From a virus: a stretch of 64,000 nucleotides of DNA. The stretch covers positions 1 to 64,000 of IMG/VR virus record IMGVR_UViG_3300008120_005720, one strand, 5' to 3'. The position numbers and the translations under genes were made by a program. The stretch's first letter is position 1. Every line of letters starts with the position of its first letter. The notes below the pieces were generated by a model, which did not search any database, was not told the origin of the DNA, and saw only the letters and a program-made list of their open reading frames with translations. This document shows positions 1 through 64,000 of the stretch, piece by piece.

Positions 1-29
1 AATATTATATTTATTTTTTATTAATTAAT

Positions 30-425
30 ATGGCAAAATTTATAGCGATTTTTAATGATACCATTAGTGATGTAGAAGTGAATGGTTTTTCTGTAATGAC
101 AGATAAAGAAGTTGATGAATATGAAGAATTAGCTTACAGCATTACATGGCCATTCACTTACAAAATTGGTGATTACGAATTAGAGTTTTCAGATGGTGAA
201 GATTTATTATCTAAAATAGAATTTAAAGAACTAACGTTTGACGATTCCAAATCTTTAAAAAAAGTCTTTAACAATAAGTTTGGATTTTTCATTGATTTAG
301 ATTATTTAGAAACAATCGTTGACGAAGAAGATGATTTAGATTCTGATGATGAATTTGATGACGATGGTTATGATGGGTATGGTACTAATTTTTACGATGA
401 CGATGAGTACGATGAAAACTATTGA
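30..425 (+). CDS. hypothetical acidic protein
   Basis: A 131-residue protein I do not recognise. The first ~95 residues look like a small folded domain with alternating hydrophobic stretches; the last ~35 are almost entirely Asp, Glu, Gly and Tyr, a disordered acidic tail. The ATG follows an A/T-rich stretch, as usual for Bacteroidota starts. The next gene starts inside its last codons, so the two are probably translationally coupled. Confidence 0.7.
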   Translation: MAKFIAIFNDTISDVEVNGFSVMTDKEVDEYEELAYSITWPFTYKIGDYELEFSDGEDLLSKIEFKELTFDDSKSLKKVFNNKFGFFIDLDYLETIVDEEDDLDSDDEFDDDGYDGYGTNFYDDDEYDENY

Positions 426-894
426 CGTTAAATATTTTAAACAGACAAGCGGTAACACATGTGGTCCAGCATGTATTTACATGGCTTGGTATCATTCAGT
501 AAACAAAGACAATATGATTCAATTCGATATTGATATGAAATATAGTATTGAAGACATTGCAAAGTTATGTGGTACTGATTGGGTTGTAGGCACACCGCCA
601 GAAAGATTAGCAAACGGTTTAAACATGTTAAATTTAAAATATGTTGAATACATATCATCACCACACCCTTTTGATTTATTAAAAACAATTATTGATAACG
701 GAAACTTACCAATAATTAGAACGATAACGCAAGGTATTCCACATTGGATAATAGTTAATGGTTATGATGATAACTTTTTTCACATTAAAGACCCATGGTT
801 AGGTGAAATTAAATATAATCAATCTGATTTAGATTATATATGGGAAGTTAGACAGTATCAATTTTTTGAAATTTTAATGAATGAAAATAATTAA
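412..894 (+). CDS. C39-like (papain-fold) cysteine peptidase
   Basis: About 160 residues. NTCGPAC near residue 12 carries the nucleophile Cys expected of C39/papain-like peptidases, HWIIVNGY in the second half carries the His and IKDPW the Asp. No transporter domain is attached, so it is a stand-alone domain whose substrate cannot be inferred. I use the ATG at 412, which overlaps the upstream gene by 14 bases, because an in-frame upstream extension is only a Met-rich shadow of that gene's acidic tail. The next start overlaps its stop. The triad is seen; the function is by family. Confidence 0.65.
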   Translation: MKTIDVKYFKQTSGNTCGPACIYMAWYHSVNKDNMIQFDIDMKYSIEDIAKLCGTDWVVGTPPERLANGLNMLNLKYVEYISSPHPFDLLKTIIDNGNLPIIRTITQGIPHWIIVNGYDDNFFHIKDPWLGEIKYNQSDLDYIWEVRQYQFFEILMNENN

Positions 895-1324
895 AGGAGT
901 TACAGATGAATACATCGACCCAATATTAGATTGGGGTATTCATTTTGAACATGTAATGGATAAAGAATATTTTAAATATTACATATCATGGACAGTAAAC
1001 TTTGAAAACTCATTAATGTTATTGGATGACGATGACAAAGTTGTAGGTGCTTATTTGTTTTCTGAAAATCAAATAACCGATTATTTCAAAAACACAGATA
1101 AGTTCAAAGGATTACATGGCGTTGAAGGTATCTTATTATTCATAGAAGAAAAACATAGAGGTGATGGTTGGGGTAATAAGTTAAAAGACATGTCCAAAGA
1201 ATTAGGATATGATTATATATGGGGGCAACAATTCAAAGGGTTGAATAATTTGCAAGATTGGTTGAAGCGAAGAGAGTTAATAACTGAAACTGATAACATC
1301 TATATAACAGCACAGATTTTTTAA
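881..1324 (+). CDS. GNAT-family N-acetyltransferase-like protein
   Basis: A 147-residue protein with the GNAT acetyl-CoA motif: a hydrophobic strand (VEGILLFIEE) followed by HRGDGWGNKL, matching R/Q-x-x-G-x-G/A, then a helix. The size fits a single GNAT domain. The acyl acceptor cannot be predicted. It overlaps the C39-like gene by 14 bases and seems to be part of the same operon. Confidence 0.6.
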   Translation: MKIIKGVTDEYIDPILDWGIHFEHVMDKEYFKYYISWTVNFENSLMLLDDDDKVVGAYLFSENQITDYFKNTDKFKGLHGVEGILLFIEEKHRGDGWGNKLKDMSKELGYDYIWGQQFKGLNNLQDWLKRRELITETDNIYITAQIF

Positions 1325-1358
1325 TGTTTTCTATATATTTATAGTTAAACTTTATTAT

Positions 1359-1841
1359 ATGAAAAAGAAAGAATTTTTAACTGAAACTAAAAGAAAAGCA
1401 ATCATTGCTGATAAAGAAAAAGCAATCCTAGAATCGTTTGCAAAAACGTTTAACAAAATCAAACGTATTGATGAGAATGAAGTTCCTATTATGGGTATTG
1501 ATGAGAATGAAATCAGTAAATTTAAAGTTGGGGATATCGTCATTTGGAGCCCAAAAAAATCAAGATGGAATAATGATTATTCAGTAAGATATGGTGCTAA
1601 AGCAAAAGTTATTGAAGCGTCAAGAGACATGTTAAGAATAGAGTGGTTAAAAGACCCTCGTAATTTAGAATTAGTTGGAGGGCAAATGGATGGAAATTAT
1701 TTTACAGATGATTTTGAATTATCTAATGAAGATGGTGTTAACGCTAATAACGCTGAAGATTGGGAAAAAGAATCTAGAGCTCAACAAAATAAAAATGCAT
1801 ATCAAGATTTTGACCCAAACGACTTTAATCAAGGTTATTAA
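1359..1841 (+). CDS. hypothetical protein
   Basis: 160 residues, not recognised. The N-terminal ~45 residues are lysine-rich and probably helical; the centre (VGDIVIWSPKKSRW ... AKAKVIEA) has the strand pattern of a small SH3/KOW-like barrel; the C-terminus is Asn/Asp/Gln-rich. It is the last gene before promoter module 1. Confidence 0.6.
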   Translation: MKKKEFLTETKRKAIIADKEKAILESFAKTFNKIKRIDENEVPIMGIDENEISKFKVGDIVIWSPKKSRWNNDYSVRYGAKAKVIEASRDMLRIEWLKDPRNLELVGGQMDGNYFTDDFELSNEDGVNANNAEDWEKESRAQQNKNAYQDFDPNDFNQGY

Positions 1842-1872
1842 GAAAAAATTAAAAAAATAATTACAAAAACAC

Positions 1873-1903
1873 TTGACAAATAGAAAAAAAGTTTGTACAT
1901 TTG
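1873..1903 (+). promoter_or_regulatory. Bacteroidota-type promoter (module 1)
   Basis: TTGACA at 1873 and TACATTTG at 1896-1903, 23 bases start to start, matching the Bacteroidota sigma consensus. It drives the mini-ORF at 1952. The following leader is nearly identical to that of the module at 44116. Confidence 0.85.
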
Positions 1904-1951
1904 TAGTATAAATTTAAACTTTTTAGAAAAAACGATATATTTAATATAAAA

Positions 1952-2047
1952 ATGAGAACAATTAACATACATATGATTTCGATTAATAATTGGAGACGCA
2001 ATAGTTTCCATAACGGTCAAGGTATGTTAAATAACATCATAGAATAG
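1952..2047 (+). CDS. mini-ORF / leader peptide, module 1
   Basis: Encodes 31 residues beginning MRTINIH between a strong promoter and an intrinsic terminator. GGTCAAGG at 2015-2022, inside the ORF, is a perfect 8-base complement of CCTTGACC (2079-2086) in the terminator's 5' arm, so ribosome position or an antiterminator fold could decide termination. The 5' leader ATATATTTAATA before the start recurs in modules 2 and 4. Translation is inferred; the element could act purely as RNA. Confidence 0.55.
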   Translation: MRTINIHMISINNWRRNSFHNGQGMLNNIIE

Positions 2048-2075
2048 TAAAACATTTTATGAAGTAATCAACAAA

Positions 2076-2105
2076 AAGCCTTGACCACAAATCAAGGCTT
2101 TTTTT
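2076..2105 (+). terminator. intrinsic terminator, module 1
   Basis: Stem AAGCCTTGA (2076-2084) with TCAAGGCTT (2092-2100), followed by a run of T. The 5' arm overlaps the competing partner of GGTCAAGG in the mini-ORF. Confidence 0.85.
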
Positions 2106-2309
2106 ATGCTTATAACTATGGAAGAATTAGTAAGACCACTCGGAAAAGTAAAAGTAAAAAAGTTTAACGAAAACTTTGATGAAATAGTTGACGAGTATAA
2201 AGAAAAAGCAAAACAAATGGGTTACAACGGTGACCTAAGATTTAAAAAAGAAAACGGTAACATAATAATATTTGTTACAATAGACGGTGGCGTTAGCTCA
2301 GTTGGTTAG
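2106..2309 (+). CDS. hypothetical protein
   Basis: 67 residues (63 if the second ATG at 2118 is used), Lys/Glu-rich, not recognised. The first ATG lies at the end of the terminator T-run, so 2118 may be the real start. Its last ~7 codons lie inside a broken tRNA-Lys gene, so its C-terminus may have been set by that rearrangement. Confidence 0.5.
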   Translation: MLITMEELVRPLGKVKVKKFNENFDEIVDEYKEKAKQMGYNGDLRFKKENGNIIIFVTIDGGVSSVG

Positions 2310-2325
2310 AGTGCTAGATTTTTAA
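2287..2325 (+). pseudogene. 5' half of tRNA-Lys(TTT)
   Basis: Acceptor strand GTGGCGT, TAGCTC D-arm, anticodon 5' strand CTAGA and loop TTTTTAA with anticodon TTT are intact, but the sequence diverges right after loop position 38 and no matching 3' half (TCTAG ... ACGCCAC) follows. An HNH gene starts about 50 bases on. Probably a tRNA invaded by the endonuclease or its host intron. Confidence 0.6.
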
Positions 2326-2377
2326 AGTGATATTTACTTTTTGAACTATTATTCTATATTTATATAAAAACATAAAT

Positions 2378-2956
2378 ATGGAAAAAATAGAATTAGAAAA
2401 ACTTCTTAAAGAAGGTTTATCTTTAAGACAAATAAGTAAAAAAACTAATAAATCATTAACGACTATAAGATATTGGGCAGATAAATATGGTCTTAAACCT
2501 AAAAAATATTATCATAAATGGAGTTTTGAAGAATTAAAACCTTTAATAGAATCTTCAAATTCTAAAGCTGAAGTGTTAGAAAAAATGGGTTTAACACTAA
2601 AAGCTGGTAATTATAGAACGTTAAAAAGGTATTTTGATTTATATGGAATAGATAATGATTTATATAAAGGTAACCCTAGAAGAAACGTTACTAAGGTAAA
2701 ATATAGTGATTCTGAAATATTTTGTGAAAATTCACAATATAATTCTGGTCATTTAAAGAATAGAGTGTTAAGAAGTAATTTATTAGAGTATAAATGTGTA
2801 AGTTGTGGTAATACTGGTGAATGGATGGGTGGTAAACTAATATTACAAATAGACCATATTAACGGTATAAATAATGATAATAGAATAGAAAATTTACGTT
2901 TTTTATGTCCTAATTGTCATTCACAAACTGAAACATACGCTGGTAAGAATAAATAA
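2378..2956 (+). CDS. HNH homing endonuclease
   Basis: 192 residues: an N-terminal helix-turn-helix (SLRQISKKTNKSLTTIRYW) that probably contacts DNA, and a C-terminal HNH nuclease with a CxxC zinc pair (KCVSCG), QIDHINGINND and RFLCPNCH. This is typical of free-standing or intron-borne phage homing endonucleases. It lies between a 5' half tRNA-Lys and an intact tRNA-His, and its stop is 2 bases before the tRNA-His, consistent with homing into a tRNA array. Confidence 0.8.
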   Translation: MEKIELEKLLKEGLSLRQISKKTNKSLTTIRYWADKYGLKPKKYYHKWSFEELKPLIESSNSKAEVLEKMGLTLKAGNYRTLKRYFDLYGIDNDLYKGNPRRNVTKVKYSDSEIFCENSQYNSGHLKNRVLRSNLLEYKCVSCGNTGEWMGGKLILQIDHINGINNDNRIENLRFLCPNCHSQTETYAGKNK

Positions 2957-2958
2957 AT

Positions 2959-3031
2959 GGTGGTTATGGTGTAACGGTTAACATGATAGATTGTGATTCT
3001 ATTGATACCAGTTCGATTCTGGTTAATCACC
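2959..3031 (+). tRNA. tRNA-His(GTG)
   Basis: Cloverleaf with anticodon arm ATAGA-TTGTGAT-TCTAT. The gene begins with an extra G pairing with C73, the tRNA-His identity G-1. CCA is not encoded. Confidence 0.85.
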
Positions 3032-3043
3032 CTTGAACTGTAA

Positions 3044-3060
3044 GTTCTTTGACATGTTGG
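3044..3060 (+). promoter_or_regulatory. boxA-like antitermination motif
   Basis: GTTCTTTGACATGTTGG resembles the boxA-containing leader of Bacteroidota rRNA operons (TTCTTTGACAT). A close relative, GTTATTTGACATGTTGG, lies at 44391 in another tRNA array. A role in keeping transcription going through structured tRNA arrays is inferred. Confidence 0.45.
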
Positions 3061-3071
3061 TAAATTAATAC

Positions 3072-3142
3072 ACAAGTATAGTTCAGTGGTAGAATAGCGG
3101 TCTCCAAAACCGTTGACGGGAGTTCGAGTCTCTCTACTTGTG
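3072..3142 (+). tRNA. tRNA-Trp(CCA)
   Basis: Acceptor ACAAGTA/TACTTGT, anticodon arm GCGGT-CTCCAAA-ACCGT, T-loop TTCGAGT, discriminator G as usual for Trp. Confidence 0.9.
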
Positions 3143-3174
3143 CAATTAACTGAATATTAGTTAATTATAAATAC

Positions 3175-3261
3175 GGAGAGGTAAGCAGAGTTGGCCTAAC
3201 TGCAACCGCCTTGAAAGCGGTAGGCCCTAGAGGTGTGTGGGTTCGAGTCCCACCCTCTCCG
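3175..3261 (+). tRNA. tRNA-Ser(TGA)
   Basis: Acceptor GGAGAGG/CCTCTCC, anticodon loop CTTGAAA, long variable arm typical of Ser, discriminator G. Confidence 0.9.
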
Positions 3262-3331
3262 CTAAAATTTAATTTTATGAAAAAAGAATTTGATATGTTG
3301 TAAGGTCTGCTATTCACAGACTCACAACATT

Positions 3332-3520
3332 ATGAGTAAAAACGTAAACAGAGCAAAACTGAACAAAGCACAAAATGGTAGACAATACCGAATCATGTTA
3401 ATCAATGATTTCTACCCAATTTATTGGGATGAAGGTATTCGTTTCTATGGAAACAAAATGAGTTATCAAGTTAGAATGTATAAAACTTGGAAACACTACC
3501 GAAAAACACAGTGGAAGTAA
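3332..3520 (+). CDS. hypothetical basic protein
   Basis: 62 residues starting MSKNVNRAKL, rich in Arg, Lys, Tyr and Trp, in the tRNA array between tRNA-Ser and tRNA-Ile. The ATG at 3332 is preferred over an upstream in-frame start at 3290. Not recognised; its basic, aromatic composition would suit nucleic acid binding. Confidence 0.5.
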   Translation: MSKNVNRAKLNKAQNGRQYRIMLINDFYPIYWDEGIRFYGNKMSYQVRMYKTWKHYRKTQWK

Positions 3521-3531
3521 TTCCACAATTT

Positions 3532-3603
3532 TGTCTAATGGTGAAATGGTTATCACGCTGCTCTGATACGGCAGTATTTCCAGTTCGAGTCTGGGTTAGA
3601 CAA
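3532..3603 (+). tRNA. tRNA-Ile(GAT)
   Basis: Acceptor TGTCTAA/TTAGACA, D-stem GTGA/TCAC, anticodon arm CTGCT-CTGATAC-GGCAG, discriminator A. Confidence 0.8.
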
Positions 3604-3609
3604 CAAGAT

Positions 3610-3686
3610 GCAGATGTATCCCCTCAAGCTTATATCTTGTAGAAAGGGTAGTTGGTCACATGTGAGTTCGAATCTCACCTTCTGTA
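3610..3686 (+). tRNA. tRNA-like gene, possibly Ile(TAT), atypical
   Basis: T-arm GTGAG-TTCGAAT-CTCAC and acceptor GCAGATG/CTTCTGT (one mismatch) are clear. TCAAG-CTTATAT-CTTGT gives a 7-base loop with nominal anticodon TAT, but it follows the acceptor almost directly, and a D-arm-like GGGTAGTTGGTCA comes after it. The order of arms is therefore odd: a degraded or rearranged tRNA, or a tRNA with a non-standard fold. Confidence 0.4.
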
Positions 3687-3696
3687 CAAAATATAT

Positions 3697-3770
3697 TCTC
3701 CTTTAGCTCAGTAGGTTAGAGCAACGCACTGTTAATGCGTGGGTCCTAGGTTCGAATCCTAGAGGGAGAG
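3697..3770 (+). tRNA. tRNA-Asn(GTT)
   Basis: Acceptor TCTCCTT/AGGGAGA, anticodon arm ACGCA-CTGTTAA-TGCGT, T-arm CTAGG-TTCGAAT-CCTAG, discriminator G. Confidence 0.9.
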
Positions 3771-3780
3771 CAACAAATAT

Positions 3781-3882
3781 TCACCCATAGCTCAGTGGTA
3801 GAGCAAACGGCTAGGTATGATAAGTAAGTTCATACAAGGAGTGTTAACCGTTAGGTCCTAGGTTCGAATCCTAGTGGGTGAG
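3781..3882 (+). tRNA. tRNA-Asn(GTT)-like gene with ~30-base insert in the anticodon loop
   Basis: All stems pair: acceptor TCACCCA/TGGGTGA, anticodon stem AACGG (3806-3810) with CCGTT (3848-3852), T-arm CTAGG/CCTAG. The loop is 37 bases instead of 7. Removing 3813-3842 leaves CTGTTAA, the Asn loop, with the junction between positions 33 and 34. The insert contains a hairpin GTATGA/TCATAC. It lacks the TTTCAGCAA core seen elsewhere in this window. Confidence 0.65.
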
Positions 3883-3888
3883 CAAAAT

Positions 3889-3958
3889 GCCGACACTTAG
3901 TGGAAAAGGACCGTCCCTCATATGGATGGTTAAGTGAGTTCGAACCTCACAGTCGGTA
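3889..3958 (+). tRNA. tRNA-Met-like(CAT)
   Basis: Anticodon arm CGTCC-CTCATAT-GGATG with anticodon CAT; T-arm GTGAG-TTCGAAC-CTCAC; acceptor GCCGACA/AGTCGGT with one mismatch. The D-arm is short and unusual, so function is uncertain. Confidence 0.55.
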
Positions 3959-3964
3959 CAACAT

Positions 3965-4037
3965 GCACTTATCGTTCAACTGGATAGGACAATCGCCTAC
4001 GAAGCGATAAATCGGAGTTCGAATCTCTGTAGGTGTA
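3965..4037 (+). tRNA. tRNA-Arg(ACG)
   Basis: Acceptor GCACTTA/TAGGTGT, D-stem GTTC/GGAC, anticodon arm ATCGC-CTACGAA-GCGAT. Confidence 0.88.
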
Positions 4038-4046
4038 CAACAATCT

Positions 4047-4119
4047 GCCCCTATCGTTCAACTGGATAGGACATGGCCCTTCTAAGGCCAGTATCGGAGT
4101 TCGAATCTCTGTGGGGGTA
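4047..4119 (+). tRNA. tRNA-Arg(TCT)
   Basis: Acceptor GCCCCTA/TGGGGGT, anticodon arm TGGCC-CTTCTAA-GGCCA. The D-arm is identical to the preceding tRNA-Arg, suggesting duplication. Confidence 0.88.
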
Positions 4120-4125
4120 CAAAAT

Positions 4126-4210
4126 GGAGAGTAATCCTTGATGGCGATAGGGTCCGACTGCTAATCGTGACGTACCTTTTTGGTATGAGGTTCGATTCCT
4201 CTGCTCTCCG
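4126..4210 (+). tRNA. tRNA-Ser(GCT)
   Basis: Acceptor GGAGAGT/GCTCTCC, anticodon loop CTGCTAA, long variable arm ACGTACC-TTTTT-GGTAT, discriminator G. Confidence 0.85.
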
Positions 4211-4266
4211 CAAAATGTTATCTTTATTAGTATAGTTTTATATATTTATTAATGTAAAACTTAACT

Positions 4267-5202
4267 ATGAAAACAATACTATTTTTAATCCTATTTTTAC
4301 CAACATTGTTATTATCACAAACAACTTTGGTTGATGAAGATTTTTCTCCACCAACAACTTCTGGTTGGTCATCAACACCATCTGGGTGGATGTTAAACAA
4401 CTATGGTTCTGGTAATGCATTATCTGGCACATGGGCGTTAAGATTAACTAGTTGGTCAGCTAGTTCACCAAAATATGTTTATTTTCCAGTTACAGTACAA
4501 TCAAATAAAAATTATATTATAACATTTTGGACAAAAAGGGTTTGTAGTTTAACAGTTAACGTCAACGAAACAGCCAATCAAACAACATTAATTCAAAGTT
4601 ATTCATCAACAAATCCAGATTGTTCGTCAAATTGGACAAATTGGTATCAATGGACTGATGTTTATTCATCAAACTATGATGGAACTGTATATTTTCAAAT
4701 ATTGGTTAATTCAACTTACTTTTCGACTACTTTATATATTGAGGACGTTAAAATTGTTGAAATGGACCCAACGCCATTACCAATAGAATTGATATATTTT
4801 AAAGGTAAAAATGTTAACGACTATAATCTTTTATTTTGGTCAACAGCGACTGAAATAAATAATGATTATTTCACGATTGAAAAAAGTTATGATGGTTATA
4901 ATTTTCATGTTATTGACAATATTGAAGGTGCTGGCTATTCAACACATCAATTGTATTATGAGTATCATGATTATAATTTACAACCATTTATAACATACTA
5001 TCGTTTAAAACAAACTGATTACGATGGTAAAAAAGACGTTAGTGATATAATATCAATAGATAATAGAAATGATAAAGGTGATAAAGCAAAACTAGTCAAT
5101 ATAATTAACATATTAGGGCAAACAGTTAACGCTGATTATAATGGATTAATAATTTACCGTTATAGTGATGGTAGCGTTATGAAAGTAAATAACCAACATT
5201 AA
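4267..5202 (+). CDS. secreted protein with type 9 secretion-like C-terminus
   Basis: 311 residues with a clear signal peptide (MKTILFLILFLPTLLLSQ). Residues ~20-165 are Ser/Thr/aromatic-rich and look like a beta-sandwich (carbohydrate-binding-like). From ~172, LPIELIYFKGK, SYDGYNF and YYRLKQTDYDGK are the hallmark of Bacteroidota proteins carrying a type 9 (Por) sorting region, and the end (NILGQTV ... YRYSDGSVMKV) resembles a type A sorting signal. A phage gene product may thus be exported by the host's own T9SS, for example to change the cell surface. The family resemblance is strong; the role is inferred. It directly follows tRNA array A. Confidence 0.75.
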   Translation: MKTILFLILFLPTLLLSQTTLVDEDFSPPTTSGWSSTPSGWMLNNYGSGNALSGTWALRLTSWSASSPKYVYFPVTVQSNKNYIITFWTKRVCSLTVNVNETANQTTLIQSYSSTNPDCSSNWTNWYQWTDVYSSNYDGTVYFQILVNSTYFSTTLYIEDVKIVEMDPTPLPIELIYFKGKNVNDYNLLFWSTATEINNDYFTIEKSYDGYNFHVIDNIEGAGYSTHQLYYEYHDYNLQPFITYYRLKQTDYDGKKDVSDIISIDNRNDKGDKAKLVNIINILGQTVNADYNGLIIYRYSDGSVMKVNNQH

Positions 5203-5222
5203 TAAGATATTTATCAATAAAT

Positions 5223-5253
5223 TTGGTTAATAAAAATTAATTCTGTACATTTG
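5223..5253 (+). promoter_or_regulatory. Bacteroidota-type promoter
   Basis: TTG at 5223 and TACATTTG at 5246-5253, 23 bases apart, ending 6 bases before the start codon of the kinase-2H gene, so the leader is very short or absent. Confidence 0.8.
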
Positions 5254-5258
5254 CCAAT

Positions 5259-6155
5259 ATGAAAAAAAATGTTTTAAATATCGAAATAACTAGACCATCA
5301 CAAAAATTGTTTGTGATGCGTGGTATTCCTGGGGCTGGAAAATCAACAATGGCGAAATCACTAATGGGTGAAGGGATAATTCATTCAACAGATGATTTAA
5401 TTGAAGCTACTGGTGACTACAGAGGTTTCTTTGCTAAAATGATAGAGTCTGGAGACTTTAAAGATTTGTCTAGAATGCACTCTAAGAACTTATCTAACGC
5501 AATCAAATCTATGAAAGATGGTATTAGTCCAGTTGTAATAGATAACACGAATATCAAAGCCAATGAGGCTAAAGCATATGTTGTTGCAGCGTTGGAAATG
5601 GGATTTGATGATAACAACATACAAATACATGATGTTGGCACTCGTAACTTGACTGCTGAGCAATTAGCTGAGTCAAATACACATGGAGTTCCATTAGATA
5701 AAATAAAAATGATGATGGATTCACATAAATCTGTTGGGCCATTGACTGTTAAAAAAATAGTTGAATCTAAAGATATGTATAAACAATCAGATGTGTTATA
5801 TTCTTGTGTTTTGTTGGATGGACAATCCAAAGGTACGTTATTGGATAAACTTGGTATATGGATACCAAAAGATTGGACTGTGATAACACATCATATGACA
5901 ATAAATTTGGGTGAACTTAAAGATAAAACTGATTTAGGTAAAGAAGTTACATTGACAGTTGAAGCGTTAGGTCTTTCAGATAAAGCTATGGCTGTAAGAG
6001 TTAGCGGTTATCCATCAAAAAATGAAATTCCACATATAACTATTGCGATTAACCCAGATGGTGGTAAACCAGTTATGAGCAATCAAATAACAAAATGGCA
6101 AGACATTAAATCATTTATGATAAGTGGTATTGTCACTGAAATAAAAAAACAATGA
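5259..6155 (+). CDS. polynucleotide kinase fused to 2H phosphoesterase domain
   Basis: 298 residues. Residues ~20-30 hold a P-loop (GIPGAGKST) and the next ~140 match phage T4-type polynucleotide kinases, which phosphorylate 5'-OH ends. The C-terminal ~110 residues carry two HxT motifs (HHMTI near 210, PHITI near 257), the signature of 2H phosphoesterases that open 2',3'-cyclic phosphates. This pairing of activities is that of the kinase-CPDase part of fungal and plant tRNA ligases, and would prepare nuclease-cut tRNA ends for sealing; a true RNA ligase is encoded 1.3 kb downstream. Domains are seen; substrate and tRNA role are inferred. Confidence 0.8.
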   Translation: MKKNVLNIEITRPSQKLFVMRGIPGAGKSTMAKSLMGEGIIHSTDDLIEATGDYRGFFAKMIESGDFKDLSRMHSKNLSNAIKSMKDGISPVVIDNTNIKANEAKAYVVAALEMGFDDNNIQIHDVGTRNLTAEQLAESNTHGVPLDKIKMMMDSHKSVGPLTVKKIVESKDMYKQSDVLYSCVLLDGQSKGTLLDKLGIWIPKDWTVITHHMTINLGELKDKTDLGKEVTLTVEALGLSDKAMAVRVSGYPSKNEIPHITIAINPDGGKPVMSNQITKWQDIKSFMISGIVTEIKKQ

Positions 6156-6361
6156 GCGAAGTTAAATTAAATTTAAAAGGGTGGGGTTTTGTATATTCAG
6201 AAATTCTATGGATAGAAGGACCCCTTTACAAAATAAAATTTGTGCCAGAAGATAATTTATTGGCAGATATGAGAACTGAAGTATTTCACGTCAAAGAAAT
6301 ATTAAACATAAATGATATTTTTATTGACAAAAATTTAAAGATAACAAAATATGAAGATTGA
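6152..6361 (+). CDS. hypothetical protein
   Basis: 69 residues, start overlapping the kinase-2H stop and end overlapping the Nudix start, so translationally coupled to both. Beta-rich composition; not recognised. Confidence 0.6.
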   Translation: MSEVKLNLKGWGFVYSEILWIEGPLYKIKFVPEDNLLADMRTEVFHVKEILNINDIFIDKNLKITKYED

Positions 6362-6998
6362 TAAGGATATTAAAGTTTCAGCACAAGTTGTGCTAATTAA
6401 TCCAGAAGGTTACATTTTAGGTGTTTCTAGAAAAGATGACCATAATGATTTCGGATTACCTGGAGGAAAAATGGACCCAGAAGACAATGGTGACCCTAAA
6501 ACCACAGCGATACGTGAAACAAAAGAAGAAACTGGATTAGATGTCACTAATCTAAGACTTATTTTTGCTATCCATAAAGATGGGTTCATGGGTTTCACAT
6601 ATCTAGCTGATTATTCTGGTAATATAGAACATAACGAACCACATGTTGTTAAATGGCAACCAATGGAAGTATTGGTTAATGGTAGATTTGGTAAATACAA
6701 CAAACTAGTATCGGAATCAATGAATGATATGGGTATTCAATACAAATATAACGTTGACGCTAAAGCAATCAAAGAAGATGTTTCTAGAGTTATTGATGAA
6801 TACTTTAAAGGTGAGTTAAAAGTTGAGTTTATTAGAAAATCATGGAATGATAATTCATACATTGTTTATTTTGTTGATGAAAAGGGCGAGTTGGAAGAAA
6901 GTTTTGGTTTTGACAAGAAGTTAGACGCTAGATTTGATGCGTTATCTAGGAAATATGGTGTTACTATCAGAATTGATTCAAGTTATTATTGCAAGTAA
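6351..6998 (+). CDS. Nudix hydrolase
   Basis: 215 residues. The Nudix box is present as GGKMDPEDN ... RETKEETGL, with about three extra residues between the first Glu and the RE pair. The remaining ~90 residues are an unrecognised extension. Nudix enzymes cleave nucleoside diphosphate derivatives (oxidised NTPs, ADP-ribose, NADH); the substrate here is not readable. It lies between RNA-repair genes. Confidence 0.8.
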   Translation: MKIDKDIKVSAQVVLINPEGYILGVSRKDDHNDFGLPGGKMDPEDNGDPKTTAIRETKEETGLDVTNLRLIFAIHKDGFMGFTYLADYSGNIEHNEPHVVKWQPMEVLVNGRFGKYNKLVSESMNDMGIQYKYNVDAKAIKEDVSRVIDEYFKGELKVEFIRKSWNDNSYIVYFVDEKGELEESFGFDKKLDARFDALSRKYGVTIRIDSSYYCK

Positions 6999-7033
6999 TT
7001 GTTTTATTTAGTATATTAGTTAAAAATAGTTTT

Positions 7034-7387
7034 ATGAACAGAAAAGAAATCGACAGAAGATTGGATTTAAGTACCAAATTTATGAAAATGGGCCAATCTC
7101 TTATTACTGAAGGTAAAGAAGAAGGTGATATAGCTTTAGCTCAATTTGGTACAATTATGGTTTTTATGAGTGGTTTACTCATAGGTGGTGATGATGATAT
7201 ATTTAAATTTTCTGACTTATGCTCAATGTTTTCATCAAAGAAGATATTAGACGCTATGCAAGATGAAAACCCTATTGCTGATTTATTTAACAATAAATTG
7301 GATGATAAAACTTATGATGAGTTTATCAAAAAAATAAATAGCCTAAGAGATAAAAACAATGGTAAAAACGATGATGAAATAAATTAA
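7034..7387 (+). CDS. hypothetical protein
   Basis: 117 residues starting MNRKEIDRRL (ATG at 7034, after an A/T-rich leader). Central hydrophobic segment (LAQFGTIMVFMSGLLIGG) and acidic helical ends; not recognised. Confidence 0.6.
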   Translation: MNRKEIDRRLDLSTKFMKMGQSLITEGKEEGDIALAQFGTIMVFMSGLLIGGDDDIFKFSDLCSMFSSKKILDAMQDENPIADLFNNKLDDKTYDEFIKKINSLRDKNNGKNDDEIN

Positions 7388-7399
7388 TCATCGTTTTAT

Positions 7400-7430
7400 T
7401 TGTTTTATTAAAAATTTATACCTACATTTG
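7400..7430 (+). promoter_or_regulatory. Bacteroidota-type promoter
   Basis: TTG at 7400 and TACATTTG at 7423-7430, exact 23-base spacing, 22 bases before the RNA ligase start codon. Confidence 0.8.
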
Positions 7431-7452
7431 TCTAACATTAAAAAATTAACGC

Positions 7453-8577
7453 ATGTTAGCTATACAAAAATATTTAAGAACACACGGTTTAGAAAAAACA
7501 ATCAAAGACTTTTCTTTAAAAACTAGAGAGTATGAACACAAAATACTCTTGAAGTATGACCAATTAGTGTCACCAACACTTATGTCATTGCCAGAGATGC
7601 AAGATTGTCGTGGAATCATCCTTGAAAAAGGTACTTGGAACGTAATGTCTTTGGCGTTTAGAAAATTCTTCAACTCTGAAGAAGGTAACGCTGCTAAAAT
7701 AGATTGGAATACTGCACAAGTACTTGAAAAATTGGATGGTACTATGATACAAGTGTATTATGATTGGCACGACATGACATGGTATGCTGGTACTACTGGT
7801 ACTGCAAACGGTGAAGGTGAAGTTAACAACAAAAATGGTACTAAATTTAACGAATTGTTTTGGGATACTGTTAACAACAAATACACATTCAATGCATGTT
7901 TGTTAAATTATGATTATATCTATGTGTTTGAGTTAACTACACCATATAACATAGTAGTAAAACCACATGGTGAATCATCAGCGACTTTGTTGGCTGTTAG
8001 AAACAGAAAAACACTTGTTGAGTTGTCTGGGAGAGACTTGGAAATGACTGCGGTATCATTGGATATACCATTGGTAAAATCTTTTGATTTAAACGCAAAA
8101 AATGTTGGTCACTTGTTGAAAACATTTGAAGGTATGCCATGGTCTGAAGAAGGTTATGTTGTACGTGATGGTAATGACAATCGTGTTAAAGTGAAAAATC
8201 CAGCATATGTTGCGGTACACCACTTGAAAGGTAAAACTGCTGAACACAACATATTAACTATTGTAAAAACTAACGAGATAGAAGAATTTGCTGCTACTTT
8301 CCCAGAAAGAACAGAAGAATTAAATCGTCTTAAAGAGTCTTACGATGCGTTGGTTGCAAAATTGAATGTTGTATGGGATGAATTAAAGTTGCGTAAACCA
8401 AAAAACGTAACAAAACCAGAACAAAAAAAGTTTGCTGCTGCTGTGTTTGAAGTTTGTGAGAAATATGATTTAAAAAACTTTACTGGGTTGTATTTTGGGT
8501 TGAAAGATTACAAAATAGCATCAGTTGAAGAATATATGTTTAACTATGACGATAAAACGTTATATAAAATGTTGTAA
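7453..8577 (+). CDS. T4 Rnl1-type RNA ligase
   Basis: 374 residues, the usual Rnl1 length. Nucleotidyltransferase motif I (EKLDGT, Lys near 93), motif III region (YVFELTTPYN), motif IV (SEEGYVVRD) and motif V (RVKVKNPAYV) are in the right order. Rnl1 seals 3'-OH to 5'-phosphate ends in anticodon loops; in T4 it works with polynucleotide kinase-phosphatase to reverse PrrC cleavage. Here a kinase-2H fusion is encoded 1.3 kb upstream. It has its own promoter. The C-terminal ~100 residues are helical, as in Rnl1. Confidence 0.9.
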   Translation: MLAIQKYLRTHGLEKTIKDFSLKTREYEHKILLKYDQLVSPTLMSLPEMQDCRGIILEKGTWNVMSLAFRKFFNSEEGNAAKIDWNTAQVLEKLDGTMIQVYYDWHDMTWYAGTTGTANGEGEVNNKNGTKFNELFWDTVNNKYTFNACLLNYDYIYVFELTTPYNIVVKPHGESSATLLAVRNRKTLVELSGRDLEMTAVSLDIPLVKSFDLNAKNVGHLLKTFEGMPWSEEGYVVRDGNDNRVKVKNPAYVAVHHLKGKTAEHNILTIVKTNEIEEFAATFPERTEELNRLKESYDALVAKLNVVWDELKLRKPKNVTKPEQKKFAAAVFEVCEKYDLKNFTGLYFGLKDYKIASVEEYMFNYDDKTLYKML

Positions 8578-8578
8578 T

Positions 8579-8890
8579 ATGTTAATTGATGGAGGACCAG
8601 AAGGGTTTCAATGGTTTAGAAGTGAAACAAAAAAAGAAAAAATGGAAAATAACGAAATAACAGCGGATTGGGCTAGAAAAACAGCCCAATCTATTTTAGG
8701 TGAAAAAGTGCGAAAAGAAGTTGATGTTTGCTTAAATGGGGTTAAAAAAGCTGTAGAACAGAATAAATTAAGCACTACTATTGCTATATATGTTGATGAT
8801 TTAACCAAAAAAGAGTTAGAAAACAGAGGTTTTATAGTAAACAAATATAGCGACCAACGTGATGGTAGTTATACAACAATATCTTGGTAA
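8579..8890 (+). CDS. hypothetical protein
   Basis: 103 residues from the ATG at 8579; an A-rich stretch precedes a second ATG at 8642 (MENNEITADWARK), which may be the true start. Short alpha/beta protein ending in DGSYTTISW; not recognised. Confidence 0.6.
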   Translation: MLIDGGPEGFQWFRSETKKEKMENNEITADWARKTAQSILGEKVRKEVDVCLNGVKKAVEQNKLSTTIAIYVDDLTKKELENRGFIVNKYSDQRDGSYTTISW

Positions 8891-8891
8891 T

Positions 8892-9116
8892 ATGACTAGA
8901 GAGTTTTACACAGAATTAGCTGAACTAATTAAGAAACATAAGATGACATTAGTTACTGGCACACATCAAGGTTTAGAATCATTTACTAAATCATTTGAAG
9001 GTCGAATGTTCTTTGTTACTGATGGGACGAAGAGTCATCATTTACAAGGTGGTGAAAGTATGTTGCATGAAGCATCAACTATTATTAAATTAGAAAAAAA
9101 TAGATATCGTGGATAG
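8892..9116 (+). CDS. hypothetical protein
   Basis: 74 residues starting MTREFYTEL (ATG at 8892, one base after the preceding stop). It overlaps the GGQ gene start by 8 bases. Not recognised. Confidence 0.6.
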   Translation: MTREFYTELAELIKKHKMTLVTGTHQGLESFTKSFEGRMFFVTDGTKSHHLQGGESMLHEASTIIKLEKNRYRG

Positions 9117-9333
9117 AGAAGCGTTAAAGAAAGAAGTGATGGGTAAGGTTGTTAAAAAATCTTACCCAGAACTAGAAAAAGGTGGTCAACATTGTGGTGT
9201 GCCAAGAGGTGTCAGTTTGTATTGTGAAGAATTTGATATTGAAATCAGAATGCAAGCTCATAGGTCTCAATATAGAAATTTAGAATTGGCAGCAACACTT
9301 ATGGAGTTGGCTATCGATGAATTAATAAAATAA
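9109..9333 (+). CDS. GGQ-domain release factor / peptidyl-tRNA hydrolase-like mini-protein
   Basis: Only 74 residues, but it holds the class I release factor catalytic motif: KGGQHCGVPRGV near residue 25, then AHRSQYRNLELAATLMELA, matching the GGQ...RSQ..N...A pattern of RF1/RF2, ArfB and PrfH. No codon-recognition domain is present. GGQ domains hydrolyse peptidyl-tRNA on the ribosome, so it could rescue stalled ribosomes, for instance after tRNA or rRNA cleavage by host defence. The motif is seen; activity is inferred from the family. Confidence 0.7.
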   Translation: MDREALKKEVMGKVVKKSYPELEKGGQHCGVPRGVSLYCEEFDIEIRMQAHRSQYRNLELAATLMELAIDELIK

Positions 9334-9336
9334 AAT

Positions 9337-9621
9337 ATGAAAGAAATATTAGCAAATCCGTATTTATCAGCATTTGTTGTGTTGATTAGTCAAATCATTT
9401 TCATTTATTTGAGAACAATAAATGTTATTTATACTGCTGAACGTAAAATGGTTCCAGCAATCATAAGTGGTAATGGGATTGGGTTAGCATGGTTAGTATC
9501 GATATCTATCGGTGGTAATTCAATAATGCATGGTGAGTTCTTACCAATATTAGCATTTTTAATTGGTGGTACGTTAGGTACTTATTGGGGTATTAAAAAA
9601 GAAATGAATAAACATGAGTAA
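9337..9621 (+). CDS. small membrane protein
   Basis: 94 residues with three hydrophobic segments (~8-28, ~42-60, ~66-85) and a basic C-terminus (KKEMNKHE). Resembles small phage or bacterial integral membrane proteins of unknown role. Its end overlaps the next start by 8 bases. Confidence 0.6.
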   Translation: MKEILANPYLSAFVVLISQIIFIYLRTINVIYTAERKMVPAIISGNGIGLAWLVSISIGGNSIMHGEFLPILAFLIGGTLGTYWGIKKEMNKHE

Positions 9622-9796
9622 AGATAGTATACAAAATGATTCTCGTATTGAAGAGGAAAACAAACCTAAAGTTTATACAGAAAGGGATGTTATCGAATTA
9701 TTAATAGCTTGTAAAGATAGATTTGGTGGTTCAGAGTTATATGACTACACTAGCGATTCTGAAGTTATTGAATGGTTTAATCGAATTAAAAAATAA
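9614..9796 (+). CDS. hypothetical protein
   Basis: 60 residues, charged, starts inside the preceding gene's last codons; not recognised. Confidence 0.6.
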   Translation: MSKDSIQNDSRIEEENKPKVYTERDVIELLIACKDRFGGSELYDYTSDSEVIEWFNRIKK

Positions 9797-9798
9797 AC

Positions 9799-10164
9799 AT
9801 GAGTAGAGAAGAATTTGAACAATATCTTATTTCCATTGGTGGTGTTTATAATTGGAAAGGTGCTAACCTTACCAACCCATCTATGTTTGGTGTTGGTGAA
9901 GGTTGGTTTCAGTTGTTAAAGAACCTCATAGACGAACTTTTATCGTTAGGTTGGGATAGAACTATGATTCAATCAAAAGAGAAGTTTGGTGGGCTTAATT
10001 TCTACGTAAAAGACCCAACACCAGAGATGCATGACATAATATTAACATATGAAAAGTTATCATATGAAATATGTGAAGTTTGTGGTGACCATGGCTATCC
10101 TAGAAAGTTGGATTGGATAAAAAGTTTGTGTGATAAACATGCTGCTGAAAAAGGAATTGATTAA
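9799..10164 (+). CDS. conserved phage protein with C-terminal zinc-finger pattern
   Basis: 121 residues. EKFGGLNFYV followed by ICEVCGDHGYPRKL ... SLCDKHA is a pattern recurring in many phage proteins of unknown function; the three Cys and one His suggest a bound zinc. Confidence 0.6.
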   Translation: MSREEFEQYLISIGGVYNWKGANLTNPSMFGVGEGWFQLLKNLIDELLSLGWDRTMIQSKEKFGGLNFYVKDPTPEMHDIILTYEKLSYEICEVCGDHGYPRKLDWIKSLCDKHAAEKGID

Positions 10165-10180
10165 AAATTTTAAATTAGAT

Positions 10181-10211
10181 TTGGTGGATTCAATTTAAAT
10201 TCGTACATTTG
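10181..10211 (+). promoter_or_regulatory. Bacteroidota-type promoter
   Basis: TTGG at 10181 and TACATTTG at 10204-10211; drives the DNA ligase gene 20 bases downstream. Confidence 0.8.
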
Positions 10212-10230
10212 TAAAACAAAAGAAAAAAAT

Positions 10231-11625
10231 ATGACTATTAAACAGATTTTTGACGAGATTGCATCAACTAGTGGTAACAACGCTAAGATTGAAATCCTTA
10301 AAAAATACTCAGACAATGAGTTATTGAGAAGAGTGTTATATATGGCTAACTCTAAACGAGTTAAGTTTTATATTAAACGTGTACCAGAATACACTCACAA
10401 CCAAGTTGATTGGACGTTAGAACAAGCGTTGGGTATGTTGATGCAAATCGCAAACCGTGACTTCACTGGTCAACTAGCTATTGATAAACTAACTATTTGG
10501 TTAGAAAACGTATCAGCTGACGATGCTTACATTATTGAACGTATTATCGATAAAGATTGTAAGATTGGTATGGGTACAACTTTTATCAATAAAGTTTTCA
10601 AAGACTTAATCGAAGATACGCCATATATGGGTGCTGTATCATTTGACGAAAAGAAAGCACGTAAAATTTTTGAGAAAGGTGGAAGAGGTTATTCACAAGT
10701 TAAAATGGATGGTCGTTATTGTAACGCAGTTATTCGTAATGGTGAAGTTGAACTAGAAAGCCGACAAGGTGAAGCAACTATTCTTACTGGTGCTAAATTT
10801 CTTTCAGAACTAAGTAATTTTGAAGATTGTGTGTTAAATGGTGAATTAACAATGGATGGGATTCCACGTTATGAATCTAACGGTATTATTGCATCATTGA
10901 TTGATATTTGTGGTAAGAAAGAAAGTCGTTCTGAAAAAGAAAATGAAAAGAAAATTGCTGCTTTTGAAGAAAAACACGGTGAATTACAAGAAGCGTTAGA
11001 TAAAATTCGTTACACAGTTTGGGATACTATATCAATTGATGAATATTTCGAGAAAGGTTCTAAAACACCATATAATGAAAGACTTGAATTTGCTGCTAGT
11101 TATGTATCTGTGGCTAATGCAACAATGATTTCAGTTGTTGAATCAGTAATTGTTGAAACATATGAAGATGCGATTAAACACTTCCAAGAAATATTAGGTA
11201 GAGGTGAAGAAGGTACTATTCTTAAAGCATATGATGGTAGTTGGAAAGATGGTAAACCAACACATCAAATCAAAATGAAGTTGGAATTAACGTTGGATTT
11301 GGTTATCACTGGGTTTAACTATGGTACAAAAGGTACCAAAAACGAAAATGTAATCAGTTCATTCAATGCTGAGACATCATGTGGTAAATTAAAAACAAGA
11401 CCACAAGGGTTAACAGAGTCTTTGATGGCTGAAATTACAGAGAATCAAGACAATTTGTTAGGTACTATCATCGAAGTTAAGTGTTCTGGGTTATCTTTTG
11501 ACCACACTGGTGCATACTCATTGTTATATCCAGCGTTTAAACACTTTAGAGATGACAAATCAGAGGCTAACTCACTTGACGAGTGTATAGAAATACAAAA
11601 TGCAGCAATAGGTTTAACAGTATAA
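10231..11625 (+). CDS. ATP-dependent DNA ligase
   Basis: 464 residues, close to T4 gp30 in length. Motif I VKMDGRYCN (adenylated Lys near 158), ESRQGE, LNGELTMDG (motif III), EEGTILKAYDG (motif IV) and IKMKLE (motif V) are ordered as in ATP-dependent DNA ligases. It seals nicks in phage replication and repair. It has its own promoter; a one-TM gene follows. Confidence 0.92.
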   Translation: MTIKQIFDEIASTSGNNAKIEILKKYSDNELLRRVLYMANSKRVKFYIKRVPEYTHNQVDWTLEQALGMLMQIANRDFTGQLAIDKLTIWLENVSADDAYIIERIIDKDCKIGMGTTFINKVFKDLIEDTPYMGAVSFDEKKARKIFEKGGRGYSQVKMDGRYCNAVIRNGEVELESRQGEATILTGAKFLSELSNFEDCVLNGELTMDGIPRYESNGIIASLIDICGKKESRSEKENEKKIAAFEEKHGELQEALDKIRYTVWDTISIDEYFEKGSKTPYNERLEFAASYVSVANATMISVVESVIVETYEDAIKHFQEILGRGEEGTILKAYDGSWKDGKPTHQIKMKLELTLDLVITGFNYGTKGTKNENVISSFNAETSCGKLKTRPQGLTESLMAEITENQDNLLGTIIEVKCSGLSFDHTGAYSLLYPAFKHFRDDKSEANSLDECIEIQNAAIGLTV

Positions 11626-11627
11626 GT

Positions 11628-11822
11628 ATGGTAGCAGTATTAGTAGTAGCATTGGGTATTTTATTGGTAGTAATAGCATTTGCCATATTATTTGTTGTTT
11701 ATAAAGTAAATAAATTAAAAAATAGAGTAGAAGACACGGTAATTGATAGTGTAAAACAAGTAATTGTTGAACATGGTCCAGAAGCTGTAAAGTATGTTAA
11801 AAATAAAGTAGATAAAAAATGA
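11628..11822 (+). CDS. single-pass membrane protein
   Basis: 64 residues starting MVAVLVVALG at 11628: one N-terminal transmembrane helix followed by a charged amphipathic tail. An upstream in-frame start at 11583 lies inside the ligase and is unlikely. Overlaps the next start by 4 bases. Confidence 0.6.
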   Translation: MVAVLVVALGILLVVIAFAILFVVYKVNKLKNRVEDTVIDSVKQVIVEHGPEAVKYVKNKVDKK

Positions 11823-12277
11823 GAAAATTAGTATTATTAGTAATGTGTATGTGGGCGGTTAGCACTTTCGCACAAGATTCAACAAAATGTAATGTTGGAA
11901 AGTATGTATCATGGGGTGTTTCATTATCAAACAATTCAGATTTTAACACTGGTTCATATAGTTCATTAGAATTTGGTGTTGTGTGTAACGATGTAGCTTT
12001 TGGGTTAGCGTTAGGTAGAGGTAGTTTAGATGGTATTTTTAAGAATGATGATATTAGAAACTATTTCTATGAAGTTAAAGTAGCACCATCATTCCCTATT
12101 GGTAAAGTATATGGTAATATCATATTGGGTGTCGGTAGTTACATTGATACTAAACATAATTTTATTGAATACGGATTAGGTGTATCATATACACATAATA
12201 AGATAGGATATGGCGTGTCTTACACAAACTGGGATGGTGTCGATTACGTAACACCAAGTATTAGTTACAATTTTTAA
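11819..12277 (+). CDS. small outer-membrane beta-barrel-like protein
   Basis: 152 residues: signal peptide (MRKLVLLVMCMWAVSTFAQ), then short alternating strands rich in Gly, Ser and aromatics, ending in VTPSISYNF with the terminal Phe typical of BAM substrates. Probably an outer-membrane barrel of about eight strands. In a phage such a protein could block superinfection or change the surface; that is inference. Confidence 0.6.
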   Translation: MRKLVLLVMCMWAVSTFAQDSTKCNVGKYVSWGVSLSNNSDFNTGSYSSLEFGVVCNDVAFGLALGRGSLDGIFKNDDIRNYFYEVKVAPSFPIGKVYGNIILGVGSYIDTKHNFIEYGLGVSYTHNKIGYGVSYTNWDGVDYVTPSISYNF

Positions 12278-12292
12278 AAAAAAAAGAATAAC

Positions 12293-12664
12293 ATGAATAA
12301 AAATAAACGATTAATCAAGTTCCCGTCTATTGAACAATTTAGAACAGTTGTTTCTAATGTCAACAGACATTTCAACTTTGTTGGTTTGGATGAAAATGGT
12401 GAGGCGATTTATGACCCAACATTACCAAAACCAACTATCACATTCAAAGGTACTGTAAAAATACATGGTACCAATGCTGGTGTGTCTTTTAACGCACTAA
12501 GCGGTATGTGGGCTCAATCTCGTGAGAATATTATCACACCAGCACCTTCAAAATTAATAGAAATTGAGTTTGAAGATGGTTCAAAACAATTATTTGATGA
12601 AAATGCGATTATTAATGGTAAAGTAATTAATGATTATAAAATAGGTGAGATTATTGTTTTATAG
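12293..12664 (+). CDS. RNA ligase, N-terminal fragment (split gene)
   Basis: 123 residues. FKGTVKIHGTNAGVSFN (Lys near 55) is motif I of Rnl2/RNA_ligase-family enzymes and WAQSRENIITP is the next conserved block. The natural continuation (SDNAGFAFFV...) is missing here but begins near residue 13 of the gene at 13834. The last ~38 residues (IEIEFEDGS ... INGK ... KIGEIIVL) do not belong to the ligase and have the strand pattern of intein-type Hint domains, although no block A Cys is seen. The stop lies inside the convergent GIY-YIG gene. Whether the two fragments assemble into an active enzyme is unknown. Confidence 0.75.
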   Translation: MNKNKRLIKFPSIEQFRTVVSNVNRHFNFVGLDENGEAIYDPTLPKPTITFKGTVKIHGTNAGVSFNALSGMWAQSRENIITPAPSKLIEIEFEDGSKQLFDENAIINGKVINDYKIGEIIVL

Positions 12665-13481
12665 CATACCAATTTTTATATTTGTAAAAATCTTTATTGG
12701 TTAATATAGTAATAATTCGTTTATCAGTAATATTTTCATAAAGTTTGATGTTGTTTCTTTTTGAATTATATAATTCAGTATATGGTAATTTATGTTCCTT
12801 ACAAAATTTTCTTAAATTTATTGTTACTACATAAATTAATTCATTGTTGTTGTTATATATGTGGATAATTTCAGCCTCTTTTTGGTAATTTGTTTTATCT
12901 TTTTTAGGTTGTTTTAATTTGTCTCTAGTAGACATTGTTTCACCATCTTTAATAACGTCCAAACGTTCTTTATATTTTTTAGCTGCTAATTGATGGATAT
13001 TTAACCCATCAGATGTGATAGTGTTTCTTTTTGTCTCATCACCTTTTCTAGCGGCTAAATTATATAGATTTTGACCATTATTGTTAATAGTTGTTTTCAT
13101 AGTATTAACTTTTTTTGTTATTGCATTTTTGCGTGATTCTGGGTTGTGTTTTTTACCAAGAAAACCGTAAATAAAACCAGTTGTTGTTACGTTTGATTTA
13201 TTATAAAATTTATCATTTTTAGCAACATTGAATTTAGCATGTAAATGCGACTCAAATAATAAAGCTTCATTTCTAGAATTAAAAACTCTAACTATAACAT
13301 ATTTGTAATTGTGTGTATTTAATTTTTGGTCGTTAATAAATTCTTTGTCAGAGCTAGAACTAAAATAACTCACACCTAAATCATATTTAGGTTCTATTTT
13401 TGATGTTCTAGAACCATAGTAATGTTTTTTATTTAGTTTATTAGTAATTCTATAAACATAATGGTAATTTTGTTTTTTCAT
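12651..13481 (-). CDS. GIY-YIG homing endonuclease
   Basis: 276 residues on the minus strand. N-terminal HYVYRITNKLNKKHYYGSR is a variant GIY-YIG core (second half YYGSR), followed by a helical region with repeated short DNA-contact motifs (KKHNPESRKNA, repeated AARKGDE/AAKKYKE). It separates the two halves of the RNA ligase and overlaps the N-fragment's stop by 14 bases tail to tail, as expected for an endonuclease that homed into the ligase gene. Confidence 0.75.
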   Translation of the reverse strand: MKKQNYHYVYRITNKLNKKHYYGSRTSKIEPKYDLGVSYFSSSSDKEFINDQKLNTHNYKYVIVRVFNSRNEALLFESHLHAKFNVAKNDKFYNKSNVTTTGFIYGFLGKKHNPESRKNAITKKVNTMKTTINNNGQNLYNLAARKGDETKRNTITSDGLNIHQLAAKKYKERLDVIKDGETMSTRDKLKQPKKDKTNYQKEAEIIHIYNNNNELIYVVTINLRKFCKEHKLPYTELYNSKRNNIKLYENITDKRIITILTNKDFYKYKNWYAIKQ

Positions 13482-13520
13482 AATGCTGGTTTATCGTTTT
13501 TTAATAAATATCTATAAAAT

Positions 13521-13551
13521 TTGGAAAAGTTAAAAAAATGTCGTACATTTG
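13521..13551 (+). promoter_or_regulatory. Bacteroidota-type promoter
   Basis: TTGG at 13521 and TACATTTG at 13544-13551. It restarts transcription after the minus-strand endonuclease and would supply the C-terminal ligase fragment. Confidence 0.8.
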
Positions 13552-13564
13552 TAAAAAATAAAAA

Positions 13565-13825
13565 ATGGAAAAGTTAGTTTTTGATTATACATATTGTTCC
13601 GAACCAGAGTGTTGGGAGTGGAATATACCATTTGAATATGAATCTAAAGAGAAATTCATACTTGATGTTTTAGAGAATCCTATGATTTTAGATGAACTAG
13701 GTATAACATCCGTATATGTATGGCAAATAGTGGAAAAAACTATATTTGAAGAAGATTACGTCAAAAATGTAGATGAATACGTATTCACTTTAGATGAATG
13801 GTTTGAAAAAAATAAAAAAATATAA
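13565..13825 (+). CDS. hypothetical protein
   Basis: 86 acidic residues, Trp/Tyr/Glu-rich, not recognised. First gene of the operon carrying the C-terminal ligase fragment. Confidence 0.6.
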   Translation: MEKLVFDYTYCSEPECWEWNIPFEYESKEKFILDVLENPMILDELGITSVYVWQIVEKTIFEEDYVKNVDEYVFTLDEWFEKNKKI

Positions 13826-13833
13826 ACATAAAA

Positions 13834-14670
13834 ATGGAAAAGAAAATAAAAAATATTAGAGAAATTAAAACATCTGATAACGCTGGATTTGCATTTTTTG
13901 TGCATTCACATAAAGAAATTTTTGAAGCTATGATTAATGCTGTGTTGTTAAACAATGGTTTAGACGGTGATAAAAATACTGTAACAATCTACGGTGAATG
14001 GGCTGGTGGTAATATTCAAAAAGGTGTTGGTGTTTGCAATTTACCTAAATCTTTCTTTATCTTTGGTGTTAAAATCACACCACATACTGAAACTGAAGAA
14101 GAGTTAAAAGCTAATCCAGCATATTGGGTTGATTACTCTTATTTAAGAGCACCAGAGCAGAATATTTACAATATTGACGATTACCCTACATATTCAATCG
14201 ATATTGATTTTAACATGCCACAATTGGTACAAAATCAGTTGTCTGAGTTGACTATCAAAGTTGAAGAAGAATGTCCAGTAGCAAAAGCTTTTGGTTACTC
14301 TGGAATTGGTGAAGGTATTGTATGGACTGCTGATTTTAAAGGTGTTGTTCATCGTTTCAAGGTAAAGGGCGAACGCCACTCTAGTTCTAAAGTAAAAACA
14401 CTTGCAGCTGTTGATGTTGAGAAATTAAATTCTATTAAAGAATTTGTTGATTATGCAGTATCTGAAAGTCGTTTTAACCAAGCGTTAGAAAACATTTTCC
14501 CAAACAACGAACCTATTGATGTTAAGAAAATGGGTGACGTTATCAGATGGGTTGTTAATGACGTTATCAAAGAAGAAATGGATACAATGGTAGAGAACCA
14601 ATTGGAACCAAAAGAAATAAATAAATACATTTCATCTAAAGTAAGAGAAATGTTCTTTAAAATGGCTTAA
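13834..14670 (+). CDS. RNA ligase, C-terminal fragment (split gene)
   Basis: 278 residues. After a short head (MEKKIKNIREIKT) it continues the ligase with SDNAGFAFFVHSHKEIF, then motif III YGEWAGGNIQKGVGV, motif IIIa (KSFFIFGVKI), motif IV GEGIVWT and motif V HRFKVKGERHS, and a helical C-terminal domain of ~80 residues. It lacks motif I, which is in the fragment at 12293. The two pieces together equal a normal Rnl2-like ligase. The head could be a remnant of the insertion event. Confidence 0.8.
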   Translation: MEKKIKNIREIKTSDNAGFAFFVHSHKEIFEAMINAVLLNNGLDGDKNTVTIYGEWAGGNIQKGVGVCNLPKSFFIFGVKITPHTETEEELKANPAYWVDYSYLRAPEQNIYNIDDYPTYSIDIDFNMPQLVQNQLSELTIKVEEECPVAKAFGYSGIGEGIVWTADFKGVVHRFKVKGERHSSSKVKTLAAVDVEKLNSIKEFVDYAVSESRFNQALENIFPNNEPIDVKKMGDVIRWVVNDVIKEEMDTMVENQLEPKEINKYISSKVREMFFKMA

Positions 14671-14671
14671 T

Positions 14672-14872
14672 ATGAACGGAACTGTTTATAGATTAAAACA
14701 AGATGTAACTGTCGCTAAAGGTATGGACCTTAAAGCTGGACAAGAATTAGAAGTGGTAATGGGAGTTGTCTACATGGGTGGTTTCCCATTACCCTTCGAA
14801 ATGCAACAATTATTTGTTAAATTCATTGATAACAACAAAAATTTGTTTGTAGATGATACTAGAACGTGGTAA
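14672..14872 (+). CDS. hypothetical protein
   Basis: 66 residues, compact beta-rich, starts one base after the ligase fragment's stop and overlaps the next gene by 20 bases; not recognised. Confidence 0.6.
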   Translation: MNGTVYRLKQDVTVAKGMDLKAGQELEVVMGVVYMGGFPLPFEMQQLFVKFIDNNKNLFVDDTRTW

Positions 14873-15344
14873 AAAGAAATGTGATTGTGGTAATGTAGCT
14901 GTATGGTTATACATGCCAGGTTATGCCAATAATGATAACCCATATATCTGTGATGATTGTATTGGTACACCAGATGATATTGGTTGTTCATGCAACTGGC
15001 ATTATGGTTTACCACAAGAAGGATTACCAACAGATGAACCAGAAGGTATTGAAAGTAAAGATTGGCGATGGGTTGAATACGAAGGTGATGAATATACTGA
15101 TAAAATAACCAAAGAAGAAGATGGTTATTGGCAGTATATTGATGAACGTGGTAGACCATATCCATGTAATGAGTATGAATATGATGAAGATGGTTTCACA
15201 GATTACACATGGTTGGGTGAAAAAGTTGCTAATTTAGATATGCGATTCTATTTTTTTAAAGAAAGAATAAAACGTAAGTTTAAAAATTGGTGGAAAAGAA
15301 ATATTGCTGATTATATACCAAAACATTTGGAAGATAATTTTTAA
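14853..15344 (+). CDS. Cys-rich zinc-binding-like phage protein
   Basis: 163 residues. The N-terminus has CDCG, CDDC and CSCNWHYG clusters, enough ligands for one or two zinc sites; the middle is acidic and the C-terminus basic (FKERIKRKFKNWWKR). Resembles conserved phage proteins of unknown role. Confidence 0.55.
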   Translation: MILERGKKKCDCGNVAVWLYMPGYANNDNPYICDDCIGTPDDIGCSCNWHYGLPQEGLPTDEPEGIESKDWRWVEYEGDEYTDKITKEEDGYWQYIDERGRPYPCNEYEYDEDGFTDYTWLGEKVANLDMRFYFFKERIKRKFKNWWKRNIADYIPKHLEDNF

Positions 15345-15357
15345 ATTAGTAAATTTG
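15327..15357 (+). promoter_or_regulatory. Bacteroidota-type promoter
   Basis: TTGG at 15327 and TAAATTTG at 15350-15357, 23 bases apart, inside and just after the previous gene's end; drives the PARP gene. Confidence 0.65.
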
Positions 15358-15373
15358 TATAAAATATTGAAGT

Positions 15374-16681
15374 ATGATAGTAAAAGAGAACGGTTTAAGA
15401 TACGCAAAACTGATACATGTATCAGTTGATAATGGTTTGACCAGCCAAAGTAATAAAGTTTATATTATGGAAGAATTATCAGATGGCCGTATCAAATGTG
15501 AATATGGTCGTGTTGGCAAGTCTTTAACAACTGAATATAAACCTAGTTCAAAATGGGATAGTGTGTTGAAACAAAAACTATCAAAAACAAAAGGTTATAC
15601 AGATGTAACTGATTTGTTGGCTGAACCAGTTGTGGATGAATCAAAACCAGTTGATAATAAAGTTGCAAATATCAAAGATGAGATTGTGCGTAAATTGGTT
15701 GATGAATTGATGTCATTTGCCAACAAATCAATCCAACGTAACTATAAGGTAACGCAAGAAGCTGTATCGGAACAACAAGTTACCGCTGCACAAGAGATTA
15801 TCACTAACATTAGTGGATTGATTGCTATTGGTGTAGATATCAAACATATCAATGATATGTTATTGAAACTTTATACAATTATCCCTAGAAGAATGGATAA
15901 CGTAAAAGACCATTTGTTTAGAGAGATTAGTAATGATGTTAGTTTGACTAACGCACAAAGATTGATTGATAACGAACAATCAGCGTTGGATACAATGGCT
16001 GGTCAAGTTGAGTTGATTAAACAACAAAGAGAAGCTGCTAAGAAAGCTGCTGAGGCTGAAGCTGAAGGTAAAAAAGAAGAAGTATCTGAAGTTACTATCT
16101 TAGACCAAATGGGATTATCTATTGAGGTTGAAAATGATACTGAAACGCTTGAACTTATCAAAAAATTGATGGGTCCAAATGTGAATCAAATGAAACGTGT
16201 GTTCAAGGTTGTTAACAACAAAACACAAAAAATATTTGATAAACACATGGATAAAGTTGAAGTTAAGAAACGTAGACTATACTGGCATGGGTCAAGAAAT
16301 GAGAACTGGTTTAACATTTTACAAACTGGGTTACTTATCAGACCATCTGGTGCGGTACATACTGGGTCAATGTTTGGTGATGGTATCTACTTTGCTGACA
16401 AAGCACAAAAATCTATTGGTTACACATCGTTAAGAGGTTCTTATTGGGCTCATGGTGGTGATAACAAAGCGTTTTTGGCATTGTTTGATGTGCATTTGGG
16501 TAAACAAAAAGAAATATTGCACCATGACTCAAGCTGTTATAAGTTATCTAAGAAAGTGTTAGATAATGAAGGATTTGATAGTGTGTTTGCAAAAGGTGGC
16601 GCTGACCTAAGAAATAACGAATATATAGTATATAACTCAGCACAATGTACTGTATCACATTTAATTGAAATAGGAAATTAA
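15374..16681 (+). CDS. poly(ADP-ribose) polymerase-like protein with WGR domain
   Basis: 435 residues. The first ~85 look like a WGR domain (NKVYIMEELSDGRIKCEYGRVGK), residues ~95-230 are helical like the PARP regulatory domain, and ~285-435 are a PARP catalytic domain: YWHGSR (His near 304), GIYFADKAQKSIGY (Tyr), and NNEY near the end (Glu near 415), an intact H-Y-E triad. Such enzymes move ADP-ribose from NAD+ to proteins or nucleic acid ends; WGR domains sense nucleic acid. A full PARP is rare in phages. The macro, NADAR and NAD-resupply genes elsewhere in the window fit an ADP-ribosylation programme. Triad seen; target unknown. Confidence 0.85.
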   Translation: MIVKENGLRYAKLIHVSVDNGLTSQSNKVYIMEELSDGRIKCEYGRVGKSLTTEYKPSSKWDSVLKQKLSKTKGYTDVTDLLAEPVVDESKPVDNKVANIKDEIVRKLVDELMSFANKSIQRNYKVTQEAVSEQQVTAAQEIITNISGLIAIGVDIKHINDMLLKLYTIIPRRMDNVKDHLFREISNDVSLTNAQRLIDNEQSALDTMAGQVELIKQQREAAKKAAEAEAEGKKEEVSEVTILDQMGLSIEVENDTETLELIKKLMGPNVNQMKRVFKVVNNKTQKIFDKHMDKVEVKKRRLYWHGSRNENWFNILQTGLLIRPSGAVHTGSMFGDGIYFADKAQKSIGYTSLRGSYWAHGGDNKAFLALFDVHLGKQKEILHHDSSCYKLSKKVLDNEGFDSVFAKGGADLRNNEYIVYNSAQCTVSHLIEIGN

Positions 16682-17394
16682 TGGAAAAGATATTAAAAAC
16701 TGGATATGAATGGTGTTTAGATGCAAATGTTAGAATATTAGACATTTCATCATGGGACACATCTATGGCATTTTACGAAGAATCGTATTATGAAGAAAAA
16801 ATTGATGTGCAAGAGTTTTACAGACGTTTAGGGTTATGTAAAGTTAAAGCTGATTCAACACCACGTAAGAGTGAAATGTACTTAGAACGTAGAATGTATG
16901 GGTTGGTTCCGTATAACATGTCCCCGATTCAACAAGGAATCCAATTTGGTCACGCTGTCGTTGATTATGGTAGAACTGTTGAAGGGTTAAAACCACATCA
17001 ACAAATATATAACAAATGGGCTGATAAAGATAAAACATTTATTATTCTTAACGGTGGTACAACAAACAACAACCCAGAAAGATTGGGAACTTTGAATAGA
17101 CACATGCAAACTATGCGTGAAGCTGGTGTGTTGTTGCAAGAGTTTCATGAACCAGATTTGGGTGACCAATTAACAGCGTTTGTTTTCTTAGTTGATGAAA
17201 GGGTGTTTAACAGAACGTTATATCCAGACTTTGTACCAGAAACGTTACCATGGAGTAGACACAAGCCATCAGAGAAAGCTTTATCTCAATTGGAAGAGAA
17301 AAATGCTAAGAATTATAAACAATGGGAAGAAAAAATTGGTGGACCAGTTAATGCGTTCCTAAGAGAATATTTAAGACCATTGAAATTAGCTTAA
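16681..17394 (+). CDS. PTH2-like (peptidyl-tRNA hydrolase 2 fold) protein
   Basis: 237 residues, its ATG sharing the last base of the PARP stop. Residues ~75-180 (SPIQQGIQFGHAVVDYGR ... KTFIILNGG ... LQEFHEPDLGDQLTAFVFL) follow the PTH2 layout: a Q.G-.Q.GHA helix, a K-x-I-L strand and a D-x-G-x-T-like turn. PTH2 cleaves peptidyl-tRNA. Resemblance is moderate, and the first ~70 and last ~50 residues are unrecognised extensions. Confidence 0.5.
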   Translation: MEKILKTGYEWCLDANVRILDISSWDTSMAFYEESYYEEKIDVQEFYRRLGLCKVKADSTPRKSEMYLERRMYGLVPYNMSPIQQGIQFGHAVVDYGRTVEGLKPHQQIYNKWADKDKTFIILNGGTTNNNPERLGTLNRHMQTMREAGVLLQEFHEPDLGDQLTAFVFLVDERVFNRTLYPDFVPETLPWSRHKPSEKALSQLEEKNAKNYKQWEEKIGGPVNAFLREYLRPLKLA

Positions 17395-17406
17395 TTTTTA
17401 AAGTAT

Positions 17407-17886
17407 ATGATAAAAGTAGTAGAAAAAAAGAAAAAGAAGAAAAAACAAAATCCATGTTATTTATTGGAGTTTAGTTACATGATTGGTGATGGTAGAGGTC
17501 ACACTGAAGAAGAAATGACGGCATCAATAGAAGATGCAGATATTGTTGAGCGTTTTGTAACATTAATAAACAAACTTACACCAACAAAAGGTCACTGGGG
17601 TGTTATGTTAGAAGATGATAGAATTTATAAACATTTTGAAGAAGGACAAATCACTGAAGATGATTATAAATTTTTAACTACGGTTATGTTTGATGACTAT
17701 TATGATGAAGACGATGAAGAAGAAAATGATAACACTGAAGAAGAAAACGAGTATAAAAAATATAGTGGTTATTTTTCTGAATGTGTAATGTCTGTTACTG
17801 AATATTCGTTCTTGGTTTTTGAAGGTGTTGATTTATACTATTATGATGAGTATGGTATAAAACATGAAACAGAGATTATTAACTAA
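17407..17886 (+). CDS. hypothetical protein
   Basis: 159 residues: a polylysine start (VVEKKKKKKKQ), a folded core and an acidic stretch (YYDEDDEEENDNTEEENEY). Not recognised. Confidence 0.6.
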   Translation: MIKVVEKKKKKKKQNPCYLLEFSYMIGDGRGHTEEEMTASIEDADIVERFVTLINKLTPTKGHWGVMLEDDRIYKHFEEGQITEDDYKFLTTVMFDDYYDEDDEEENDNTEEENEYKKYSGYFSECVMSVTEYSFLVFEGVDLYYYDEYGIKHETEIIN

Positions 17887-17926
17887 AAACTATTGATTTT
17901 TCTCAAAATCTTCTTTATAATTAAAC

Positions 17927-18499
17927 ATGGAAGATTTTGAGAAAGAACAAGAAATTACTAGGTATTTAGATAAATATTATCACGTAAAAGAAGGTGTCTT
18001 TATAATCAAATATGATGACACTCAAGAATGGGGTTTTAATTTATTACAATATCTAGTTAAAATATTTAACCATGAAGTAGACTTTACTCAAGAAGTAATC
18101 AAAAAATGGTATTTTTCAAAAGGTTATGATGAAAACGCATATAAGCTATCACTTGGAACTAAAAGGATAAATGCTGTATGGTCAGAAGAAAGAATAACTG
18201 ATTTACAACGATATGGTATCATGGATGCCGAAGCTGAACTTATCAAATTATTAAGTGATGAGATAGCTAAAGAGATTGATGCACAAATACTTAAAGATTT
18301 AAGAGGTCAAATTAAAAAGAAAGATGAATTTTTTGAGTTATTGGAATGTGTTGGTTTGGAACCAACACAAACAATCTATAATCCAATGAATTTTTCACCA
18401 CAAAAAGGATTTATAACCACAAGTTATGAACGAAGAGAAAATGCAAGGAAGAATAACATTATCTGGAACTATTGGGTTCGAGCCAGAGGACCGAACTAA
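17927..18499 (+). CDS. protein with major-capsid-like (gp23-type) segment
   Basis: 190 residues. The segment WSEERITDLQRYGIMDAEAE and the helix after it (LLSDEIAKEIDAQI) resemble the conserved helix of T4-type major capsid proteins (E..DL....GLDAEAEL...L..EI..EI), but the protein is far too short to be a capsid subunit. It may be a derived capsid fragment or a regulator of assembly. Resemblance is by motif only. Confidence 0.45.
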   Translation: MEDFEKEQEITRYLDKYYHVKEGVFIIKYDDTQEWGFNLLQYLVKIFNHEVDFTQEVIKKWYFSKGYDENAYKLSLGTKRINAVWSEERITDLQRYGIMDAEAELIKLLSDEIAKEIDAQILKDLRGQIKKKDEFFELLECVGLEPTQTIYNPMNFSPQKGFITTSYERRENARKNNIIWNYWVRARGPN

Positions 18500-18968
18500 G
18501 AAACATTCTAACCAATCTTCTTGGAAGAAGATTGCTATGGTATTTTTTGATGGTGACGTTGCTGAATATTATGCATGGTTCATCAAGAAAAGATACAATC
18601 TTATATTAAACAAACCGCTACGTGGTGCTCACATTTCATTTATCAACGATAGTATGAAAGATTTATCACAAAACGGTGTGTTGTCAGCAGAAGAAGTTGA
18701 AGCTAAATGGGAAGAAGTTAAGAAAAAATGGGATGGTAAAAAAATTGATATAGTCTTAGACTTAGACCCTAGAACCAACTCAGAACATTGGTGGTTAAAC
18801 ATTCCACATGAAGAAAGAGAACAACTCCAATCAATTAGAGATGAATTAGGTTTGGGTAGACCATATTTCGGAATGCACATGTCAATTGGGTATGCAAATG
18901 AGAAAAACATTCACCATTCATCATATATTCACGATTTAATTAAAAAAGGTTTCATAAAATTTGCATAA
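18426..18968 (+). CDS. 2H phosphoesterase-like protein
   Basis: Up to 180 residues; the start may be 18426 or 18441 (MQGRITLSG), overlapping the preceding gene. Two H-x-S-hydrophobic motifs, GAHISF near residue 68 and GMHMSIGY near 150, give the duplicated 2H architecture. The family includes RNA ligases/cyclic phosphodiesterases and phage Acb1, which degrades CBASS cyclic oligonucleotides. Size and isolated context suit a small phage 2H enzyme, but the motifs do not separate RNA end-repair from anti-CBASS activity. Confidence 0.6.
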   Translation: MNEEKMQGRITLSGTIGFEPEDRTKKHSNQSSWKKIAMVFFDGDVAEYYAWFIKKRYNLILNKPLRGAHISFINDSMKDLSQNGVLSAEEVEAKWEEVKKKWDGKKIDIVLDLDPRTNSEHWWLNIPHEEREQLQSIRDELGLGRPYFGMHMSIGYANEKNIHHSSYIHDLIKKGFIKFA

Positions 18969-18991
18969 GTCAAAAATGATTTATACATTTG
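18961..18991 (+). promoter_or_regulatory. Bacteroidota-type promoter
   Basis: TTGCAT at 18961 and TACATTTG at 18984-18991; the TTG lies in the last codons of the 2H gene. Drives the cation transporter. Confidence 0.8.
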
Positions 18992-19015
18992 TATTATAAA
19001 TTTAAAAATTAAATA

Positions 19016-19912
19016 ATGAGTAGTTCAAATTCAACAAAAGCGGTGATGGTTGCTTTAACTGGTAACGGTTTAATTACTATCTTAAAATTTATTGCAGCGT
19101 TTTTCACTAAAAGTGCGTCAATGATGGCTGAAGCTATCCACTCTAGTGCAGATTGTTTAAACCAAATATTTTTATTGATTGGTAATAAAAGAACCAAAAA
19201 AGAAAACGATGAGTTACACCCGTTTGGTTATGGTCGTGAAGAGTATTTTTGGGGGTTTATGGTTGCAATATTATTGTTTTTTGGTGGTGCTGCATATTCA
19301 TTTTATGAAGGGATTCATAAAATTGGTAATCCAGAACCAGTACAACATGTTACATGGGCGTTAGCTGTATTAGGTATATCATTAATAATTGAAGCTAAAT
19401 CTTTTTATGTTGCATTAAAAGAATTGCGTAAAACATCCAAAGCGTCATTTTTTAAAGCAATAAAGAAATCAGTTGATATTAACTTAATAGTGATACTATT
19501 GGAAGATGCAGCGGCATTGATTGGTTTAGCAATAGCGTTTATTTGTACGTGTTTAGCTATTTGGTTACCAATATTTGATGGTATAGGTAGTATAATGGTA
19601 GGTATGACGTTGTGTTATGTTTCATACTCGTTAGTGAATGAATTACGTAAGTTGATTATTGGTGAAAGTATGCCTAGAAAAGATAGAGTGCGTATCAAAG
19701 AAATAATTAGCGATTTTGAGTTGGTAACACATGTAAATAGAATAAAAACAATGACGATGGGTAAAAATAACTATTTGTTATTGATATCAATAAATGGTGA
19801 TGACTTTATGAAAGTATATAACGTTGAAGACACTGTTGAAGAAATGAAACGTGATATAATGAAAGAGTTTAAACAAATTAGTGAAATATATATCGAAATA
19901 AGTGAAAATTAA
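19016..19912 (+). CDS. cation diffusion facilitator (CDF) family transporter
   Basis: 298 residues with six predicted transmembrane segments. HSSADCLNQ (H-x3-D in helix II) and LLEDAAALIG (second metal pair in helix V) give the CDF transport site; the last ~80 residues form the cytoplasmic CDF domain. CDF proteins export Zn2+, Mn2+, Fe2+ or Co2+ in exchange for protons. A complete metal transporter is unusual for a phage and is probably of bacterial origin. It is promoter-proximal, so likely well expressed. Confidence 0.85.
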   Translation: MSSSNSTKAVMVALTGNGLITILKFIAAFFTKSASMMAEAIHSSADCLNQIFLLIGNKRTKKENDELHPFGYGREEYFWGFMVAILLFFGGAAYSFYEGIHKIGNPEPVQHVTWALAVLGISLIIEAKSFYVALKELRKTSKASFFKAIKKSVDINLIVILLEDAAALIGLAIAFICTCLAIWLPIFDGIGSIMVGMTLCYVSYSLVNELRKLIIGESMPRKDRVRIKEIISDFELVTHVNRIKTMTMGKNNYLLLISINGDDFMKVYNVEDTVEEMKRDIMKEFKQISEIYIEISEN

Positions 19913-19913
19913 T

Positions 19914-20543
19914 ATGGAAGATAAAGTAAAAGAAATTATTGATTTTGATGATTACAAATCAACAATGTTTGATAAAATAAGATGGTGGTTACAAGACCTT
20001 AGATATTACCCACGTAACTTTGTGATTAGCGTTAAAAATTTGATATCGTGGTTTCCAATTATATGGAAAGACAGAGATTGGGACGACCATTATATCTTTG
20101 AGGTTTTAAAATTTAAAATTAAAAGACAAGCAAAATATATTGCTGAAAGAGATTTCCATACTAGTGCAAAACGTGATGCTGAAATTATGAATCTTGTCGC
20201 TAGACTAATTGAATTAGAACAAGATGAAACTTACAACATGGAATATATGGATTACCATAAGAGTAAACATTATTTTGTTGAAAGCGATAAAGAATTTGCT
20301 GGTGAAAAAACATACGAATGGAAAAGCGATGAATTATCAGAGAATTTCGATGAGTTCTTTAAGAAATACCCAAGACAATATAAAAAAGCTGTCAGTGGTG
20401 AATTATCTAGATTTACTAGATACGATGATGAAGCTAAAAATAAACAAATCTATGCAATGGAGATTGCACATGAGAATCAAGAAAGATGTCATAGATTATT
20501 GTTTAAGATTTTAGCTGACAATATTAGAAAATGGTGGGACTAG
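19914..20543 (+). CDS. conserved phage hypothetical protein
   Basis: 209 residues from the ATG at 19914. WFPIIWKDRDWDDHYIFEVL and FKIKRQAKYIAERDF are blocks I associate with uncharacterised proteins of large phages. Helical and charged, no known domain. Confidence 0.6.
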   Translation: MEDKVKEIIDFDDYKSTMFDKIRWWLQDLRYYPRNFVISVKNLISWFPIIWKDRDWDDHYIFEVLKFKIKRQAKYIAERDFHTSAKRDAEIMNLVARLIELEQDETYNMEYMDYHKSKHYFVESDKEFAGEKTYEWKSDELSENFDEFFKKYPRQYKKAVSGELSRFTRYDDEAKNKQIYAMEIAHENQERCHRLLFKILADNIRKWWD

Positions 20544-20544
20544 T

Positions 20545-20739
20545 ATGATGTTACAATTAAATCCAACAATACCGATTATAAGGGTATCAGATAACATGAA
20601 AGGTTATGCTTTTTTGGTTATAGATTATTCACAAGAACATGATTTGATGTTTACATGTGCTATGGATAACGGTGAGATTTGGACATTGAAGAATAGTGAA
20701 ATACGAGTTGAGAAAAATTTAACTTTAGGTAGAAAATAA
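20545..20739 (+). CDS. hypothetical protein
   Basis: 64 residues, small beta-rich protein ending in a basic tail; one base after the preceding stop. Not recognised. Confidence 0.6.
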   Translation: MMLQLNPTIPIIRVSDNMKGYAFLVIDYSQEHDLMFTCAMDNGEIWTLKNSEIRVEKNLTLGRK

Positions 20740-20740
20740 A

Positions 20741-20947
20741 ATGGAAAAGATTACACACGAATTTTTAGAAAAGAATGGGTTGATTTTATTTGAATGTATT
20801 ATCGGCTCTCAAGCATACGGAACCCAAACACCAACGTCTGACGTTGACAAAAAGTTTGTATATATCCTACCACAAGATTACATCTTAGGGACTGGTTATA
20901 TTGAACAATTAAACGTTAACAAAGATTACGTTGGTTTAATGAATTAA
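20741..20947 (+). pseudogene. truncated N-terminal copy of RlaP-like nucleotidyltransferase
   Basis: 68 residues closely matching the first ~60 residues of the full gene at 22691 (both contain GLILFECIIGSQAYGTQTPT), then a divergent VGLMN and a stop. It retains GSQAYG but lacks the rest of the enzyme. The mobile HNH region lies between this stub and the complete gene, so the stub is probably left from that insertion. Confidence 0.75.
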
Positions 20948-20960
20948 AAATAATAAAAGC

Positions 20961-20991
20961 TTGACAAATTGAAATAATATTAGTATCTTTG
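20961..20991 (+). promoter_or_regulatory. Bacteroidota-type promoter
   Basis: TTGACA at 20961 and TATCTTTG at 20984-20991, 23 bases apart. Confidence 0.8.
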
Positions 20992-21017
20992 TCTTATAAA
21001 TTTAAAACTTAAATAAA

Positions 21018-21251
21018 ATGAAACAAATATTTAAAAACGTATTGAAACTTAAACTAGAACAACTTAAAAAAGATAAAGTTGTTAAAGTAAAATTAGATGA
21101 TATTGTACTACTTGACTACAATATAGGTAGTGAGTTGTTTAAAAAAATAGAAAAAGTAATTGATGAATATTCAGATGAATATACAGATTTTGAAATAATT
21201 GAAAATTTTGAGGATGGTCATACAGTATTTTTTATACTTTTTAAAAAATAA
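21018..21251 (+). CDS. hypothetical protein
   Basis: 77 residues, Lys-rich helical first half and acidic second half; directly behind a strong promoter. Not recognised. Confidence 0.6.
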   Translation: MKQIFKNVLKLKLEQLKKDKVVKVKLDDIVLLDYNIGSELFKKIEKVIDEYSDEYTDFEIIENFEDGHTVFFILFKK

Positions 21252-21294
21252 GTAGAACGCTTATAGTAATTTTTATTAAACCAATTCACATATT

Positions 21295-21597
21295 ATGACT
21301 TTTACTTGGACTGATTATCAAAATGCGTTAAATATTGTTAAAACATTTGAAAAAGAACGAGAAGAAATACGTAGAAATAGACGTAGTTCTAACCCATATA
21401 GAACATATGATGATATTATTTGGTTAAAACGCATGGAATTATGTGAAGAAGAATATGGGATTAAAAAATTATCAAAAGAAAAACAAGAAGAGTATCGAGA
21501 TTTCTTTAATGAGCACCTAAGAAAATCAAAAGATGATTTATTAGCTATTCGTTTTCGTTCAAGACCGACAATTGGTGTTAAACCCAATAAAAATTAA
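21295..21597 (+). CDS. hypothetical protein
   Basis: 100 charged helical residues, Arg/Lys/Glu-rich; convergent with the HNH gene, stops overlapping by 4 bases. Not recognised. Confidence 0.6.
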   Translation: MTFTWTDYQNALNIVKTFEKEREEIRRNRRSSNPYRTYDDIIWLKRMELCEEEYGIKKLSKEKQEEYRDFFNEHLRKSKDDLLAIRFRSRPTIGVKPNKN

Positions 21598-22232
21598 AAT
21601 TGATATTTTCCTTTGTTTAAGTTCCCTAAGTAAACAACACCATCTATCTCTCTTGTAGTAGACCATAATGGTTGTAGATTACTCAAAGCATTTACGACAC
21701 TAGAAGGTGTTGCTGGGTCGAAAGTAATTACTGGTTTTATATGGTCTATGTGCCATTCACCATGGTTATCCCAAGTCATACCTTCGGTGAATAAAGATTC
21801 TATGTGTTCTTTTAATTCCAGAGCAGAATATCCAAGAAGGTCTATTGTATGACCTTCTTTTTTCTTTCCTAGCCTTTTTAATGAGTCTTTTAACATATCA
21901 CGCCATGCAAATATGTGTGGTGTTTCTTTACGTCTACGTTTACTTCTTTCTTTCTCGTAATCTGGATTCTTAGCTAACCATTTAGCCTTATTTTCTTTAT
22001 CTCTATCTGGATTAGCCTCACGCCATTTCTTAGCGTCTTCACGACCTTTTAATGGGTTAGCTTTTCGGTAGTTTCTACTGTATTCAATATCTTTAGATGG
22101 GTTTTCTTTATATTTATCCCTCATGTTTGATTTAATACATTCTTTACACTGTGCTGTTGTTTGATTTAAACGTTTATAGAAGTCACACAATGCTTTTTCT
22201 TCACCACAGTTGGTGCAAACCTTACTTTCCAT
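21594..22232 (-). CDS. HNH endonuclease with N-terminal zinc finger
   Basis: 212 residues, minus strand. Residues 5-35 form a CTNCG ... CKEC zinc finger, ~45-110 are basic repeats of the form KANP..., and the C-terminal part holds the HNH core: GEWHIDHIKPVITFD, then NLQPLW. Typical of phage and bacterial HNH mobile endonucleases. It starts inside the small RHH gene at 22222-22383, suggesting one minus-strand operon. Confidence 0.8.
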   Translation of the reverse strand: MESKVCTNCGEEKALCDFYKRLNQTTAQCKECIKSNMRDKYKENPSKDIEYSRNYRKANPLKGREDAKKWREANPDRDKENKAKWLAKNPDYEKERSKRRRKETPHIFAWRDMLKDSLKRLGKKKEGHTIDLLGYSALELKEHIESLFTEGMTWDNHGEWHIDHIKPVITFDPATPSSVVNALSNLQPLWSTTREIDGVVYLGNLNKGKYQF

Positions 22233-22383
22233 TGTTAAGACTGTTAAAATGCTGCTCTAACAACCAATTGATTAGTTGTGACTTATTCATCCCATCTTTA
22301 ACAAGTTGGTCATAGTTTTCTGATGATATGGTAATAGATAATTTACCTTTCTTTTCTTCTGTTGTTTTTGCTTTTCTTCCCAT
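22222..22383 (-). CDS. ribbon-helix-helix-like DNA-binding protein
   Basis: 53 residues, starting MGRKAKTTEEKKGKLSI. A basic N-terminus, a strand (KLSITIS) and two helices with MNKSQLINWLL follow the CopG/Arc pattern. It overlaps the HNH start by 11 bases, so it may control the HNH operon. Confidence 0.6.
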   Translation of the reverse strand: MGRKAKTTEEKKGKLSITISSENYDQLVKDGMNKSQLINWLLEQHFNSLNNGK

Positions 22384-22429
22384 AATATTTATTGTTTATA
22401 TCTATAAATATCTAGAAATATTAAAAAAG

Positions 22430-22443
22430 TCGTACTAGTACGA
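22430..22443. promoter_or_regulatory. 14-base perfect palindrome, candidate operator
   Basis: TCGTACTAGTACGA lies between the two divergence-free minus-strand RHH genes, ~47 bases upstream of the start of the RHH-HNH operon. RHH proteins bind palindromes of this size; the pairing with these proteins is inferred. Confidence 0.45.
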
Positions 22444-22446
22444 ATT

Positions 22447-22590
22447 TTATTTAATCTTTTTTTCGTTTTCTTTCTTAAAGTGTTCAGTTAGAAGTGAATC
22501 GATTAATTTGGATTTATTATAATTACCTTCTTCTAATTGTTTAAGAATCTCTGGTGACAATGCCACACTAATTTTTTTAATATCAGTCAT
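22447..22590 (-). CDS. ribbon-helix-helix-like DNA-binding protein
   Basis: 47 residues starting MTDIKKISVAL. Strand (KKISVALS) plus two helices with YNKSKLIDSLL, paralogous in design to the RHH protein at 22222-22383 (MNKSQLINWLL). Lies immediately upstream of the palindrome on the minus strand. Confidence 0.6.
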   Translation of the reverse strand: MTDIKKISVALSPEILKQLEEGNYNKSKLIDSLLTEHFKKENEKKIK

Positions 22591-22644
22591 AATGTTTTAT
22601 TTTAAATATAAGTAGAATATTTTAAAAAATAAATAGGTTAATGT

Positions 22645-22675
22645 TTGGTAGATTAATAAATTATACATACCTTTG
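22645..22675 (+). promoter_or_regulatory. Bacteroidota-type promoter
   Basis: TTGG at 22645 and TACCTTTG at 22668-22675; drives the complete nucleotidyltransferase gene. Confidence 0.8.
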
Positions 22676-22690
22676 TTAAAAATTAAGAAT

Positions 22691-23866
22691 ATGACACAGA
22701 AAATTACATACGATTACCTTAAAGAGAATGGATTGATTCTTTTTGAATGCATTATTGGTAGTCAAGCCTATGGTACTCAGACACCAACGTCTGACGAAGA
22801 CCGAAAATTCGTTTACATGTTACCTATTGATAATATCTTGGGTACTGGATATGTTGAACAGTTGAATGTTAATGCTGACTATACTGGTTGGGAGTTAAAA
22901 AGGTTCTTAGAACTAATGGGAAGCTCAAATCCTACAGTTTTAGAGTTGCTTAACACACCAGAAGATTGTATCATCACAAAACATCCATTGTTCCAATATG
23001 TATTGGACCACAAGGCTGATTTTATTACCAAAAGGTGTAAGAACTCATTTGCTGGTTATGCTGTACAGCAAATCCAAAAAGCTAGAGGTCTTAACAAAAA
23101 ACAGAATTGGGAGAAAGATAAAGTAACTCGTAAAGATGTATTGGACTTTGTATATGTTATTGAAGGTGAAAAATCTATTCCATGGAAAGTGTGGAATAAC
23201 GGTACATATGATGAAAAGTTTTGCGGTGTAACTAACGTACCTAACGCTAGAGATGTTTATGCTGTTTTCTTTGATGTTGATGCTAATAACTGTTTTAACG
23301 AAAACATTCCAGAAGATATTAGAGAAAAGTCTAAAGCTTGGAGAAAAGAAGAAGGTTACCCTATGGGTTTTGGATATAAAGGTCTTGTTAAGACTGGTGA
23401 AGGTGCAAACGCTGCTGAATCAAATCAATTAAGGTTATCTAGTATACCAAAAGGTGAAAAACCTATCTGTAACATTATCTATAACAAAGATGGTTACTCA
23501 ATGCATTGTAAAGATTACAAAGAGTATGAAGAATGGTTGGCTAACAGAAATGAACAGCGTTATGTTGACACACAAGCACATGGTCAAAAGATTGACGGTA
23601 AAAACATGATGCATTGTATGCGATTAATCAGAATGGCTAAAGAAATTGGTAGAGGTGAAGGTATTATCGTTAGACGACCAGACGCTAAAGAATTGTTAGC
23701 GATTAGACGTGGTGAAGTTGATTTAGATACACTTATTGATACAGCAGAAGCTGAAATCAAAGAGATGGATAGAATCTTTGACGAATCAGACTTACCAAAC
23801 AAGATTGACCCAGAATTGGTTAATACTTTATTGGTTAAAATAAGAAGAGAATTTTACAAGTTATAA
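22691..23866 (+). CDS. RlaP-like predicted nucleotidyltransferase (pol beta superfamily)
   Basis: 391 residues from the ATG at 22691. GSQAYGTQTPTSDEDRKFVY is the GS...D-x-D nucleotidyltransferase signature of the pol beta superfamily in the COG3541/RlaP group, named for association with RNA ligases. The rest is helical with conserved HG and Cys/His residues. It may modify RNA ends or tRNA. The co-occurrence of two RNA ligases in this phage fits the family's known gene neighbourhoods; the reaction is unknown. Confidence 0.7.
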   Translation: MTQKITYDYLKENGLILFECIIGSQAYGTQTPTSDEDRKFVYMLPIDNILGTGYVEQLNVNADYTGWELKRFLELMGSSNPTVLELLNTPEDCIITKHPLFQYVLDHKADFITKRCKNSFAGYAVQQIQKARGLNKKQNWEKDKVTRKDVLDFVYVIEGEKSIPWKVWNNGTYDEKFCGVTNVPNARDVYAVFFDVDANNCFNENIPEDIREKSKAWRKEEGYPMGFGYKGLVKTGEGANAAESNQLRLSSIPKGEKPICNIIYNKDGYSMHCKDYKEYEEWLANRNEQRYVDTQAHGQKIDGKNMMHCMRLIRMAKEIGRGEGIIVRRPDAKELLAIRRGEVDLDTLIDTAEAEIKEMDRIFDESDLPNKIDPELVNTLLVKIRREFYKL

Positions 23867-23867
23867 T

Positions 23868-24107
23868 ATGGACGGAAAAGAATTTTTAGAATTACACCAG
23901 AAGAATATGGAAATACTAGGTTTCTGGGATGAAGATTACAAAAGAAGTGTAATAAACGTTATAGAAACTAGGTATCATAAAGATATTATTCGAGAATGGG
24001 GTATTTCTGATATGGTAATTAACGGTGATAAAGTATTACTTAAATGGTACAAAAGACATGCACCGTTGTCAGATGAAGAGATTGTTAAAAGATTTCGAAG
24101 TCTTTAA
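23868..24107 (+). CDS. hypothetical protein
   Basis: 79 residues, one base after the nucleotidyltransferase stop; convergent with the T5orf172 gene. Not recognised. Confidence 0.6.
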   Translation: MDGKEFLELHQKNMEILGFWDEDYKRSVINVIETRYHKDIIREWGISDMVINGDKVLLKWYKRHAPLSDEEIVKRFRSL

Positions 24108-24437
24108 TTATTTATAGAAAGGATTGTTTTTTAAAAGGAAGTTGATATTATTATCGGCTTCCTCGCAATCTTTAATAAATGAAATAACTTGTTCATCAGT
24201 AAGTGTTCTCCACTCATTTTCAGCTTCAGTTTTTATCATATATTTTCTATGTAAAAAACGTTCTACTTTTAAGTAGTTTTCAGACTTATAAAATTTAAGT
24301 AATTGAATCTTATATGCGTTCCCAGTCTGTAATTCAGAAATTCGTTTAGCTATGCTACGTTTAGTTACACCTATTTTATATTTTTCATCACCTTTTTCAT
24401 CTATCGCTAGTAATAGATATACAAAACCTTTATTCAT
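24108..24437 (-). CDS. T5orf172-type GIY-YIG domain protein
   Basis: 109 residues starting MNKGFVYLLLAIDEKGDEKY. The pattern FVYLL ... YKIGVTKRSIAKRISELQTG ... KVERFLHRKY is the T5orf172/MUG113 branch of the GIY-YIG nuclease fold. Start at 24437 overlaps the end of the upstream GIY-YIG gene by 8 bases. Confidence 0.7.
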   Translation of the reverse strand: MNKGFVYLLLAIDEKGDEKYKIGVTKRSIAKRISELQTGNAYKIQLLKFYKSENYLKVERFLHRKYMIKTEAENEWRTLTDEQVISFIKDCEEADNNINFLLKNNPFYK

Positions 24438-25056
24438 AATATTTCCATTTAAAACCACCAGATTTATTTCTTTCACCACGACATACAGCACCAATACCAT
24501 AACTACTTTTAAGACCAATACCTTTCGCTGCGTCTGTTATTGAAGACCAAACTTTAATTACATCACCACTTAAAGTTAATTGACACACTTTTTTCTTATT
24601 AACCTCAGACGCTACTATAGGATTGTATTTGTTTTTTTTATGTGCTTTACTAATATTTTCTTTCCACTCATTTGTCATATTTTTAGCTGGGTTATTATCT
24701 TTCATTAATTTTCTTCTAATTTCTTTATATTCATCAGTATGTGTTCTACCCTTCCATGAAGGAGGATTTTCACCACCAAAAGTTCCATTTGTTAAATTAA
24801 AACCCCATGTTTTAAATTGACTTATCCAATATTGTTCTAACCATTCCCATTCACCATCTATTTCATCCATTATTTCCATATTGGGGGTTAAACCAAGTTT
24901 TAATAATGATTTTATCCAATTAATTCTATGATTATTAGCACCAGTAATTTTAGCTTCGCTAATATGTTTCCTACATCTATCATATGGGTTAATACTTTTA
25001 CCAACATATTTAATTTCATCAGTTATAGGGTCTTTCAATACGTAAATATAATTCAT
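24430..25056 (-). CDS. GIY-YIG homing endonuclease with NUMOD motifs
   Basis: 208 residues. MNYIYVLKDPITDEIKYVGK is the GIY-YIG start with Arg in YDRCRKH; THTDEYKEIRRKLMKDNN and NPAKN are NUMOD3-like repeats, and the C-terminal CQLTLSGDVIKVWSSITDAA is a NUMOD1-like helix-turn-helix. This is a textbook modular homing endonuclease. Confidence 0.85.
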   Translation of the reverse strand: MNYIYVLKDPITDEIKYVGKSINPYDRCRKHISEAKITGANNHRINWIKSLLKLGLTPNMEIMDEIDGEWEWLEQYWISQFKTWGFNLTNGTFGGENPPSWKGRTHTDEYKEIRRKLMKDNNPAKNMTNEWKENISKAHKKNKYNPIVASEVNKKKVCQLTLSGDVIKVWSSITDAAKGIGLKSSYGIGAVCRGERNKSGGFKWKYYE

Positions 25057-25078
25057 TTTTATTTTTATTAATAAATAT

Positions 25079-25201
25079 CTATAATTTGTGAAAAGTCTGC
25101 AATTGCTTTACACGTTTATTTGGGTCATTCTTGGTAATACCAATCTTATAACCTTCACTACCGTCTTTATTGACGCAAAATAACAAATAAACATATCCCA
25201 T
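25079..25201 (-). pseudogene. truncated T5orf172-type GIY-YIG fragment
   Basis: 40 residues (starting MGYVYLLFCVNKDGSEGYK) matching the first third of the T5orf172 protein at 24108-24437, then a stop; the rest is missing where the GIY-YIG gene at 24430-25056 begins. Probably an older endonuclease interrupted by the newer one. Confidence 0.6.
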
Positions 25202-25250
25202 AATTATAATTATAACGATTAATTTTCAATTTGTCAATATATTTATTAAT

Positions 25251-25739
25251 ATGAAGAAATTAATAAAAGAATTACTAAGAGAAAGTTTAATATCTGAAGT
25301 TGGTGAGTTAAGCAATCCAAGATATAAAAAAGGTCAGTTTCATTTTCATAAATTTAGCGGTAATAATTACGAAACATTCTTTTACGATGAGGTATTAGAT
25401 AAAAATATAAATATTGCAGCGTATGTTAACCCTATGGATGACACGTCATATAGTTTTAGTTTTGGTGTTGATGGTAGAACTATTTCTGTTGATAAAACTG
25501 ATGTTAGACATTATTTTCAAATTTTAGCAACAGTTAAAGAAGCGCTTATGCAATTTTTAGAAGAAGTTCAACCAGATTATGTTGATTTAGCTGGTGCTGA
25601 CGCTAGAGGCAAGAAAGGTCAAAAAGATAACATCTATCATCAAGTAATAGAAAAAAATGCTGCTGAACTAAGAGCGTTAGGTTATGAACTAGCTGACCCT
25701 TTAGATTCACCAGCTTTAAAAAAAATAGAAAATAATTAA
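25251..25739 (+). CDS. hypothetical protein, paralogue of 27399 gene
   Basis: 162 residues. Shares with the protein at 27399 an N-terminal amphipathic helix (MKKLIKELLRESL versus MKKRIKQLLRENL), a central V-EAL-QFL block and a KGQKD-IY motif. The shared N-terminal peptide may be a targeting or assembly signal, since similar leaders occur on phage virion proteins; that is inference. Confidence 0.6.
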   Translation: MKKLIKELLRESLISEVGELSNPRYKKGQFHFHKFSGNNYETFFYDEVLDKNINIAAYVNPMDDTSYSFSFGVDGRTISVDKTDVRHYFQILATVKEALMQFLEEVQPDYVDLAGADARGKKGQKDNIYHQVIEKNAAELRALGYELADPLDSPALKKIENN

Positions 25740-25747
25740 AAAAAGTC

Positions 25748-25778
25748 TTGACAAATCTAAAAAAATGTCGTACATTTG
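25748..25778 (+). promoter_or_regulatory. Bacteroidota-type promoter (module 2)
   Basis: TTGACA at 25748 and TACATTTG at 25771-25778; drives the mini-ORF and terminator upstream of tRNA-Cys. Confidence 0.85.
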
Positions 25779-25828
25779 TATAACATTTAATAGATGTGAT
25801 ATATTTAATAATAAAAAAGAATAAAACT

Positions 25829-25903
25829 ATGAAAACTTTTTACACACAATCAGCGTTACTTTTATGTTTACTAGTGGTAAACGTGGTGGGCTATGTATGT
25901 TAA
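25829..25903 (+). CDS. mini-ORF / leader peptide, module 2
   Basis: 24 residues starting MKTFYTQSALLLCLLVVN, hydrophobic. The 3' end GGGCTATGTATG (25889-25900) can pair with CATAC ... GCCT in the terminator's 5' side (5 + 4 bp with an internal loop), competing with termination. The leader contains GATATATTTAAT, as in modules 1 and 4. tRNA-Cys follows, and the peptide ends in Cys; whether Cys supply is sensed is speculation. Confidence 0.5.
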   Translation: MKTFYTQSALLLCLLVVNVVGYVC

Positions 25904-25926
25904 AGAAGTCATAAAATAAACATACG

Positions 25927-25959
25927 AAAGGCCTATCAAATAACTGATAGGCCTTTTTT
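25927..25959 (+). terminator. intrinsic terminator, module 2
   Basis: 12-bp stem AAAGGCCTATCA / TGATAGGCCTTT with loop AATAAC and a T-run, ending 5 bases before tRNA-Cys. Confidence 0.88.
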
Positions 25960-25963
25960 ATTT

Positions 25964-26034
25964 GGCATCGTGGCCGAGTGGCTAGGCAGAGGTCTGCAAA
26001 ACCTCCCACACTGGTTCGAATCCAGTCGATGCCT
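25964..26034 (+). tRNA. tRNA-Cys(GCA)
   Basis: Acceptor GGCATCG/CGATGCC, anticodon arm GAGGT-CTGCAAA-ACCTC, discriminator T as in Cys. Confidence 0.92.
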
Positions 26035-26073
26035 CAAAAGATAAAATAATAATATAAAAGTAAAAAAAAGAGT

Positions 26074-26229
26074 ATGGAAACAAACAACGACAAAATAACC
26101 ACTAGAACAGTGATTAGCGGAAAAATGGAAGGGTCTAGAAAATACCTTAGACCAAACGTAAACAAATTGGAAAGTAATTTCAATTGGGGTAAAATAATAA
26201 AAAAGTTGTTAAAGACTAAAAGAAAGTAA
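26074..26229 (+). CDS. small basic hypothetical protein
   Basis: 51 residues starting METNNDKITTRT, with a basic C-terminus (KKLLKTKRK). Bacteroidota-like A-rich upstream region; next gene 11 bases on. Not recognised. Confidence 0.5.
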   Translation: METNNDKITTRTVISGKMEGSRKYLRPNVNKLESNFNWGKIIKKLLKTKRK

Positions 26230-26240
26230 AAACAAGTGTT

Positions 26241-26561
26241 ATGACAGACGTAAGAAAAGACTTCCTAGTTAACAGAGAGGAAACTGGAAGAGAGGTAGTT
26301 TTCTACCCAGAAACTGGAAAAAAATATTACATTGAGTACATCGAACCAAGAAGTTGGAGAACATCTTGGGGCGACATCGACCCAGCATCAAAAACTGTTA
26401 CTGGTAGCTATGGTGATAAGTACAGAGGTGCGATTAAATCAGAAGAGTCTGTAATAACAAAAGAAAATGGGTTTGATGAAATAATTGAAGGTGAAGGAAG
26501 TCCTTACCATACAATTAATCAAATGCATGATAAATGGAAAAAAGAAAATGGTTATGCTTAA
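26241..26561 (+). CDS. hypothetical protein
   Basis: 106 residues starting MTDVRKDFLVNREETGREV; beta-rich, not recognised. Overlaps the next gene by 8 bases. Confidence 0.6.
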   Translation: MTDVRKDFLVNREETGREVVFYPETGKKYYIEYIEPRSWRTSWGDIDPASKTVTGSYGDKYRGAIKSEESVITKENGFDEIIEGEGSPYHTINQMHDKWKKENGYA

Positions 26562-26835
26562 CGAAATAGAAATCAAAAAAGACTTAATGAAGTCTAAGAA
26601 TATGGCAACGTTTAGTCACTACATTGCTGGTAATTTGTATTACAACATCGTAGTTATGGGTGAATTATACCAATTTCCAATAAAAACAATAGAATCAGCT
26701 AATGATGGCCAGTTGAATATTCAATTATCAAGTGATTTAGGTACAACTAGTTTTGAAGCTGAAATCAGAGGTTCTGAATTAGCTAGATGGATAAGCAAAG
26801 CCATCAAGAATGAAACATTTATAAAGCTAGGGTAA
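26554..26835 (+). CDS. hypothetical protein
   Basis: 93 residues starting MLNEIEIKKDLMKSKN at 26554 (upstream in-frame Met rejected because it lies deep in the preceding gene). Not recognised. Confidence 0.6.
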   Translation: MLNEIEIKKDLMKSKNMATFSHYIAGNLYYNIVVMGELYQFPIKTIESANDGQLNIQLSSDLGTTSFEAEIRGSELARWISKAIKNETFIKLG

Positions 26836-26847
26836 AACCTAGCATAT

Positions 26848-26918
26848 TGGACTGTAACTCAGAGGCAGAGTGCTGCTTTAACATGGCAGAAGTCGGGATT
26901 TCGAAATTCCCAGTCCAA
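26848..26918 (+). tRNA. tRNA, nominal Val(AAC)
   Basis: Acceptor TGGACTG/CAGTCCA pairs fully; anticodon arm CTGCT-TTAACAT-GGCAG gives AAC; the T-arm has a mismatch or short loop. The anticodon is unusual for bacteria, so identity is uncertain. Confidence 0.6.
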
Positions 26919-26932
26919 CAAAAATTAAGAAC

Positions 26933-27112
26933 ATGGAAAACTTAGGTCATTCAATATCAGACAATATTGAACATATGAAAAACATACGTGAAGAAATAAT
27001 TCAGAAATGGATTGATAGTGGGTTACTGGATAATCTAAATGTACCTGGAAAGAAAAACATAGCAGAACTATATGATTGTTGTGCAACAAATATGATTAAA
27101 GATAAAAAATAG
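26933..27112 (+). CDS. small protein resembling the N-terminus of gp23-type capsid proteins
   Basis: 59 residues. REEIIQKWIDSGLLDNLN ... KNIAELYDCC resembles the conserved N-terminal helix region of T4-like major capsid proteins (L..KW.PLLE..G...I......I...ENQ). Too short to be a capsid protein. Its stop TAG overlaps the first bases of tRNA-Val, so the transcript is shared. Motif-level resemblance only. Confidence 0.5.
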   Translation: MENLGHSISDNIEHMKNIREEIIQKWIDSGLLDNLNVPGKKNIAELYDCCATNMIKDKK

Positions 27113-27183
27113 GGGTATAGCTCAGCGGTAGCAGCAATTGCCTTACATGCAATAGGTCGGGGGTTCGAATCCCTCTACCCCTA
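27111..27183 (+). tRNA. tRNA-Val(TAC)
   Basis: Acceptor AGGGGTA/TACCCCT, anticodon arm ATTGC-CTTACAT-GCAAT. Begins inside the stop codon of the preceding ORF. Confidence 0.9.
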
Positions 27184-27191
27184 CAATAAAC

Positions 27192-27271
27192 GGTCCGATG
27201 GTGAAATTGGTATACACGCTGGATTTAAGCTCCAGTCCTTCGGGGTGAGGGTTCGACTCCCTCTCGGGCTA
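27192..27271 (+). tRNA. tRNA-Leu(TAA)
   Basis: Acceptor GGTCCGA/TCGGGCT (GU at ends), anticodon arm CTGGA-TTTAAGC-TCCAG, long variable arm. Confidence 0.85.
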
Positions 27272-27276
27272 CATAT

Positions 27277-27360
27277 GCGGATATGGGGGAATTGGTAGAC
27301 CCGAATGCCTTAGAAGCATTTGCTGAAATATGCGTGTCAGTTCGAGTCTGACTATCCGTA
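27277..27360 (+). tRNA. tRNA-Leu(TAG)
   Basis: Acceptor GCGGATA/TATCCGT, anticodon arm AATGC-CTTAGAA-GCATT, long variable arm. Confidence 0.88.
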
Positions 27361-27398
27361 CAACTAAGTTTTTTAATAGTGTTACTATATTTATAAGT

Positions 27399-27902
27399 AT
27401 GAAAAAACGTATAAAACAATTATTAAGGGAAAATCTAGATAATATTAATGAAATTGGTAATTTAAGTTATTATCCACCTTATATTAAAGAAGGTGGTTTT
27501 AACATAATAAAGTATGGTGATGATTATGAGATTTCATTTGACGAAGAATCTGGTTATGACGTTAAAATAGATTTTATTGATTTAGTGTCAAATAAAAAAA
27601 CTTATGTTTTAGCGTTTTCTGTTGGTAATAATATGATTCAAAAATTTAAAACAACAACTAAAGCGTATTTTAAAATTTTATCTACTGTTGGTGAAGCTTT
27701 ATTACAATTTTTATCAGAATATGAACCTTTCTTAATTATTATTAATGGTCAAGATAAGGAAGGTTCAAAAGGTCAAAAAGATTTTATATATAAAAACATT
27801 GTAGAGAATAATAAATCTAGACTTAATGAAAAAGGTTACGCATTTGAGGTAGGACCTACAAGCGTTAAAATATTTAAAGAAGAAAAAAACGATAATTTAT
27901 AA
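27399..27902 (+). CDS. hypothetical protein, paralogue of 25251 gene
   Basis: 167 residues starting MKKRIKQLLREN. Same plan as the protein at 25251: amphipathic leader helix, central VGEALLQFL, then KGQKDFIYKNIV. The two copies flank the tRNA block with module 2, suggesting an old duplication or exchange around the tRNAs. Confidence 0.6.
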   Translation: MKKRIKQLLRENLDNINEIGNLSYYPPYIKEGGFNIIKYGDDYEISFDEESGYDVKIDFIDLVSNKKTYVLAFSVGNNMIQKFKTTTKAYFKILSTVGEALLQFLSEYEPFLIIINGQDKEGSKGQKDFIYKNIVENNKSRLNEKGYAFEVGPTSVKIFKEEKNDNL

Positions 27903-27909
27903 AAAAAAC

Positions 27910-27940
27910 TTGACAAATAAACGAACTTTTAGTATATTAG
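27910..27940 (+). promoter_or_regulatory. Bacteroidota-type promoter (module 3)
   Basis: TTGACA at 27910 and TATATTAG at 27933-27940. Confidence 0.75.
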
Positions 27941-27967
27941 TGTATATTTAATTAATAAAGATAAAAA

Positions 27968-28057
27968 ATGAGAACAATTAATAACATATTTGAATTTGAC
28001 TTCTTCGCAGCCGAGGCCGATTTTAGCCTAGGGAGGTCAACCTATGTATGTAGTTAA
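27968..28057 (+). CDS. mini-ORF / leader peptide, module 3
   Basis: 29 residues starting MRTINNIFEFDFF; the first five codons match module 1. GGTCAACC at 28035-28042 is a perfect complement of GGTTGACC at 28083-28090 in the terminator's 5' arm. The end, TATGTATGTAGTTAA, resembles that of module 2. tRNA array C follows. Confidence 0.55.
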   Translation: MRTINNIFEFDFFAAEADFSLGRSTYVCS

Positions 28058-28080
28058 TTAAGTAACTATACTATATTTGA

Positions 28081-28110
28081 AAGGTTGACCTAAACAGTCA
28101 ACCTTTTTTT
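28081..28110 (+). terminator. intrinsic terminator, module 3
   Basis: AAGGTTGAC (28081-28089) / GTCAACCTT (28097-28105) with a T-run. Confidence 0.88.
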
Positions 28111-28157
28111 GTTTATATAGGTTTGAAAAAAAAAATAAAAAAATATTACAAATAAAT

Positions 28158-28188
28158 TTGGAAGTTTAAAAAATAGTTCATACATTTG
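28158..28188 (+). promoter_or_regulatory. Bacteroidota-type promoter, first of a tandem pair for tRNA array C
   Basis: TTGG at 28158 and TACATTTG at 28181-28188. Confidence 0.82.
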
Positions 28189-28246
28189 TAAAACAAAATT
28201 AAAGAAAACGTTCTTTGAAAGATTAGAAAAAAAAATAAAAAAATAT

Positions 28247-28277
28247 TTGCAAATTAAAAATATTATTAATACATTTG
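28247..28277 (+). promoter_or_regulatory. Bacteroidota-type promoter, second of a tandem pair for tRNA array C
   Basis: TTGC at 28247 and TACATTTG at 28270-28277, ~20 bases before the first tRNA sequence; GTTCTTTGA (28210-28218), boxA-like, lies between the pair. Confidence 0.82.
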
Positions 28278-28297
28278 CAATGTGAAATTAAAACAAT

Positions 28298-28335
28298 GGA
28301 CAGATAGCTCAGTTGGTAGAGCATCGCACTATAAT
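28298..28335 (+). pseudogene. 5' half of a tRNA fused to tRNA-Phe
   Basis: Acceptor strand GGACAGA, D-arm TAGCTC...GAGC and anticodon 5' strand TCGCA with CTATAAT, 38 bases, directly abutting base 1 of tRNA-Phe. No 3' half follows. GAAGGT-type microhomology suggests a deletion that removed the 3' half. Confidence 0.6.
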
Positions 28336-28408
28336 GGGAAGGTAGCAAAGTTGGTCAATGCACTGGACTGAAAATCCAGCCATGTGGGTTCGAATCCCAC
28401 CCTTCTCA
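28336..28408 (+). tRNA. tRNA-Phe(GAA)
   Basis: Acceptor GGGAAGG/CCTTCTC, anticodon arm CTGGA-CTGAAAA-TCCAG. Confidence 0.9.
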
Positions 28409-28419
28409 CAAAATTAAAT

Positions 28420-28491
28420 GTTCCGTTAGTGAAGGGGTTAACACGTCACTCTTTCTAAGTGAAGGCGAGGGTTCGAATCCCTCACGGAATG
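28420..28491 (+). tRNA. tRNA-Glu(TTC)
   Basis: Acceptor GTTCCGT/ACGGAAT, anticodon arm TCACT-CTTTCTA-AGTGA, discriminator G. Confidence 0.88.
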
Positions 28492-28562
28492 CAAACGCTC
28501 GCACTTATAGTTACGTATCGGTGGAGAGGATGAGTATGACAATCTGGAAAGACAGATAACAC

Positions 28563-28634
28563 GCTCCTATCGTCTAACGGTTAGGACCCCAGGTTTTCAA
28601 TCTGGTAATGAGAGTTCGATTCTCTCTGGGAGTA
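28563..28634 (+). tRNA. tRNA-Glu(TTC), second copy
   Basis: Acceptor GCTCCTA/TGGGAGT, anticodon arm CCAGG-TTTTCAA-TCTGG, T-arm GAGAG/CTCTC. Confidence 0.82.
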
Positions 28635-28704
28635 CTATCAAGCGAGTGCTGCAACACTTGCAAGAGAGCCGATGATAAAGGTTTGCAGACTGATTGAGTC
28701 GGTT

Positions 28705-28775
28705 GTTGGGTTCGTCTAGTGGATAGGATGGCCGCAGTGAAGCGGTTGACACGGGTTCGAATCCCGTACCCAATA
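28705..28775 (+). tRNA. tRNA with shortened anticodon loop, identity unclear
   Basis: Acceptor GTTGGGT/ACCCAAT and T-arm ACGGG/CCCGT are perfect, D-arm as in Glu. Anticodon stem GCCGC/GCGGT leaves only AGTGAA, a 6-base loop without U33, so decoding is doubtful. Confidence 0.6.
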
Positions 28776-28847
28776 CAAGTGAGGTGATGAACCTATATTA
28801 TTGACAGACTCTATGAGCGGATGATATAGTGTTCCCACCGAATATAA

Positions 28848-28919
28848 GGAGCTATGGTCCAACGGCTACGATGTCTGACTGTCTATCAGAAGATGGGGGT
28901 TCGATTCCCCCTAGTTCCG
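28848..28919 (+). tRNA. tRNA-Asp(GTC)
   Basis: Acceptor GGAGCTA/TAGTTCC, anticodon arm TCTGA-CTGTCTA-TCAGA, discriminator G. Confidence 0.9.
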
Positions 28920-28939
28920 CCCATGGTAAACAATTGCGT

Positions 28940-29005
28940 GGTTTGGCGATTGTGGAGATGTAAAAGCTATTAAGAGGTTCGAAACTTGAGAATAGTTACC
29001 AAACC
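28940..29005 (+). ncRNA. tRNA-like structured spacer RNA
   Basis: GGTTTGG (28940-28946) pairs with CCAAACC (28999-29005), a 7-bp acceptor-like stem; inside, CTATT/AATAG encloses a GGTTCGAAAC T-arm-like hairpin. No anticodon arm is evident. Could be a decayed tRNA or a stable small RNA like those between T4 tRNA genes. Confidence 0.35.
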
Positions 29006-29011
29006 TATAAA

Positions 29012-29085
29012 GGGGGATTAGCTCAGCTGGCTAGAGCACTTGCCTTGCACGCAAGGGGTCATCGGTTCGATTCCGATATCCTCCA
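29012..29085 (+). tRNA. tRNA-Ala(TGC)
   Basis: Acceptor GGGGGAT/ATCCTCC contains G3:U70, the Ala identity pair; anticodon loop CTTGCAC. Confidence 0.9.
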
Positions 29086-29244
29086 CAAAACACTTAGTGA
29101 GGTAAGACTGGTAGGCTTCTAACCCTAAACCTAGAGATAGGAGGGGGAGACTAACGAAAGAACCAAACGAGTAGTTAGTTGAAGGGATTTGTTCGAAGTG
29201 TTGAGTTTGGTGTAGAACAAATCGTGTAACTGGGTGTTTTATTT
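29086..29244 (+). ncRNA. 159-base structured spacer in tRNA array C
   Basis: No ORF. Contains a 9-bp stem GATTTGTTC/GAACAAATC spanning ~29185-29226 and smaller hairpins. Probably transcribed with the tRNAs; function unknown. Confidence 0.3.
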
Positions 29245-29316
29245 GGTCTATTGGTCCAATGGCTAGGATACGGCACTGTCTATGCTGTGGTGAGAGTTCG
29301 ATTCTCTCATAGACCG
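29245..29316 (+). tRNA. tRNA-Asp(GTC), second copy
   Basis: Acceptor GGTCTAT/ATAGACC, anticodon arm CGGCA-CTGTCTA-TGCTG, discriminator G. Confidence 0.88.
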
Positions 29317-29389
29317 CTTGACTTTTAAAAGTCTAAAATAAAAATGAAGTTGGTAATTCACCGTAAAACCGTGGTTTCTTCATTTATCT

Positions 29390-29463
29390 GGGGCAGCATG
29401 TACCAAGGCTGGCGTTTCTCCCTTGCAAGGAGAGAGTGGAGAGTTCGATTCTCTTCTGTTCCA
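29390..29463 (+). tRNA. tRNA-Ala(TGC), second copy
   Basis: Acceptor GGGGCAG/CTGTTCC with G3:U70, anticodon arm TCTCC-CTTGCAA-GGAGA. The D-arm is atypical. An 8-bp hairpin AATGAAG/CTTCATT precedes it. Confidence 0.75.
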
Positions 29464-29464
29464 C

Positions 29465-29653
29465 ATGGAAAAATTTAGTTTTGAAGAAGGTAAGGATTAT
29501 TACTTAGAAAAAGGTAAAATCATATACACAGAACATTATTTAAAGAAAAGAGGAACTTGTTGCGGCAGTGGATGTCGTCACTGTGTATTTGACCCACCTT
29601 ATACGAAAGGTAACAAAGTTTTAAAAGAAAACGAAGAAGAAAATTTGGATTAA
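29465..29653 (+). CDS. DUF5522-like Cys-rich protein
   Basis: 62 residues starting at the ATG one base after tRNA-Ala; an upstream in-frame start would lie in the tRNA. KKRGTCCGSGCRHCVFDPP is the signature of DUF5522, a small Bacteroidota family with a CC..GC..C metal-binding pattern. Probably acquired from a host; function unknown. Confidence 0.75.
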   Translation: MEKFSFEEGKDYYLEKGKIIYTEHYLKKRGTCCGSGCRHCVFDPPYTKGNKVLKENEEENLD

Positions 29654-29675
29654 TCAATTATTTAATGTATATTTG
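29645..29675 (+). promoter_or_regulatory. Bacteroidota-type promoter
   Basis: TTGG at 29645 and TATATTTG at 29668-29675, five bases before the next ATG. Confidence 0.7.
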
Positions 29676-29679
29676 TAAT

Positions 29680-29841
29680 ATGAAAAAAGAATTTAAAATA
29701 AAACTATTACAGATACTTGCTAATTACGTTATTAGTATGTTAGAACATTCACATAGTGAAACTATGTTCTATTATTATTTTGAAATAGGTGCGATGATAG
29801 ATGCGTATGCTATTGAATACCACGACATTTATTTAGATTAA
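29680..29841 (+). CDS. small hypothetical protein
   Basis: 53 residues starting MKKEFKIKLLQILANYVI; mostly helical. The LLQILANYVISML helix resembles LLAEYIVSYVI in the mini-ORF at 49341, hinting at a shared small family. Almost leaderless behind its promoter. Confidence 0.55.
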   Translation: MKKEFKIKLLQILANYVISMLEHSHSETMFYYYFEIGAMIDAYAIEYHDIYLD

Positions 29842-29860
29842 AAAAAAAGTTGAAAAATAT

Positions 29861-29891
29861 TTGGATTATTAAAATATTATCCATACATTTG
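29861..29891 (+). promoter_or_regulatory. Bacteroidota-type promoter
   Basis: TTGG at 29861 and TACATTTG at 29884-29891. Confidence 0.82.
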
Positions 29892-29917
29892 TAGTATAAA
29901 TTTAAAAAGTAAATAAA

Positions 29918-30247
29918 ATGAGTAAGTTTGTAAAAACGTTATCAGCATCTAACGCTGAAATCAAAGAAGCAAGAGCTAAAATGTTAGCTGACACTACTGT
30001 ATTAGAAGTAGAATCTTTCGTTCAAGCATTGAAGAAAGAAAAATTAGAGTTACAAAACAAGTTAGCTAACCTAACTGACTTAGCGCCAGACAATACGTAT
30101 TCTTTACGTCCAGGTTCAAAAGACTTTGATGCTAAATTATGGGTACGTGAGTTACACTCAACAAAAATGGAGATTGCTCTTAAAGAAATGGAGTTGGAAG
30201 AAGCTCAAGCAATATACAACGAGTGGTTCGGTTCTGATGAAAAGTAA
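29918..30247 (+). CDS. coiled-coil hypothetical protein
   Basis: 109 residues, two long charged helices (EIKEARAKMLAD, ALKKEKLELQNKLANL) around a short non-helical part (APDNTYSLRPGSKDF). Strong promoter and more GC-rich codons than neighbours suggest high expression. Not recognised. Confidence 0.6.
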   Translation: MSKFVKTLSASNAEIKEARAKMLADTTVLEVESFVQALKKEKLELQNKLANLTDLAPDNTYSLRPGSKDFDAKLWVRELHSTKMEIALKEMELEEAQAIYNEWFGSDEK

Positions 30248-30250
30248 TCC

Positions 30251-30877
30251 ATGTATTTTAAACTAGATAAATCTAAAAAGATGAAAAGAGTATATTTGGC
30301 AAAGTCCAATAGGGCGAACCCTAACTTAGTGTCAGCAGTTCGCCAAACTCTTTCTAAGTTTAATGTTCAAATCGTTGAGTTCACTGGTGGTTATTATACA
30401 CATGATTTATTAGAAACATGTGATGAGTTGTATGTTATCCCAGACTTAAATGATTCGTTTGATGATGAATATGGTGGTTTTTGGTCGGTACCTATTGGTA
30501 AAGGTTTGTATGAACAAATAGAACATTTTAGTGGTTATAATGGTAGTACAGAAGTTTTTATTGTTACTAGTTTTGGTGAAAACGTTGGTGGTATATATTA
30601 TGAAGGAAACGATGATGATTTCCATTCAATTTCTGTAGAAAATGAAAATGACTATGTTAAATATGCGTATCTAACGATTAATACTAATAATGCTGAAATA
30701 GCACCATGGGAGTTATATGATTTTGTTTTAGAATCAAATGATATTAAAGATGAATCATGGGTAACTAATGTGTTGAATGAATCAATTGTTGAATACAAAA
30801 CATGGAAAGAAAAAGAAGGAAATAAAAAATTTTTATTTCTTGTTGCAAAAAAACTTGCAAAGTTAAAATTAAGTTAG
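30251..30877 (+). CDS. Rossmann-like protein, possibly nucleoside deoxyribosyltransferase fold
   Basis: 208 residues (or 198 from the ATG at 30281, MKRVYLAKSNRANP). Strand-helix pattern VYLAKSNRANP, CDELYVIPDLN and IGKGLYEQIEHFSGY is reminiscent of the NDT/TIR-like family that cleaves N-glycosidic bonds, where D..x and E/G-x-G lines bind the nucleoside. Catalytic Glu is not certain. The C-terminal ~80 residues are unrecognised. Low certainty. Confidence 0.45.
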   Translation: MYFKLDKSKKMKRVYLAKSNRANPNLVSAVRQTLSKFNVQIVEFTGGYYTHDLLETCDELYVIPDLNDSFDDEYGGFWSVPIGKGLYEQIEHFSGYNGSTEVFIVTSFGENVGGIYYEGNDDDFHSISVENENDYVKYAYLTINTNNAEIAPWELYDFVLESNDIKDESWVTNVLNESIVEYKTWKEKEGNKKFLFLVAKKLAKLKLS

Positions 30878-30885
30878 TAAATTTG
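30855..30885 (+). promoter_or_regulatory. Bacteroidota-type promoter
   Basis: TTGCAA at 30855 (inside the preceding gene) and TAAATTTG at 30878-30885. Confidence 0.7.
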
Positions 30886-30902
30886 TAAAAAAAAAGAGTA
30901 AT

Positions 30903-31880
30903 ATGAATAATGAGAGTAAAACAATCGATATGGATACCCTAACTCATGTCGATATTGAAAGAAACGCAGCGTTAATTGAGTTATTAGATGCATACACAAT
31001 TAATGGTTCTAGCGTTGGTCGTTATGTAGTTGACGGTAATGAGTGCGAAGTTAGATTCATTGTTGTAACACCAGATTTAGCATCTGAAATTTTGGAAAAA
31101 TACAATAATGAGAATAGACCTCTTTCTAAAACTAATGTGATTAAATTAGCTAAAGAAATGGAAAATGGTAACTGGAAGTTTAACGGTGAGACTTTATCTT
31201 TTAATGCAAAAGGTAATTTATCAAACGGACAACACAGATTACATGGCATTGTTGTTAGCGGAATGACATTTAGATTTTTAGTTACGTCTGGAATTGACCC
31301 AGAAACTTTTCCAACTATTGATAGTGGAAGAAAAAGAACTGGTTCTGATGTTTTAGGTATTGCTGGTGTAAGCAACGCAACAACGGCTTCTGCTGTTTGT
31401 AAATTTATTAACGCTTTCAAAACTGGTAAATTTAGTTATACTAGCAAAGCTTCAGATAATAGAACATTATCTAACACTGATATTGAAGAATACTACAATA
31501 GTTTAAAAAATATCGATGAAAGTATTAAATTTGGTAAAAACATGTCATTAAAAAGCTGTGGATTATTAACAGCAACAGTTGTGTCTAGTTTCCACTATTT
31601 GTTTTCTGAAGTTGATGATGTTTTAGCTGAAGATTTCTTAACTAAATTATCAACTGGTATTGATTTAAAACAAAATTCACCAATACTAGCGTTAAGAAAC
31701 AGATTACTTAATTCTAAAAACAATGAAAGTTTTAGATTGACTAATGATGCAATACTTAAATTGATTTGTTATGCGTGGGAGAAATTTGTTAAAAATGAAA
31801 TAGTTAAAGTACTTAAATTACCAGAAAACTATGAAATTAACATATATGGTTCAAACCCACAAAAAATGTTAGATTTATAA
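30903..31880 (+). CDS. ParB/Srx-like domain phage protein
   Basis: 325 residues. RPLSKTNVIKLAKEMENGNW, then GNLSNGQHRLHG and IDSGRKRTGSDVL follow the ParB N-terminal (ParB/sulfiredoxin) pattern, with GQHR equal to the conserved G-x-R-R-like box. Stand-alone proteins of this form occur in many phages and plasmids; some are nucleases or NTPases. The helical C-terminal ~170 residues are not recognised. Confidence 0.65.
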   Translation: MNNESKTIDMDTLTHVDIERNAALIELLDAYTINGSSVGRYVVDGNECEVRFIVVTPDLASEILEKYNNENRPLSKTNVIKLAKEMENGNWKFNGETLSFNAKGNLSNGQHRLHGIVVSGMTFRFLVTSGIDPETFPTIDSGRKRTGSDVLGIAGVSNATTASAVCKFINAFKTGKFSYTSKASDNRTLSNTDIEEYYNSLKNIDESIKFGKNMSLKSCGLLTATVVSSFHYLFSEVDDVLAEDFLTKLSTGIDLKQNSPILALRNRLLNSKNNESFRLTNDAILKLICYAWEKFVKNEIVKVLKLPENYEINIYGSNPQKMLDL

Positions 31881-31886
31881 AAAAGC

Positions 31887-31906
31887 GTAACCGAAATTCG
31901 GTTACA
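31887..31906 (+). terminator. hairpin at the end of the ParB-like gene
   Basis: GTAACCG/CGGTTAC stem with a 5-base loop just after the stop, four bases before tRNA-Met; no T-run, so it may protect or process RNA ends rather than terminate. Confidence 0.4.
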
Positions 31907-31909
31907 CTT

Positions 31910-31983
31910 GGTCCTTTAGCTCAGTAGGTTAGAGCAACTGACTCATAATCAGTAGGTCGATGGTTCGAGCCCATCAAGGACCA
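31910..31983 (+). tRNA. tRNA-Met(CAT)
   Basis: Acceptor GGTCCTT/AAGGACC, anticodon arm ACTGA-CTCATAA-TCAGT. Confidence 0.9.
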
Positions 31984-32299
31984 CATTTAGGTGATTCTCA
32001 GTAATGGAGAGAGTAGAATCTTTAGAGTAGTGAACATGAAAAGGCACGCAAAGCGTTAAAATATTTCTCAGTAGAGCCTCACATAAATCACAATGCTACT
32101 CACTAAAAAATATTGGGCTGTCCATGGCCCACGTATATATGTAGAATGTCTATGATAAAATACGTTTGAACTACCGTTCATATAGTCGTATGGTTAGGGT
32201 GGTACCTAATTAGTAATAATACGATGAAAAAAACAGAGACCACTGGTTCTGATGCGAATGGTCAGATAGGTAGTGGAAAGCCGAAAAATTCCACAAATT
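31984..32299 (+). ncRNA. 316-base structured spacer in tRNA array D
   Basis: No convincing ORF. Visible pairings: GATTCT/AGAATC near 31990-32020, AATATTT/AAATATT enclosing CAGTAG/CTACT around 32060-32115, GGGC/GCCC near 32130, and TCGTAT/ATACGA around a D-arm-like TGGTTAGGGTGGTA (~32188-32226). Probably one or more stable RNAs or decayed tRNAs. Confidence 0.35.
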
Positions 32300-32374
32300 G
32301 GCTTCGTAGCTCAGCTGGATAGTAGCAACGCACTTCTAATGCGTAGGTCGAAGGTTCGAATCCTTCCGAAGTCA
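32300..32374 (+). tRNA. tRNA-Arg(TCT), second copy
   Basis: Acceptor GGCTTCG/CGAAGTC, anticodon arm ACGCA-CTTCTAA-TGCGT; D-loop one base longer than usual. Confidence 0.85.
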
Positions 32375-32610
32375 CAAGGTAGAGCGAAAGGTCACGTTTT
32401 CAGTTAAATGTCCGCAGATAGGCTCTTTAAACATTCTGGAATTAAAAACTGAAGGTAAATTACGACCATACAGTAATTGCTTTTTTCGTAGTGATGGTTT
32501 TAAAGTAAAAACTCGACTATTATAAATGAAACTTTATTTAGCGGTTTAGCGGTAATTTATGATGGCAGAAATGCAGAAGAGTAAATGAAACCTTAAATTT
32601 ACTCTTAATA
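32375..32610 (+). ncRNA. 236-base structured spacer
   Basis: No ORF supported. TTCAGTT/AACTGAA spans ~32399-32455 and a 10-bp hairpin AAGAGTAAAT/ATTTACTCTT ends at ~32606, just before the intron-bearing tRNA. Confidence 0.3.
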
Positions 32611-32736
32611 CGGGAGGTAGCCCAATTGGTAGAGGCAGCGGTATTGCAAAAAGTTTAATCTGTTTTAAAGATTAAGTTCAGCAAATAAAACGCTAATCGG
32701 AACCGCAGAGTGTTAGTTCGAGTCTAACCCTTCCGA
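32611..32736 (+). tRNA. tRNA-Arg(TCG) with a 52-base intron
   Basis: Exons: 32611-32644 and 32697-32736. Spliced, acceptor CGGGAGG/CCTTCCG, D-stem GCC/GGC, anticodon stem GCGGT/ACCGC, loop ATTCGGA (U33, purine 37, anticodon TCG) and T-arm GTTAG/CTAAC all pair. The intron (32645-32696) has an 8-bp stem TTTAATCT/AGATTAAG, then TTCAGCAA and exactly 12 bases to the 3' junction, the rule seen in the two permuted tRNAs. Reading the unspliced loop as ATTGCAA would give Ala(TGC), but the acceptor lacks G3:U70. The junction can slide one T. Confidence 0.75.
32645..32696 (+). other. mini-intron of the TTTCAGCAA class
   Basis: 52 bases: TGCAAAAAG, stem TTTAATCT, loop GTTTTAA, stem AGATTAAG, TTCAGCAA, then 12 bases. 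Far below the size of group I or II introns. Shares its 5' A-rich element, stem position, motif and 3' spacing with the flanks of the permuted tRNAs at 35574-35867. Confidence 0.7.
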
Positions 32737-32784
32737 CCCTTGACTTTTTTGTACTTTGTCGTATATTTATATTAAAATAGATGT

Positions 32785-33438
32785 ATGGCAAGGAAACAGA
32801 AAACGATTCATTACTTATATAAGACTACTTGTATTATAACAAATAGATATTATATAGGAATGCACAGTACAAATAATCTAGATGATGGTTATATGGGAAG
32901 TGGAAAAAGATTAAGATATAGCATACGTAAATATGGTGTTGAAAACCATAAAAAAGAGATATTAGAGTTCTTTGATACACGTGAGTTATTGGTTGAAGCT
33001 GAAATAAAAGCAATCAGTGAAGAAATGATTACAGATAACAACTGTATGAATTTAAAAGGCGGTGGTACTGGAGGTTTTATTAATGAAGAACATAGAAAAA
33101 AATTTTTATTGGTTGGATTACAAAATTTAAAAATTAATCAATCTAAACGAATTGAAAATATGAAAAAAACTATGTCTACAGATAAAATTAAAAATAAGAT
33201 TAGCGAATCTTTAATTAAATTTTATAATGAAAATGGTAATGTTGGGTTTTTTGCTGGTAAACAACATACTGAGGAATCTAAACAGAAAATAAGTGAAGCA
33301 TCTAAAGGTAAAGGTATTGGTGAATCAAACAGTCAATATGGTACTTGTTGGATAACCAAAGATGGTTCGAATAAAAAGATTAAAAAAGATGACCTTGATA
33401 TCTACCTAAATAAAGGATGGGTTAAAGGAAGAAAATAA
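32785..33438 (+). CDS. GIY-YIG homing endonuclease (Seg-like)
   Basis: 217 residues. HYLYKTTCIITNRYYIGMHST is the GIY-YIG core, with NLDDGYMGSGKRLRYSIRKYG following as in T4 Seg enzymes; the C-terminal SSKGKGIGESNSQYG region is a NUMOD-type DNA-binding tail. A paralogue at 45437 shares the start and nearly identical last ~35 residues. Both lie immediately behind tRNA genes, so tRNA arrays are the likely homing sites. Confidence 0.85.
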   Translation: MARKQKTIHYLYKTTCIITNRYYIGMHSTNNLDDGYMGSGKRLRYSIRKYGVENHKKEILEFFDTRELLVEAEIKAISEEMITDNNCMNLKGGGTGGFINEEHRKKFLLVGLQNLKINQSKRIENMKKTMSTDKIKNKISESLIKFYNENGNVGFFAGKQHTEESKQKISEASKGKGIGESNSQYGTCWITKDGSNKKIKKDDLDIYLNKGWVKGRK

Positions 33439-33439
33439 A

Positions 33440-33520
33440 ATTAGTTCTATTAGGTGCAACAAAACGGTTGATAATCATAGGTAACTATGTCAGAAGCTAC
33501 AGACATGACTAATTTTTAAT
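33440..33520 (+). ncRNA. structured RNA ending in a terminator-like stem
   Basis: AATTAGT pairs with ACTAATT and a T-run follows; inside are CATAG/CTATG and ATGTC/GACAT hairpins, giving a three-way junction. Directly downstream of the GIY-YIG stop. Confidence 0.4.
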
Positions 33521-33627
33521 ATTGGTGCCACACGGAACAGAAACTATTCCCGTAGTTAAGCTGTTTGGGTTTTGGTGACGGGGCGAGAGTCCCCTTAATC
33601 AATCCACGTGTGGAAGGGACACCAATC
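33521..33627 (+). ncRNA. structured RNA with 5S rRNA-like elements
   Basis: ATTGGTG + CCACACG at the start pair with CGTGTGG + CACCAAT at the end (14 bp with a bulge); AACAG/CTGTT and GGGG/CCCC arms sit inside. TTCCCGTAGTTAAGC and GACGGGGCGAGAGTCCC resemble 5S rRNA segments (TTCCGAAC..GAAGTTAAGC; GGGAGAGT). Size (~107 bases) and closing helix also fit 5S, but much of the conserved sequence is absent. Confidence 0.35.
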
Positions 33628-33762
33628 GTTGCTATGGAGAAATTTGGTAGACTCACTCCACTGACCCGTCTGTAAAGACTAGACTACACCTTGTCAAGTG
33701 TGGGTGATGGGGTAAACGGGGGTTGTGACATAACACTGTAGGTTCGAATCCTACTGGCAACA
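33628..33762 (+). tRNA. tRNA-Tyr(GTA)-like gene with ~39-base insert in the anticodon loop
   Basis: Acceptor GTTGCTA/TGGCAAC, T-arm GTAGG/CCTAC and a Tyr-type long variable arm GTTGT/AACA are clear. The anticodon stem CCCGT/ACGGG encloses CTGTAAA plus ~39 extra bases; GTAAA occurs at both ends of the insert, so the junction could be anywhere in that repeat. The insert forms a CACCTTG-type hairpin but lacks TTTCAGCAA. The D-arm region also has ~10 extra bases. Confidence 0.6.
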
Positions 33763-33791
33763 CAAAATAACGTAAAATAAAAAAAAAACAA

Positions 33792-34394
33792 ATGGGAAGT
33801 TGTGGTTCATGGGATGCTAGTTTATCTTTGGTTAAAAGAATTGGTATCACAAAAAAAGAAGAAAATTCTTCTGAAGATATAAAAAAGTTCATTGAAAAAA
33901 ACAAAAATAGTTTTAAACAACGTAAATCTTATGAAGATTTAAAGAAAAACGATGTTTTAATCATGGTTGTTGCTGATGATGAAGATGAAGACCTTTATGA
34001 AGAGATTACTATGGCTGAATTAGGGTTAGAAAATGTTAACGCTAAAGAATTTATAGAAAACAAAATGTGGGAACAATTTGAAGATAAATTCGAAGATGTT
34101 TTAGAATTAATTGATATTGAAGGGTTAGATTTTTATGTTGAAATTAAAGACTTAGAAAACAAGCTTAAATTTTTAGACCTTAAAGTTCTATCTAAAAATT
34201 TCCATGGTTGGGATGCAAGTACTCCTTCATTTATCGAAGATGAACAAAATTTAGCTAGTTGTAGTGGTTGGATATATTGTCACAATGATAACTCTGATAC
34301 GGATTCATTTACTATAACACAAAAATTTATTGATAGTTTAAGTGTTGGTGATAAGCTAGTGTTAAGAGGTGATGGTGATGGTGAACATTGTTAA
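33792..34394 (+). CDS. hypothetical protein
   Basis: 200 residues, Gly/Cys-containing start (MGSCGSWDASLSL), acidic centre and a C-terminal globular part ending DGDGEHC. Not recognised. Confidence 0.6.
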   Translation: MGSCGSWDASLSLVKRIGITKKEENSSEDIKKFIEKNKNSFKQRKSYEDLKKNDVLIMVVADDEDEDLYEEITMAELGLENVNAKEFIENKMWEQFEDKFEDVLELIDIEGLDFYVEIKDLENKLKFLDLKVLSKNFHGWDASTPSFIEDEQNLASCSGWIYCHNDNSDTDSFTITQKFIDSLSVGDKLVLRGDGDGEHC

Positions 34395-34407
34395 ATAAAA
34401 AAAAAAC

Positions 34408-34767
34408 ATGAAGAAAATTGTTTTAATGTTTGTTATTGGTATTGGATTGATTTCATGTAAAGAACAACCAAAACAAGAAGAAACGGTTGAAGTGCAAAGA
34501 ATTGATTTGGATATTCCAGTTCAAACACAAGTTGTAACTCAAACTGTTGAGGTTTACAGAAAACCAAAAAAACTTTGGAACACCAAAGAGTTAAAATTAC
34601 CAGTTGGTAGAATTGTAAAAATGGATTGTGGTAATTGTTTACAATCTGATAGAAATTTAAAGAATAATTATATCACTATTGAATGTGAAGATGGTTATCT
34701 TAGAATTTTTAGAGATATAGATGTTGATTTATATCTAAACATGGAAGTCAACGATTCCATAAATTAA
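34408..34767 (+). CDS. predicted lipoprotein
   Basis: 119 residues with a signal peptide and lipobox (MKKIVLMFVIGIGLISC-K), so probably lipidated and anchored in the envelope. The mature part is Gln/Val/Lys-rich, then a beta-rich C-terminus. Phage lipoproteins often act in superinfection exclusion; that role is inference. Confidence 0.7.
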   Translation: MKKIVLMFVIGIGLISCKEQPKQEETVEVQRIDLDIPVQTQVVTQTVEVYRKPKKLWNTKELKLPVGRIVKMDCGNCLQSDRNLKNNYITIECEDGYLRIFRDIDVDLYLNMEVNDSIN

Positions 34768-34797
34768 AAAAAAAGTTGAAAAAGTTACAAAAAAAAC

Positions 34798-34828
34798 TTG
34801 CATTTTGAATCAAATGTTCGTACATTAG
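34798..34828 (+). promoter_or_regulatory. Bacteroidota-type promoter
   Basis: TTGCAT at 34798 and TACATTAG at 34821-34828; drives the coiled-coil gene with the in-frame TAA. Confidence 0.75.
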
Positions 34829-34888
34829 TAACATAAAAATTGGATATAATAATCATAATAAAAAAGTAAAAAAAAAAGTAAAAAGAGT

Positions 34889-35152
34889 ATGGCGACAAAA
34901 AGTACACCAGCAAGAAAAGCTTCTGCAAACACAGAAGTAGTTTTAGGACAAGCGGCAGCGCAAATCACTAAAGCTGTTAACGAATTGAAAGCTGCTACAG
35001 CAACTGTAACAACATTGTCTGAGCAAGCTGACCAATTAACATTGTTAGTAGCTAACAAAGAAGAAGCTATCGCTTCATTAGAAGTAGAGTACGCTGAGAA
35101 ACGTAGACAAGCTGACGTTGAGTTAGAATTGTCTTTCAAAGCTAACCAATAA
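34889..35152 (+). CDS. coiled-coil protein, part before an in-frame TAA
   Basis: 87 residues: basic Ala/Ser start (MATKSTPARKAS) then a continuous coiled coil. The frame stays open and coding-like for another 122 codons after the TAA at 35150-35152, so this is either the short product of a readthrough gene or the front part of a gene broken by one nonsense change (the codon before is CAA). Codons are unusually GC-rich, suggesting high expression. Confidence 0.6.
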   Translation: MATKSTPARKASANTEVVLGQAAAQITKAVNELKAATATVTTLSEQADQLTLLVANKEEAIASLEVEYAEKRRQADVELELSFKANQ

Positions 35153-35521
35153 AGAGTTGTTAACGAGTGGTTACGTGCAAACGGATACACTTCTATCGCA
35201 ACAAGTGAATTAACAACTTTACGTTCTGAGTTAGACTCAACTAAAGCTAACACTGAAAACACAGTGAAGAAAGAAGTTGCAACAGTTGCTGCTACTTTGA
35301 AATCTCAGTACGAGAATGAAATCAAATTGATTCACTCTGAGAACAAAGCAATCGCTGCTGAGAACGCTGCTAAAATTGGTACATTAGCAACTCAAAACGA
35401 GTTCTTACAAGAACAAGTGACTAAGTTGTATGCACAATTAGATGCAGAGCGTTCAGCTGGTATCGAAAGAGCAAAAGCTGGGTCAGTAGGTTCAATTAAC
35501 GTTGCACCAGCTGGTAAGTAA
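35153..35521 (+). CDS. coiled-coil protein, continuation after the in-frame TAA
   Basis: Same frame as 34889-35152. Begins RVVNEWLRANGYTSIATSEL and continues as coiled coil to a TAA at 35519. An internal ATG at 35264 (MKKEVATVAATLK) could start an 85-residue product. Codon bias is the same on both sides of the stop, so it is or recently was one ~210-residue gene. Confidence 0.6.
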   Translation, partial: RVVNEWLRANGYTSIATSELTTLRSELDSTKANTENTVKKEVATVAATLKSQYENEIKLIHSENKAIAAENAAKIGTLATQNEFLQEQVTKLYAQLDAERSAGIERAKAGSVGSINVAPAGK

Positions 35522-35573
35522 TTAGCAATAATATTCTACGTGGGGAACTGCGTAGAATGTTACAAGGGAAAGA

Positions 35574-35697
35574 AAGATTATTTCAGCAACAAAAACTGAA
35601 TAGGCTGTTAACCTCGTGGTCATGGGTTCGAATCCCATACTGTCCTTAATTGGGCGGTTAGCTCAGCGGATAGAGCACGTATCAAAAAAGTAATCTT
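35574..35697 (+). tRNA. circularly permuted tRNA-Asn(GTT) with flanking splice elements
   Basis: The 3' part (35602-35646) precedes the 5' part (35652-35679), separated by TAATT. Joined 5' to 3' they give a 73-base cloverleaf: acceptor GGGCGGT/ACTGTCC (7 of 7, two GU), D-stem GCTC/GAGC, A26, anticodon stem CGAGG/CCTCG, loop CTGTTAA, T-arm ATGGG-TTCGAAT-CCCAT. The junction falls between positions 28 and 29. Outside, AAGATTA (35574-35580) pairs with TAATCTT (35691-35697); TTTCAGCAA then 12 bases precede the 3' part, and TATCAAAAAAG follows the 5' part. No normal-order copy of either half is nearby. Confidence 0.8.
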
Positions 35698-35738
35698 GTT
35701 CCCCCAGTATTAAGTCCTCTGTCTTACAGAGTAATTAA

Positions 35739-35867
35739 AAGATTGTTTCAGCAAGTTAACTAAAAATTTGTATAGATAACAAAGGGACTGGGTTCGAATC
35801 CCAGCATGTCCTAAAACAGAGGTAGGGGCGTGTGGTGTAAGGGTAGCACAAAAAAAAGGGCAATCTT
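35739..35867 (+). tRNA. second circularly permuted tRNA (nominal anticodon AGA)
   Basis: 3' part 35767-35812, 13-base linker, 5' part 35826-35850. Joined: acceptor GGGCGTG/CATGTCC (7 of 7, GU at the same two positions as the first), D-stem GTGT/GCAC, A26, anticodon stem TTTGT/ACAAA, loop ATAGATA, T-arm CTGGG-TTCGAAT-CCCAG; 71 bases, junction between 26 and 27. AAGATTG (35739-35745) pairs with CAATCTT (35861-35867), a covarying match to the first gene's arms; TTTCAGCAA plus 12 bases again precedes the 3' part. The loop has U33 but U37, so decoding identity is uncertain. Confidence 0.75.
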
Positions 35868-35878
35868 GGTACTCATTT

Positions 35879-35950
35879 ACAGCGTTAGCTCCAGTGGTAG
35901 AGTCCACTCTATAGAAGTGGGGGACGTTGGTTCGATTCCAACACGCTGTA
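35879..35950 (+). tRNA. tRNA with nominal anticodon ATA
   Basis: Acceptor ACAGCGT/ACGCTGT, anticodon arm CCACT-CTATAGA-AGTGG, T-arm GTTGG/CCAAC. ATA would be Tyr, but the variable loop is short, unlike bacterial tRNA-Tyr, so identity is open. Confidence 0.65.
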
Positions 35951-35959
35951 CAAGAACAA

Positions 35960-36040
35960 ACTAGTGTTAGTTCAATTATTGCGGTTTGTAACCGTAGGTT
36001 GAATGAGATTGTGGCCACAATGGGTAAATTCCCACTAGTC
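35960..36040 (+). tRNA. tRNA-like gene, nominal Thr(TGT)
   Basis: Acceptor ACTAGTG/CACTAGT and anticodon arm TGCGG-TTTGTAA-CCGTA pair, but the T-loop is TAAATT rather than TTCRA, a TTGTGG/CCACAA arm fills the variable region, and AGAACA/TGTTCT extends the acceptor outward. Probably degraded or divergent. Confidence 0.45.
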
Positions 36041-36117
36041 TCTGTTCTTCTTATTTTCTTTGTTTAGTAAAACAAAGTGGTGGATGCTCGGAGGTTAAAC
36101 TCTCGGCCCAAAAGGAT

Positions 36118-36194
36118 TGGACAGTAGTATAATGGTATTACGCTCTGCGGTACGTACAAAGAGTGAGATAGTGGTTCGAATCCACTCTGTTTCA
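36118..36194 (+). tRNA. tRNA-like gene with enlarged anticodon loop
   Basis: D-stem GTA/TAC and T-arm AGTGG-TTCGAAT-CCACT are good; acceptor TGGACAG/CTGTTTC has GU pairs and one mismatch. The stem GCTCT/AGAGT encloses 13 bases including the palindrome GTACGTAC, so a short insert is possible. Confidence 0.5.
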
Positions 36195-36222
36195 ACAATG
36201 TTTTATTATTAAAATGTTTTAA

Positions 36223-36708
36223 ATGAGTAAGAAAAGTACAATACCGTTGAATTATCAATTAGGTATGATGGTTGGTGAATACATTGTAGCACTACATTTA
36301 CCAACACTTAGCACAGACATGCTAAAATCTAGAAAAATCATCCAAGTATCAGAAGAAGAAACTGCTGAATGGGAAACCTTACAGAAAAATGAAGAACCAT
36401 ATTGGTTTAGTGATAAAAAAAGGGAAGAAGATAAAGAAGGTTATTTAAAAGTTTTTTATGATAATCGTAAATGGTATCATAAATTGGAAGAAAAATATCT
36501 ACCAGAAACCCTAAAAGTTCCAGTACCTAGAGTAGAACCAACCAACATCAATCGATTTGGTGAAGGTATTGAATCAGCGTTATGGAATTGTGATATGTCA
36601 CATTATAAAATACAAGAAGGTTTTTTTGAGCAAACAGAAGACATTGCATGGTGTTCTTATATTATTTTAACAAGACACATAGAAAAAGTTCCAGAAAAGT
36701 TTGCATAA
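36223..36708 (+). CDS. conserved phage-like hypothetical protein
   Basis: 161 residues starting MSKKSTIPLNYQLGMMVGEY; hydrophilic with several Trp and Tyr and a Cys pair near the end. Not recognised. Confidence 0.6.
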   Translation: MSKKSTIPLNYQLGMMVGEYIVALHLPTLSTDMLKSRKIIQVSEEETAEWETLQKNEEPYWFSDKKREEDKEGYLKVFYDNRKWYHKLEEKYLPETLKVPVPRVEPTNINRFGEGIESALWNCDMSHYKIQEGFFEQTEDIAWCSYIILTRHIEKVPEKFA

Positions 36709-36731
36709 TTAAAATATTATCTATACATTTG
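36701..36731 (+). promoter_or_regulatory. Bacteroidota-type promoter
   Basis: TTGCAT at 36701 (in the previous gene's last codons) and TACATTTG at 36724-36731; start of the membrane operon. Confidence 0.82.
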
Positions 36732-36754
36732 TATCAACGTTAAAAATTTAGAAA

Positions 36755-37471
36755 ATGGGATTAAAAGATTTATTTATCGTTAGTGATGAAAACGCTAACG
36801 AACCAAAACAAGAGGCTGTAACACCTACGCCATCTACAACAAAATTCCCCACATCAACACCTACAAGTGAAGAAAGTGGTGGTATATTTAGTGTGTTTGG
36901 GTTTGGTAAAAGTGATGAACCAACACCACAACCAACAATGTCAACATCTGTATCTAATGAGCATTTACAAGCGACATTAGAGTTATACCAAAGAGGGTTC
37001 GATTCATTGAACCAACCTGGGTATGATTTCTATGAGTTTTATCAAGCAATCATGCAAGCTGGTGTTAACAACCCTCAAGTATATCCAATGGCGTTGACAA
37101 TGGCATCTGCAATGGATAAAAGTATTAGCAAAGATAAACTAGTTCAGCAATCAGAATTTTATATTGCTGAAATCAACAAAGTTTACAATGATTACAATAG
37201 CAAAGGTCTTGCTAAGAAACAAGATTTAATGGCTCAAAAGCAACATGAGAATGAGTCATTGGTAAATGAATTATCTTTGTTAAGACAACAATTAGAAGCT
37301 ATCAAAACACAGATTGCTGACAAAGAAAATAAATTGTCTGTGATTGACGTTAAATACGCACCAATGATTAGTGAGGTAGATAGCAAAATAGGAGCCAATG
37401 AAATGGCAAAAAACCAAATTGTTCAATCTATTGAACAAGTTAAAAGTGGAATTATTAATAACATAAAATAA
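36755..37471 (+). CDS. coiled-coil protein of the membrane operon
   Basis: 238 residues: a Pro/Thr/Ser-rich linker (~20-75), a helical domain (~80-150) and a C-terminal coiled coil (LLRQQLEAIKTQIADKENKL). It lies directly upstream of the PspA-like membrane gene, with which it may form a complex. Family not recognised. Confidence 0.6.
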   Translation: MGLKDLFIVSDENANEPKQEAVTPTPSTTKFPTSTPTSEESGGIFSVFGFGKSDEPTPQPTMSTSVSNEHLQATLELYQRGFDSLNQPGYDFYEFYQAIMQAGVNNPQVYPMALTMASAMDKSISKDKLVQQSEFYIAEINKVYNDYNSKGLAKKQDLMAQKQHENESLVNELSLLRQQLEAIKTQIADKENKLSVIDVKYAPMISEVDSKIGANEMAKNQIVQSIEQVKSGIINNIK

Positions 37472-37480
37472 AAAGTAAAA

Positions 37481-38605
37481 ATGAGTACACAAAGTAAAAC
37501 AACAACGCTAAATGCTAACTTAGCTGAGTTACCAATTTTAAAACACTTTAACCAAAACGAAATTGCTACCAAAGTAGACAACTTCCGTAAAGGTGAGAAA
37601 GGAATGTTCTGGTTCTTCAAATTGGCCGCACTAATTGGTGTTGGTTATTTGACATGGACATATGTATTACCACCAGTTTTCCAAGCAATTGGCCAATTTA
37701 TGGCTGTGGCTGCGACTGGAGTATTAATCGTTGCTGGTATTATAATGGCACCAGTTATCTTGAAAGGGATTCGTTTATTTACACGTAACGTACATAAAGC
37801 GTTAATTAAATACGACCCTTTTGCTCAATTAGAAGCTGAAAAGGTTAAGTTGCTTGAAAACCAACGTATGTTCAGAATTTCTAAACAAAACATTGCATCG
37901 TTGAAAACTGAAATGGAAGCTGAAGCTGATAAAGCTGAAAAAGAAGCTGAGTCTGGTCAAACTAGAATTATCTCTCTTCAAGGTAAAGCTGAAAAGATTA
38001 AATTAGCAATGGACCAAATGGTGCAAAAAATGGGTACGGCTGCTAAAGCTGAAGATGAATATGTTAATTATGCATCTGAATTGCAAAAAACATTGGCTGA
38101 AGGACAACGTGTAGCTAACAGATTAAACCAACAAAAAGACTTTGTTCAAAAATACGGTTCTCGTGCCGCTATTATGAAGAAAATGGGTCAAAAATTAACA
38201 ATGGTTGAAACTGTTATGGATATTAAAATCCAAGACTTTGATGCCACTGTTGATATGTTGAAGAAAGACTATGAGTTTGGTCAAAAATCAAACGCTGCTA
38301 CAACAGCTGCTAAAAATGCGATGGGTTTCACAAAAGGTTGGGAGTTAGATTATGCGTTGGATGTTGTTACATCTACAATCGCTAATGATATCGCAATCAC
38401 TGCTGGAAACTTGAAAGATATCGAAACGTTAACTAGTAACTATTCATTAGATTCTGATGAATTGTATGCAAACTTAAATGTTATCGCTGACAAAATCAAA
38501 GTAGGTCAAGATATTATCCCAGAGGCAAAACAATATTCTAACCCAGAATATGTTCTAACTCAGTCAGATAGAGTTAAATCTGGAGGTTTCGGAGATTTAT
38601 TTTAA
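37481..38605 (+). CDS. membrane protein with PspA-like coiled coil
   Basis: 374 residues. Two transmembrane helices (~43-65 and ~70-95), then ~200 residues of coiled coil similar in character to PspA/phage-shock proteins, and a helical C-terminus ending in GGFGDLF. Likely a membrane scaffold in the same operon as the OmpA-domain and ABC genes. Function unknown. Confidence 0.6.
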   Translation: MSTQSKTTTLNANLAELPILKHFNQNEIATKVDNFRKGEKGMFWFFKLAALIGVGYLTWTYVLPPVFQAIGQFMAVAATGVLIVAGIIMAPVILKGIRLFTRNVHKALIKYDPFAQLEAEKVKLLENQRMFRISKQNIASLKTEMEAEADKAEKEAESGQTRIISLQGKAEKIKLAMDQMVQKMGTAAKAEDEYVNYASELQKTLAEGQRVANRLNQQKDFVQKYGSRAAIMKKMGQKLTMVETVMDIKIQDFDATVDMLKKDYEFGQKSNAATTAAKNAMGFTKGWELDYALDVVTSTIANDIAITAGNLKDIETLTSNYSLDSDELYANLNVIADKIKVGQDIIPEAKQYSNPEYVLTQSDRVKSGGFGDLF

Positions 38606-38624
38606 AAAAAATGTTACAAAATGT

Positions 38625-38655
38625 TTGGAGAATTGAAATATTCTCCATACATTTG
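38625..38655 (+). promoter_or_regulatory. Bacteroidota-type promoter
   Basis: TTGG at 38625 and TACATTTG at 38648-38655; serves the mini-ORF and OmpA-domain gene. Confidence 0.8.
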
Positions 38656-38701
38656 TGATATGAAATTAGAAATATAAATTGTTTAATTAAAAAAAAGAAA
38701 A

Positions 38702-38779
38702 ATGTCAAAAACATCGAATCATGTAAAAATCTCTTGCTTGTTAGAGTGGATTAAATCTATTAAAAAATACAGATTTTAA
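38702..38779 (+). CDS. short ORF upstream of the OmpA-domain gene
   Basis: 25 residues (starting MSKTSNHVKISCLLEWIK), in another frame than the OmpA-domain gene that follows. It could be a leader peptide or the displaced start of that gene, which has no ATG of its own near its beginning. Confidence 0.4.
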   Translation: MSKTSNHVKISCLLEWIKSIKKYRF

Positions 38780-38882
38780 TCTTAGAAACAAGAAAAATAA
38801 AAAGTAAAATAGTAAAGTAAAAAAAAAGAGTAAAAACAAAAAAAAAAAAAAGAAAAAGGGAAGAATTTTAAGACAACCAAAA

Positions 38883-40670
38883 TTGACAACTTTAGCTGAG
38901 GGTGTAATCGTAGGATTAGGTTTAGCTATCGTATTAACAATCGTATACTTTGTTTCTCCAGGTTTAAGAGTTGCAGTATCGAAAGAAATGAAAGCGTTAA
39001 CAATCAATACTGATGATTTGAATAACGTAACAAAAGGTGCTGAATTACCGTTGCCAAGTGCAGAAGTTTCTGGTAACTTTGACGAAAGCAAATTAATTAG
39101 AATTGCTGAATATGCATGGAATGGTAACTCTGGTATGATTGTAGCAAATGGTGGACCTCGTACAACTGAAGGGTCTCTAATGGAAGCAGCTAACGTAAAC
39201 TTAGAAATCGTGCGACAAGACATGGTTGGTGGTTTACGCGATATGCAAATCAAGTTCGTTGAAGAATTTAGCAAAGGTGTTGCATACCCTAAATCACAAA
39301 AATCAGCTTTTGCTGTATCGATAATGGGTGATGGTGTACCTTTCTATATCACAACGACACAAAAAGCGTTAGATGAGAAATTTGGTAAAGGTAAATATCA
39401 TGTAGTTAATATCGGTGCAATCGGTTTATCATATGGTGAAGATAAGTTAATAGGTCCTAAAGTATGGCAAGATAACCCACAAACGCTTAGAGGTGCTGTT
39501 GTGTCATCTGTTATCGGTGACGGAGATTGGGTAGTAGCAGTAAACTATGCATCTGCAAATGGTGTACCAGTTAACCCAGACCCAACAACTTATGACCCTA
39601 ATGCATTGAACTTTGTACCATCACAAGATGATGACTTTATCAACTCTGTAAAAGAATTGATTAAATCTCAAAACACTGGATTTACTGTACCTTTGAAAGA
39701 AGTTAAAGATGGTAAATTAACTGGTAAAACAATTAACCATAAAATTGATGGTGCTACTACGTGGACACCAGGTGATAAAATGGCTTTTGATGCATTGACT
39801 GGGTTTACAGATGTTGTATCTACAAAGGACTTTGTTAACCAAATGGCTACATCAATCATAGTTGTTAAAGAATGGGCGTTACAACATGAAAAAGAAGTAA
39901 CAAATATCTTGAAACAAACTTATACAGCATGTAACCAAATTAAACAATACGATAGATGGGCTCGTAAAGCTGCTGAATGTGTTGCAAAAACATATAACTT
40001 TGAAACAGCTGACTATTGGTATAAATTGTTTAAAGGTCAAAAAGGTACAAAAGGTGGTTTAGATTATAATATTGGTGGTACAAGAGTGTTTAACTACGCT
40101 GATGCTATGCAATACTACGGAATCACTGATGGTAACAACAGATATAAAGCGGTATACAACCAAGTATCTATGTACTTGACAGATTTGAATCCATGTGGTT
40201 TCAATGAAACTTGTAAAGATGGTGTTGTACAATACGAAGATGCTGTTAACTTATACTTTTTGAAATCAATTACTGATGTTGATGCTGGTAAAACACAAAC
40301 GTTTAACTATGCTGAAAATAAAACTAAAGTGATGGCTGACGGACAATGGAATATTAACTTTGCAACTGCAAGTACAACTATCCAAGGGTCTGAAAAAACT
40401 CTAGAAACTATCTACAACTTGTTAATTCAAGCTGAGCAAACCAAATTGAAAGTTATTGGTCACACTGATAACGTTGGTAACTCACAATCTAACATGGTAT
40501 TGTCTAGAGGTCGTGCTAACTCAGTTGTTGATTATTTGGTTAATCGTGGAATCCCTAGAACTCGTATCCAATTTGTGGATGGTTTAGGTGATACTAATCC
40601 AGTTGCAAGCAACGCTACTGCTGATGGTAAAGCGAAAAACAGACGTGTAGAAATAACATTGTTACAATAA
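38883..40670 (+). CDS. substrate-binding-like protein with C-terminal OmpA domain
   Basis: About 595 residues. One N-terminal transmembrane helix (EGVIVGLGLAIVLTIVYFV), a large central region with the feel of an ABC-type periplasmic solute-binding protein, and a C-terminal OmpA/MotB peptidoglycan-binding domain (KVIGHTDNVGNSQSNMVLSR ... KAKNRRVEI). With the permease and ATPase downstream it would form a peptidoglycan-tethered ABC complex. No in-frame ATG exists upstream: the frame is open back to ~38808 through a 15-base A run, so the start may be TTG at 38883, a rare codon, or hidden by frameshift or slippage. Confidence 0.75.
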   Translation: MTTLAEGVIVGLGLAIVLTIVYFVSPGLRVAVSKEMKALTINTDDLNNVTKGAELPLPSAEVSGNFDESKLIRIAEYAWNGNSGMIVANGGPRTTEGSLMEAANVNLEIVRQDMVGGLRDMQIKFVEEFSKGVAYPKSQKSAFAVSIMGDGVPFYITTTQKALDEKFGKGKYHVVNIGAIGLSYGEDKLIGPKVWQDNPQTLRGAVVSSVIGDGDWVVAVNYASANGVPVNPDPTTYDPNALNFVPSQDDDFINSVKELIKSQNTGFTVPLKEVKDGKLTGKTINHKIDGATTWTPGDKMAFDALTGFTDVVSTKDFVNQMATSIIVVKEWALQHEKEVTNILKQTYTACNQIKQYDRWARKAAECVAKTYNFETADYWYKLFKGQKGTKGGLDYNIGGTRVFNYADAMQYYGITDGNNRYKAVYNQVSMYLTDLNPCGFNETCKDGVVQYEDAVNLYFLKSITDVDAGKTQTFNYAENKTKVMADGQWNINFATASTTIQGSEKTLETIYNLLIQAEQTKLKVIGHTDNVGNSQSNMVLSRGRANSVVDYLVNRGIPRTRIQFVDGLGDTNPVASNATADGKAKNRRVEITLLQ

Positions 40671-40690
40671 TCTACCACAACTTAATTAAA

Positions 40691-40720
40691 GTCCCTAGCG
40701 TTTGTTAGGGGCTTTTTTTA
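40691..40720 (+). terminator. intrinsic terminator
   Basis: GTCCCTAGC/GTTAGGGGC stem with loop GTTT and seven T, between the OmpA-domain gene and the permease; probably partial so that downstream genes receive less RNA. Confidence 0.85.
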
Positions 40721-40740
40721 AACTTTTAAAAAATAAAAAT

Positions 40741-41511
40741 ATGAAAAATTTAATAAAACCATTTCAAGATTTAAAAGGTACTTCTAAAGGTACTATTATG
40801 TTAGGTTGGTTAGTAGCTATATTGGTGTTTTGGACACTAAATATGTTTGGAACATCACATATGTTCCCAACACCAACACAAGTTATTCATGGGTTTGGAG
40901 ATTTATGGGCTGAAGGGTTAGTAGTTCACATTGTTAGTTCAATCGCTTTATGTGCACACGCTGTGTTCTTATCAGTGATTATCTCATTGGTTATTGCATA
41001 TTCAACAGCAATTCCAATTATGAAGCCAGTAGGAACGTTTATATCCAAATTAAGATATCTTCCATTGACTGGTATTGCTTTCTATTTAGCAATTATCATC
41101 AACGATGCTAGAAGTCTTCAAGTATGGGTGCTTGTAGTGTTCATGACAACGTTTCTAACGACATCTCTTATCCAAATGATACAAGACATCCCCAAAGAAG
41201 AATTGGACCACGCAAAAACGCTAGGATGCAATCGTTGGGAGATTCTATGGGAAGTAGTTATCAAAGGTAGATTAGATTATGTGTTAGAGTTGGTAAGACA
41301 AAACTTAGCAATTGTTTGGATGATGCTTGTAACGGTTGAATCTATATTAGCAGCTGCTGGTGGTATGGGATTCTTAATTAAAAATAGTGATAAATTGGGT
41401 GACAATGGTAGAGTAATTGCACTACAAATAATAATAGTTGTTGTAGGGTTATCGTTAGACTTTATCATCACTAAATTACGTAAGTTGATATTCAGATATT
41501 CAAACTATTAA
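40741..41511 (+). CDS. ABC transporter permease (NitT/TauT-like)
   Basis: 256 residues from the ATG at 40741, five to six transmembrane segments. The cytoplasmic EAA-type loop ELDHAKTLGCNRWEILWEVV (E-x3-A-x3-G-x8-W) is diagnostic of binding-protein-dependent permeases of the nitrate/taurine/aliphatic sulfonate family. It pairs with the ATPase at 41788. Confidence 0.88.
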   Translation: MKNLIKPFQDLKGTSKGTIMLGWLVAILVFWTLNMFGTSHMFPTPTQVIHGFGDLWAEGLVVHIVSSIALCAHAVFLSVIISLVIAYSTAIPIMKPVGTFISKLRYLPLTGIAFYLAIIINDARSLQVWVLVVFMTTFLTTSLIQMIQDIPKEELDHAKTLGCNRWEILWEVVIKGRLDYVLELVRQNLAIVWMMLVTVESILAAAGGMGFLIKNSDKLGDNGRVIALQIIIVVVGLSLDFIITKLRKLIFRYSNY

Positions 41512-41513
41512 AT

Positions 41514-41786
41514 ATGAAAAATGAAATTATAACAATAGATGAATTAAAAGTATTGTTATGGGATAATAAAGATTTAATTCATGATAAAAGAACGTATGAA
41601 GCTGATTTAATATTTAATGAAATTGGTGAAGTTATGAAAAGTAGGTATAATATTGAAAGTGATTATCTTAATGACATTATTGAAAGATATTATAAATATT
41701 CAGATAAACCAGTTCCCACAACATCATTAGTAACTGATAAACCAAAAAATAAGTTTTTAATTTTAGCATCTAAAAAAAGAAAATAA
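41514..41786 (+). CDS. hypothetical protein
   Basis: 90 residues between permease and ATPase genes, charged, basic C-terminus (LILASKKRK). Not recognised; position suggests a link to the transporter. Confidence 0.6.
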   Translation: MKNEIITIDELKVLLWDNKDLIHDKRTYEADLIFNEIGEVMKSRYNIESDYLNDIIERYYKYSDKPVPTTSLVTDKPKNKFLILASKKRK

Positions 41787-41787
41787 T

Positions 41788-42609
41788 ATGAGTTATAGAG
41801 AACAAGATACAATATTATATGTTGATAACATTAGTGTTGGATATGAAGGGAAAACAATTCTTAAAGATGTTTCAATCATTGAGAAAAACATAGTAAGAGA
41901 TGGTCACGCATCTACTGGCCAAACAATTGCTGTGTTAGGTCGTTCTGGTAGAGGTAAATCTACTTTGTTCAGAGCGTTGACTGGATTGGTTAAACCAATG
42001 TCTGGTCAGATTTTGATTAGTGACATGAGTACTGAAGTTGCAGACGATGCTAAAGTGTTAGCTGAGGGTGATGTAGGGTTTGTGGACCAAAAATACACGT
42101 TGTTTAGACATAAAACAGTGTATCAAATTTGTCAATATGCTTTGAGAAAAAGCAAAGCAACAAAGGAAGAAAAAGATAAGTTGATTACTGAGTTTTTGAC
42201 TGAATGGGGTTTGTTAGAACATAAAGATAAATACTCATGTGAATTATCTGGTGGTCAAAGACAAAGAACAGCAATCATTGAGCAAATGTTATCATCTAAA
42301 CACTTTATGATTTTGGATGAACCATTCTCTGGATTAGATGTTGGGAACATTGAAAAAGTAAAAACATCATTTCAAAAGATTTTGGATGCTGATGAATATA
42401 ATACAATCATATTCTCAACACATGATATCAGATTGGCCGCTGAATTAGCTGACAGTATTTATATTATTGGTAACCCAGAAGGAGTGACTGATTATTCAAC
42501 CATATTGAAACACTATGACTTAAAGAAAATGGGCTTAGCGTGGACAAAATATGGTGATGGACATAGAAAATTAGTTGCAGACATAAAAGAAATTTTATTA
42601 AAATCTTAA
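41788..42609 (+). CDS. ABC transporter ATP-binding protein
   Basis: 273 residues with Walker A GRSGRGKST, signature LSGGQRQR, Walker B FMILDEPFSGLD and the H-loop FSTHD, all intact. Closest in type to NitT/TauT ATPases, matching the permease at 40741. Together with the OmpA-domain protein it forms what seems a complete phage-encoded importer or mechanotransmission complex. Confidence 0.92.
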   Translation: MSYREQDTILYVDNISVGYEGKTILKDVSIIEKNIVRDGHASTGQTIAVLGRSGRGKSTLFRALTGLVKPMSGQILISDMSTEVADDAKVLAEGDVGFVDQKYTLFRHKTVYQICQYALRKSKATKEEKDKLITEFLTEWGLLEHKDKYSCELSGGQRQRTAIIEQMLSSKHFMILDEPFSGLDVGNIEKVKTSFQKILDADEYNTIIFSTHDIRLAAELADSIYIIGNPEGVTDYSTILKHYDLKKMGLAWTKYGDGHRKLVADIKEILLKS

Positions 42610-42611
42610 CA

Positions 42612-42848
42612 ATGAAAAAATTTATTGGTTTTATATTTTACAGACGATTACCAAAAAGATTAAATTTGGAATTGCAATTATTAGCGCCAATAAGGTCGTT
42701 TAAAGATGGTATAACATTTTTTGATTTAAAAATAAATTTTGATAGATGGAAATCTGAACATACACCAGCGTTTCAATTTGAATTAACAATATTAAACTTA
42801 TATAATCATATATGGGTTTATCAAAATAACTTTGAAGAGGAATGGTAA
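42612..42848 (+). CDS. hypothetical protein
   Basis: 78 residues, basic start (MKKFIGFIFYRRLPKRLN) and aromatic-rich; overlaps the metallopeptidase-like gene by 7 bases. Not recognised. Confidence 0.55.
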   Translation: MKKFIGFIFYRRLPKRLNLELQLLAPIRSFKDGITFFDLKINFDRWKSEHTPAFQFELTILNLYNHIWVYQNNFEEEW

Positions 42849-43162
42849 TAGTAAGTGATAGATTTTTAAGGTTTTTGACATTCTTTTTAGGTGGAGGTCA
42901 ATTACCATCAGCAATGGCGTTCTTTCCTTTTGTTATTCTTAATAGCAAAGTGAAAGCAACGCCAGAGTTGATAAATCATGAAAGAATTCACCTAAGACAA
43001 CAATTGGAAATGTTAATAATCCCTTTTTATATATGGTACTTGATTGAATATTATACTAAAGGTTATTATAACGTTTCTTTTGAAAAAGAAGCATATGATA
43101 ATGATAATAACTTGAATTATCTAAAAAATAGACGTATATTTAATTTTATTAGATATTTATAA
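42842..43162 (+). CDS. membrane-associated HExxH-like metalloprotein
   Basis: 106 residues. LINHERIHLRQQLEMLIIPF contains H-E-R-I-H, a zinc-peptidase motif, and FEKEAYDND supplies a downstream Glu as third ligand, as in gluzincin-like membrane proteases of Bacteroidota. One or two hydrophobic segments flank it. Activity is inferred. Confidence 0.6.
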   Translation: MVIVSDRFLRFLTFFLGGGQLPSAMAFFPFVILNSKVKATPELINHERIHLRQQLEMLIIPFYIWYLIEYYTKGYYNVSFEKEAYDNDNNLNYLKNRRIFNFIRYL

Positions 43163-43179
43163 TAAAGACTTAGTTCATA

Positions 43180-43216
43180 AGAACAACTTTTAAGTAGAGT
43201 TAAGGTTGTTGTTTTT
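43180..43216 (+). terminator. probable intrinsic terminator
   Basis: AACAAC...GTTGTT stem with GU-rich extension and T-run, ending the ABC operon. Confidence 0.6.
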
Positions 43217-43673
43217 AAATAATAAAAAATGGATAGTGAATGTGATAGTAAGCAGAAAAGTACTGGGGACAATTTGTCTAATGATAGCGACTTTTCTGAA
43301 CCCCCTAGGGTTCGACATACTGGTTTTCAAACTGATGCAGTTAACCAACGATTATTGGAGTACAATGTACATTCTATATGGATTAGCATTTGTGTTCTTC
43401 TTATTGTCGCACTTATTTTTTAGATTAAAAAAAAGAGTTTTAGGTAATACATTTATAACGATTGCTTTATTTTTAAACCCACTGGGTTATGATGTTGTCG
43501 TTTATAGCATTACACTACTAACAAAAAATTATTGGATGACTATGGCAATTATGTATACGTTAGCGTTTGTTTTTTTTGGATTTTTTATGTACCTTTACAA
43601 AATAAATCCTATTAAACTTATTAGAGAAAAGATTATTGGGTTACATGAAAAATTTATTAAAAAAAAAAAGTAA
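43206..43673 (+). CDS. tandem-repeat membrane protein
   Basis: Up to 155 residues with two similar halves: KVLGTICLMIATFLNPLGFD and RVLGNTFITIALFLNPLGYD, each followed by a second helix, so four transmembrane segments and a basic tail. The frame has no ATG before 43281, although the repeat shows coding starts earlier; TTG at 43206 is a possible start, or a frame change near the A6 tract at 43226 hides it. Function unknown. Confidence 0.55.
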   Translation: MLFLNNKKWIVNVIVSRKVLGTICLMIATFLNPLGFDILVFKLMQLTNDYWSTMYILYGLAFVFFLLSHLFFRLKKRVLGNTFITIALFLNPLGYDVVVYSITLLTKNYWMTMAIMYTLAFVFFGFFMYLYKINPIKLIREKIIGLHEKFIKKKK

Positions 43674-43674
43674 A

Positions 43675-44097
43675 ATGAAAACATTTGACGAATTATTCGA
43701 AGAGTTCTTTAATAAAAAGAATTCAGATGAATCTAAGAAGAAAAATAAAAAAGAGGAAAAACCTAAAAATGAAGGGTTTAGTGATGAATTATCCAAATTA
43801 ATCAAAGTGTTGTCTAACGCTAGACAAATAACTGATGATGATGAAAAATTCAAAATAGACACTGAATATGGTGAACCTACTAGAGTAGAGTATTATCATG
43901 AAGATGAATTATACTTTAAAAAGTCTATATGGGAAGTTGAAGACGGTGAAATTGTTAAGTTAGAAGTTTCAGACATGCCATTTGAACTTGAAGACCCTAA
44001 GTCTTTGGAAGAATTATTAGAAGAAGCGATTCAAGCTGAAGAATACGAAAAAGCAGCTGAATTAAGGGATGAAATAAATAAAAATAAAAAAAATTAA
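43675..44097 (+). CDS. UVR-motif protein
   Basis: 140 residues starting MKTFDELFEEFFNKK. The C-terminal LEELLEEAIQAEEYEKAAEL followed by RDEI is a UVR motif, the helical pair by which UvrB/UvrC and McsA-like proteins bind partners. The rest is Lys/Glu-rich. A repair or protease-adaptor role is possible but not shown. Confidence 0.65.
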   Translation: MKTFDELFEEFFNKKNSDESKKKNKKEEKPKNEGFSDELSKLIKVLSNARQITDDDEKFKIDTEYGEPTRVEYYHEDELYFKKSIWEVEDGEIVKLEVSDMPFELEDPKSLEELLEEAIQAEEYEKAAELRDEINKNKKN

Positions 44098-44115
44098 AAA
44101 AAGTTTGAAAAAAAC

Positions 44116-44146
44116 TTGACAAATGTAAAAATAGTTCGTACATTTG
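44116..44146 (+). promoter_or_regulatory. Bacteroidota-type promoter (module 4)
   Basis: TTGACA at 44116 and TACATTTG at 44139-44146; the next ~45 bases are nearly identical to the leader of module 1. Confidence 0.85.
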
Positions 44147-44197
44147 TAGTATAAATTTAAACTTTTTAAAAAAACCATATATTTAATATAAAAGAAA

Positions 44198-44299
44198 ATG
44201 AAAACAACTTATATGACATATCAACCGAAACAGTATACGAAAGGCGGACAACCGCAATCGACTGGGCGTGTCATGTTGTTTGACTTGACTACATTATAA
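44198..44299 (+). CDS. mini-ORF / leader peptide, module 4
   Basis: 33 residues starting MKTTYMTYQPKQYTKGG. ACTGGGC at 44271-44277 complements GCCCAGT (44322-44328) in the terminator's 5' arm. tRNA array F follows ~120 bases downstream. Confidence 0.55.
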   Translation: MKTTYMTYQPKQYTKGGQPQSTGRVMLFDLTTL

Positions 44300-44321
44300 G
44301 AAATATAAAAACACTTATAAG

Positions 44322-44355
44322 GCCCAGTTCAGAGAAATCTAGACTGGGTTTTTTT
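44322..44355 (+). terminator. intrinsic terminator, module 4
   Basis: CCCAGT/ACTGGG stem with an inner AGA/TCT helix and a run of T. Confidence 0.82.
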
Positions 44356-44390
44356 GTTTATGGCACCTATGCCACCCAATTAATAGGAAC

Positions 44391-44407
44391 GTTATTTGAC
44401 ATGTTGG
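44391..44407 (+). promoter_or_regulatory. boxA-like antitermination motif
   Basis: GTTATTTGACATGTTGG, one base different from the motif at 3044; just upstream of the first tRNA-Pro. Confidence 0.45.
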
Positions 44408-44418
44408 TTTAAAAATAT

Positions 44419-44491
44419 CTAGATGTGGGAAAGTTGGTATTCCGCTGCGTTTGGGACGCAGAGACCGCAAGTTCGAACCTTGCCATTTAGA
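44419..44491 (+). tRNA. tRNA-Pro(TGG)
   Basis: Acceptor CTAGATG/CATTTAG, anticodon arm CTGCG-TTTGGGA-CGCAG. Confidence 0.88.
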
Positions 44492-44498
44492 CACATAA

Positions 44499-44572
44499 CG
44501 AGTAGTATAGGAGTGGTTTATCTAGCGGCATTTGGAATGCCGAGCACGTTGGTTCGAATCCAACCTATTCGA
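44499..44572 (+). tRNA. tRNA-Pro(TGG), second copy
   Basis: Acceptor CGAGTAG/CTATTCG, anticodon arm CGGCA-TTTGGAA-TGCCG. Confidence 0.88.
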
Positions 44573-44639
44573 CACGAGAGACTGTTACTAATTCATAGGG
44601 TGCCATATGGTGAAGCCCCACTGCATAGAATTAGACTAT

Positions 44640-44713
44640 TTTCCGATAGACAAACTGGCAAAGTCACTCCCCTTTGAAGGGAGAATTTGGGGGTTCGAAG
44701 CCCTCTCGGAAAT
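44640..44713 (+). tRNA. tRNA-Gln(TTG)
   Basis: Acceptor TTTCCGA/TCGGAAA, anticodon arm CTCCC-CTTTGAA-GGGAG. A CTAATTC/GAATTAG hairpin (44592-44638) fills the preceding spacer. Confidence 0.85.
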
Positions 44714-44742
44714 CAAAAGTGAATTTTTTTCACAAAAAAAAC

Positions 44743-44773
44743 TTGCATATGTAAAAAATAGTTTGTACATTTG
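44743..44773 (+). promoter_or_regulatory. Bacteroidota-type promoter
   Basis: TTGCAT at 44743 and TACATTTG at 44766-44773; the expected start of transcription is only a few bases before the TTTCAGCAA element. Confidence 0.82.
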
Positions 44774-44787
44774 CAATATAATAATAA

Positions 44788-44849
44788 AAGATAGTTTCAG
44801 CAAATTACCAAACATCAAACTTTTATTTTGACACGTAACATACTATCTT
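44788..44849 (+). other. TTTCAGCAA-class element around an isolated anticodon-arm sequence
   Basis: AAGATAG (44788-44794) pairs with CTATCTT (44843-44849) and is followed by TTTCAGCAA; 12 bases later, where a 3' exon should start, is CAAA-CTTTTAT-TTTG, a perfect anticodon arm with anticodon TTT (Lys). No acceptor, D or T arm is present. Same layout as the permuted tRNAs but with only this mini-exon. Either a deletion remnant or an element that releases an anticodon stem-loop RNA. Confidence 0.55.
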
Positions 44850-44856
44850 GTTATTT

Positions 44857-44938
44857 GGGAGCACGCCAGAGTTGGAGAGCTGGGGCAGACTGTAAATCTG
44901 TTGTTAACGCTGAGTAGGTTCGAATCCTACTGCTCTCA
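44857..44938 (+). tRNA. tRNA-Tyr(GTA)
   Basis: Acceptor GGGAGCA/TGCTCTC, anticodon arm GCAGA-CTGTAAA-TCTGT, long variable arm. Confidence 0.9.
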
Positions 44939-45006
44939 CTCGCTATGAGACCGTTTAGAATTTTATCGACTTAGTAGTTATTAAGTAACGTAATAAATTC
45001 ATTTTT

Positions 45007-45079
45007 GCCTTTATAGCACAGCTGGTAGTGCACTTCACTTGTAATGAAGGGGTCGTTGGTTCGAATCCGACTAAAGGCT
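45007..45079 (+). tRNA. tRNA-Thr(TGT)
   Basis: Acceptor GCCTTTA/TAAAGGC, anticodon arm CTTCA-CTTGTAA-TGAAG. The following spacer has a 9-bp hairpin GAAGAATGA/TCATTCTTC. Confidence 0.9.
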
Positions 45080-45170
45080 CAAGGTTAACTAGGGTCGAGC
45101 CATATTTTGCCACGGTTAACATTAGAAGAATGAACCTAGAGATGGCCGTGACTGTCATTCTTCAAAATTT

Positions 45171-45244
45171 GCGGATATCGTATAATGGTTTTATTATACT
45201 AGCCTTCCAAGCCTGGGATTTCAGTTCGATTCTGAATATCCGCT
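45171..45244 (+). tRNA. tRNA-Gly(TCC)
   Basis: Acceptor GCGGATA/TATCCGC; anticodon loop CTTCCAA; anticodon stem imperfect (CTAGC/GCCTG); enlarged D-arm. Confidence 0.7.
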
Positions 45245-45303
45245 CAAAAAGAGGAACAACAAGTGTGGGTGCCTCAAGGGACAGCTGCCCTACCACACTC
45301 TAT

Positions 45304-45375
45304 GCAGATGTCGTATAATGGCTATTACGGGGCCTTGCCAAGGCTCGGATGGGTGTTCGATTCACCTCATCTGCT
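45304..45375 (+). tRNA. tRNA-Gly(GCC)
   Basis: Acceptor GCAGATG/CATCTGC, anticodon arm GGGCC-TTGCCAA-GGCTC; the D-arm start TCGTATAATGG matches the preceding tRNA-Gly. Confidence 0.88.
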
Positions 45376-45436
45376 CCGAGACCGTTTTTTGTACTTTTTA
45401 CGTTTTAGCACATATTTATATTAAAAGAATATAATT

Positions 45437-46108
45437 ATGGCGAGGAAAGAAAAAAAGTATCATTTTATATATAAAACTACTAATATATTAAGTGGTAGAT
45501 ATTATATAGGAATGCATAGTACCGATAGTCTAGATGATGGATATTTAGGTAGTGGGAATAGATTGAGGTTAGCTATTAGAAAACATGGCAAATCAAATTT
45601 CAAGCGAGAAATTTTAGAATTTTGTGAAACTAGAGCCGATTTGAAAAAAAGAGAAAAAGAAATCGTTACTTTAGATGAAATAGCAAAAGATGAGTGTATG
45701 AATTTAGTTGTTGGTGGTGAAGGAGGGTTTATATCCGAAGACGGTGTAAAGTTAGGTAGGGTTAAATGTGATGAAAAACTAAAAGAAAAGTATGGTGAAA
45801 AATTTAAAATTGTAATTATTAAAAATTACCATTCAAATTTAACTGAAGAAGAAAAGTTGATTAGAGGTAAGAATATTAGTAATGGTCAAAAACATTCTGG
45901 TTTTGATTTTGGTTCACCATTTAGAGGTAAAAATCATTCTGACCAAACTAAAAAGAAAATGTCTGAATCATCTAAAGGTAAAGGTATTGGTGAATCAAAC
46001 AGTCAATATGGTACATGTTGGATAACTAAGGATGGTTCTAATAAGAAGATTAAGAAAGAAGAGTTAGACACATACCTAAACGAAGGTTGGGTTAAAGGAA
46101 GAAAATAA
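45437..46108 (+). CDS. GIY-YIG homing endonuclease (Seg-like), paralogue of 32785
   Basis: 223 residues. FIYKTTNILSGRYYIGMHST, then SLDDGYLGSGNRLRLAIRKHG; C-terminal SSKGKGIGESNSQYG region nearly identical to the protein at 32785, while the middle differs. Located 61 bases after tRNA-Gly, with a similar upstream leader (TTTTTTGTACTTT). Two family members in two tRNA arrays point to homing at tRNA genes. Confidence 0.85.
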   Translation: MARKEKKYHFIYKTTNILSGRYYIGMHSTDSLDDGYLGSGNRLRLAIRKHGKSNFKREILEFCETRADLKKREKEIVTLDEIAKDECMNLVVGGEGGFISEDGVKLGRVKCDEKLKEKYGEKFKIVIIKNYHSNLTEEEKLIRGKNISNGQKHSGFDFGSPFRGKNHSDQTKKKMSESSKGKGIGESNSQYGTCWITKDGSNKKIKKEELDTYLNEGWVKGRK

Positions 46109-46205
46109 AAATATACTGGTTTTTGACACCGTTTTACCGTTAGGGCCCATCGTGAGGTTAACAGAATACAAAGTGGTGTGACAGATGTGGAGAGACACAT
46201 ATTAT

Positions 46206-46332
46206 GGGGGTGTTGAAATGTTAGATAAATCACATTCTGCCTTTTAGATTAAAGAATGTTTGCAGCAAAATCAAAATTATTCACGCAAACTGTAAATTTG
46301 ATAAAACGTTGGTGCAATTCCAGCCGCCCCCA
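46206..46332 (+). tRNA. tRNA-Tyr(GTA)-like gene with ~51-base intron
   Basis: Acceptor GGGGGTG/CGCCCCC, T-arm GTTGG-TGCAATT-CCAGC (unusual T-loop), and CAAA-CTGTAAA-TTTG as anticodon arm. Between D-arm and anticodon arm lie ACATTCT/AGAATGT (46232-46238, 46253-46259), TTGCAGCAA (46260-46268) and 12 bases to 46281, the 3' junction predicted by the rule. TCAC occurs at both candidate junctions, so the exact intron (about 46230-46280) is ambiguous. D-loop and T-loop are non-standard; the gene may be decaying. Confidence 0.55.
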
Positions 46333-46370
46333 CTAAAATAAAATTATAAAAACATTAAAAAATAGAAACT

Positions 46371-46412
46371 ATGAAAACATTTATCAACATTAAGCGAAAG
46401 ATTAAACGATAA
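46371..46412 (+). CDS. mini-ORF resembling the module leader peptides
   Basis: 13 residues (MKTFINIKRKIKR) starting MKT like modules 2 and 4, followed by a CACTCG/CGAGTG hairpin (~46416-46439) without a T-run. No promoter of the usual type directly precedes it. Possibly a degenerate fifth module in front of the Lys tRNAs. Confidence 0.35.
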   Translation: MKTFINIKRKIKR

Positions 46413-46455
46413 AGCACTCGGCCAAGCTGGTTACGAGTGTTAATGGAAAGATTAC

Positions 46456-46529
46456 GCCTTCGTAGCTCAGCTGGTTAGAGCACTCCACTTTTAATGGAGG
46501 GGTCATGGGTTCGAGTCCCATCGGGGGTA
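46456..46529 (+). tRNA. tRNA-Lys(TTT)
   Basis: Acceptor GCCTTCG/CGGGGGT (several GU), anticodon arm CTCCA-CTTTTAA-TGGAG, T-arm ATGGG/CCCAT. Confidence 0.85.
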
Positions 46530-46553
46530 CAAATTCACCATAAGGTGACATTT

Positions 46554-46626
46554 GCGCTCGAAGCTCAAGTGGACGGGCTTTCCGCTTTTAACGGAAAGGT
46601 TACGGGTTCGAGGCCCGTGGGGCGCA
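46554..46626 (+). tRNA. tRNA-Lys(TTT), second copy
   Basis: Acceptor GCGCTCG/GGGGCGC (one mismatch), anticodon arm TTCCG-CTTTTAA-CGGAA, T-arm ACGGG/CCCGT. Confidence 0.8.
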
Positions 46627-46651
46627 CAAGAATTAAACCAACATGTAATTA

Positions 46652-46678
46652 TGCACGATTTTTATCGTGCATTTTTTG
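46652..46678 (+). terminator. intrinsic terminator of tRNA array G
   Basis: TGCACGAT/ATCGTGCA stem, loop TTTT, then a T-run. Confidence 0.88.
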
Positions 46679-46706
46679 TTTATATCAATTTCTTTTTGTA
46701 CATTTG
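46676..46706 (+). promoter_or_regulatory. Bacteroidota-type promoter
   Basis: TTG at 46676, formed by the end of the terminator T-run, and TACATTTG at 46699-46706; leader before the ATG is ~4 bases. Confidence 0.78.
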
Positions 46707-46710
46707 CACT

Positions 46711-46944
46711 ATGAGTAGATTTAAAGAATGGACTGGAACATATAGTCATGTTGGTAATTACCTATTAGAAAAAGGCTATGCCAACGATAAAAATATGTTT
46801 GGTGAAGCAAAGAAATTGATATATAAATTCACTGAATATTGTACTGATAATAAAGGTAGTTTTTCGGATAGATGCATGCATGTAAGAAAGAATTATAGCA
46901 AGTTTATCAATTGGGTTCACGCTTATAAAAAAGAAAACAAATGA
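46711..46944 (+). CDS. hypothetical protein
   Basis: 77 residues starting MSRFKEWTGTYSHVGNYLLE (ATG at 46711), basic and helical; overlaps the next gene by 4 bases. Not recognised. Confidence 0.6.
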   Translation: MSRFKEWTGTYSHVGNYLLEKGYANDKNMFGEAKKLIYKFTEYCTDNKGSFSDRCMHVRKNYSKFINWVHAYKKENK

Positions 46945-47309
46945 AAAAGGAAAAATACGCAAGATTAGTTGAGTTGATTGGCAAAGAAAAAGCTGATGAA
47001 GTCAGAGAAAGTCATGCCAAATACGAAGAAGAAAAAAAAGCACAAGGAATCAAAGAACATAAGCGTTTAGAACGTATGGTTAATGCTATGATACCTAAAA
47101 AAGATTTGATTGGTGGTGAATATTATAATGGTCATAGATGGAGAGGTAAACATGTTGCTATGTGGGACGCTGAAAAGAAAATGTTTTTAACTATCAACTA
47201 TACAATGGGTGGTTTTTATGTGGAAGAATTAAATCATTTTGAAGATGTGGCTGAAACTAGAATTGATGGGTTTATACCATTTGAAATTATAAATAAATTT
47301 GAAATATGA
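46941..47309 (+). CDS. hypothetical protein
   Basis: 122 residues: charged helical first half, then a beta-rich part with GGEYYNGHRWRGKHVAMW. Not recognised; overlaps the next gene by 4 bases. Confidence 0.6.
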   Translation: MKKEKYARLVELIGKEKADEVRESHAKYEEEKKAQGIKEHKRLERMVNAMIPKKDLIGGEYYNGHRWRGKHVAMWDAEKKMFLTINYTMGGFYVEELNHFEDVAETRIDGFIPFEIINKFEI

Positions 47310-47638
47310 AGAATAGTGAAAAACAATTAATTAAAACGTTAGCTAATGAATTAAGTAAATCAACAAGAACTGATTGGACTACTGGTGATTTATCAATATG
47401 GTCATCATGGGCTAAGAAAATGAGAGATACTATAACGACATCTGTTGGTGTGTTAAACACTATGGTTGATAACAAAGATGATGTTGAACCAGAAAACTCT
47501 CATTTAAATTTAGAAATAGATACAAAACATATCACTGAAAGATTCAATAAAATTGTTGATGAAATGACAAAAGAAGAGTTTTTAGAATGGTTTGATAGAC
47601 GATTAGAATTAAAAATTAAATTATCAGATGTAAAATAA
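47306..47638 (+). CDS. hypothetical protein
   Basis: 110 residues, helical and charged; last gene of a three-gene overlapping run ending at a bidirectional-looking terminator. Not recognised. Confidence 0.6.
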   Translation: MKNSEKQLIKTLANELSKSTRTDWTTGDLSIWSSWAKKMRDTITTSVGVLNTMVDNKDDVEPENSHLNLEIDTKHITERFNKIVDEMTKEEFLEWFDRRLELKIKLSDVK

Positions 47639-47640
47639 AA

Positions 47641-47668
47641 AAAGAGGGTATTTAACCCTCTTTTTTTT
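47641..47668 (+). terminator. intrinsic terminator, probably bidirectional
   Basis: AAAGAGGGT/ACCCTCTTT with A-run before and T-run after, between convergent genes. Confidence 0.85.
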
Positions 47669-47807
47669 ACCCTTGACCTACGCTTTTCTTTTTATAGTTC
47701 TTAGCATTTTTAGATACTGAAGTTTTACATTTAGAATGAACTCCTGGTCTTTTCTTTTTACCTTTACTAATTTTAGTAGAAGATACTGTTTTAACTGCTT
47801 TTGCCAT
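47667..47807 (-). CDS. small basic protein
   Basis: 46 residues starting MAKAVKTVSSTKISKGKKKR and containing PGVHSKCKTS and a C-terminal NYKKKSVGQG. Small Lys-rich proteins with RPGVH-K ... KNYKK.Y.GQG are common in Bacteroidota phages. Probably nucleic-acid binding. It is the only plus-strand-breaking gene in this region other than endonucleases. Confidence 0.65.
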   Translation of the reverse strand: MAKAVKTVSSTKISKGKKKRPGVHSKCKTSVSKNAKNYKKKSVGQG

Positions 47808-47879
47808 AATATTAAGTTTTACATATATAAATACTTGATAAAGCCATTTTTTATTTGTATATTTAGTAAAAATTTTAAT

Positions 47880-48119
47880 ATGAAGAATTTAATAACAATT
47901 GATGTTGATACTGACAGAGAACAAGCAATTTTAATCGGTAAAGGTGCTGATATTCCATCACCGACAAATAAAGAGGAAGCACGTGAAATGATTATCAACG
48001 ATATCAAATGTGTTTGTGAAACATTATGTATGTTAATTGATGTCGCTGACCAAAACAAATACGCATTAAAAGCTGAATTGATTACTGAATCAATAAAACA
48101 ATTAACAAAAATGCTTTAA
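47880..48119 (+). CDS. hypothetical protein
   Basis: 79 residues starting MKNLITIDVDTDREQAILIG (ATG at 47880), compact, with two Cys in a helix (CVCETLCMLID). Not recognised. Confidence 0.6.
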   Translation: MKNLITIDVDTDREQAILIGKGADIPSPTNKEEAREMIINDIKCVCETLCMLIDVADQNKYALKAELITESIKQLTKML

Positions 48120-48146
48120 AATAACGTTTAAATAAAATAATATGGG

Positions 48147-48656
48147 ATGATTGAGATTGATATTACTGACGACCAAAGAAAAAGGGGTAAAGAACTTTAT
48201 GAGTTCAATGTCTTGAAAGGCTCGGTAACTGAAGGAAAAGGTAATGAAGTTGGTGCGTTAGGTGAAATAATTGTTTGGGACCAATTTAAAAAAATAACAA
48301 AATATGTTGGGTCATATGATTACGATATGATAATAAGAGGTAAAAAAGTTGACGTTAAAACAAAATTACAAAACTTTGAACCTAAACCATATCATAGAGC
48401 TAACATCTTCGCTTACAATATAAGACAGAAATGTGATTACTATTGTTTCGTTGCTATTTTATCAGATTTATCAAAAGGTTGGATAATTGGTTGGAAAGAA
48501 AAAGAGAAGTTTTTCAAAGAAGCGATATTTAAGAAAAAGGGCGAAGTAGATGACGCTGGAACAAACGAAGGTTGGGTTTTTAAAGGTGACTGCTACTGCT
48601 TAAATAATGACCAATTAGATAATAAGGTGAAAGAAAGGTCAAAAAATATTAATTAA
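48147..48656 (+). CDS. PD-(D/E)xK endonuclease-like protein
   Basis: 169 residues. ALGEIIVWDQF, GSYDYDMIIRGKKVDVKTK supplies the D...D-x-K core of the restriction-endonuclease fold, and YNIRQKCDYYCFVAI the following strand. Similar small phage nucleases are widespread; target not predictable. Confidence 0.65.
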   Translation: MIEIDITDDQRKRGKELYEFNVLKGSVTEGKGNEVGALGEIIVWDQFKKITKYVGSYDYDMIIRGKKVDVKTKLQNFEPKPYHRANIFAYNIRQKCDYYCFVAILSDLSKGWIIGWKEKEKFFKEAIFKKKGEVDDAGTNEGWVFKGDCYCLNNDQLDNKVKERSKNIN

Positions 48657-48678
48657 TTATTTCGTGAAAAAAGAAAAT

Positions 48679-49146
48679 ATGGAATTAGTAACTACCTATT
48701 TATGTAAGACCAGTGATGTCGGTGTACATTCAAATGTTTTTGGTGGTAGGTTGATATCAATAATTGATGAAAGCAGTGCAGCGTATGTGGCGCAAATATG
48801 TGATACCCCAAGAGTTGTAACTGTTAAAATTGATGATTTGATATTCGACAAACCAGTTAAAGTTAATAACATAATTAAACTATACGCAAAAGTTTTGAAT
48901 TTTGGTAAAACATCAGTAACTTTGTATGTTGAATTAAGAAAACACGATGTTTACACTGGCGACCAAGAAATAGCAATTAAAACAAATATAAAGTTTGTTA
49001 GAATAAACGATGAAGGTAAACCAATTCCAATAACAGAAGAAGTTAAGAAAAGGTATTACGAAAGAATTGAGAAGTATGGTAAAGGTCTTTTGAGCACTGA
49101 AGAAAAAGAAATTGCTATTCAAAATGAAACCAAGAATCTCAATTAG
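48679..49146 (+). CDS. acyl-CoA thioesterase-like hotdog protein
   Basis: 155 residues from the ATG at 48679 (a GTG lies at 48664). SDVGVHSNVFGGRLISIIDE corresponds to the hotdog helix of YciA/ACOT thioesterases (N-x-x-GG..m...D), followed by the five-strand sheet. Such enzymes hydrolyse acyl-CoA. Seldom seen in phages; could have been captured from the host. Confidence 0.7.
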   Translation: MELVTTYLCKTSDVGVHSNVFGGRLISIIDESSAAYVAQICDTPRVVTVKIDDLIFDKPVKVNNIIKLYAKVLNFGKTSVTLYVELRKHDVYTGDQEIAIKTNIKFVRINDEGKPIPITEEVKKRYYERIEKYGKGLLSTEEKEIAIQNETKNLN

Positions 49147-49339
49147 TTTTGGTGAACCAGTTGCTATGTGTAATAGATGTAACGCAGCAATGTGTTTTGT
49201 TCACTGTAAGTATGATAACTGTAAAGTTACAGAAATACGAACAAATAATGGTGTACCATATATAAACACACCGATTGGTCAAGAACCACCATTATATTGT
49301 TTAGATTGTGAATTATTAACTAATATTAAACTAAATTAA
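49124..49339 (+). CDS. small zinc-ribbon-like protein
   Basis: 71 residues starting MKPRISISFGEPVAMC. CNRCNAAMCFVHC and CLDCE give two CxxC-type pairs. Overlaps the thioesterase gene by 23 bases. Not otherwise recognised. Confidence 0.55.
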   Translation: MKPRISISFGEPVAMCNRCNAAMCFVHCKYDNCKVTEIRTNNGVPYINTPIGQEPPLYCLDCELLTNIKLN

Positions 49340-49340
49340 T

Positions 49341-49415
49341 ATGAATTGCAACGAAAATAACATTAAATTACTAGCTGAATATATCGTCAGTTATGTAATC
49401 AGATACCCAAATTAA
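49341..49415 (+). CDS. very short ORF
   Basis: 24 residues (starting MNCNENNIKLLAEYIVSYVI) between two genes, similar in its helix to part of the 53-residue protein at 29680. Coding status uncertain. Confidence 0.35.
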   Translation: MNCNENNIKLLAEYIVSYVIRYPN

Positions 49416-49417
49416 GG

Positions 49418-49666
49418 ATGGATTATTATATGGAGATTATGGCATATTTTGCCTCAGTAATAGTACTTATATCTTTCATGGTTAAAGATATTATTTTATT
49501 AAGATTATTAAATACTTTAGGTTGTATGCTATTTGTCGTGTATTCAACTTATCATGGAAGATACCCATTGGTGTTTTTAAACGTCATGGTTATTTTAGTT
49601 AATTTAGTTTATATTTACAAACCCCTAGTTTCATTATGGAAGGAACATTTAAAAAGGAAATTATAG
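49418..49666 (+). CDS. YgjV-like small membrane protein
   Basis: 82 residues (alternative ATG at 49430). AYFASVIVLISFMVKDIILL, RLLNTLGCMLFVVYSTYHGR and a third helix follow the YgjV/SemiSWEET-like pattern of three transmembrane segments. Transport role unproven. Confidence 0.6.
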   Translation: MDYYMEIMAYFASVIVLISFMVKDIILLRLLNTLGCMLFVVYSTYHGRYPLVFLNVMVILVNLVYIYKPLVSLWKEHLKRKL

Positions 49667-49827
49667 GTAATGAGTTATACCTATATAACGCAAAAGGTGA
49701 ATTAATATTTAAACGTTGGTTAGACCAAAAACGTTCAGTTGTTTTTGATGTCGCAACGTATGATAAACACACACTAGTTTCAATAACTGAAGAAAATGGT
49801 GAAATAATTCGTAAAAAGAGATGTTAA
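49636..49827 (+). CDS. hypothetical protein
   Basis: 63 residues, beta-rich, overlapping the membrane gene by 31 bases and the DHFR gene by 7. Not recognised. Confidence 0.55.
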   Translation: MEGTFKKEIIGNELYLYNAKGELIFKRWLDQKRSVVFDVATYDKHTLVSITEENGEIIRKKRC

Positions 49828-50327
49828 GTATTATAGTAGCAGCGTCTACCAACATGGTCATTGGTAAGAATAATGAATTGCCATGGCATATTCCAGATGA
49901 TTTAAAGAATTTTAAAAACTTAACATCTGGAAAACGTGTATACATGGGTCGTAAGTGTTGGGAATCACTACCAGAAAAATTTAGACCATTACCCAACAGA
50001 GAAAACATCATCATAACTAGAGATGAAAATTACCAAGCTGAAGGCGCTATAGTTATGAATAATTTAGATATGATTAAACGAGCATATGAAATGTCTTCTT
50101 TTAATTTAGGAATTGAAGAACATTTTGTTATTGGTGGTGGTGAAATCTACAAAGAACTATTCCCAATTGCACGTAAATTGTATTTAACAGAGGTTTTATC
50201 AGATGTTGAAGGTGATACATACCTTGAAGGTTTTAATGAAGAAGAGTGGACTAATATCTACGAAAGCGCTATCTATGAGGAAAACGGTTTCAAATATCGT
50301 TTTAAATATTTTGTAAGAAAATCGTAA
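49821..50327 (+). CDS. folA: dihydrofolate reductase
   Basis: 168 residues, standard DHFR length. IVAASTNMVIGKNNELPWHI, then DLKNFKNLT, MGRKCWESLP, NIIITR and FVIGGGEIY carry the substrate- and NADPH-binding motifs, including the conserved Trp and acidic Asp. Supplies tetrahydrofolate for thymidylate synthesis during phage replication. Together with the dCMP deaminase at 59070 it serves dTTP supply. Confidence 0.95.
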   Translation: MLSIIVAASTNMVIGKNNELPWHIPDDLKNFKNLTSGKRVYMGRKCWESLPEKFRPLPNRENIIITRDENYQAEGAIVMNNLDMIKRAYEMSSFNLGIEEHFVIGGGEIYKELFPIARKLYLTEVLSDVEGDTYLEGFNEEEWTNIYESAIYEENGFKYRFKYFVRKS

Positions 50328-50333
50328 TTTAAT

Positions 50334-50364
50334 TTGTTTTATTAATTTTTTGTTTGTACATTTG
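50334..50364 (+). promoter_or_regulatory. Bacteroidota-type promoter
   Basis: TTG at 50334 and TACATTTG at 50357-50364, 4 bases before the ATG. Confidence 0.75.
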
Positions 50365-50368
50365 TCCT

Positions 50369-50707
50369 ATGAGTATTGAAAGGAAAAAAGCACAACCAAA
50401 ACCAATAGTTAAATCTGAACCCAAAAAAAGAGTGGTTGCGGAAGAAAAGCCTATTGTCGTTGAGGAAACTAAACCAAAAGTTGTTGCTAAACAACCAATT
50501 AAACCAGAAGTTAAAACTGAAGCAGAAGAAACTGTTAAAGTAAAAAAGGCTGAAAACAAGTATGAAAGAATATTTGTTGAAGCTAAAGCTGAAGAAAAAG
50601 CTAAAATAGCTGAAAGGGTTAAAAATGGCGAATTAAAATATGCTTTCTATGCGACAGACGGTGATAAAGGTTATCATCATTATTTAGTAATTAAAAAACA
50701 AAAATAA
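50369..50707 (+). CDS. Lys/Pro/Glu-rich hypothetical protein
   Basis: 112 residues starting MSIERKKAQPKP; the first ~65 are a disordered KPxV-rich region, the rest a small folded part (YAFYATDGDKGYHHYLVIKK). Not recognised. Confidence 0.6.
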   Translation: MSIERKKAQPKPIVKSEPKKRVVAEEKPIVVEETKPKVVAKQPIKPEVKTEAEETVKVKKAENKYERIFVEAKAEEKAKIAERVKNGELKYAFYATDGDKGYHHYLVIKKQK

Positions 50708-51289
50708 ATGGCAAATACAGTAACAAATATTGTACAAATTTACGCTAACGATGAGGCGATTGATAAAATCAACGAAAGATTCGAAGTAGCTGGTGGTTAT
50801 AGTGATATGGTTAGCTTTGCAAAAGCTTTTTACGATGAACCAGAAACAGTTATCGATAAAGATGGTAAAGAAGGCGTTTTAATTAATTGGTCTTTAGACA
50901 ACATGGGTGCTAAATGGGTTTATATCGAAAACGATATCGATATGGATAGATGGAATATAGCATCAGCAAATTATTATCCACATGAGTTTTTAATGAGACT
51001 TTTTGAATTGGTTGTTGAAGTTGACCCAGATGCATACATTGTAAACAAATACAATGATGAAACATATGACCCAACTGGTGTTGTTGTATACAAGAAAGAC
51101 CCAGAAGGTTTCTTTGCGTGGTATAATTATGAGGAGTCAAAAGAAGACCCAACAAACGATATGGATTGGGAAGATGATGCTTACGAAGATGAGCGAGAAA
51201 ACTTTATATATGAGATAGAAGAATTTCATGAAGAATACGAAGGGTATTGTATCAGAATGATTGATGAAGGTGATGGGAATCAATTTTAA
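50708..51289 (+). CDS. Api92/YubB-like ferredoxin-fold protein
   Basis: 193 residues. The start MANTVTNIVQIYANDEAI and NWSLDNMGAKWV match the plan of Api92/DUF1281-type proteins (N...V.G....., W.LDN.GTKWD) found on phages and plasmids. The C-terminal ~50 residues are acidic. Function unknown; some relatives lie in anti-defence islands. Confidence 0.6.
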   Translation: MANTVTNIVQIYANDEAIDKINERFEVAGGYSDMVSFAKAFYDEPETVIDKDGKEGVLINWSLDNMGAKWVYIENDIDMDRWNIASANYYPHEFLMRLFELVVEVDPDAYIVNKYNDETYDPTGVVVYKKDPEGFFAWYNYEESKEDPTNDMDWEDDAYEDERENFIYEIEEFHEEYEGYCIRMIDEGDGNQF

Positions 51290-51305
51290 TTTAAAATAAA
51301 ACAAA

Positions 51306-51701
51306 ATGAGTTTAAAAGAAAGAATTAACGCAGATTTCATGGAGGCTTTTAAAGCTAAAGACATGAACAAAAAAAATTTTTTAGGTGTTGTGAAAGGTGA
51401 AATCCAAAACGAAGTTGGTCGCTCTGGTAAAGACGATGATGAAACAGTTATGGGTATTTTGAAGAAAATTGAAAAATCTTTGAAACAAACTAACACAGCT
51501 GAATCATTAGCTGAGTTAGAATACATTAAACCATACTTACCAACTTTAATGGATGAAATTAGTATTCGTTCAATCATCAGAACATTTAAAAAAGATGGTA
51601 TTGATGATGTTGGTAAAATGATGGGTGCGTTCAATAAAGCGTATAAAGGTCAAGCAGATAACGCAGTAGTGTCAAAAATCGTTAAAGAAGTATTAGCATG
51701 A
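51306..51701 (+). CDS. GatB/YqeY domain protein
   Basis: 131 residues. SLKERINADFMEAFKAKDMN, then KNFLGVVKGEIQNE and the C-terminal KMMGAFNKAYKGQADNAVVS match YqeY, a helical protein related to the tail domain of the tRNA amidotransferase GatB, with tRNA-binding character. Another translation-linked gene in a phage rich in tRNA functions. Confidence 0.8.
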   Translation: MSLKERINADFMEAFKAKDMNKKNFLGVVKGEIQNEVGRSGKDDDETVMGILKKIEKSLKQTNTAESLAELEYIKPYLPTLMDEISIRSIIRTFKKDGIDDVGKMMGAFNKAYKGQADNAVVSKIVKEVLA

Positions 51702-52075
51702 TTTGGTATGTTTTATTTATATTACTAGTGCATTGGTTTGCAGATTTTGTTCTGCAAACCCATCATATGAGCACTAGAAAAAGTAGCAGTAACTACTATC
51801 TTACATTGCATGTTACTGTTTATACATTTGCAACTATCTTTTTATGGGCGTTAGTATTACCGTTTTCATCAATACATATAACATTTAGTGGTGTATGGTT
51901 ATCATTTATCGCTATATTTGCAATGCATTGGGTAACAGATTACTTTACTAGTAGATGGACTAGTAGATTATACAAAGAAGAAAATTACCATGATTTCTTT
52001 GTTGTCATAGGTTTTGACCAAGTGTTACATTATACACAGTTATTATTAACATTTAATTATTTAATTAACATATGA
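51698..52075 (+). CDS. DUF3307 family membrane protein
   Basis: 125 residues with four hydrophobic segments. HWFADFVLQTHHM, YYLTLHVTVYT, HWVTDYFTSRWTSRLY and HDFFVVIGFDQVLHYTQL carry the conserved His/Asp pattern of DUF3307, a membrane family frequent in phages. Role unknown. Confidence 0.75.
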   Translation: MIWYVLFILLVHWFADFVLQTHHMSTRKSSSNYYLTLHVTVYTFATIFLWALVLPFSSIHITFSGVWLSFIAIFAMHWVTDYFTSRWTSRLYKEENYHDFFVVIGFDQVLHYTQLLLTFNYLINI

Positions 52076-52668
52076 GATTAAAATTAGACCATCAACGAAT
52101 TTGGTTTACATCTGATTATCACTTTTGTCATGCAAATGTAATAAAATACGATGAACGACCATTTGCTGATGTAGAAGAAATGAACAACGCTCTTATTGAA
52201 AATTGGAACCATTATGTTGATGACGAAGATGTGGTTTTTTATCTAGGTGATTTATCATTTGATAAAAATGGAAAACAAACACAAGAGTTAGTTAATCAAT
52301 TAAAAGGTAAAATCCATTACATATTGGGTAACCATGACAAGGAAAAAGACATACGTAAACTTAATCGATTTGAAACAGTGAGTGATTATGTCAACTTATC
52401 GGTGTTAGACCCAGACAACCCTAGAAAATGGCAAGATATTATGATGATGCACTACCCAATACTATCTTGGGATAAAGCACACCATGGCGCATGGCATTTG
52501 CATGGTCATTGTCATGGTTCATTGATGAAAGACCCAAGTTATGAATGGTATTATAGTAAAAAAGTAACTGATGTTGGTTGTTGTATGACAGATTATACAC
52601 CATTACATTATACTGATTTGAAACAGATGATGTCAACAAAAGAAATCGAGAAAGTTGGACACCACTAA
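52072..52668 (+). CDS. metallophosphoesterase
   Basis: 198 residues. TSDYHFCHANVI (D-x-H), LGDLSFD (GD), LGNHDKE (GNHD), MMHYPILSW and HLHGHCHGS contain all calcineurin-like metal-binding blocks. Single-domain phage phosphoesterase; substrate may be a nucleotide or an RNA end. Confidence 0.88.
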   Translation: MRLKLDHQRIWFTSDYHFCHANVIKYDERPFADVEEMNNALIENWNHYVDDEDVVFYLGDLSFDKNGKQTQELVNQLKGKIHYILGNHDKEKDIRKLNRFETVSDYVNLSVLDPDNPRKWQDIMMMHYPILSWDKAHHGAWHLHGHCHGSLMKDPSYEWYYSKKVTDVGCCMTDYTPLHYTDLKQMMSTKEIEKVGHH

Positions 52669-52679
52669 ACTAAAACAAT

Positions 52680-54050
52680 ATGAGCGAAAAAAAGAAAAAA
52701 ATTGAAGATTACATAATTAAAAAGCATGAAAGGTTAATTGAAAAATTAAGTAGAGAAGCTTCATATGCTAGAAATGATATAGGTACATTACGAAATAAAT
52801 ATATGAAAAATAATGAAACAATAGAAACTGAATACCCTAGTTTGGGTGTTACAGCAGTTGAAACTAATGATGAGTTAGAACTAGAAGAATATCAAACTGA
52901 TAGATATACTGATGATATTAGTATTATCGAATTAGCTGTAATTAACTCTTTTTTATACGATACTTATCGTAAAAAAATTAAAACTGATATCACATTAGAC
53001 AGTTATGGTAAAACTGATGGTGTTGGTCGTATCGATTTTAATGGTGCGTTTGATAACACTGAATCGTTCTGGTTTAAAGGTAAAATCAAAGACGTTGATA
53101 ACGATTTTATTTTTCAAACTAAAATCTATATTGATGGAAGAGGTGAATTAATTATGCAACTTCACATTGCTTGTAAAAATATGATGGATGAAACAAAACT
53201 TTTTGAAATCTTTAAAGACATTAAAAAGATTGCGTTTAACAATTCTGAATATGTTGGTAAGTGTATCAAAGTTAAATTAAGAGATTATAGATTCAAAGGA
53301 ATTGAGATTATTGATATTCAAGAATCATCAAATGAATTAATTTTGAATGAAACTCAAAGAAAATTCATTGAACACTTTGTTACTAGAGTTTCTAGAGGTG
53401 GTAATGCTAGATACTTACTTAATGGAGAACCAGGAACTGGTAAAACGGAATCAATTCGTGAAATGTGTAGAAAACTAGTACCAAATGTAACGTTTATTAT
53501 CCCAGATTTTACTCACGCTGATGATTTAACAATGATTATGGAGTCTTGTGAAATATTTGAGAACGCTGTAATCATTATGGACGACATCGACTTATATTTA
53601 GGTTCACGTGATAACGGAAGTTACACTAGATTATTAGGTCAGTTCTTATCTTTCTTTGATGGTGTGAAGAAACGAAAAATTAGTTTGTTAGCGTCAACTA
53701 ACGATAAAGGATTGGTTGATAAAGCTGCTGAAAGACCAGGTCGTTTTAATTTCACGTTGGATTATAGTTTCTTAGATGAAGAACAAATCATCAAAGTATG
53801 TGATATTCATTTACCAGAGCAATGGAGAGTTAAAGACGTTTATGATGCTTTGACTGGAACAATAAACGGTAAAAAAGCAAAAATCACTGGTGCGTTTATC
53901 GCTAACTTAGCTGATAACATCAGAGAAATGTCAGAAGATGACGAAAACTGGGGTATCAATGATACTGTATCATTGATTACAGAATCATACAAAGGATTCT
54001 ATTCCAGTCAAGTCGAAAAAGAAAAATCCACAATGGGTTTTATTAGATAA
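52680..54050 (+). CDS. AAA+ ATPase
   Basis: 456 residues. The N-terminal ~215 residues are unrecognised (coiled start, then beta-rich). The AAA core follows: Walker A NGEPGTGKTE near 248, Walker B AVIIMDDIDLYLG, sensor 1 LLASTNDK and an arginine-finger-like ERPGRFN. Closest in feel to FtsH/ClpX-like or Bcs1-like remodelling ATPases; target unknown. Confidence 0.8.
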   Translation: MSEKKKKIEDYIIKKHERLIEKLSREASYARNDIGTLRNKYMKNNETIETEYPSLGVTAVETNDELELEEYQTDRYTDDISIIELAVINSFLYDTYRKKIKTDITLDSYGKTDGVGRIDFNGAFDNTESFWFKGKIKDVDNDFIFQTKIYIDGRGELIMQLHIACKNMMDETKLFEIFKDIKKIAFNNSEYVGKCIKVKLRDYRFKGIEIIDIQESSNELILNETQRKFIEHFVTRVSRGGNARYLLNGEPGTGKTESIREMCRKLVPNVTFIIPDFTHADDLTMIMESCEIFENAVIIMDDIDLYLGSRDNGSYTRLLGQFLSFFDGVKKRKISLLASTNDKGLVDKAAERPGRFNFTLDYSFLDEEQIIKVCDIHLPEQWRVKDVYDALTGTINGKKAKITGAFIANLADNIREMSEDDENWGINDTVSLITESYKGFYSSQVEKEKSTMGFIR

Positions 54051-54058
54051 AAAAAGAG

Positions 54059-54089
54059 TCCGAATAATTTGATTATTCGGATTTTTTTT
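54059..54089 (+). terminator. intrinsic terminator overlapping the next promoter
   Basis: TCCGAATAA/TTATTCGGA stem with eight T. The TTG of the following promoter lies in the hairpin loop. Confidence 0.88.
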
Positions 54090-54099
54090 CATACATTTG
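54069..54099 (+). promoter_or_regulatory. Bacteroidota-type promoter of the NAD operon
   Basis: TTG at 54069 (terminator loop) and TACATTTG at 54092-54099. Confidence 0.8.
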
Positions 54100-54116
54100 T
54101 ATTAAATAAAAAAGAT

Positions 54117-55106
54117 ATGGAACAAAAATCAAATATTAACGCAACCGATTATCAAATCGGTGTTGTCGTAGCAAGGTTTCAAGTACACCAACTACATGAT
54201 GGTCAAAAGAAACTATTAGATATGGTGTTTAAAAACCATAAAAAAGTAATAATCTTTTTAGGTGTATCAGTTATACCTAACACAAAAAACAATCCATTGG
54301 ATTTTGCAACAAGAAGAGCAATGATACAAGCAGCATACCCAGAAGCTGTTGTGTTACCACTTAAAGATAAACGCTCTGACACACAATGGTCGCAAACGCT
54401 AGATGCTGAAATTAAAGTGCCTTTTGGTGATTTATCAGCGGTATTGTATGGTAGTCGTGACTCATTTATCCCTTACTATAATGGTAAATATCCGATTATA
54501 GAATATACAACCGATGTGTTTTACTCTGGTACAGAAGTACGTAAAGAAGTATCAAGAAAAATATTAGCATCAGAAGACTTTAGAGCTGGTGTAATCCACG
54601 CAACATACGCTGCTAGACCAGTTACTTATCCTACTGTTGATATTACAGTATATAACGATAAAGGGCAAATCCTAATGGCTAAAAAACCAAACGAAGACAA
54701 TTATCGTTTTATTGGTGGGTTTGTTGATAGAACTGATGAGTCATGGGAAAGAGCAGCAAAACGTGAATTTAAAGAAGAAACTGGTGGTAATGCTGAAATT
54801 GAAGATATAAAGTATGTTTGTAGTGGTGCTGTAAACGATTGGCGTTATGCTAAAACAGAATCTGGTATCATGACAACATTGTTTATTGGTAAATTCTTAT
54901 GGGGTAGAATTGAACCATCTGATGATATTGCATCTTTGCATTGGGTTAACCCATTTGATATTGAATTATCTCAAATTATGACAGAACACCAAGAATTGTT
55001 TGAAAAATTAATCAGATTTTTACTTAAAACACAGTTGATTGAGAAAAACACTGGTGAGGGTAAAATTAAAGAAGCAAAAATTAAATATGGCGAAAGTATA
55101 GCATGA
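54117..55106 (+). CDS. bifunctional NMN adenylyltransferase-Nudix protein
   Basis: 329 residues from the ATG at 54117. VVVARFQVHQLHDGQKKLL is the G-R-F-x-P-x-H-x-G-H motif in variant form, and YSGTEVRKEV the ISGT-x-x-R motif of nucleotidylyltransferases; residues ~185-330 are a Nudix domain (GGFVDRTDESWERAAKREFKEETGG). This is the NadM-Nudix arrangement: NMN + ATP gives NAD+, and the Nudix half probably cleaves ADP-ribose. NAMPT is next-but-one, completing nicotinamide to NAD+. Confidence 0.88.
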   Translation: MEQKSNINATDYQIGVVVARFQVHQLHDGQKKLLDMVFKNHKKVIIFLGVSVIPNTKNNPLDFATRRAMIQAAYPEAVVLPLKDKRSDTQWSQTLDAEIKVPFGDLSAVLYGSRDSFIPYYNGKYPIIEYTTDVFYSGTEVRKEVSRKILASEDFRAGVIHATYAARPVTYPTVDITVYNDKGQILMAKKPNEDNYRFIGGFVDRTDESWERAAKREFKEETGGNAEIEDIKYVCSGAVNDWRYAKTESGIMTTLFIGKFLWGRIEPSDDIASLHWVNPFDIELSQIMTEHQELFEKLIRFLLKTQLIEKNTGEGKIKEAKIKYGESIA

Positions 55107-55441
55107 AAGTAGCAGTAATTGGTAGCAGAGGATTCAACGATTATGAATTGGTTAAAACTACATTATCACCATTTACTATAACATTGTTGGTTAGTGGTGG
55201 TGCAAAAGGTGCTGATTCGTTGGGTGAAAGATATGCAAATGAAAATAACATTCAAACACTTATCTTTAAACCAGATTGGAAGAAACATGGACCAGCTGCT
55301 GGTCCATTGAGAAATACCGATATTGTTAACAATGCTGATACAATAATAGCATTTTGGGACGGTGAATCTAAAGGAACTAAAGATAGTATCACCAAAGCAG
55401 AGAAATTAGAAAAGAATATAATAATAGTAAACATAAAATAG
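55103..55441 (+). CDS. SLOG/DUF2493 (YspA-like) nucleotide-binding protein
   Basis: 112 residues. VIGSRGFND, VSGGAKGADSLGERYA and RNTDIVNNADTIIAFWDG are the three SLOG blocks of DUF2493. SLOG domains bind nucleotides and some bind or release NAD-derived ligands. Placed inside the NAD operon with 4-base overlap, so a role in sensing or handling an NAD-derived nucleotide is plausible. Confidence 0.78.
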   Translation: MKVAVIGSRGFNDYELVKTTLSPFTITLLVSGGAKGADSLGERYANENNIQTLIFKPDWKKHGPAAGPLRNTDIVNNADTIIAFWDGESKGTKDSITKAEKLEKNIIIVNIK

Positions 55442-55442
55442 T

Positions 55443-57071
55443 ATGCAATCAGAAACTAGAAGAATGAAGAGAGATTTAGCGTTAAAAAATGTGATTAAAT
55501 CTAGATTAGCAGAAGCAATCAAAAACAAAGATTGGTCTGAAATTGAAACATTGGAAGGTCTTATTTCAAAAGTATTGGATAAACCTAACAACCTAGTACT
55601 TATGGGTGATGCTTATAAGTATTCACACCACAAATTCTACGAAGACAATACAACAACTGTTTATTCATATATGGAATCACGTGGTGGTAAATTTAGCGAA
55701 ACCGTATGGTTTGGTTTAGAAATGTTCATCAAAGAATATTTGGAAGGTGTTGCAATCACACAAGAAGAATTAGAAGAAGCGTATGAGTACTTAGGTACTA
55801 AACATGGTGTGTTTGGTCGTGATGATGTGTTTGACAAATCTAAATTCCAATACATTATTGATGTTCATGGTGGTAAATTACCAGTACGTATCAAAGCAGT
55901 AAAAGAAGGTACAGTAGTAGGTGTTAAAAACGTTCTTATGACTATTGAGAACACTGACCCTAATTGTTATTGGTTAACTAACTTCTTAGAAACTATCATG
56001 ATGCAATTATGGTATCCAATCACAGTTGCTACGTTATCACGTGAGGTCAAAAAAATCGTTATTGAATATTTTGACAAAACTGTTGCGTTACCAACTGATA
56101 TAATGAATACAGTTATTGAGTTCGTATTGAATGATTTCGGTTTCAGAGGTGTATCTTCAGTACAATCAGCTGGTTATGGTGGCGCTGCACACTTGATTAA
56201 CTTTATGGGTTCTGATACAACAGCTGCATCAAAACGTATTTGTGATTACTACAATACAGATACAATCTTTGGATTATCTGTACCAGCAACTGAACACTCT
56301 ATCATGACTATGAAAGGTGAAGAAGGTGAGGTTGAAATGATGAGAAGAACGTTGGAGAAATACCCTACTGGAATTGTAGCGTGTGTATCTGACTCTTATC
56401 ACATCTTACGTGCATGTTCTGAGAAATGGGGAACTGAGTTACGTGATTTGATTCTATCTCGTCCATCAACTCCAGGTAACCAATTAGTTATCCGTCCAGA
56501 TTCTGGTCACGTTGTCAACACGTTGAAAGCAGTATTTGAAATATTGTTTGATAAATTTGGTTACACAGTAAACGACAAAGGGTTCAAAGTATTACCACCA
56601 CAAGTTCGTGTAATCCAAGGTGATGGTGTAAACATTAATTCAATTCGTGAGATTTACGAAGAGTTATACAGATTAGGTATTTCTGCTGAGAACATTGTGT
56701 TTGGTATGGGTGGTAAATTGTTACAAGCTGATATCAACCGTGATACTCAAAACTTTGCAACAAAAGCATGTTTTGCAGTTGTAAATGGTGAACAACGTGA
56801 TTTAGTTAAATCACCAACAGAGGTTGATGAAAATGGTGACTTAAAACCATCATTCAAAAAATCTAAACAAGGTCGTTTGAAATTGGTTAAAGATTACAAT
56901 GATTACACTTATCATACAGTAACTTCATTGGAAGATGGGTATGAAAGTTCACGTGATGAATTAATAACTATTTTTGAAGATGGTAAACTATTGGTTGAAA
57001 CGAAATTTGAAGATATTCGTAGTAGGGCAAGAATAATGAGTCTAAAACCATCTTTAGAATATTTAAGATAA
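55443..57071 (+). CDS. nicotinamide phosphoribosyltransferase
   Basis: 542 residues (human NAMPT is ~490; the first ~45 here are an extra helical part). LMGDAYKYSHHKFYEDNTT, VYSYMESRGG, GFRGVSS, SAGYGGAAHL, PATEHSIM, RPDSGH and IQGDGVN are NAMPT landmarks, including the catalytic His near GH. It makes NMN from nicotinamide and PRPP. With the NMNAT-Nudix gene upstream it forms the two-step NAD+ resupply pathway known in phages as NARP2; PRPP synthetase follows in the window. Confidence 0.93.
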   Translation: MQSETRRMKRDLALKNVIKSRLAEAIKNKDWSEIETLEGLISKVLDKPNNLVLMGDAYKYSHHKFYEDNTTTVYSYMESRGGKFSETVWFGLEMFIKEYLEGVAITQEELEEAYEYLGTKHGVFGRDDVFDKSKFQYIIDVHGGKLPVRIKAVKEGTVVGVKNVLMTIENTDPNCYWLTNFLETIMMQLWYPITVATLSREVKKIVIEYFDKTVALPTDIMNTVIEFVLNDFGFRGVSSVQSAGYGGAAHLINFMGSDTTAASKRICDYYNTDTIFGLSVPATEHSIMTMKGEEGEVEMMRRTLEKYPTGIVACVSDSYHILRACSEKWGTELRDLILSRPSTPGNQLVIRPDSGHVVNTLKAVFEILFDKFGYTVNDKGFKVLPPQVRVIQGDGVNINSIREIYEELYRLGISAENIVFGMGGKLLQADINRDTQNFATKACFAVVNGEQRDLVKSPTEVDENGDLKPSFKKSKQGRLKLVKDYNDYTYHTVTSLEDGYESSRDELITIFEDGKLLVETKFEDIRSRARIMSLKPSLEYLR

Positions 57072-57083
57072 AAAATAACAATA

Positions 57084-57572
57084 ATGATAACAGATAAATA
57101 CGTATTCTTTTGGGGTGGGACATTCAGTCAATGGTGTCCTTCCACATTTGAAATAGAAGGAGTGCTATATAATTGCTGTGAGCAATATATGATGGCGCAA
57201 AAAGCATTATTATTCAACGACATAGAAAGTCACAAGATGATTATGTATGCTACTAGTCCACGTGACCAAAAAGCATTTGGTCGTAGAGTTAAAGGGTTTG
57301 ATAAAGAGAAATGGGAAGATGTATGTAGAGGTATCGTATACGATGCAAATTATGCCAAATTTACTCAAAACCCTAAAATGATGGCTGAACTTATGGCTAC
57401 TGGTGACAGAGAAATTGTAGAAGCTAGTCCAGAAGATAAAATCTGGGGAATTGGGTTACATGAATCAGATGCTAGAGTTCACGACAAATCAAAATGGCAA
57501 GGAACCAATTGGTTAGGTGAAGCAATAATGCAAGTAAGAGAAAAATTAAAAACAATAAAAATAGAAATGTAA
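57084..57572 (+). CDS. NADAR/YbiA family protein
   Basis: 162 residues. FFWGGTFSQWCPSTFEIEG, YNCCEQYMMAQKALLF, ARSP-like TSPRDQKAFGR, WEDVCRGIVYDANYAKF and DKIWGIGLHESD match the YbiA/NADAR family, N-glycosidases acting on riboflavin intermediates or ADP-ribosylated guanine. Within the NAD operon, removal of ADP-ribose from nucleic acid is a likely role; NADAR counteracts DarT-type toxins. Confidence 0.88.
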   Translation: MITDKYVFFWGGTFSQWCPSTFEIEGVLYNCCEQYMMAQKALLFNDIESHKMIMYATSPRDQKAFGRRVKGFDKEKWEDVCRGIVYDANYAKFTQNPKMMAELMATGDREIVEASPEDKIWGIGLHESDARVHDKSKWQGTNWLGEAIMQVREKLKTIKIEM

Positions 57573-57943
57573 TGAGTAAAAAACAAAATGTATACGGTTG
57601 TTCGTTTACTACAACCAACGAAGTAAAAGAGATTAACAATTCACACGCTGTTAACTTTGTGTTAAAATATATGGCACATTATTTAGAACCAACGAAATTT
57701 GATGGTGAATTAGTTAAAAACAATGTTGCTGATAATTGCAATGTATCGATAAAAGATGAGGGTGAAGAAATTGCTATTTATTTAAATGATGAAAAACATA
57801 TTTCATTAAATAAAAATGGTTTCCATGCAGCTAAATTACACACTGAGCTATTTAGTTATGCACATGGTTATTTTTTCACAGTTATTCATAATATTAAAGT
57901 TAATGGTGTTGATTTAATGAAACATCATCTTCAAATAAACTAA
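57572..57943 (+). CDS. hypothetical protein
   Basis: 123 residues between NADAR and macro genes, its start overlapping the NADAR stop. Several His residues (HAVNFVLKYMAHYLE, FHAAKLHTELFSYAHGYFF). Not recognised. Confidence 0.6.
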   Translation: MSKKQNVYGCSFTTTNEVKEINNSHAVNFVLKYMAHYLEPTKFDGELVKNNVADNCNVSIKDEGEEIAIYLNDEKHISLNKNGFHAAKLHTELFSYAHGYFFTVIHNIKVNGVDLMKHHLQIN

Positions 57944-57953
57944 AAATAGAACT

Positions 57954-58277
57954 ATGATTAGATATGTAGATGGCGATTTAGTGAAAATGGCCAAAGAAGG
58001 AAAATTCGATGTAATAGCACATGGCTGTAACTGTTTCTGTGCTATGGGTGCTGGTATCGCACCACAAATTAAGCATGCGTTCCCAGAAGCATACGCTGCT
58101 GATTGTGCAACAGTTGCTGGTGATGAATCAAAGATGGGTACTATTACCCATACTGTAAACACAACACCAACAGTTGTAAATATTTATTCACAATACGATG
58201 ATTGGGATATCATTGAGAAAATCATTGAAGAAGAAATGATTGGTGAGTATGTAACAATTGTTAGATACGTTCCATGA
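57954..58277 (+). CDS. macro domain protein (ADP-ribose-1''-phosphate-like hydrolase)
   Basis: 107 residues, short for a macro domain. GDLVKMAKEGKFDVIAHGCN, CFCAMGAGIAPQIKHAFPEA and VVNIYSQYDD match the Poa1/ALC1-like branch, which removes ADP-ribosyl groups or converts ADP-ribose-1''-phosphate. That metabolite is a by-product when 2'-phosphate is removed after fungal-type tRNA ligation; it may equally reverse the phage PARP's modification. Confidence 0.88.
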   Translation: MIRYVDGDLVKMAKEGKFDVIAHGCNCFCAMGAGIAPQIKHAFPEAYAADCATVAGDESKMGTITHTVNTTPTVVNIYSQYDDWDIIEKIIEEEMIGEYVTIVRYVP

Positions 58278-58573
58278 AAATAATATTTATTGATAAACCA
58301 TTACAAGATGAAAATACTATTTCCCCACAATTAATTGATGGGGAAGTATTTCATTGGTGTGTTCGCAGTGAATGTTTGAAAGTAAATGAAACTTTTCAAG
58401 AATGGCTGATTAGAAAGGAAGAAAGAATCAATACACACCCTAATTATAGTTCTGTTGAAGGTCTTTTAATTTATGATATGCAACCAATTGTTTCTATACC
58501 TTATGAAGGAAAAACTCATGGTAGTATGATTATTAGGTATGCTTTTTTAAGAAAAAAGGACCAAAACATTTGA
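58274..58573 (+). CDS. hypothetical protein
   Basis: 99 residues, overlaps the macro gene by 4 bases. Contains CVRSECLKVNETFQEWLIRK; not recognised. Confidence 0.6.
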   Translation: MKIIFIDKPLQDENTISPQLIDGEVFHWCVRSECLKVNETFQEWLIRKEERINTHPNYSSVEGLLIYDMQPIVSIPYEGKTHGSMIIRYAFLRKKDQNI

Positions 58574-58599
58574 TTTTCCAAAAATTTTTAGTACATTTG
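58570..58599 (+). promoter_or_regulatory. Bacteroidota-type promoter
   Basis: TTG at 58570 and TACATTTG at 58592-58599 (22-base spacing, the only exception seen), 4 bases before the ATG. Confidence 0.72.
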
Positions 58600-58603
58600 T
58601 CTC

Positions 58604-59077
58604 ATGAAAGTTATATTTTTAGATATTGATGGAGTATTAGCAACAACATCTTGTTATGGTAAAGGAAAAAATAACAAGTGGGGTGCCTACATGTTTGACC
58701 AAAAAGCGGTTGTTTATCTAAATTTTATACTTAGTGAGACTGGTGCTGAAATCATTTTATCGTCTGATTGGAGAAATCAATATACTCTGCATGAAATGCG
58801 TGAAATTTTTTGTCATAACGGAGTGTTGAAAGGGCCTATAGGGTTTACACCATCCTTAAAAACATATAAGGGTGATAATCTTGAAGGTGGTCGTGCTGAT
58901 GAAATTAATGCATGGTTGGAAGCTAACGCTTGGAAGAAAGACATTAAATGGGTTGCCATTGATGATTTAAATATGGATGAATGGTTACATCCAAACTTCG
59001 TTCATTGCCCTAATGAAAACGAAGGTATAAAACGTATGGGGATAAAAGATAAGATAATACAAATTTTGAATGGATAA
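58604..59077 (+). CDS. HAD-like protein of the Swiss Army Knife RNA-repair type
   Basis: 157 residues. VIFLDIDGVLATTS (DxDGV), EIILSSDWRNQY (S/T-x-WR), GFTPSLKT, GRADEINAWLE and WVAIDDLNM are the landmarks of the HAD domain named from RNA-repair proteins (HAD_SAK). The presumed 2',3'-phosphatase or related activity would fit the kinase, 2H and ligase genes of this phage. Domain by motif; activity inferred. Confidence 0.75.
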   Translation: MKVIFLDIDGVLATTSCYGKGKNNKWGAYMFDQKAVVYLNFILSETGAEIILSSDWRNQYTLHEMREIFCHNGVLKGPIGFTPSLKTYKGDNLEGGRADEINAWLEANAWKKDIKWVAIDDLNMDEWLHPNFVHCPNENEGIKRMGIKDKIIQILNG

Positions 59078-59504
59078 TTGGGATAAAAAGTTTATTAAAT
59101 TATGTAAACACATTTCTGGGTGGAGCAAAGATAAAAATAGAAAAGTTGGTGCTGTTATAGTTGACCAAGATAACATAGTTTTATCAATGGGTTATAATGG
59201 TATACCTAGAGGGTGTGATGATGGTGTTGAGTGTAGGTATGAAAGACCAACAAAATATTTGTTTACTGAACACGCAGAAAGAAATGCAATTTATCATGCA
59301 GCACGACATGGTGTTTCATTGAAAGGTTGCACATTATATGTAACACTTTTCCCATGTGCCGATTGTGCTAGAGCGTTAATTCAATCTGGTATAACAAGAA
59401 TAATGGCTCCAGAACCAGATTTAACCCATGAAGTATGGGGTGAACATTTCAAAGCTGCTATTGAAATGATGGAAGAAGCTAAAATTAAAATCGAATTAAT
59501 TTAA
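59070..59504 (+). CDS. deoxycytidylate deaminase
   Basis: 144 residues. TEHAERNAIYHAA (HAE) and TLFPCADCARALIQSGI (PCxxC) form the zinc site; the N-terminal CKHISGWSKD and GYNGIPRGCDD match dCMP deaminase. Gives dUMP for thymidylate synthesis, alongside DHFR. Confidence 0.92.
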   Translation: MDNWDKKFIKLCKHISGWSKDKNRKVGAVIVDQDNIVLSMGYNGIPRGCDDGVECRYERPTKYLFTEHAERNAIYHAARHGVSLKGCTLYVTLFPCADCARALIQSGITRIMAPEPDLTHEVWGEHFKAAIEMMEEAKIKIELI

Positions 59505-59680
59505 TGAATACAGTTAAAGTAGGAATCGCCAATGTTGGTGAAAATATATATCCAGTTGATATCGTTGAAAAATGGACACCAACTGATATAGTTTATGCTG
59601 GTGATACAATTTTTTTCAAACATGACAATAAATATTATTCAATGAATAGTATGGATTTTCATAAAATTTTTAATTTATAA
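59504..59680 (+). CDS. hypothetical protein
   Basis: 58 residues, its ATG overlapping the deaminase TAA by one base. Starts MNTVKVGIANVGENIYPVDI; beta-rich; not recognised. Confidence 0.55.
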   Translation: MNTVKVGIANVGENIYPVDIVEKWTPTDIVYAGDTIFFKHDNKYYSMNSMDFHKIFNL

Positions 59681-59683
59681 AAA

Positions 59684-59782
59684 ATGAGTATAATAAGGTC
59701 AATAAGAATTAACCATTATGAACACATGGTTAATAGAGGTTGGGATAAAACATATTGGGCGTTAAATAACATATGTGTATAA
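59684..59782 (+). pseudogene. N-terminal stub of the HAD phosphatase gene
   Basis: 32 residues ending HYEHMVNRGWDKTYWALNN plus ICV and a stop. RGWDK-Y aligns with the start of the intact HAD protein at 60620 (KRGWDKGYFMFDIHG). The LAGLIDADG endonuclease gene lies between stub and intact copy, so the stub probably marks the insertion point. Confidence 0.6.
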
Positions 59783-59829
59783 CTTTACTTTTTTGTGTTT
59801 TTTAATATATTTATAATAAAAATAAAAAT

Positions 59830-60630
59830 ATGAAACATAAATGGACTGAAGATGAAATTAATTTTTTAATTAAAGAATATCCTTTAACTGATAGATATTA
59901 TTGCTCAAATGTTTTAAACATACCAGTTGAACAAATAGTTTATAAGTTAAGAGTTTTAAAAATAAAAAAAGAAAAAAGTTTAAATTATTTAAAATTTGAA
60001 AATATAAATGATTCTTATGTTGCATATATTTTAGGTTTTATGTGGGCTGATGGACATGTTAGAAATGATGGTAGACATTTTAACGTTGGTGGTGTTAAAG
60101 AAGATATTGATGAAATCGAAAATTTATTTTTTAAAGTTGGTAGTTGGGGTAAGTCTATTCAAGATAGAAGTAAAAGAGGTTGGAAAACAGCTAAATATTT
60201 GATTGGTTCAAATAAAGAAATATATAATTTTTTAATTGAACACAATTACGATAAAAAATCATATATTTCAGCTGATAAAATTTTATCTAAAATACCAGAT
60301 GATTTAAAACATTATTTTTTCAGAGGTTTGATTGACGGTGATGGTTCGTTTTATTTTAAAGATTATACTAGACAGTTTGCTATAACTTCATCATATGACC
60401 AAGATTGGACTTATTTTGAAAGATTATGTGAAAATTTGGGTATTAAATATAATATTAAAAGAATAATTAATTTTAATAAAAAAACAAAAAAAGAAAATAA
60501 AAGTTCAGTTTTACGAATTTTGGGTAAGGAAATTATTAAATTAGGTGAATACATTTATAATGGTGATGATTTCGGGTTATCAAGGAAAATAAATAAATAT
60601 AAACAAATAAAAGAAAGTTATGATAACTAG
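59830..60630 (+). CDS. LAGLIDADG homing endonuclease
   Basis: 266 residues. Two LAGLIDADG helices are visible: YILGFMWADGHV near residue 70 and FFRGLIDGDGSF near 165, each with the acidic metal ligand, so a monomeric two-motif enzyme. An N-terminal HTH-like segment (WTEDEINFLIKEYPLT) may aid binding. It separates the stub at 59684 from the intact HAD gene at 60620, overlapping the latter by 11 bases. Confidence 0.88.
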   Translation: MKHKWTEDEINFLIKEYPLTDRYYCSNVLNIPVEQIVYKLRVLKIKKEKSLNYLKFENINDSYVAYILGFMWADGHVRNDGRHFNVGGVKEDIDEIENLFFKVGSWGKSIQDRSKRGWKTAKYLIGSNKEIYNFLIEHNYDKKSYISADKILSKIPDDLKHYFFRGLIDGDGSFYFKDYTRQFAITSSYDQDWTYFERLCENLGIKYNIKRIINFNKKTKKENKSSVLRILGKEIIKLGEYIYNGDDFGLSRKINKYKQIKESYDN

Positions 60631-61048
60631 AGCAATTGAAAATTTTTACAATGATAAAGAGAAAAGAGGGTGGGATAAAGGGTATTTTATGTTCGATATC
60701 CATGGTACTATTTTAAAACCAAATTATGAGTATGGAAACATACCTAAAGAGTTTTACCCATTTGCTAAAGAAACATTACAAATGATTAGCAAAATGAAAG
60801 ATGTAGTAATGATTCTTTACACATGTTCACATCCACATGAAATTGAACAATATATTGAATATTTTAAAGAGAATGATATTCATTTTGACTATATCAATGA
60901 GAACCCAGAGATACCTACAAATTTAGAAGGGTATGGTAACTACGATAAAAAACCTTACATGAATGTTCTATTTGAAGACAAAGCTGGATTCGATGGTGAA
61001 AATGATTGGGATAGTGTTTTATGGTTATTAAAAGCAAAAAATGGCTAG
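60620..61048 (+). CDS. HAD-superfamily phosphatase-like protein
   Basis: 142 residues. MFDIHGTIL corresponds to HAD motif I with His in place of the usual second Asp; ILYTCSHP is motif II (S/T) and LFEDKAGFDGEN motif IV. Similar small HAD proteins occur next to polynucleotide kinases in phages. The substituted Asp could weaken phosphatase activity. Confidence 0.65.
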   Translation: MITRAIENFYNDKEKRGWDKGYFMFDIHGTILKPNYEYGNIPKEFYPFAKETLQMISKMKDVVMILYTCSHPHEIEQYIEYFKENDIHFDYINENPEIPTNLEGYGNYDKKPYMNVLFEDKAGFDGENDWDSVLWLLKAKNG

Positions 61049-61418
61049 GATATCTGACATACAAAGATATAATCAAACTAGAAAGGATTCGGCAAAAGAA
61101 TCTCCAGATTTTGATACATTGAAGTTTAAAAACAAAAATGGGGATGTCATGGTTGTTAAACCTCAAGAAGTTAGAGATGTATTGCATGATTTTATTGACG
61201 CTGAGTTTAATTTTTCAAATAACATAACTAAAAATCAAATGAAAGAACGATTTGATTTTAAGTTAAAACAAATTGAAAGAACATTGATTGAACATGTTGA
61301 CGATAAAATAAATAAAATAGTGGAAAGCATATTAGAAAAAACTATTGATAGAATTGTTGAAGAAGAAATTAATAGAAGAGTTCAAGAAAAATTAGAAAAA
61401 ATAAAAAAATGTTTATGA
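61041..61418 (+). CDS. coiled-coil hypothetical protein
   Basis: 125 residues, mostly a long charged helix (KINKIVESILEKTIDRIVEE). Overlaps neighbours at both ends. Not recognised. Confidence 0.6.
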   Translation: MARISDIQRYNQTRKDSAKESPDFDTLKFKNKNGDVMVVKPQEVRDVLHDFIDAEFNFSNNITKNQMKERFDFKLKQIERTLIEHVDDKINKIVESILEKTIDRIVEEEINRRVQEKLEKIKKCL

Positions 61419-61720
61419 AAAGAAAAAGAATTATTGGTGTTGTAATATTAATTATATTGTTAGGATTATTCGCATTAACTGGTTGTGCTGACGCATCTCA
61501 TGTTCAGCAATGTTTACCAGAAACAGAACATACTTATGGGTTCTGGGGTGGCACATGGCATGGTATGATAATGGTTCCATCATTTATTGGTAGTCTTATA
61601 TGGGACGATGTCGCTGTATATGCTGTTAATAACAATGGTGCTTGGTATGATTTTGGATTTATCGGTGGTTTTTTTATGATTATAAAACTGTTCACTGGTT
61701 ATAAAAAAGTAAAAGAATGA
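61409..61720 (+). CDS. predicted lipoprotein with membrane anchor
   Basis: 103 residues (alternative ATG at 61415, MKRKRIIGVVIL). Lipobox GLFALTGC-A after a hydrophobic signal, then EHTYGFWGGTWHGMIMVPSF and a final transmembrane segment. This pattern resembles a small conserved bacterial envelope family; role unknown. Confidence 0.65.
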   Translation: MFMKRKRIIGVVILIILLGLFALTGCADASHVQQCLPETEHTYGFWGGTWHGMIMVPSFIGSLIWDDVAVYAVNNNGAWYDFGFIGGFFMIIKLFTGYKKVKE

Positions 61721-62466
61721 AAAAGAAAGTAGTAGTATTTAGTGGTGCTGGAATCAGCAAAGAGTCTGGTGTTGAAACGTTTAGAGACACTAAAGATGGT
61801 TTATGGAATAACCATAAAGTTGAAGACGTTTGTACGTTAGAAGGTTGGAGGAAAGACCGTGAAAAAGTTCTTAATTTCTACAACGATAGAAGACGACAAA
61901 TGCCAACAGTTGAACCTAACGATGCACATAAAGCATTGGTTAAATTAGAAGAAGTTTATGACGTTACAATCATAACACAAAATGTTGATGATTTGCACGA
62001 AAGAGGTGGTTCTAGTAATATTATCCATTTGCATGGTGAATTGACAAAAGCTAGAGGTTCCTTGTATAACCATAAACCTAGTCCAGTTGATGAAGTTATT
62101 GATATTGGATATAATGACATCAATATTGGTGATAAATGTCCAACAACTGGTTCTCAATTAAGACCACACATTGTATGGTTTGGTGAGTATCCTTTTAATG
62201 TTGATAAAGCTTATGATGCAGTTTATAACGCTGACGTATTGATAGTAGTTGGGACTAGTTTACAAATAAGTTATACATTGGACTTGTTGACAAACGTTAG
62301 ACAACGAGTATCAGATGATAGTAATCCATGTAGAATTATCTACATAGACCCATCACCAATGAATTATTTATCTAACTATGGGTTGAACGTTGAGTATGTA
62401 AGAAAAAGTGCTGTAGAAGGCGTTAATGAAGTCGTTGATGAATTATTAAATTTGATAGAAATATAA
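61717..62466 (+). CDS. Sir2-family NAD-dependent deacylase
   Basis: 249 residues. FSGAGISKESGVETFRD (NAD binding), ITQNVDDLHERGG, HLHGE (catalytic His), PHIVWFGE and VVGTSLQI match CobB-type sirtuins. The zinc-ribbon Cys residues are mostly missing, with only one Cys (GDKCP) left, so that module is reduced. The enzyme would consume NAD+ to deacylate proteins; its substrate in the host is unknown. Confidence 0.88.
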   Translation: MKKKVVVFSGAGISKESGVETFRDTKDGLWNNHKVEDVCTLEGWRKDREKVLNFYNDRRRQMPTVEPNDAHKALVKLEEVYDVTIITQNVDDLHERGGSSNIIHLHGELTKARGSLYNHKPSPVDEVIDIGYNDINIGDKCPTTGSQLRPHIVWFGEYPFNVDKAYDAVYNADVLIVVGTSLQISYTLDLLTNVRQRVSDDSNPCRIIYIDPSPMNYLSNYGLNVEYVRKSAVEGVNEVVDELLNLIEI

Positions 62467-62473
62467 ATTTTTA

Positions 62474-62504
62474 TTGGTTATAACAAGATTAATTAGTATA
62501 TTAG
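62474..62504 (+). promoter_or_regulatory. Bacteroidota-type promoter
   Basis: TTGG at 62474 and TATATTAG at 62497-62504. Confidence 0.72.
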
Positions 62505-62523
62505 TATAAAATAAATAAATAAT

Positions 62524-62895
62524 ATGGAATATTACACTTTTGAAGGAGTTATCAAAGAGATTTTTGATACTCAAGAATTTAAGAACAATTTCAAGAAAAG
62601 AGAAATTGTTTTAGTTACTGATGAGGATTATCCTCAACACATAAAATTTGAATTTACTGATGAGAATGGTATCAATAAATTGGATGACCATGCTGAAGGT
62701 GAAAAAGTTAAAATTGCTTTCTTATTGAAAGGTAGTGAGTGGCAAGGTAAATACTTTACCAATTTAAGAGGTGTCGCTATTGCTTTAGCAGATGAACCAA
62801 CAACTGCTACTAAAACTAAAAAAGACACTAAGAAAGATGTTTTGTCTTCTATGACAATAGTTAACAATAACGAAGAAGATGAATTACCATTCTAA
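62524..62895 (+). CDS. DUF3127 / SSB-like OB-fold protein
   Basis: 123 residues. FEGVIKEIFDTQEFKNNFKK, then REIVLVTDEDYPQHIKFEF, VKIAFLLKGSEWQGKYF and LRGVAIAL match DUF3127, a Bacteroidota OB-fold family, and the tail NNEEDELPF resembles the acidic C-terminal tip by which single-stranded DNA-binding proteins recruit partners. May serve as the phage SSB. Confidence 0.75.
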   Translation: MEYYTFEGVIKEIFDTQEFKNNFKKREIVLVTDEDYPQHIKFEFTDENGINKLDDHAEGEKVKIAFLLKGSEWQGKYFTNLRGVAIALADEPTTATKTKKDTKKDVLSSMTIVNNNEEDELPF

Positions 62896-62897
62896 TT

Positions 62898-63251
62898 ATG
62901 AGTGTTGTTAAGTTTGAGTTAAAAGAAGAACACGTAAAGTTGTTAAAACATTTACGTTGGAGTAAAAACAAAAACCTTATTGTTAATATTTCTGACGATG
63001 AAGATTCAGTTCCGTTTGGTTTTGACACTATTTATGAAGCTATCGATACAATATTAAATGGTAAGCCAGAGAATTTTGACCCATTTGAAATACATGATGT
63101 TGTAGAGTATACTGATGAACAGAAAGCAGAATGGGATAAGTTATATGATGAACTACCGTTAGCGTTAGATGTCATATTGCACAATCAATCATTTGATTTG
63201 GGACATTATAAGACCAAGTGGCATTTACGTGATTGGAAAAAGATGAATTAA
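62898..63251 (+). CDS. conserved phage-like hypothetical protein
   Basis: 117 acidic residues (WSKNKNLIVNISDDEDSVPF; FDLGHYKTKWHLRDWKKMN), two bases after the SSB-like stop. Not recognised. Confidence 0.6.
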   Translation: MSVVKFELKEEHVKLLKHLRWSKNKNLIVNISDDEDSVPFGFDTIYEAIDTILNGKPENFDPFEIHDVVEYTDEQKAEWDKLYDELPLALDVILHNQSFDLGHYKTKWHLRDWKKMN

Positions 63252-63266
63252 TTTTCATCTTTTTTT
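63236..63266 (+). terminator. intrinsic terminator overlapping a stop codon
   Basis: AAAGATGAA/TTTCATCTTT stem whose 5' arm contains the last codons of the preceding gene; a T-run follows and its end supplies the TTG of the next promoter. Confidence 0.8.
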
Positions 63267-63295
63267 GTTTATATGAAAAATTATTCATACATTTG
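63265..63295 (+). promoter_or_regulatory. Bacteroidota-type promoter
   Basis: TTG at 63265 and TACATTTG at 63288-63295. Confidence 0.8.
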
Positions 63296-63316
63296 TATTA
63301 ATTAAAATTTATAACT

Positions 63317-63508
63317 ATGAAAAATGTAAAAAGTTACTGTATCATAAAGAAAGTGATACAACCAAATGGTAAAACATTAAACGTGTTGATGTTGGATATT
63401 AACACAGAAGTATTGGAATTTGATAACTTACCAGATGCTGAAAAGTTTGCAGCGTTAATGACTCAGAACTCTGATTCTGGTTGGGAATACATCGTAAAAG
63501 AAATATAA
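63317..63508 (+). CDS. hypothetical protein
   Basis: 63 residues, small alpha/beta protein; stop overlaps the next start by one base. Not recognised. Confidence 0.6.
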   Translation: MKNVKSYCIIKKVIQPNGKTLNVLMLDINTEVLEFDNLPDAEKFAALMTQNSDSGWEYIVKEI

Positions 63509-63675
63509 TGCAACAGTTTTTATTATATTTCCTAGGTTACTTTTTATTATTCAGAGCAATAGATTTGGGTAGAGTAGAAAGTGAAAGATATAGCCTTTTC
63601 AGCAAAGAAGGGTTTATTCAATATCTTATGGTTATGGGTGCTTCAATAGTCCTTGAATGGGCTTGTAAAATGTAA
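63508..63675 (+). CDS. small membrane protein
   Basis: 55 residues starting MQQFLLYFLGYFLLF at 63508, with two hydrophobic segments separated by a charged loop. Not recognised. Confidence 0.5.
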   Translation: MQQFLLYFLGYFLLFRAIDLGRVESERYSLFSKEGFIQYLMVMGASIVLEWACKM

Positions 63676-63685
63676 AAAATAAAAT

Positions 63686-64000
63686 ATGAATCAATCGTTA
63701 TTATTTACCTTAGATGGTAAAATAGAATTGGCTGAAGCCATTCTACAGTCAGCTAATTTATTTAGCACGGAACATGAAATTAGTTTAGGTTATTTAAACA
63801 AACAAAAATTCTCCGATGGTGAGTTATGTGTTGATTTCACTGACTCAGTTAGAGGTAAATCTGTGTTTTTGTTATCTAGTCCAAACACGTCAGATGCAAT
63901 CATTAATTTAGCTTTGGCTATTGATGCGGCTAAACGTGGTGGTGCTAAAGAAATCATTCCTATCTTACCATATTTTCCATATGCTAGACAAGATAAGAAA
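63686..64000 (+). CDS. prs: ribose-phosphate pyrophosphokinase, partial
   Basis: 105 codons, running off the window end. KFSDGELCVDFTDSVRGKSV, INLALAIDAAKRGGAKEI and LPYFPYARQDKK are Prs blocks, the last being the catalytic flexible-loop region. Makes PRPP, the co-substrate of the NAMPT encoded at 55443, so it completes a phage nicotinamide-to-NAD+ supply line. Confidence 0.9.
   Translation, partial: MNQSLLFTLDGKIELAEAILQSANLFSTEHEISLGYLNKQKFSDGELCVDFTDSVRGKSVFLLSSPNTSDAIINLALAIDAAKRGGAKEIIPILPYFPYARQDKK

Follow-up and report, generated by a model that had tools for sequence, protein, structure and literature searches.

A family of phage RNAs in which a CAGCAA core encloses permuted tRNA-like domains or anticodon arms

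We describe a large family of structured phage RNAs in which a two-strand core containing CAGCAA encloses a permuted tRNA, a set of D, anticodon and T arms or, most commonly, an anticodon stem-loop alone. The starting point is a 64-kb window (the whole stretch of 64,000 nucleotides that was analysed, part of an 86,085-base virus record), the two permuted tRNA-like genes of which, at 35574–35868, had been read as exons placed around a splice core. Most members of the family look like decoys instead of working or spliced tRNAs, because the anticodon changes freely. On sequence grounds, we give slightly less than an even chance to the reading that most elements are non-translating mimics of tRNAs or anticodon arms that act as decoys for anticodon nucleases.

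Results

A conserved two-strand core

The core consists of a 7-bp helix (P), in which ARGWUNN pairs with NNAWCYU and a G follows, together with NNN-CAGCAA and an A-rich linker on one strand and AAANN on the other. The evidence for the family is sequence, taken from contigs that are partly redundant and often fragments, and the exon ends are those that give the best fold. In viral contigs, TTTCAGCAA-N(22–52)-GGTTCGANTCC, in which the GGTTCGANTCC side is the T loop 22–52 nt after TTTCAGCAA, matches at least 120 stretches, as compared with nine for the reversed motif, indicating that the pattern is not due to chance. When only the arms are searched for (ARGNNNN, its complement and G, the motif not being given), CAGCAA accounts for 188 of the 415 6-mers that lie three bases past the arm; the second most frequent 6-mer, CAGCAT, has 10. 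Some enrichment of CAGCAA is expected, because the loci searched had been fetched with TTTCAGCAA, but on these sequences the fetching does not explain the NNN variants and the extra elements per locus.

The distance of 3 nt between ARG(N4) and CAGCAA is found in 196/196 closed elements, and three control motifs give one match in total in the same distance test. An enlarged set comprises 606 distinct closed elements, 552 of them with CAGCAA. Position by position, the 5′ arm reads A-R-G-W-U-N-N, the opposite strand ends with A-A-A-N-N ahead of the 3′ arm and a G always follows the 3′ arm; arm pairing and the G are not independent evidence, because the search itself demanded both, and the arm consensus of class C (defined below) is biased by the two arm sequences used in the scans. 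The NNN is variable and shows no covariation with the strand opposite. The invariance of TTT ahead of CAGCAA, part of the original prediction, is thereby refuted, and pairing of TTT within the motif is ruled out as well. The sequence upstream of the elements is U-rich and often lies directly past the CCA of a tRNA.

Classes of enclosed sequence

In class A, the core encloses a permuted tRNA with an acceptor stem sealed by a short hairpin loop. In class B, the acceptor is absent and the D, anticodon and T arms are present. Class C, the commonest (305 distinct elements), contains the anticodon stem-loop alone. In addition, there are a few cis forms, in which a tRNA gene that is otherwise ordinary is interrupted by the P hairpin with CAGCAA, at positions 25–29 or 33/34. 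The enclosed pieces nearly always include an anticodon stem-loop ~10 nt past CAGCAA.

The anticodon stem of class C mostly starts 5–12 nt past CAGCAA, and the commonest loops are CTTTTAA, CTTGTAA, CTTCTAA, and CTGTAAA. The place of U33 is occupied by U in 154 of the 191 (81%) 7-nt loops; 114 of the 305 elements have no hairpin of at least 5 bp with a 7-nt loop, some hairpins of the class falling short of a clean anticodon arm. Two class C scans with fixed arms give at least 120 stretches each, as compared with none for the motif control. A class C model built from 27 sequences, in which the helix pairing is partly selected for, has both-side changes in 12 of 12 pairs and finds members in 30/30 element-bearing records tested. 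Some class C elements are identical except around the anticodon.

Several class B elements with GGTTGG...CCAACC and Thr-like or Ser-like loops (L042, L072, L073, L118, and L120) end a few bases upstream of a start codon. Such elements might act in cis on the gene that follows.

Elements in the window

The arms predicted to be complementary in the two permuted genes are indeed so (AAGATTA with TAATCTT in element 1, AAGATTG with CAATCTT in element 2; Table 1), and TTTCAGCAA directly follows the leader arm in both. Joined in silico, the halves of element 1 form an Asn(GUU) tRNA-like fold (ARAGORN score 122.2) and those of element 2 a Ser-like(AGA) tRNA fold (110.0), with the 3′ half starting 12 nt past the motif in both genes, as had been claimed. 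The 12-nt spacing fails as a rule of the family: the best joins of other elements lie at ~4–15 nt, and the class C stem starts over the range given above. The 3′ end of the element 1 linker can pair, by eye, with TATCA at 35680, forming a short helix (H2).

Table 1 Elements and RNA-repair genes in the window
Feature	Position	Strand	Description
Element 1 (class A), helix P 5′ arm	35574–35580	+	AAGATTA
Element 1, core	35581–35589	+	TTT and CAGCAA
Element 1, linker	35590–35601	+	A-rich, 12 nt
Element 1, tRNA-like 3′ half	35602–35646	+	Anticodon arm (CTGTTAA loop, GUU), T arm, acceptor 3′ strand, T
Element 1, acceptor-sealing loop	35647–35651	+	5 nt, without CCA; acceptor hairpin present in MFE fold
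Element 1, tRNA-like 5′ half	35652–35679	+	Acceptor 5′ strand, D arm, up to position 28
Element 1, 3′ side	35680–35698	+	A-rich strand, P 3′ arm TAATCTT 35691–35697, conserved G 35698
Element 2, leader	35716–35722	+	CCTCTGT, complementary to acceptor-loop ACAGAGG 35816–35822; pseudoknot with P
Element 2 (class A), 5′ arm and core	35739–35754	+	AAGATTG 35739–35745; TTT and CAGCAA 35746–35754, CAGCAA at 35749–35754
Element 2, permuted tRNA-like domain	35767–35849	+	Anticodon arm (ATAGATA loop), T arm, sealed acceptor stem, D arm
Element 2, 3′ side	35850–35868	+	A-rich strand, 3′ arm CAATCTT 35861–35867, conserved G
Element 3 (class C)	44788–44850	+	Between tRNA-Gln and tRNA-Tyr; AAGATAG, TTT, CAGCAA, linker, hairpin, CTATCTT, G
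Element 4 (cis)	32611–32736	+	tRNA-Arg(UCG), interrupted by the core hairpin between positions 33 and 34
Element 4, P and CAGCAA	32655–32661/32669–32675; 32679–32684	+	
Element 5 (cis)	46206–46332	+	Degenerate Tyr(GUA)-like tRNA, odd D arm, short variable loop
Element 5, P and CAGCAA	46232–46238/46253–46259; 46263–46268	+	TTG ahead of CAGCAA
RNA-repair protein	5259–6155	+	P-loop kinase (AAA_33) and fungal tRNA-ligase phosphodiesterase-like domain (weak, barely over cut-off)
T4 RNA ligase 1 family ligase	7453–8577	+	
RNA ligase 2-like protein	13834–14670	+	

The tRNA-Arg gene (element 4) has the same core in the form of a hairpin (TTAATCT/AGATTAA, GTT, CAGCAA), in agreement with the original prediction. 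The Tyr-like gene (element 5) has ACATTCT/AGAATGT, TTG, CAGCAA. In tRNA genes of ordinary order, the core is a hairpin, and around a permuted tRNA the same core takes the form of paired arms; as had been recognized, opening the stem-loop interconverts the two. Compared with its orthologs (L014:2813 and L079:432), the window tRNA-Arg has a compensatory change in H2 (ATTGC/GCTAAT versus AATGC/GCTATT).

Element 3, overlooked in the first reading of the window, encloses an anticodon hairpin alone (TCAAA-CTTTTAT-TTTGA, 44815–44831). It scores 68 bits with the class C model, a score that is not independent, because the 27 sequences from which the model was built include this one.

Other sequences in the window are tRNA-like as well. 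A tRNA-Asn(GUU)-like gene at 3781–3882, immediately preceded by an ordinary tRNA-Asn at 3697, has ~30 nt inserted between positions 33/34 without a CAGCAA core. At 33627–33765, Leu-like tRNA ends surround a long insertion that is not a CAGCAA element, and at 3605–3690 and 3888–3960 there are degenerate, tRNA-like stretches, unreported by ARAGORN, in which the T arm is good. The two cis elements (32611 and 46206) are flanked by homing-endonuclease-like genes (phrog_314; 32785–33438 and 45437–46108), which could matter for mobility. The phage also has genes for a PARP-domain protein and a nicotinamide phosphoribosyltransferase (15374–16681 and 55443–57071), which have NAD-related functions.

Class A genes resemble tRNAs but seem unfit for translation

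Joined with their own partner halves, 87 of 180 class A elements score at least 112. The same score is reached by 0/400 random windows, 6/180 elements with swapped 5′ ends and 30/400 tandem ordinary tRNAs, indicating that class A folds like a tRNA only with its own partner half.

Judged from the genes, the product appears unfit for translation with respect to 3′ CCA, identity, and anticodon stability. On contigs that encode CCA, 3 of 51 class A genes have it, as compared with 687 of the 769 ordinary tRNAs on all class A contigs. The first base is T in 21 of the 51; the ordinary tRNAs of class A contigs mostly have G1. In class A, the Tyr anticodons (13/13), the Ser anticodons and most of the Leu ones occur with short variable loops, and on several of the contigs concerned the same amino acid is also served by an ordinary tRNA. 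Where bodies are near-identical (0–12% divergence), the anticodon differs in 14 of 19 class A pairs; among ordinary tRNAs it does so in 46 of 1,784. The pairs are not independent, and few independent anticodon changes underlie the 14 of 19. In addition, a leader complementary to the acceptor loop (at least 5 bp) is present in 46% of class A versus 8% of shuffled sequences. Class A genes seem to behave like non-translating mimics. Class C is not matured to a tRNA, because there is no tRNA present to make.

Distribution and companion genes

Isolates with elements are Vibrio phage KVP40 and relatives, the Aeromonas phages PX29, Ah1, Aeh1, and phiAS5, and Synechococcus phage BUCT-ZZ01. The KVP40 "pseudo-tRNA-3" is a tRNA-Asn with a 41-nt cis element; it is 97–100% conserved in ~30 Vibrio phage records, the cis element being nearly unchanged across Schizotequatroviruses. 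Annotators of KVP40-like phages give pseudo-tRNAs only, and some elements are filed under that label. In the KVP40 genome (AY283928), a class C element lies at 176661–176726, a class A element near 175980–176105 and the cis tRNA-Asn at 179301–179416. In KVP40 (L138), the "pseudo-tRNAs" 5 and 4 (922–1034 and 1045–1168) have inserts with CTGCA core variants inside the anticodon arm.

Among the 120 matches listed in bacterial genomes, real elements are present on one contig and the others look like chance, and on these matches bacterial genomes are rejected as carriers. The contig, from a Marinifilum MAG (L187, JAOARS010000164.1), is 8 kb long, tRNA-dense and has several elements; it probably derives from a phage and was binned with the bacterium. 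The T4 stable RNAs C and D are ruled out as members, there being no core and no model match in T4 69500–73500.

A T4-type RNA ligase 1 is encoded in 15 of 30 element-bearing records, this phage included. RtcB is found in just one of the 30, which rules it out as a common partner.

Discussion

How decoys of this kind would work can be outlined. Transcription would take place within tRNA arrays, just past the CCA of the preceding tRNA, and the two-strand CAGCAA core would clamp a whole permuted tRNA, the D, anticodon, and T arms, or the anticodon arm. The resulting RNAs would be stable, non-aminoacylatable, and mostly unspliced. The exchangeable anticodon would be the bait for host proteins that recognize anticodon loops, most likely anti-phage anticodon nucleases, and the CAGCAA core would be a putative binding site or fold common to all elements. 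The few cis elements in functional-looking tRNA genes may additionally be removed. Phage tRNAs are known participants in the conflict with anticodon nucleases (PMC11455837). More tentatively, and short of probable, the elements could make up a phage immune-evasion system, widespread among phages, in which modular decoys (exchangeable anticodon stem-loops or sealed mimics of whole tRNAs), displayed on the core and diversified codon by codon, absorb anticodon nucleases, and some cores excise themselves, restoring tRNAs or giving circular decoys.

Several observations count against decoys: cis inserts at 33/34 (the window tRNA-Arg and its orthologs) destroy the anticodon loop unless removed, the cis tRNAs look functional, half of the element-bearing records encode the RNA ligase 1 that a splicing route would need, and few independent changes lie behind the anticodon differences of class A. 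The main rival, a strong one that we consider less likely than decoys, is that the core is an RNA excision and ligation element, a small intron in cis and a means of circularizing the cargo in the closed form, with the phage kinase/phosphodiesterase and the T4-type RNA ligase 1 healing and sealing the ends. We retain it because the cis tRNAs look functional, the tRNA-Arg needs its insert removed and heal-and-seal enzymes would allow removal. When joined, the cis tRNAs score ~102–124 and mostly have G1 or C1, some with CCA (KVP40 and L114). The compensatory H2 change in the tRNA-Arg, the homing-endonuclease-like genes beside the two cis elements and the window genes for RNA ligase 1, the kinase/phosphodiesterase-like protein, and the RNA ligase 2-like protein also fit excision. 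However, class C would yield a tiny circle only, the linkers at the would-be splice sites vary in length and sequence, class A is unlike a tRNA precursor, and about half of the element-bearing records, many being fragments, have no match to RNA ligase 1 and RtcB is nearly absent. Splicing is plausible for the cis genes (the window tRNA-Arg, KVP40 tRNA-Asn, and others). As a general rule, a splice core does not stand: the commonest class encloses the anticodon stem-loop alone, class A is mimic-like and, in class C, motif and stem occur without tRNA exons at the predicted spacing, an outcome that the original prediction had itself set as refuting. Read in this way, the core covers a minority of cases only. 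Mimicry and excision could both be true, of different members.

It is unlikely that the elements are tethers like Y RNAs, with a protein bound at the P/CAGCAA end and the tRNA-like end docked on enzymes that bind tRNA (for RNA repair or modification, or PNPase-like), which would be recruited and not deceived. The arm order of class A is that of YrlA (RF02553), with the ends paired in a helix, then T arm, sealed acceptor hairpin, and D arm, a likeness confined to class A. YrlA is the best non-tRNA Rfam match and, in Salmonella, is encoded in an RNA repair operon (PMC9879122). But the matches (32.9, 36.8, and 39.3 bits) are far below the gathering score of 69, and a search of 30 element-bearing phage records for Ro60/Rsr (TROVE) genes finds none, which speaks against a phage-encoded Ro60 as a partner. 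The phage RNAs also differ from YrlA in the CAGCAA/AAANN core and in an anticodon arm that is present and exchangeable, YrlA having no such arm (by its consensus and general knowledge); class C keeps this arm as its sole tRNA domain, without T, acceptor, and D domains.

The elements might also be tRNA-like relics in decay, or spacers for the processing of tRNA arrays, without any specific role. Such a reading would fit the location directly after CCA ends and the annotation of some elements as pseudo-tRNAs, but is very improbable, because of the invariant ARG-7-CAGCAA geometry, the covarying arms, the functional-looking anticodon loops, and the conservation of the KVP40 cis element.

The exchangeable anticodon is a specific, testable link to tRNA-cleaving defences. 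The family is large, is present in many phages and bears on why phages carry so many tRNA-like genes. It includes elements of the long-used KVP40 and Aeh1, the sequences of which have been public for two decades, that were so far unannotated or filed as pseudo-tRNAs. No Rfam family matches these elements, and searches of the open-licence PMC literature, which leaves preprints and most subscription papers outside, find no description of permuted tRNAs, intron-like tRNAs, decoys, or tRNA-like small RNAs of this kind in phages. If, instead, the cis and permuted forms undergo processing, they would rank with the smallest known intron-like elements and, as far as the open-licence literature shows, the first phage permuted tRNA genes reported.

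Circularly permuted tRNA genes are known from red and green algae and archaea, where they mature to working tRNAs via a splicing endonuclease. Like these genes, the phage elements have the 3′ half first, a short linker and a junction by the anticodon or D arm. Unlike them, they are mostly without CCA, have a hypervariable anticodon and a CAGCAA core, and most members of the family are not tRNAs at all.

Like group I, group II, and BHB introns, the cis elements lie within tRNA genes, close to the anticodon arm, and have a short H2 beside the junction. They differ from group I and II introns, and apparently also from BHB introns, in the core of ~40–55 nt with strict ARG-7-CAGCAA geometry. The exclusion of group I and II introns made in the original prediction holds and they are ruled out, a scan of the whole window at Rfam gathering scores and a permissive scan of 35540–35875 giving no match to either.

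A further parallel is with the phage tRNAs that evade anticodon nucleases. Ordinary phage tRNAs of this kind, such as T5 tRNA-Lys against PARIS, are translating tRNAs that evade cleavage (PMC11455837). Both are phage-encoded with varying anticodon arms, and tRNA-cleaving defences are the likely selective force; whereas the ordinary tRNAs translate, the phage CAGCAA elements look unable to.
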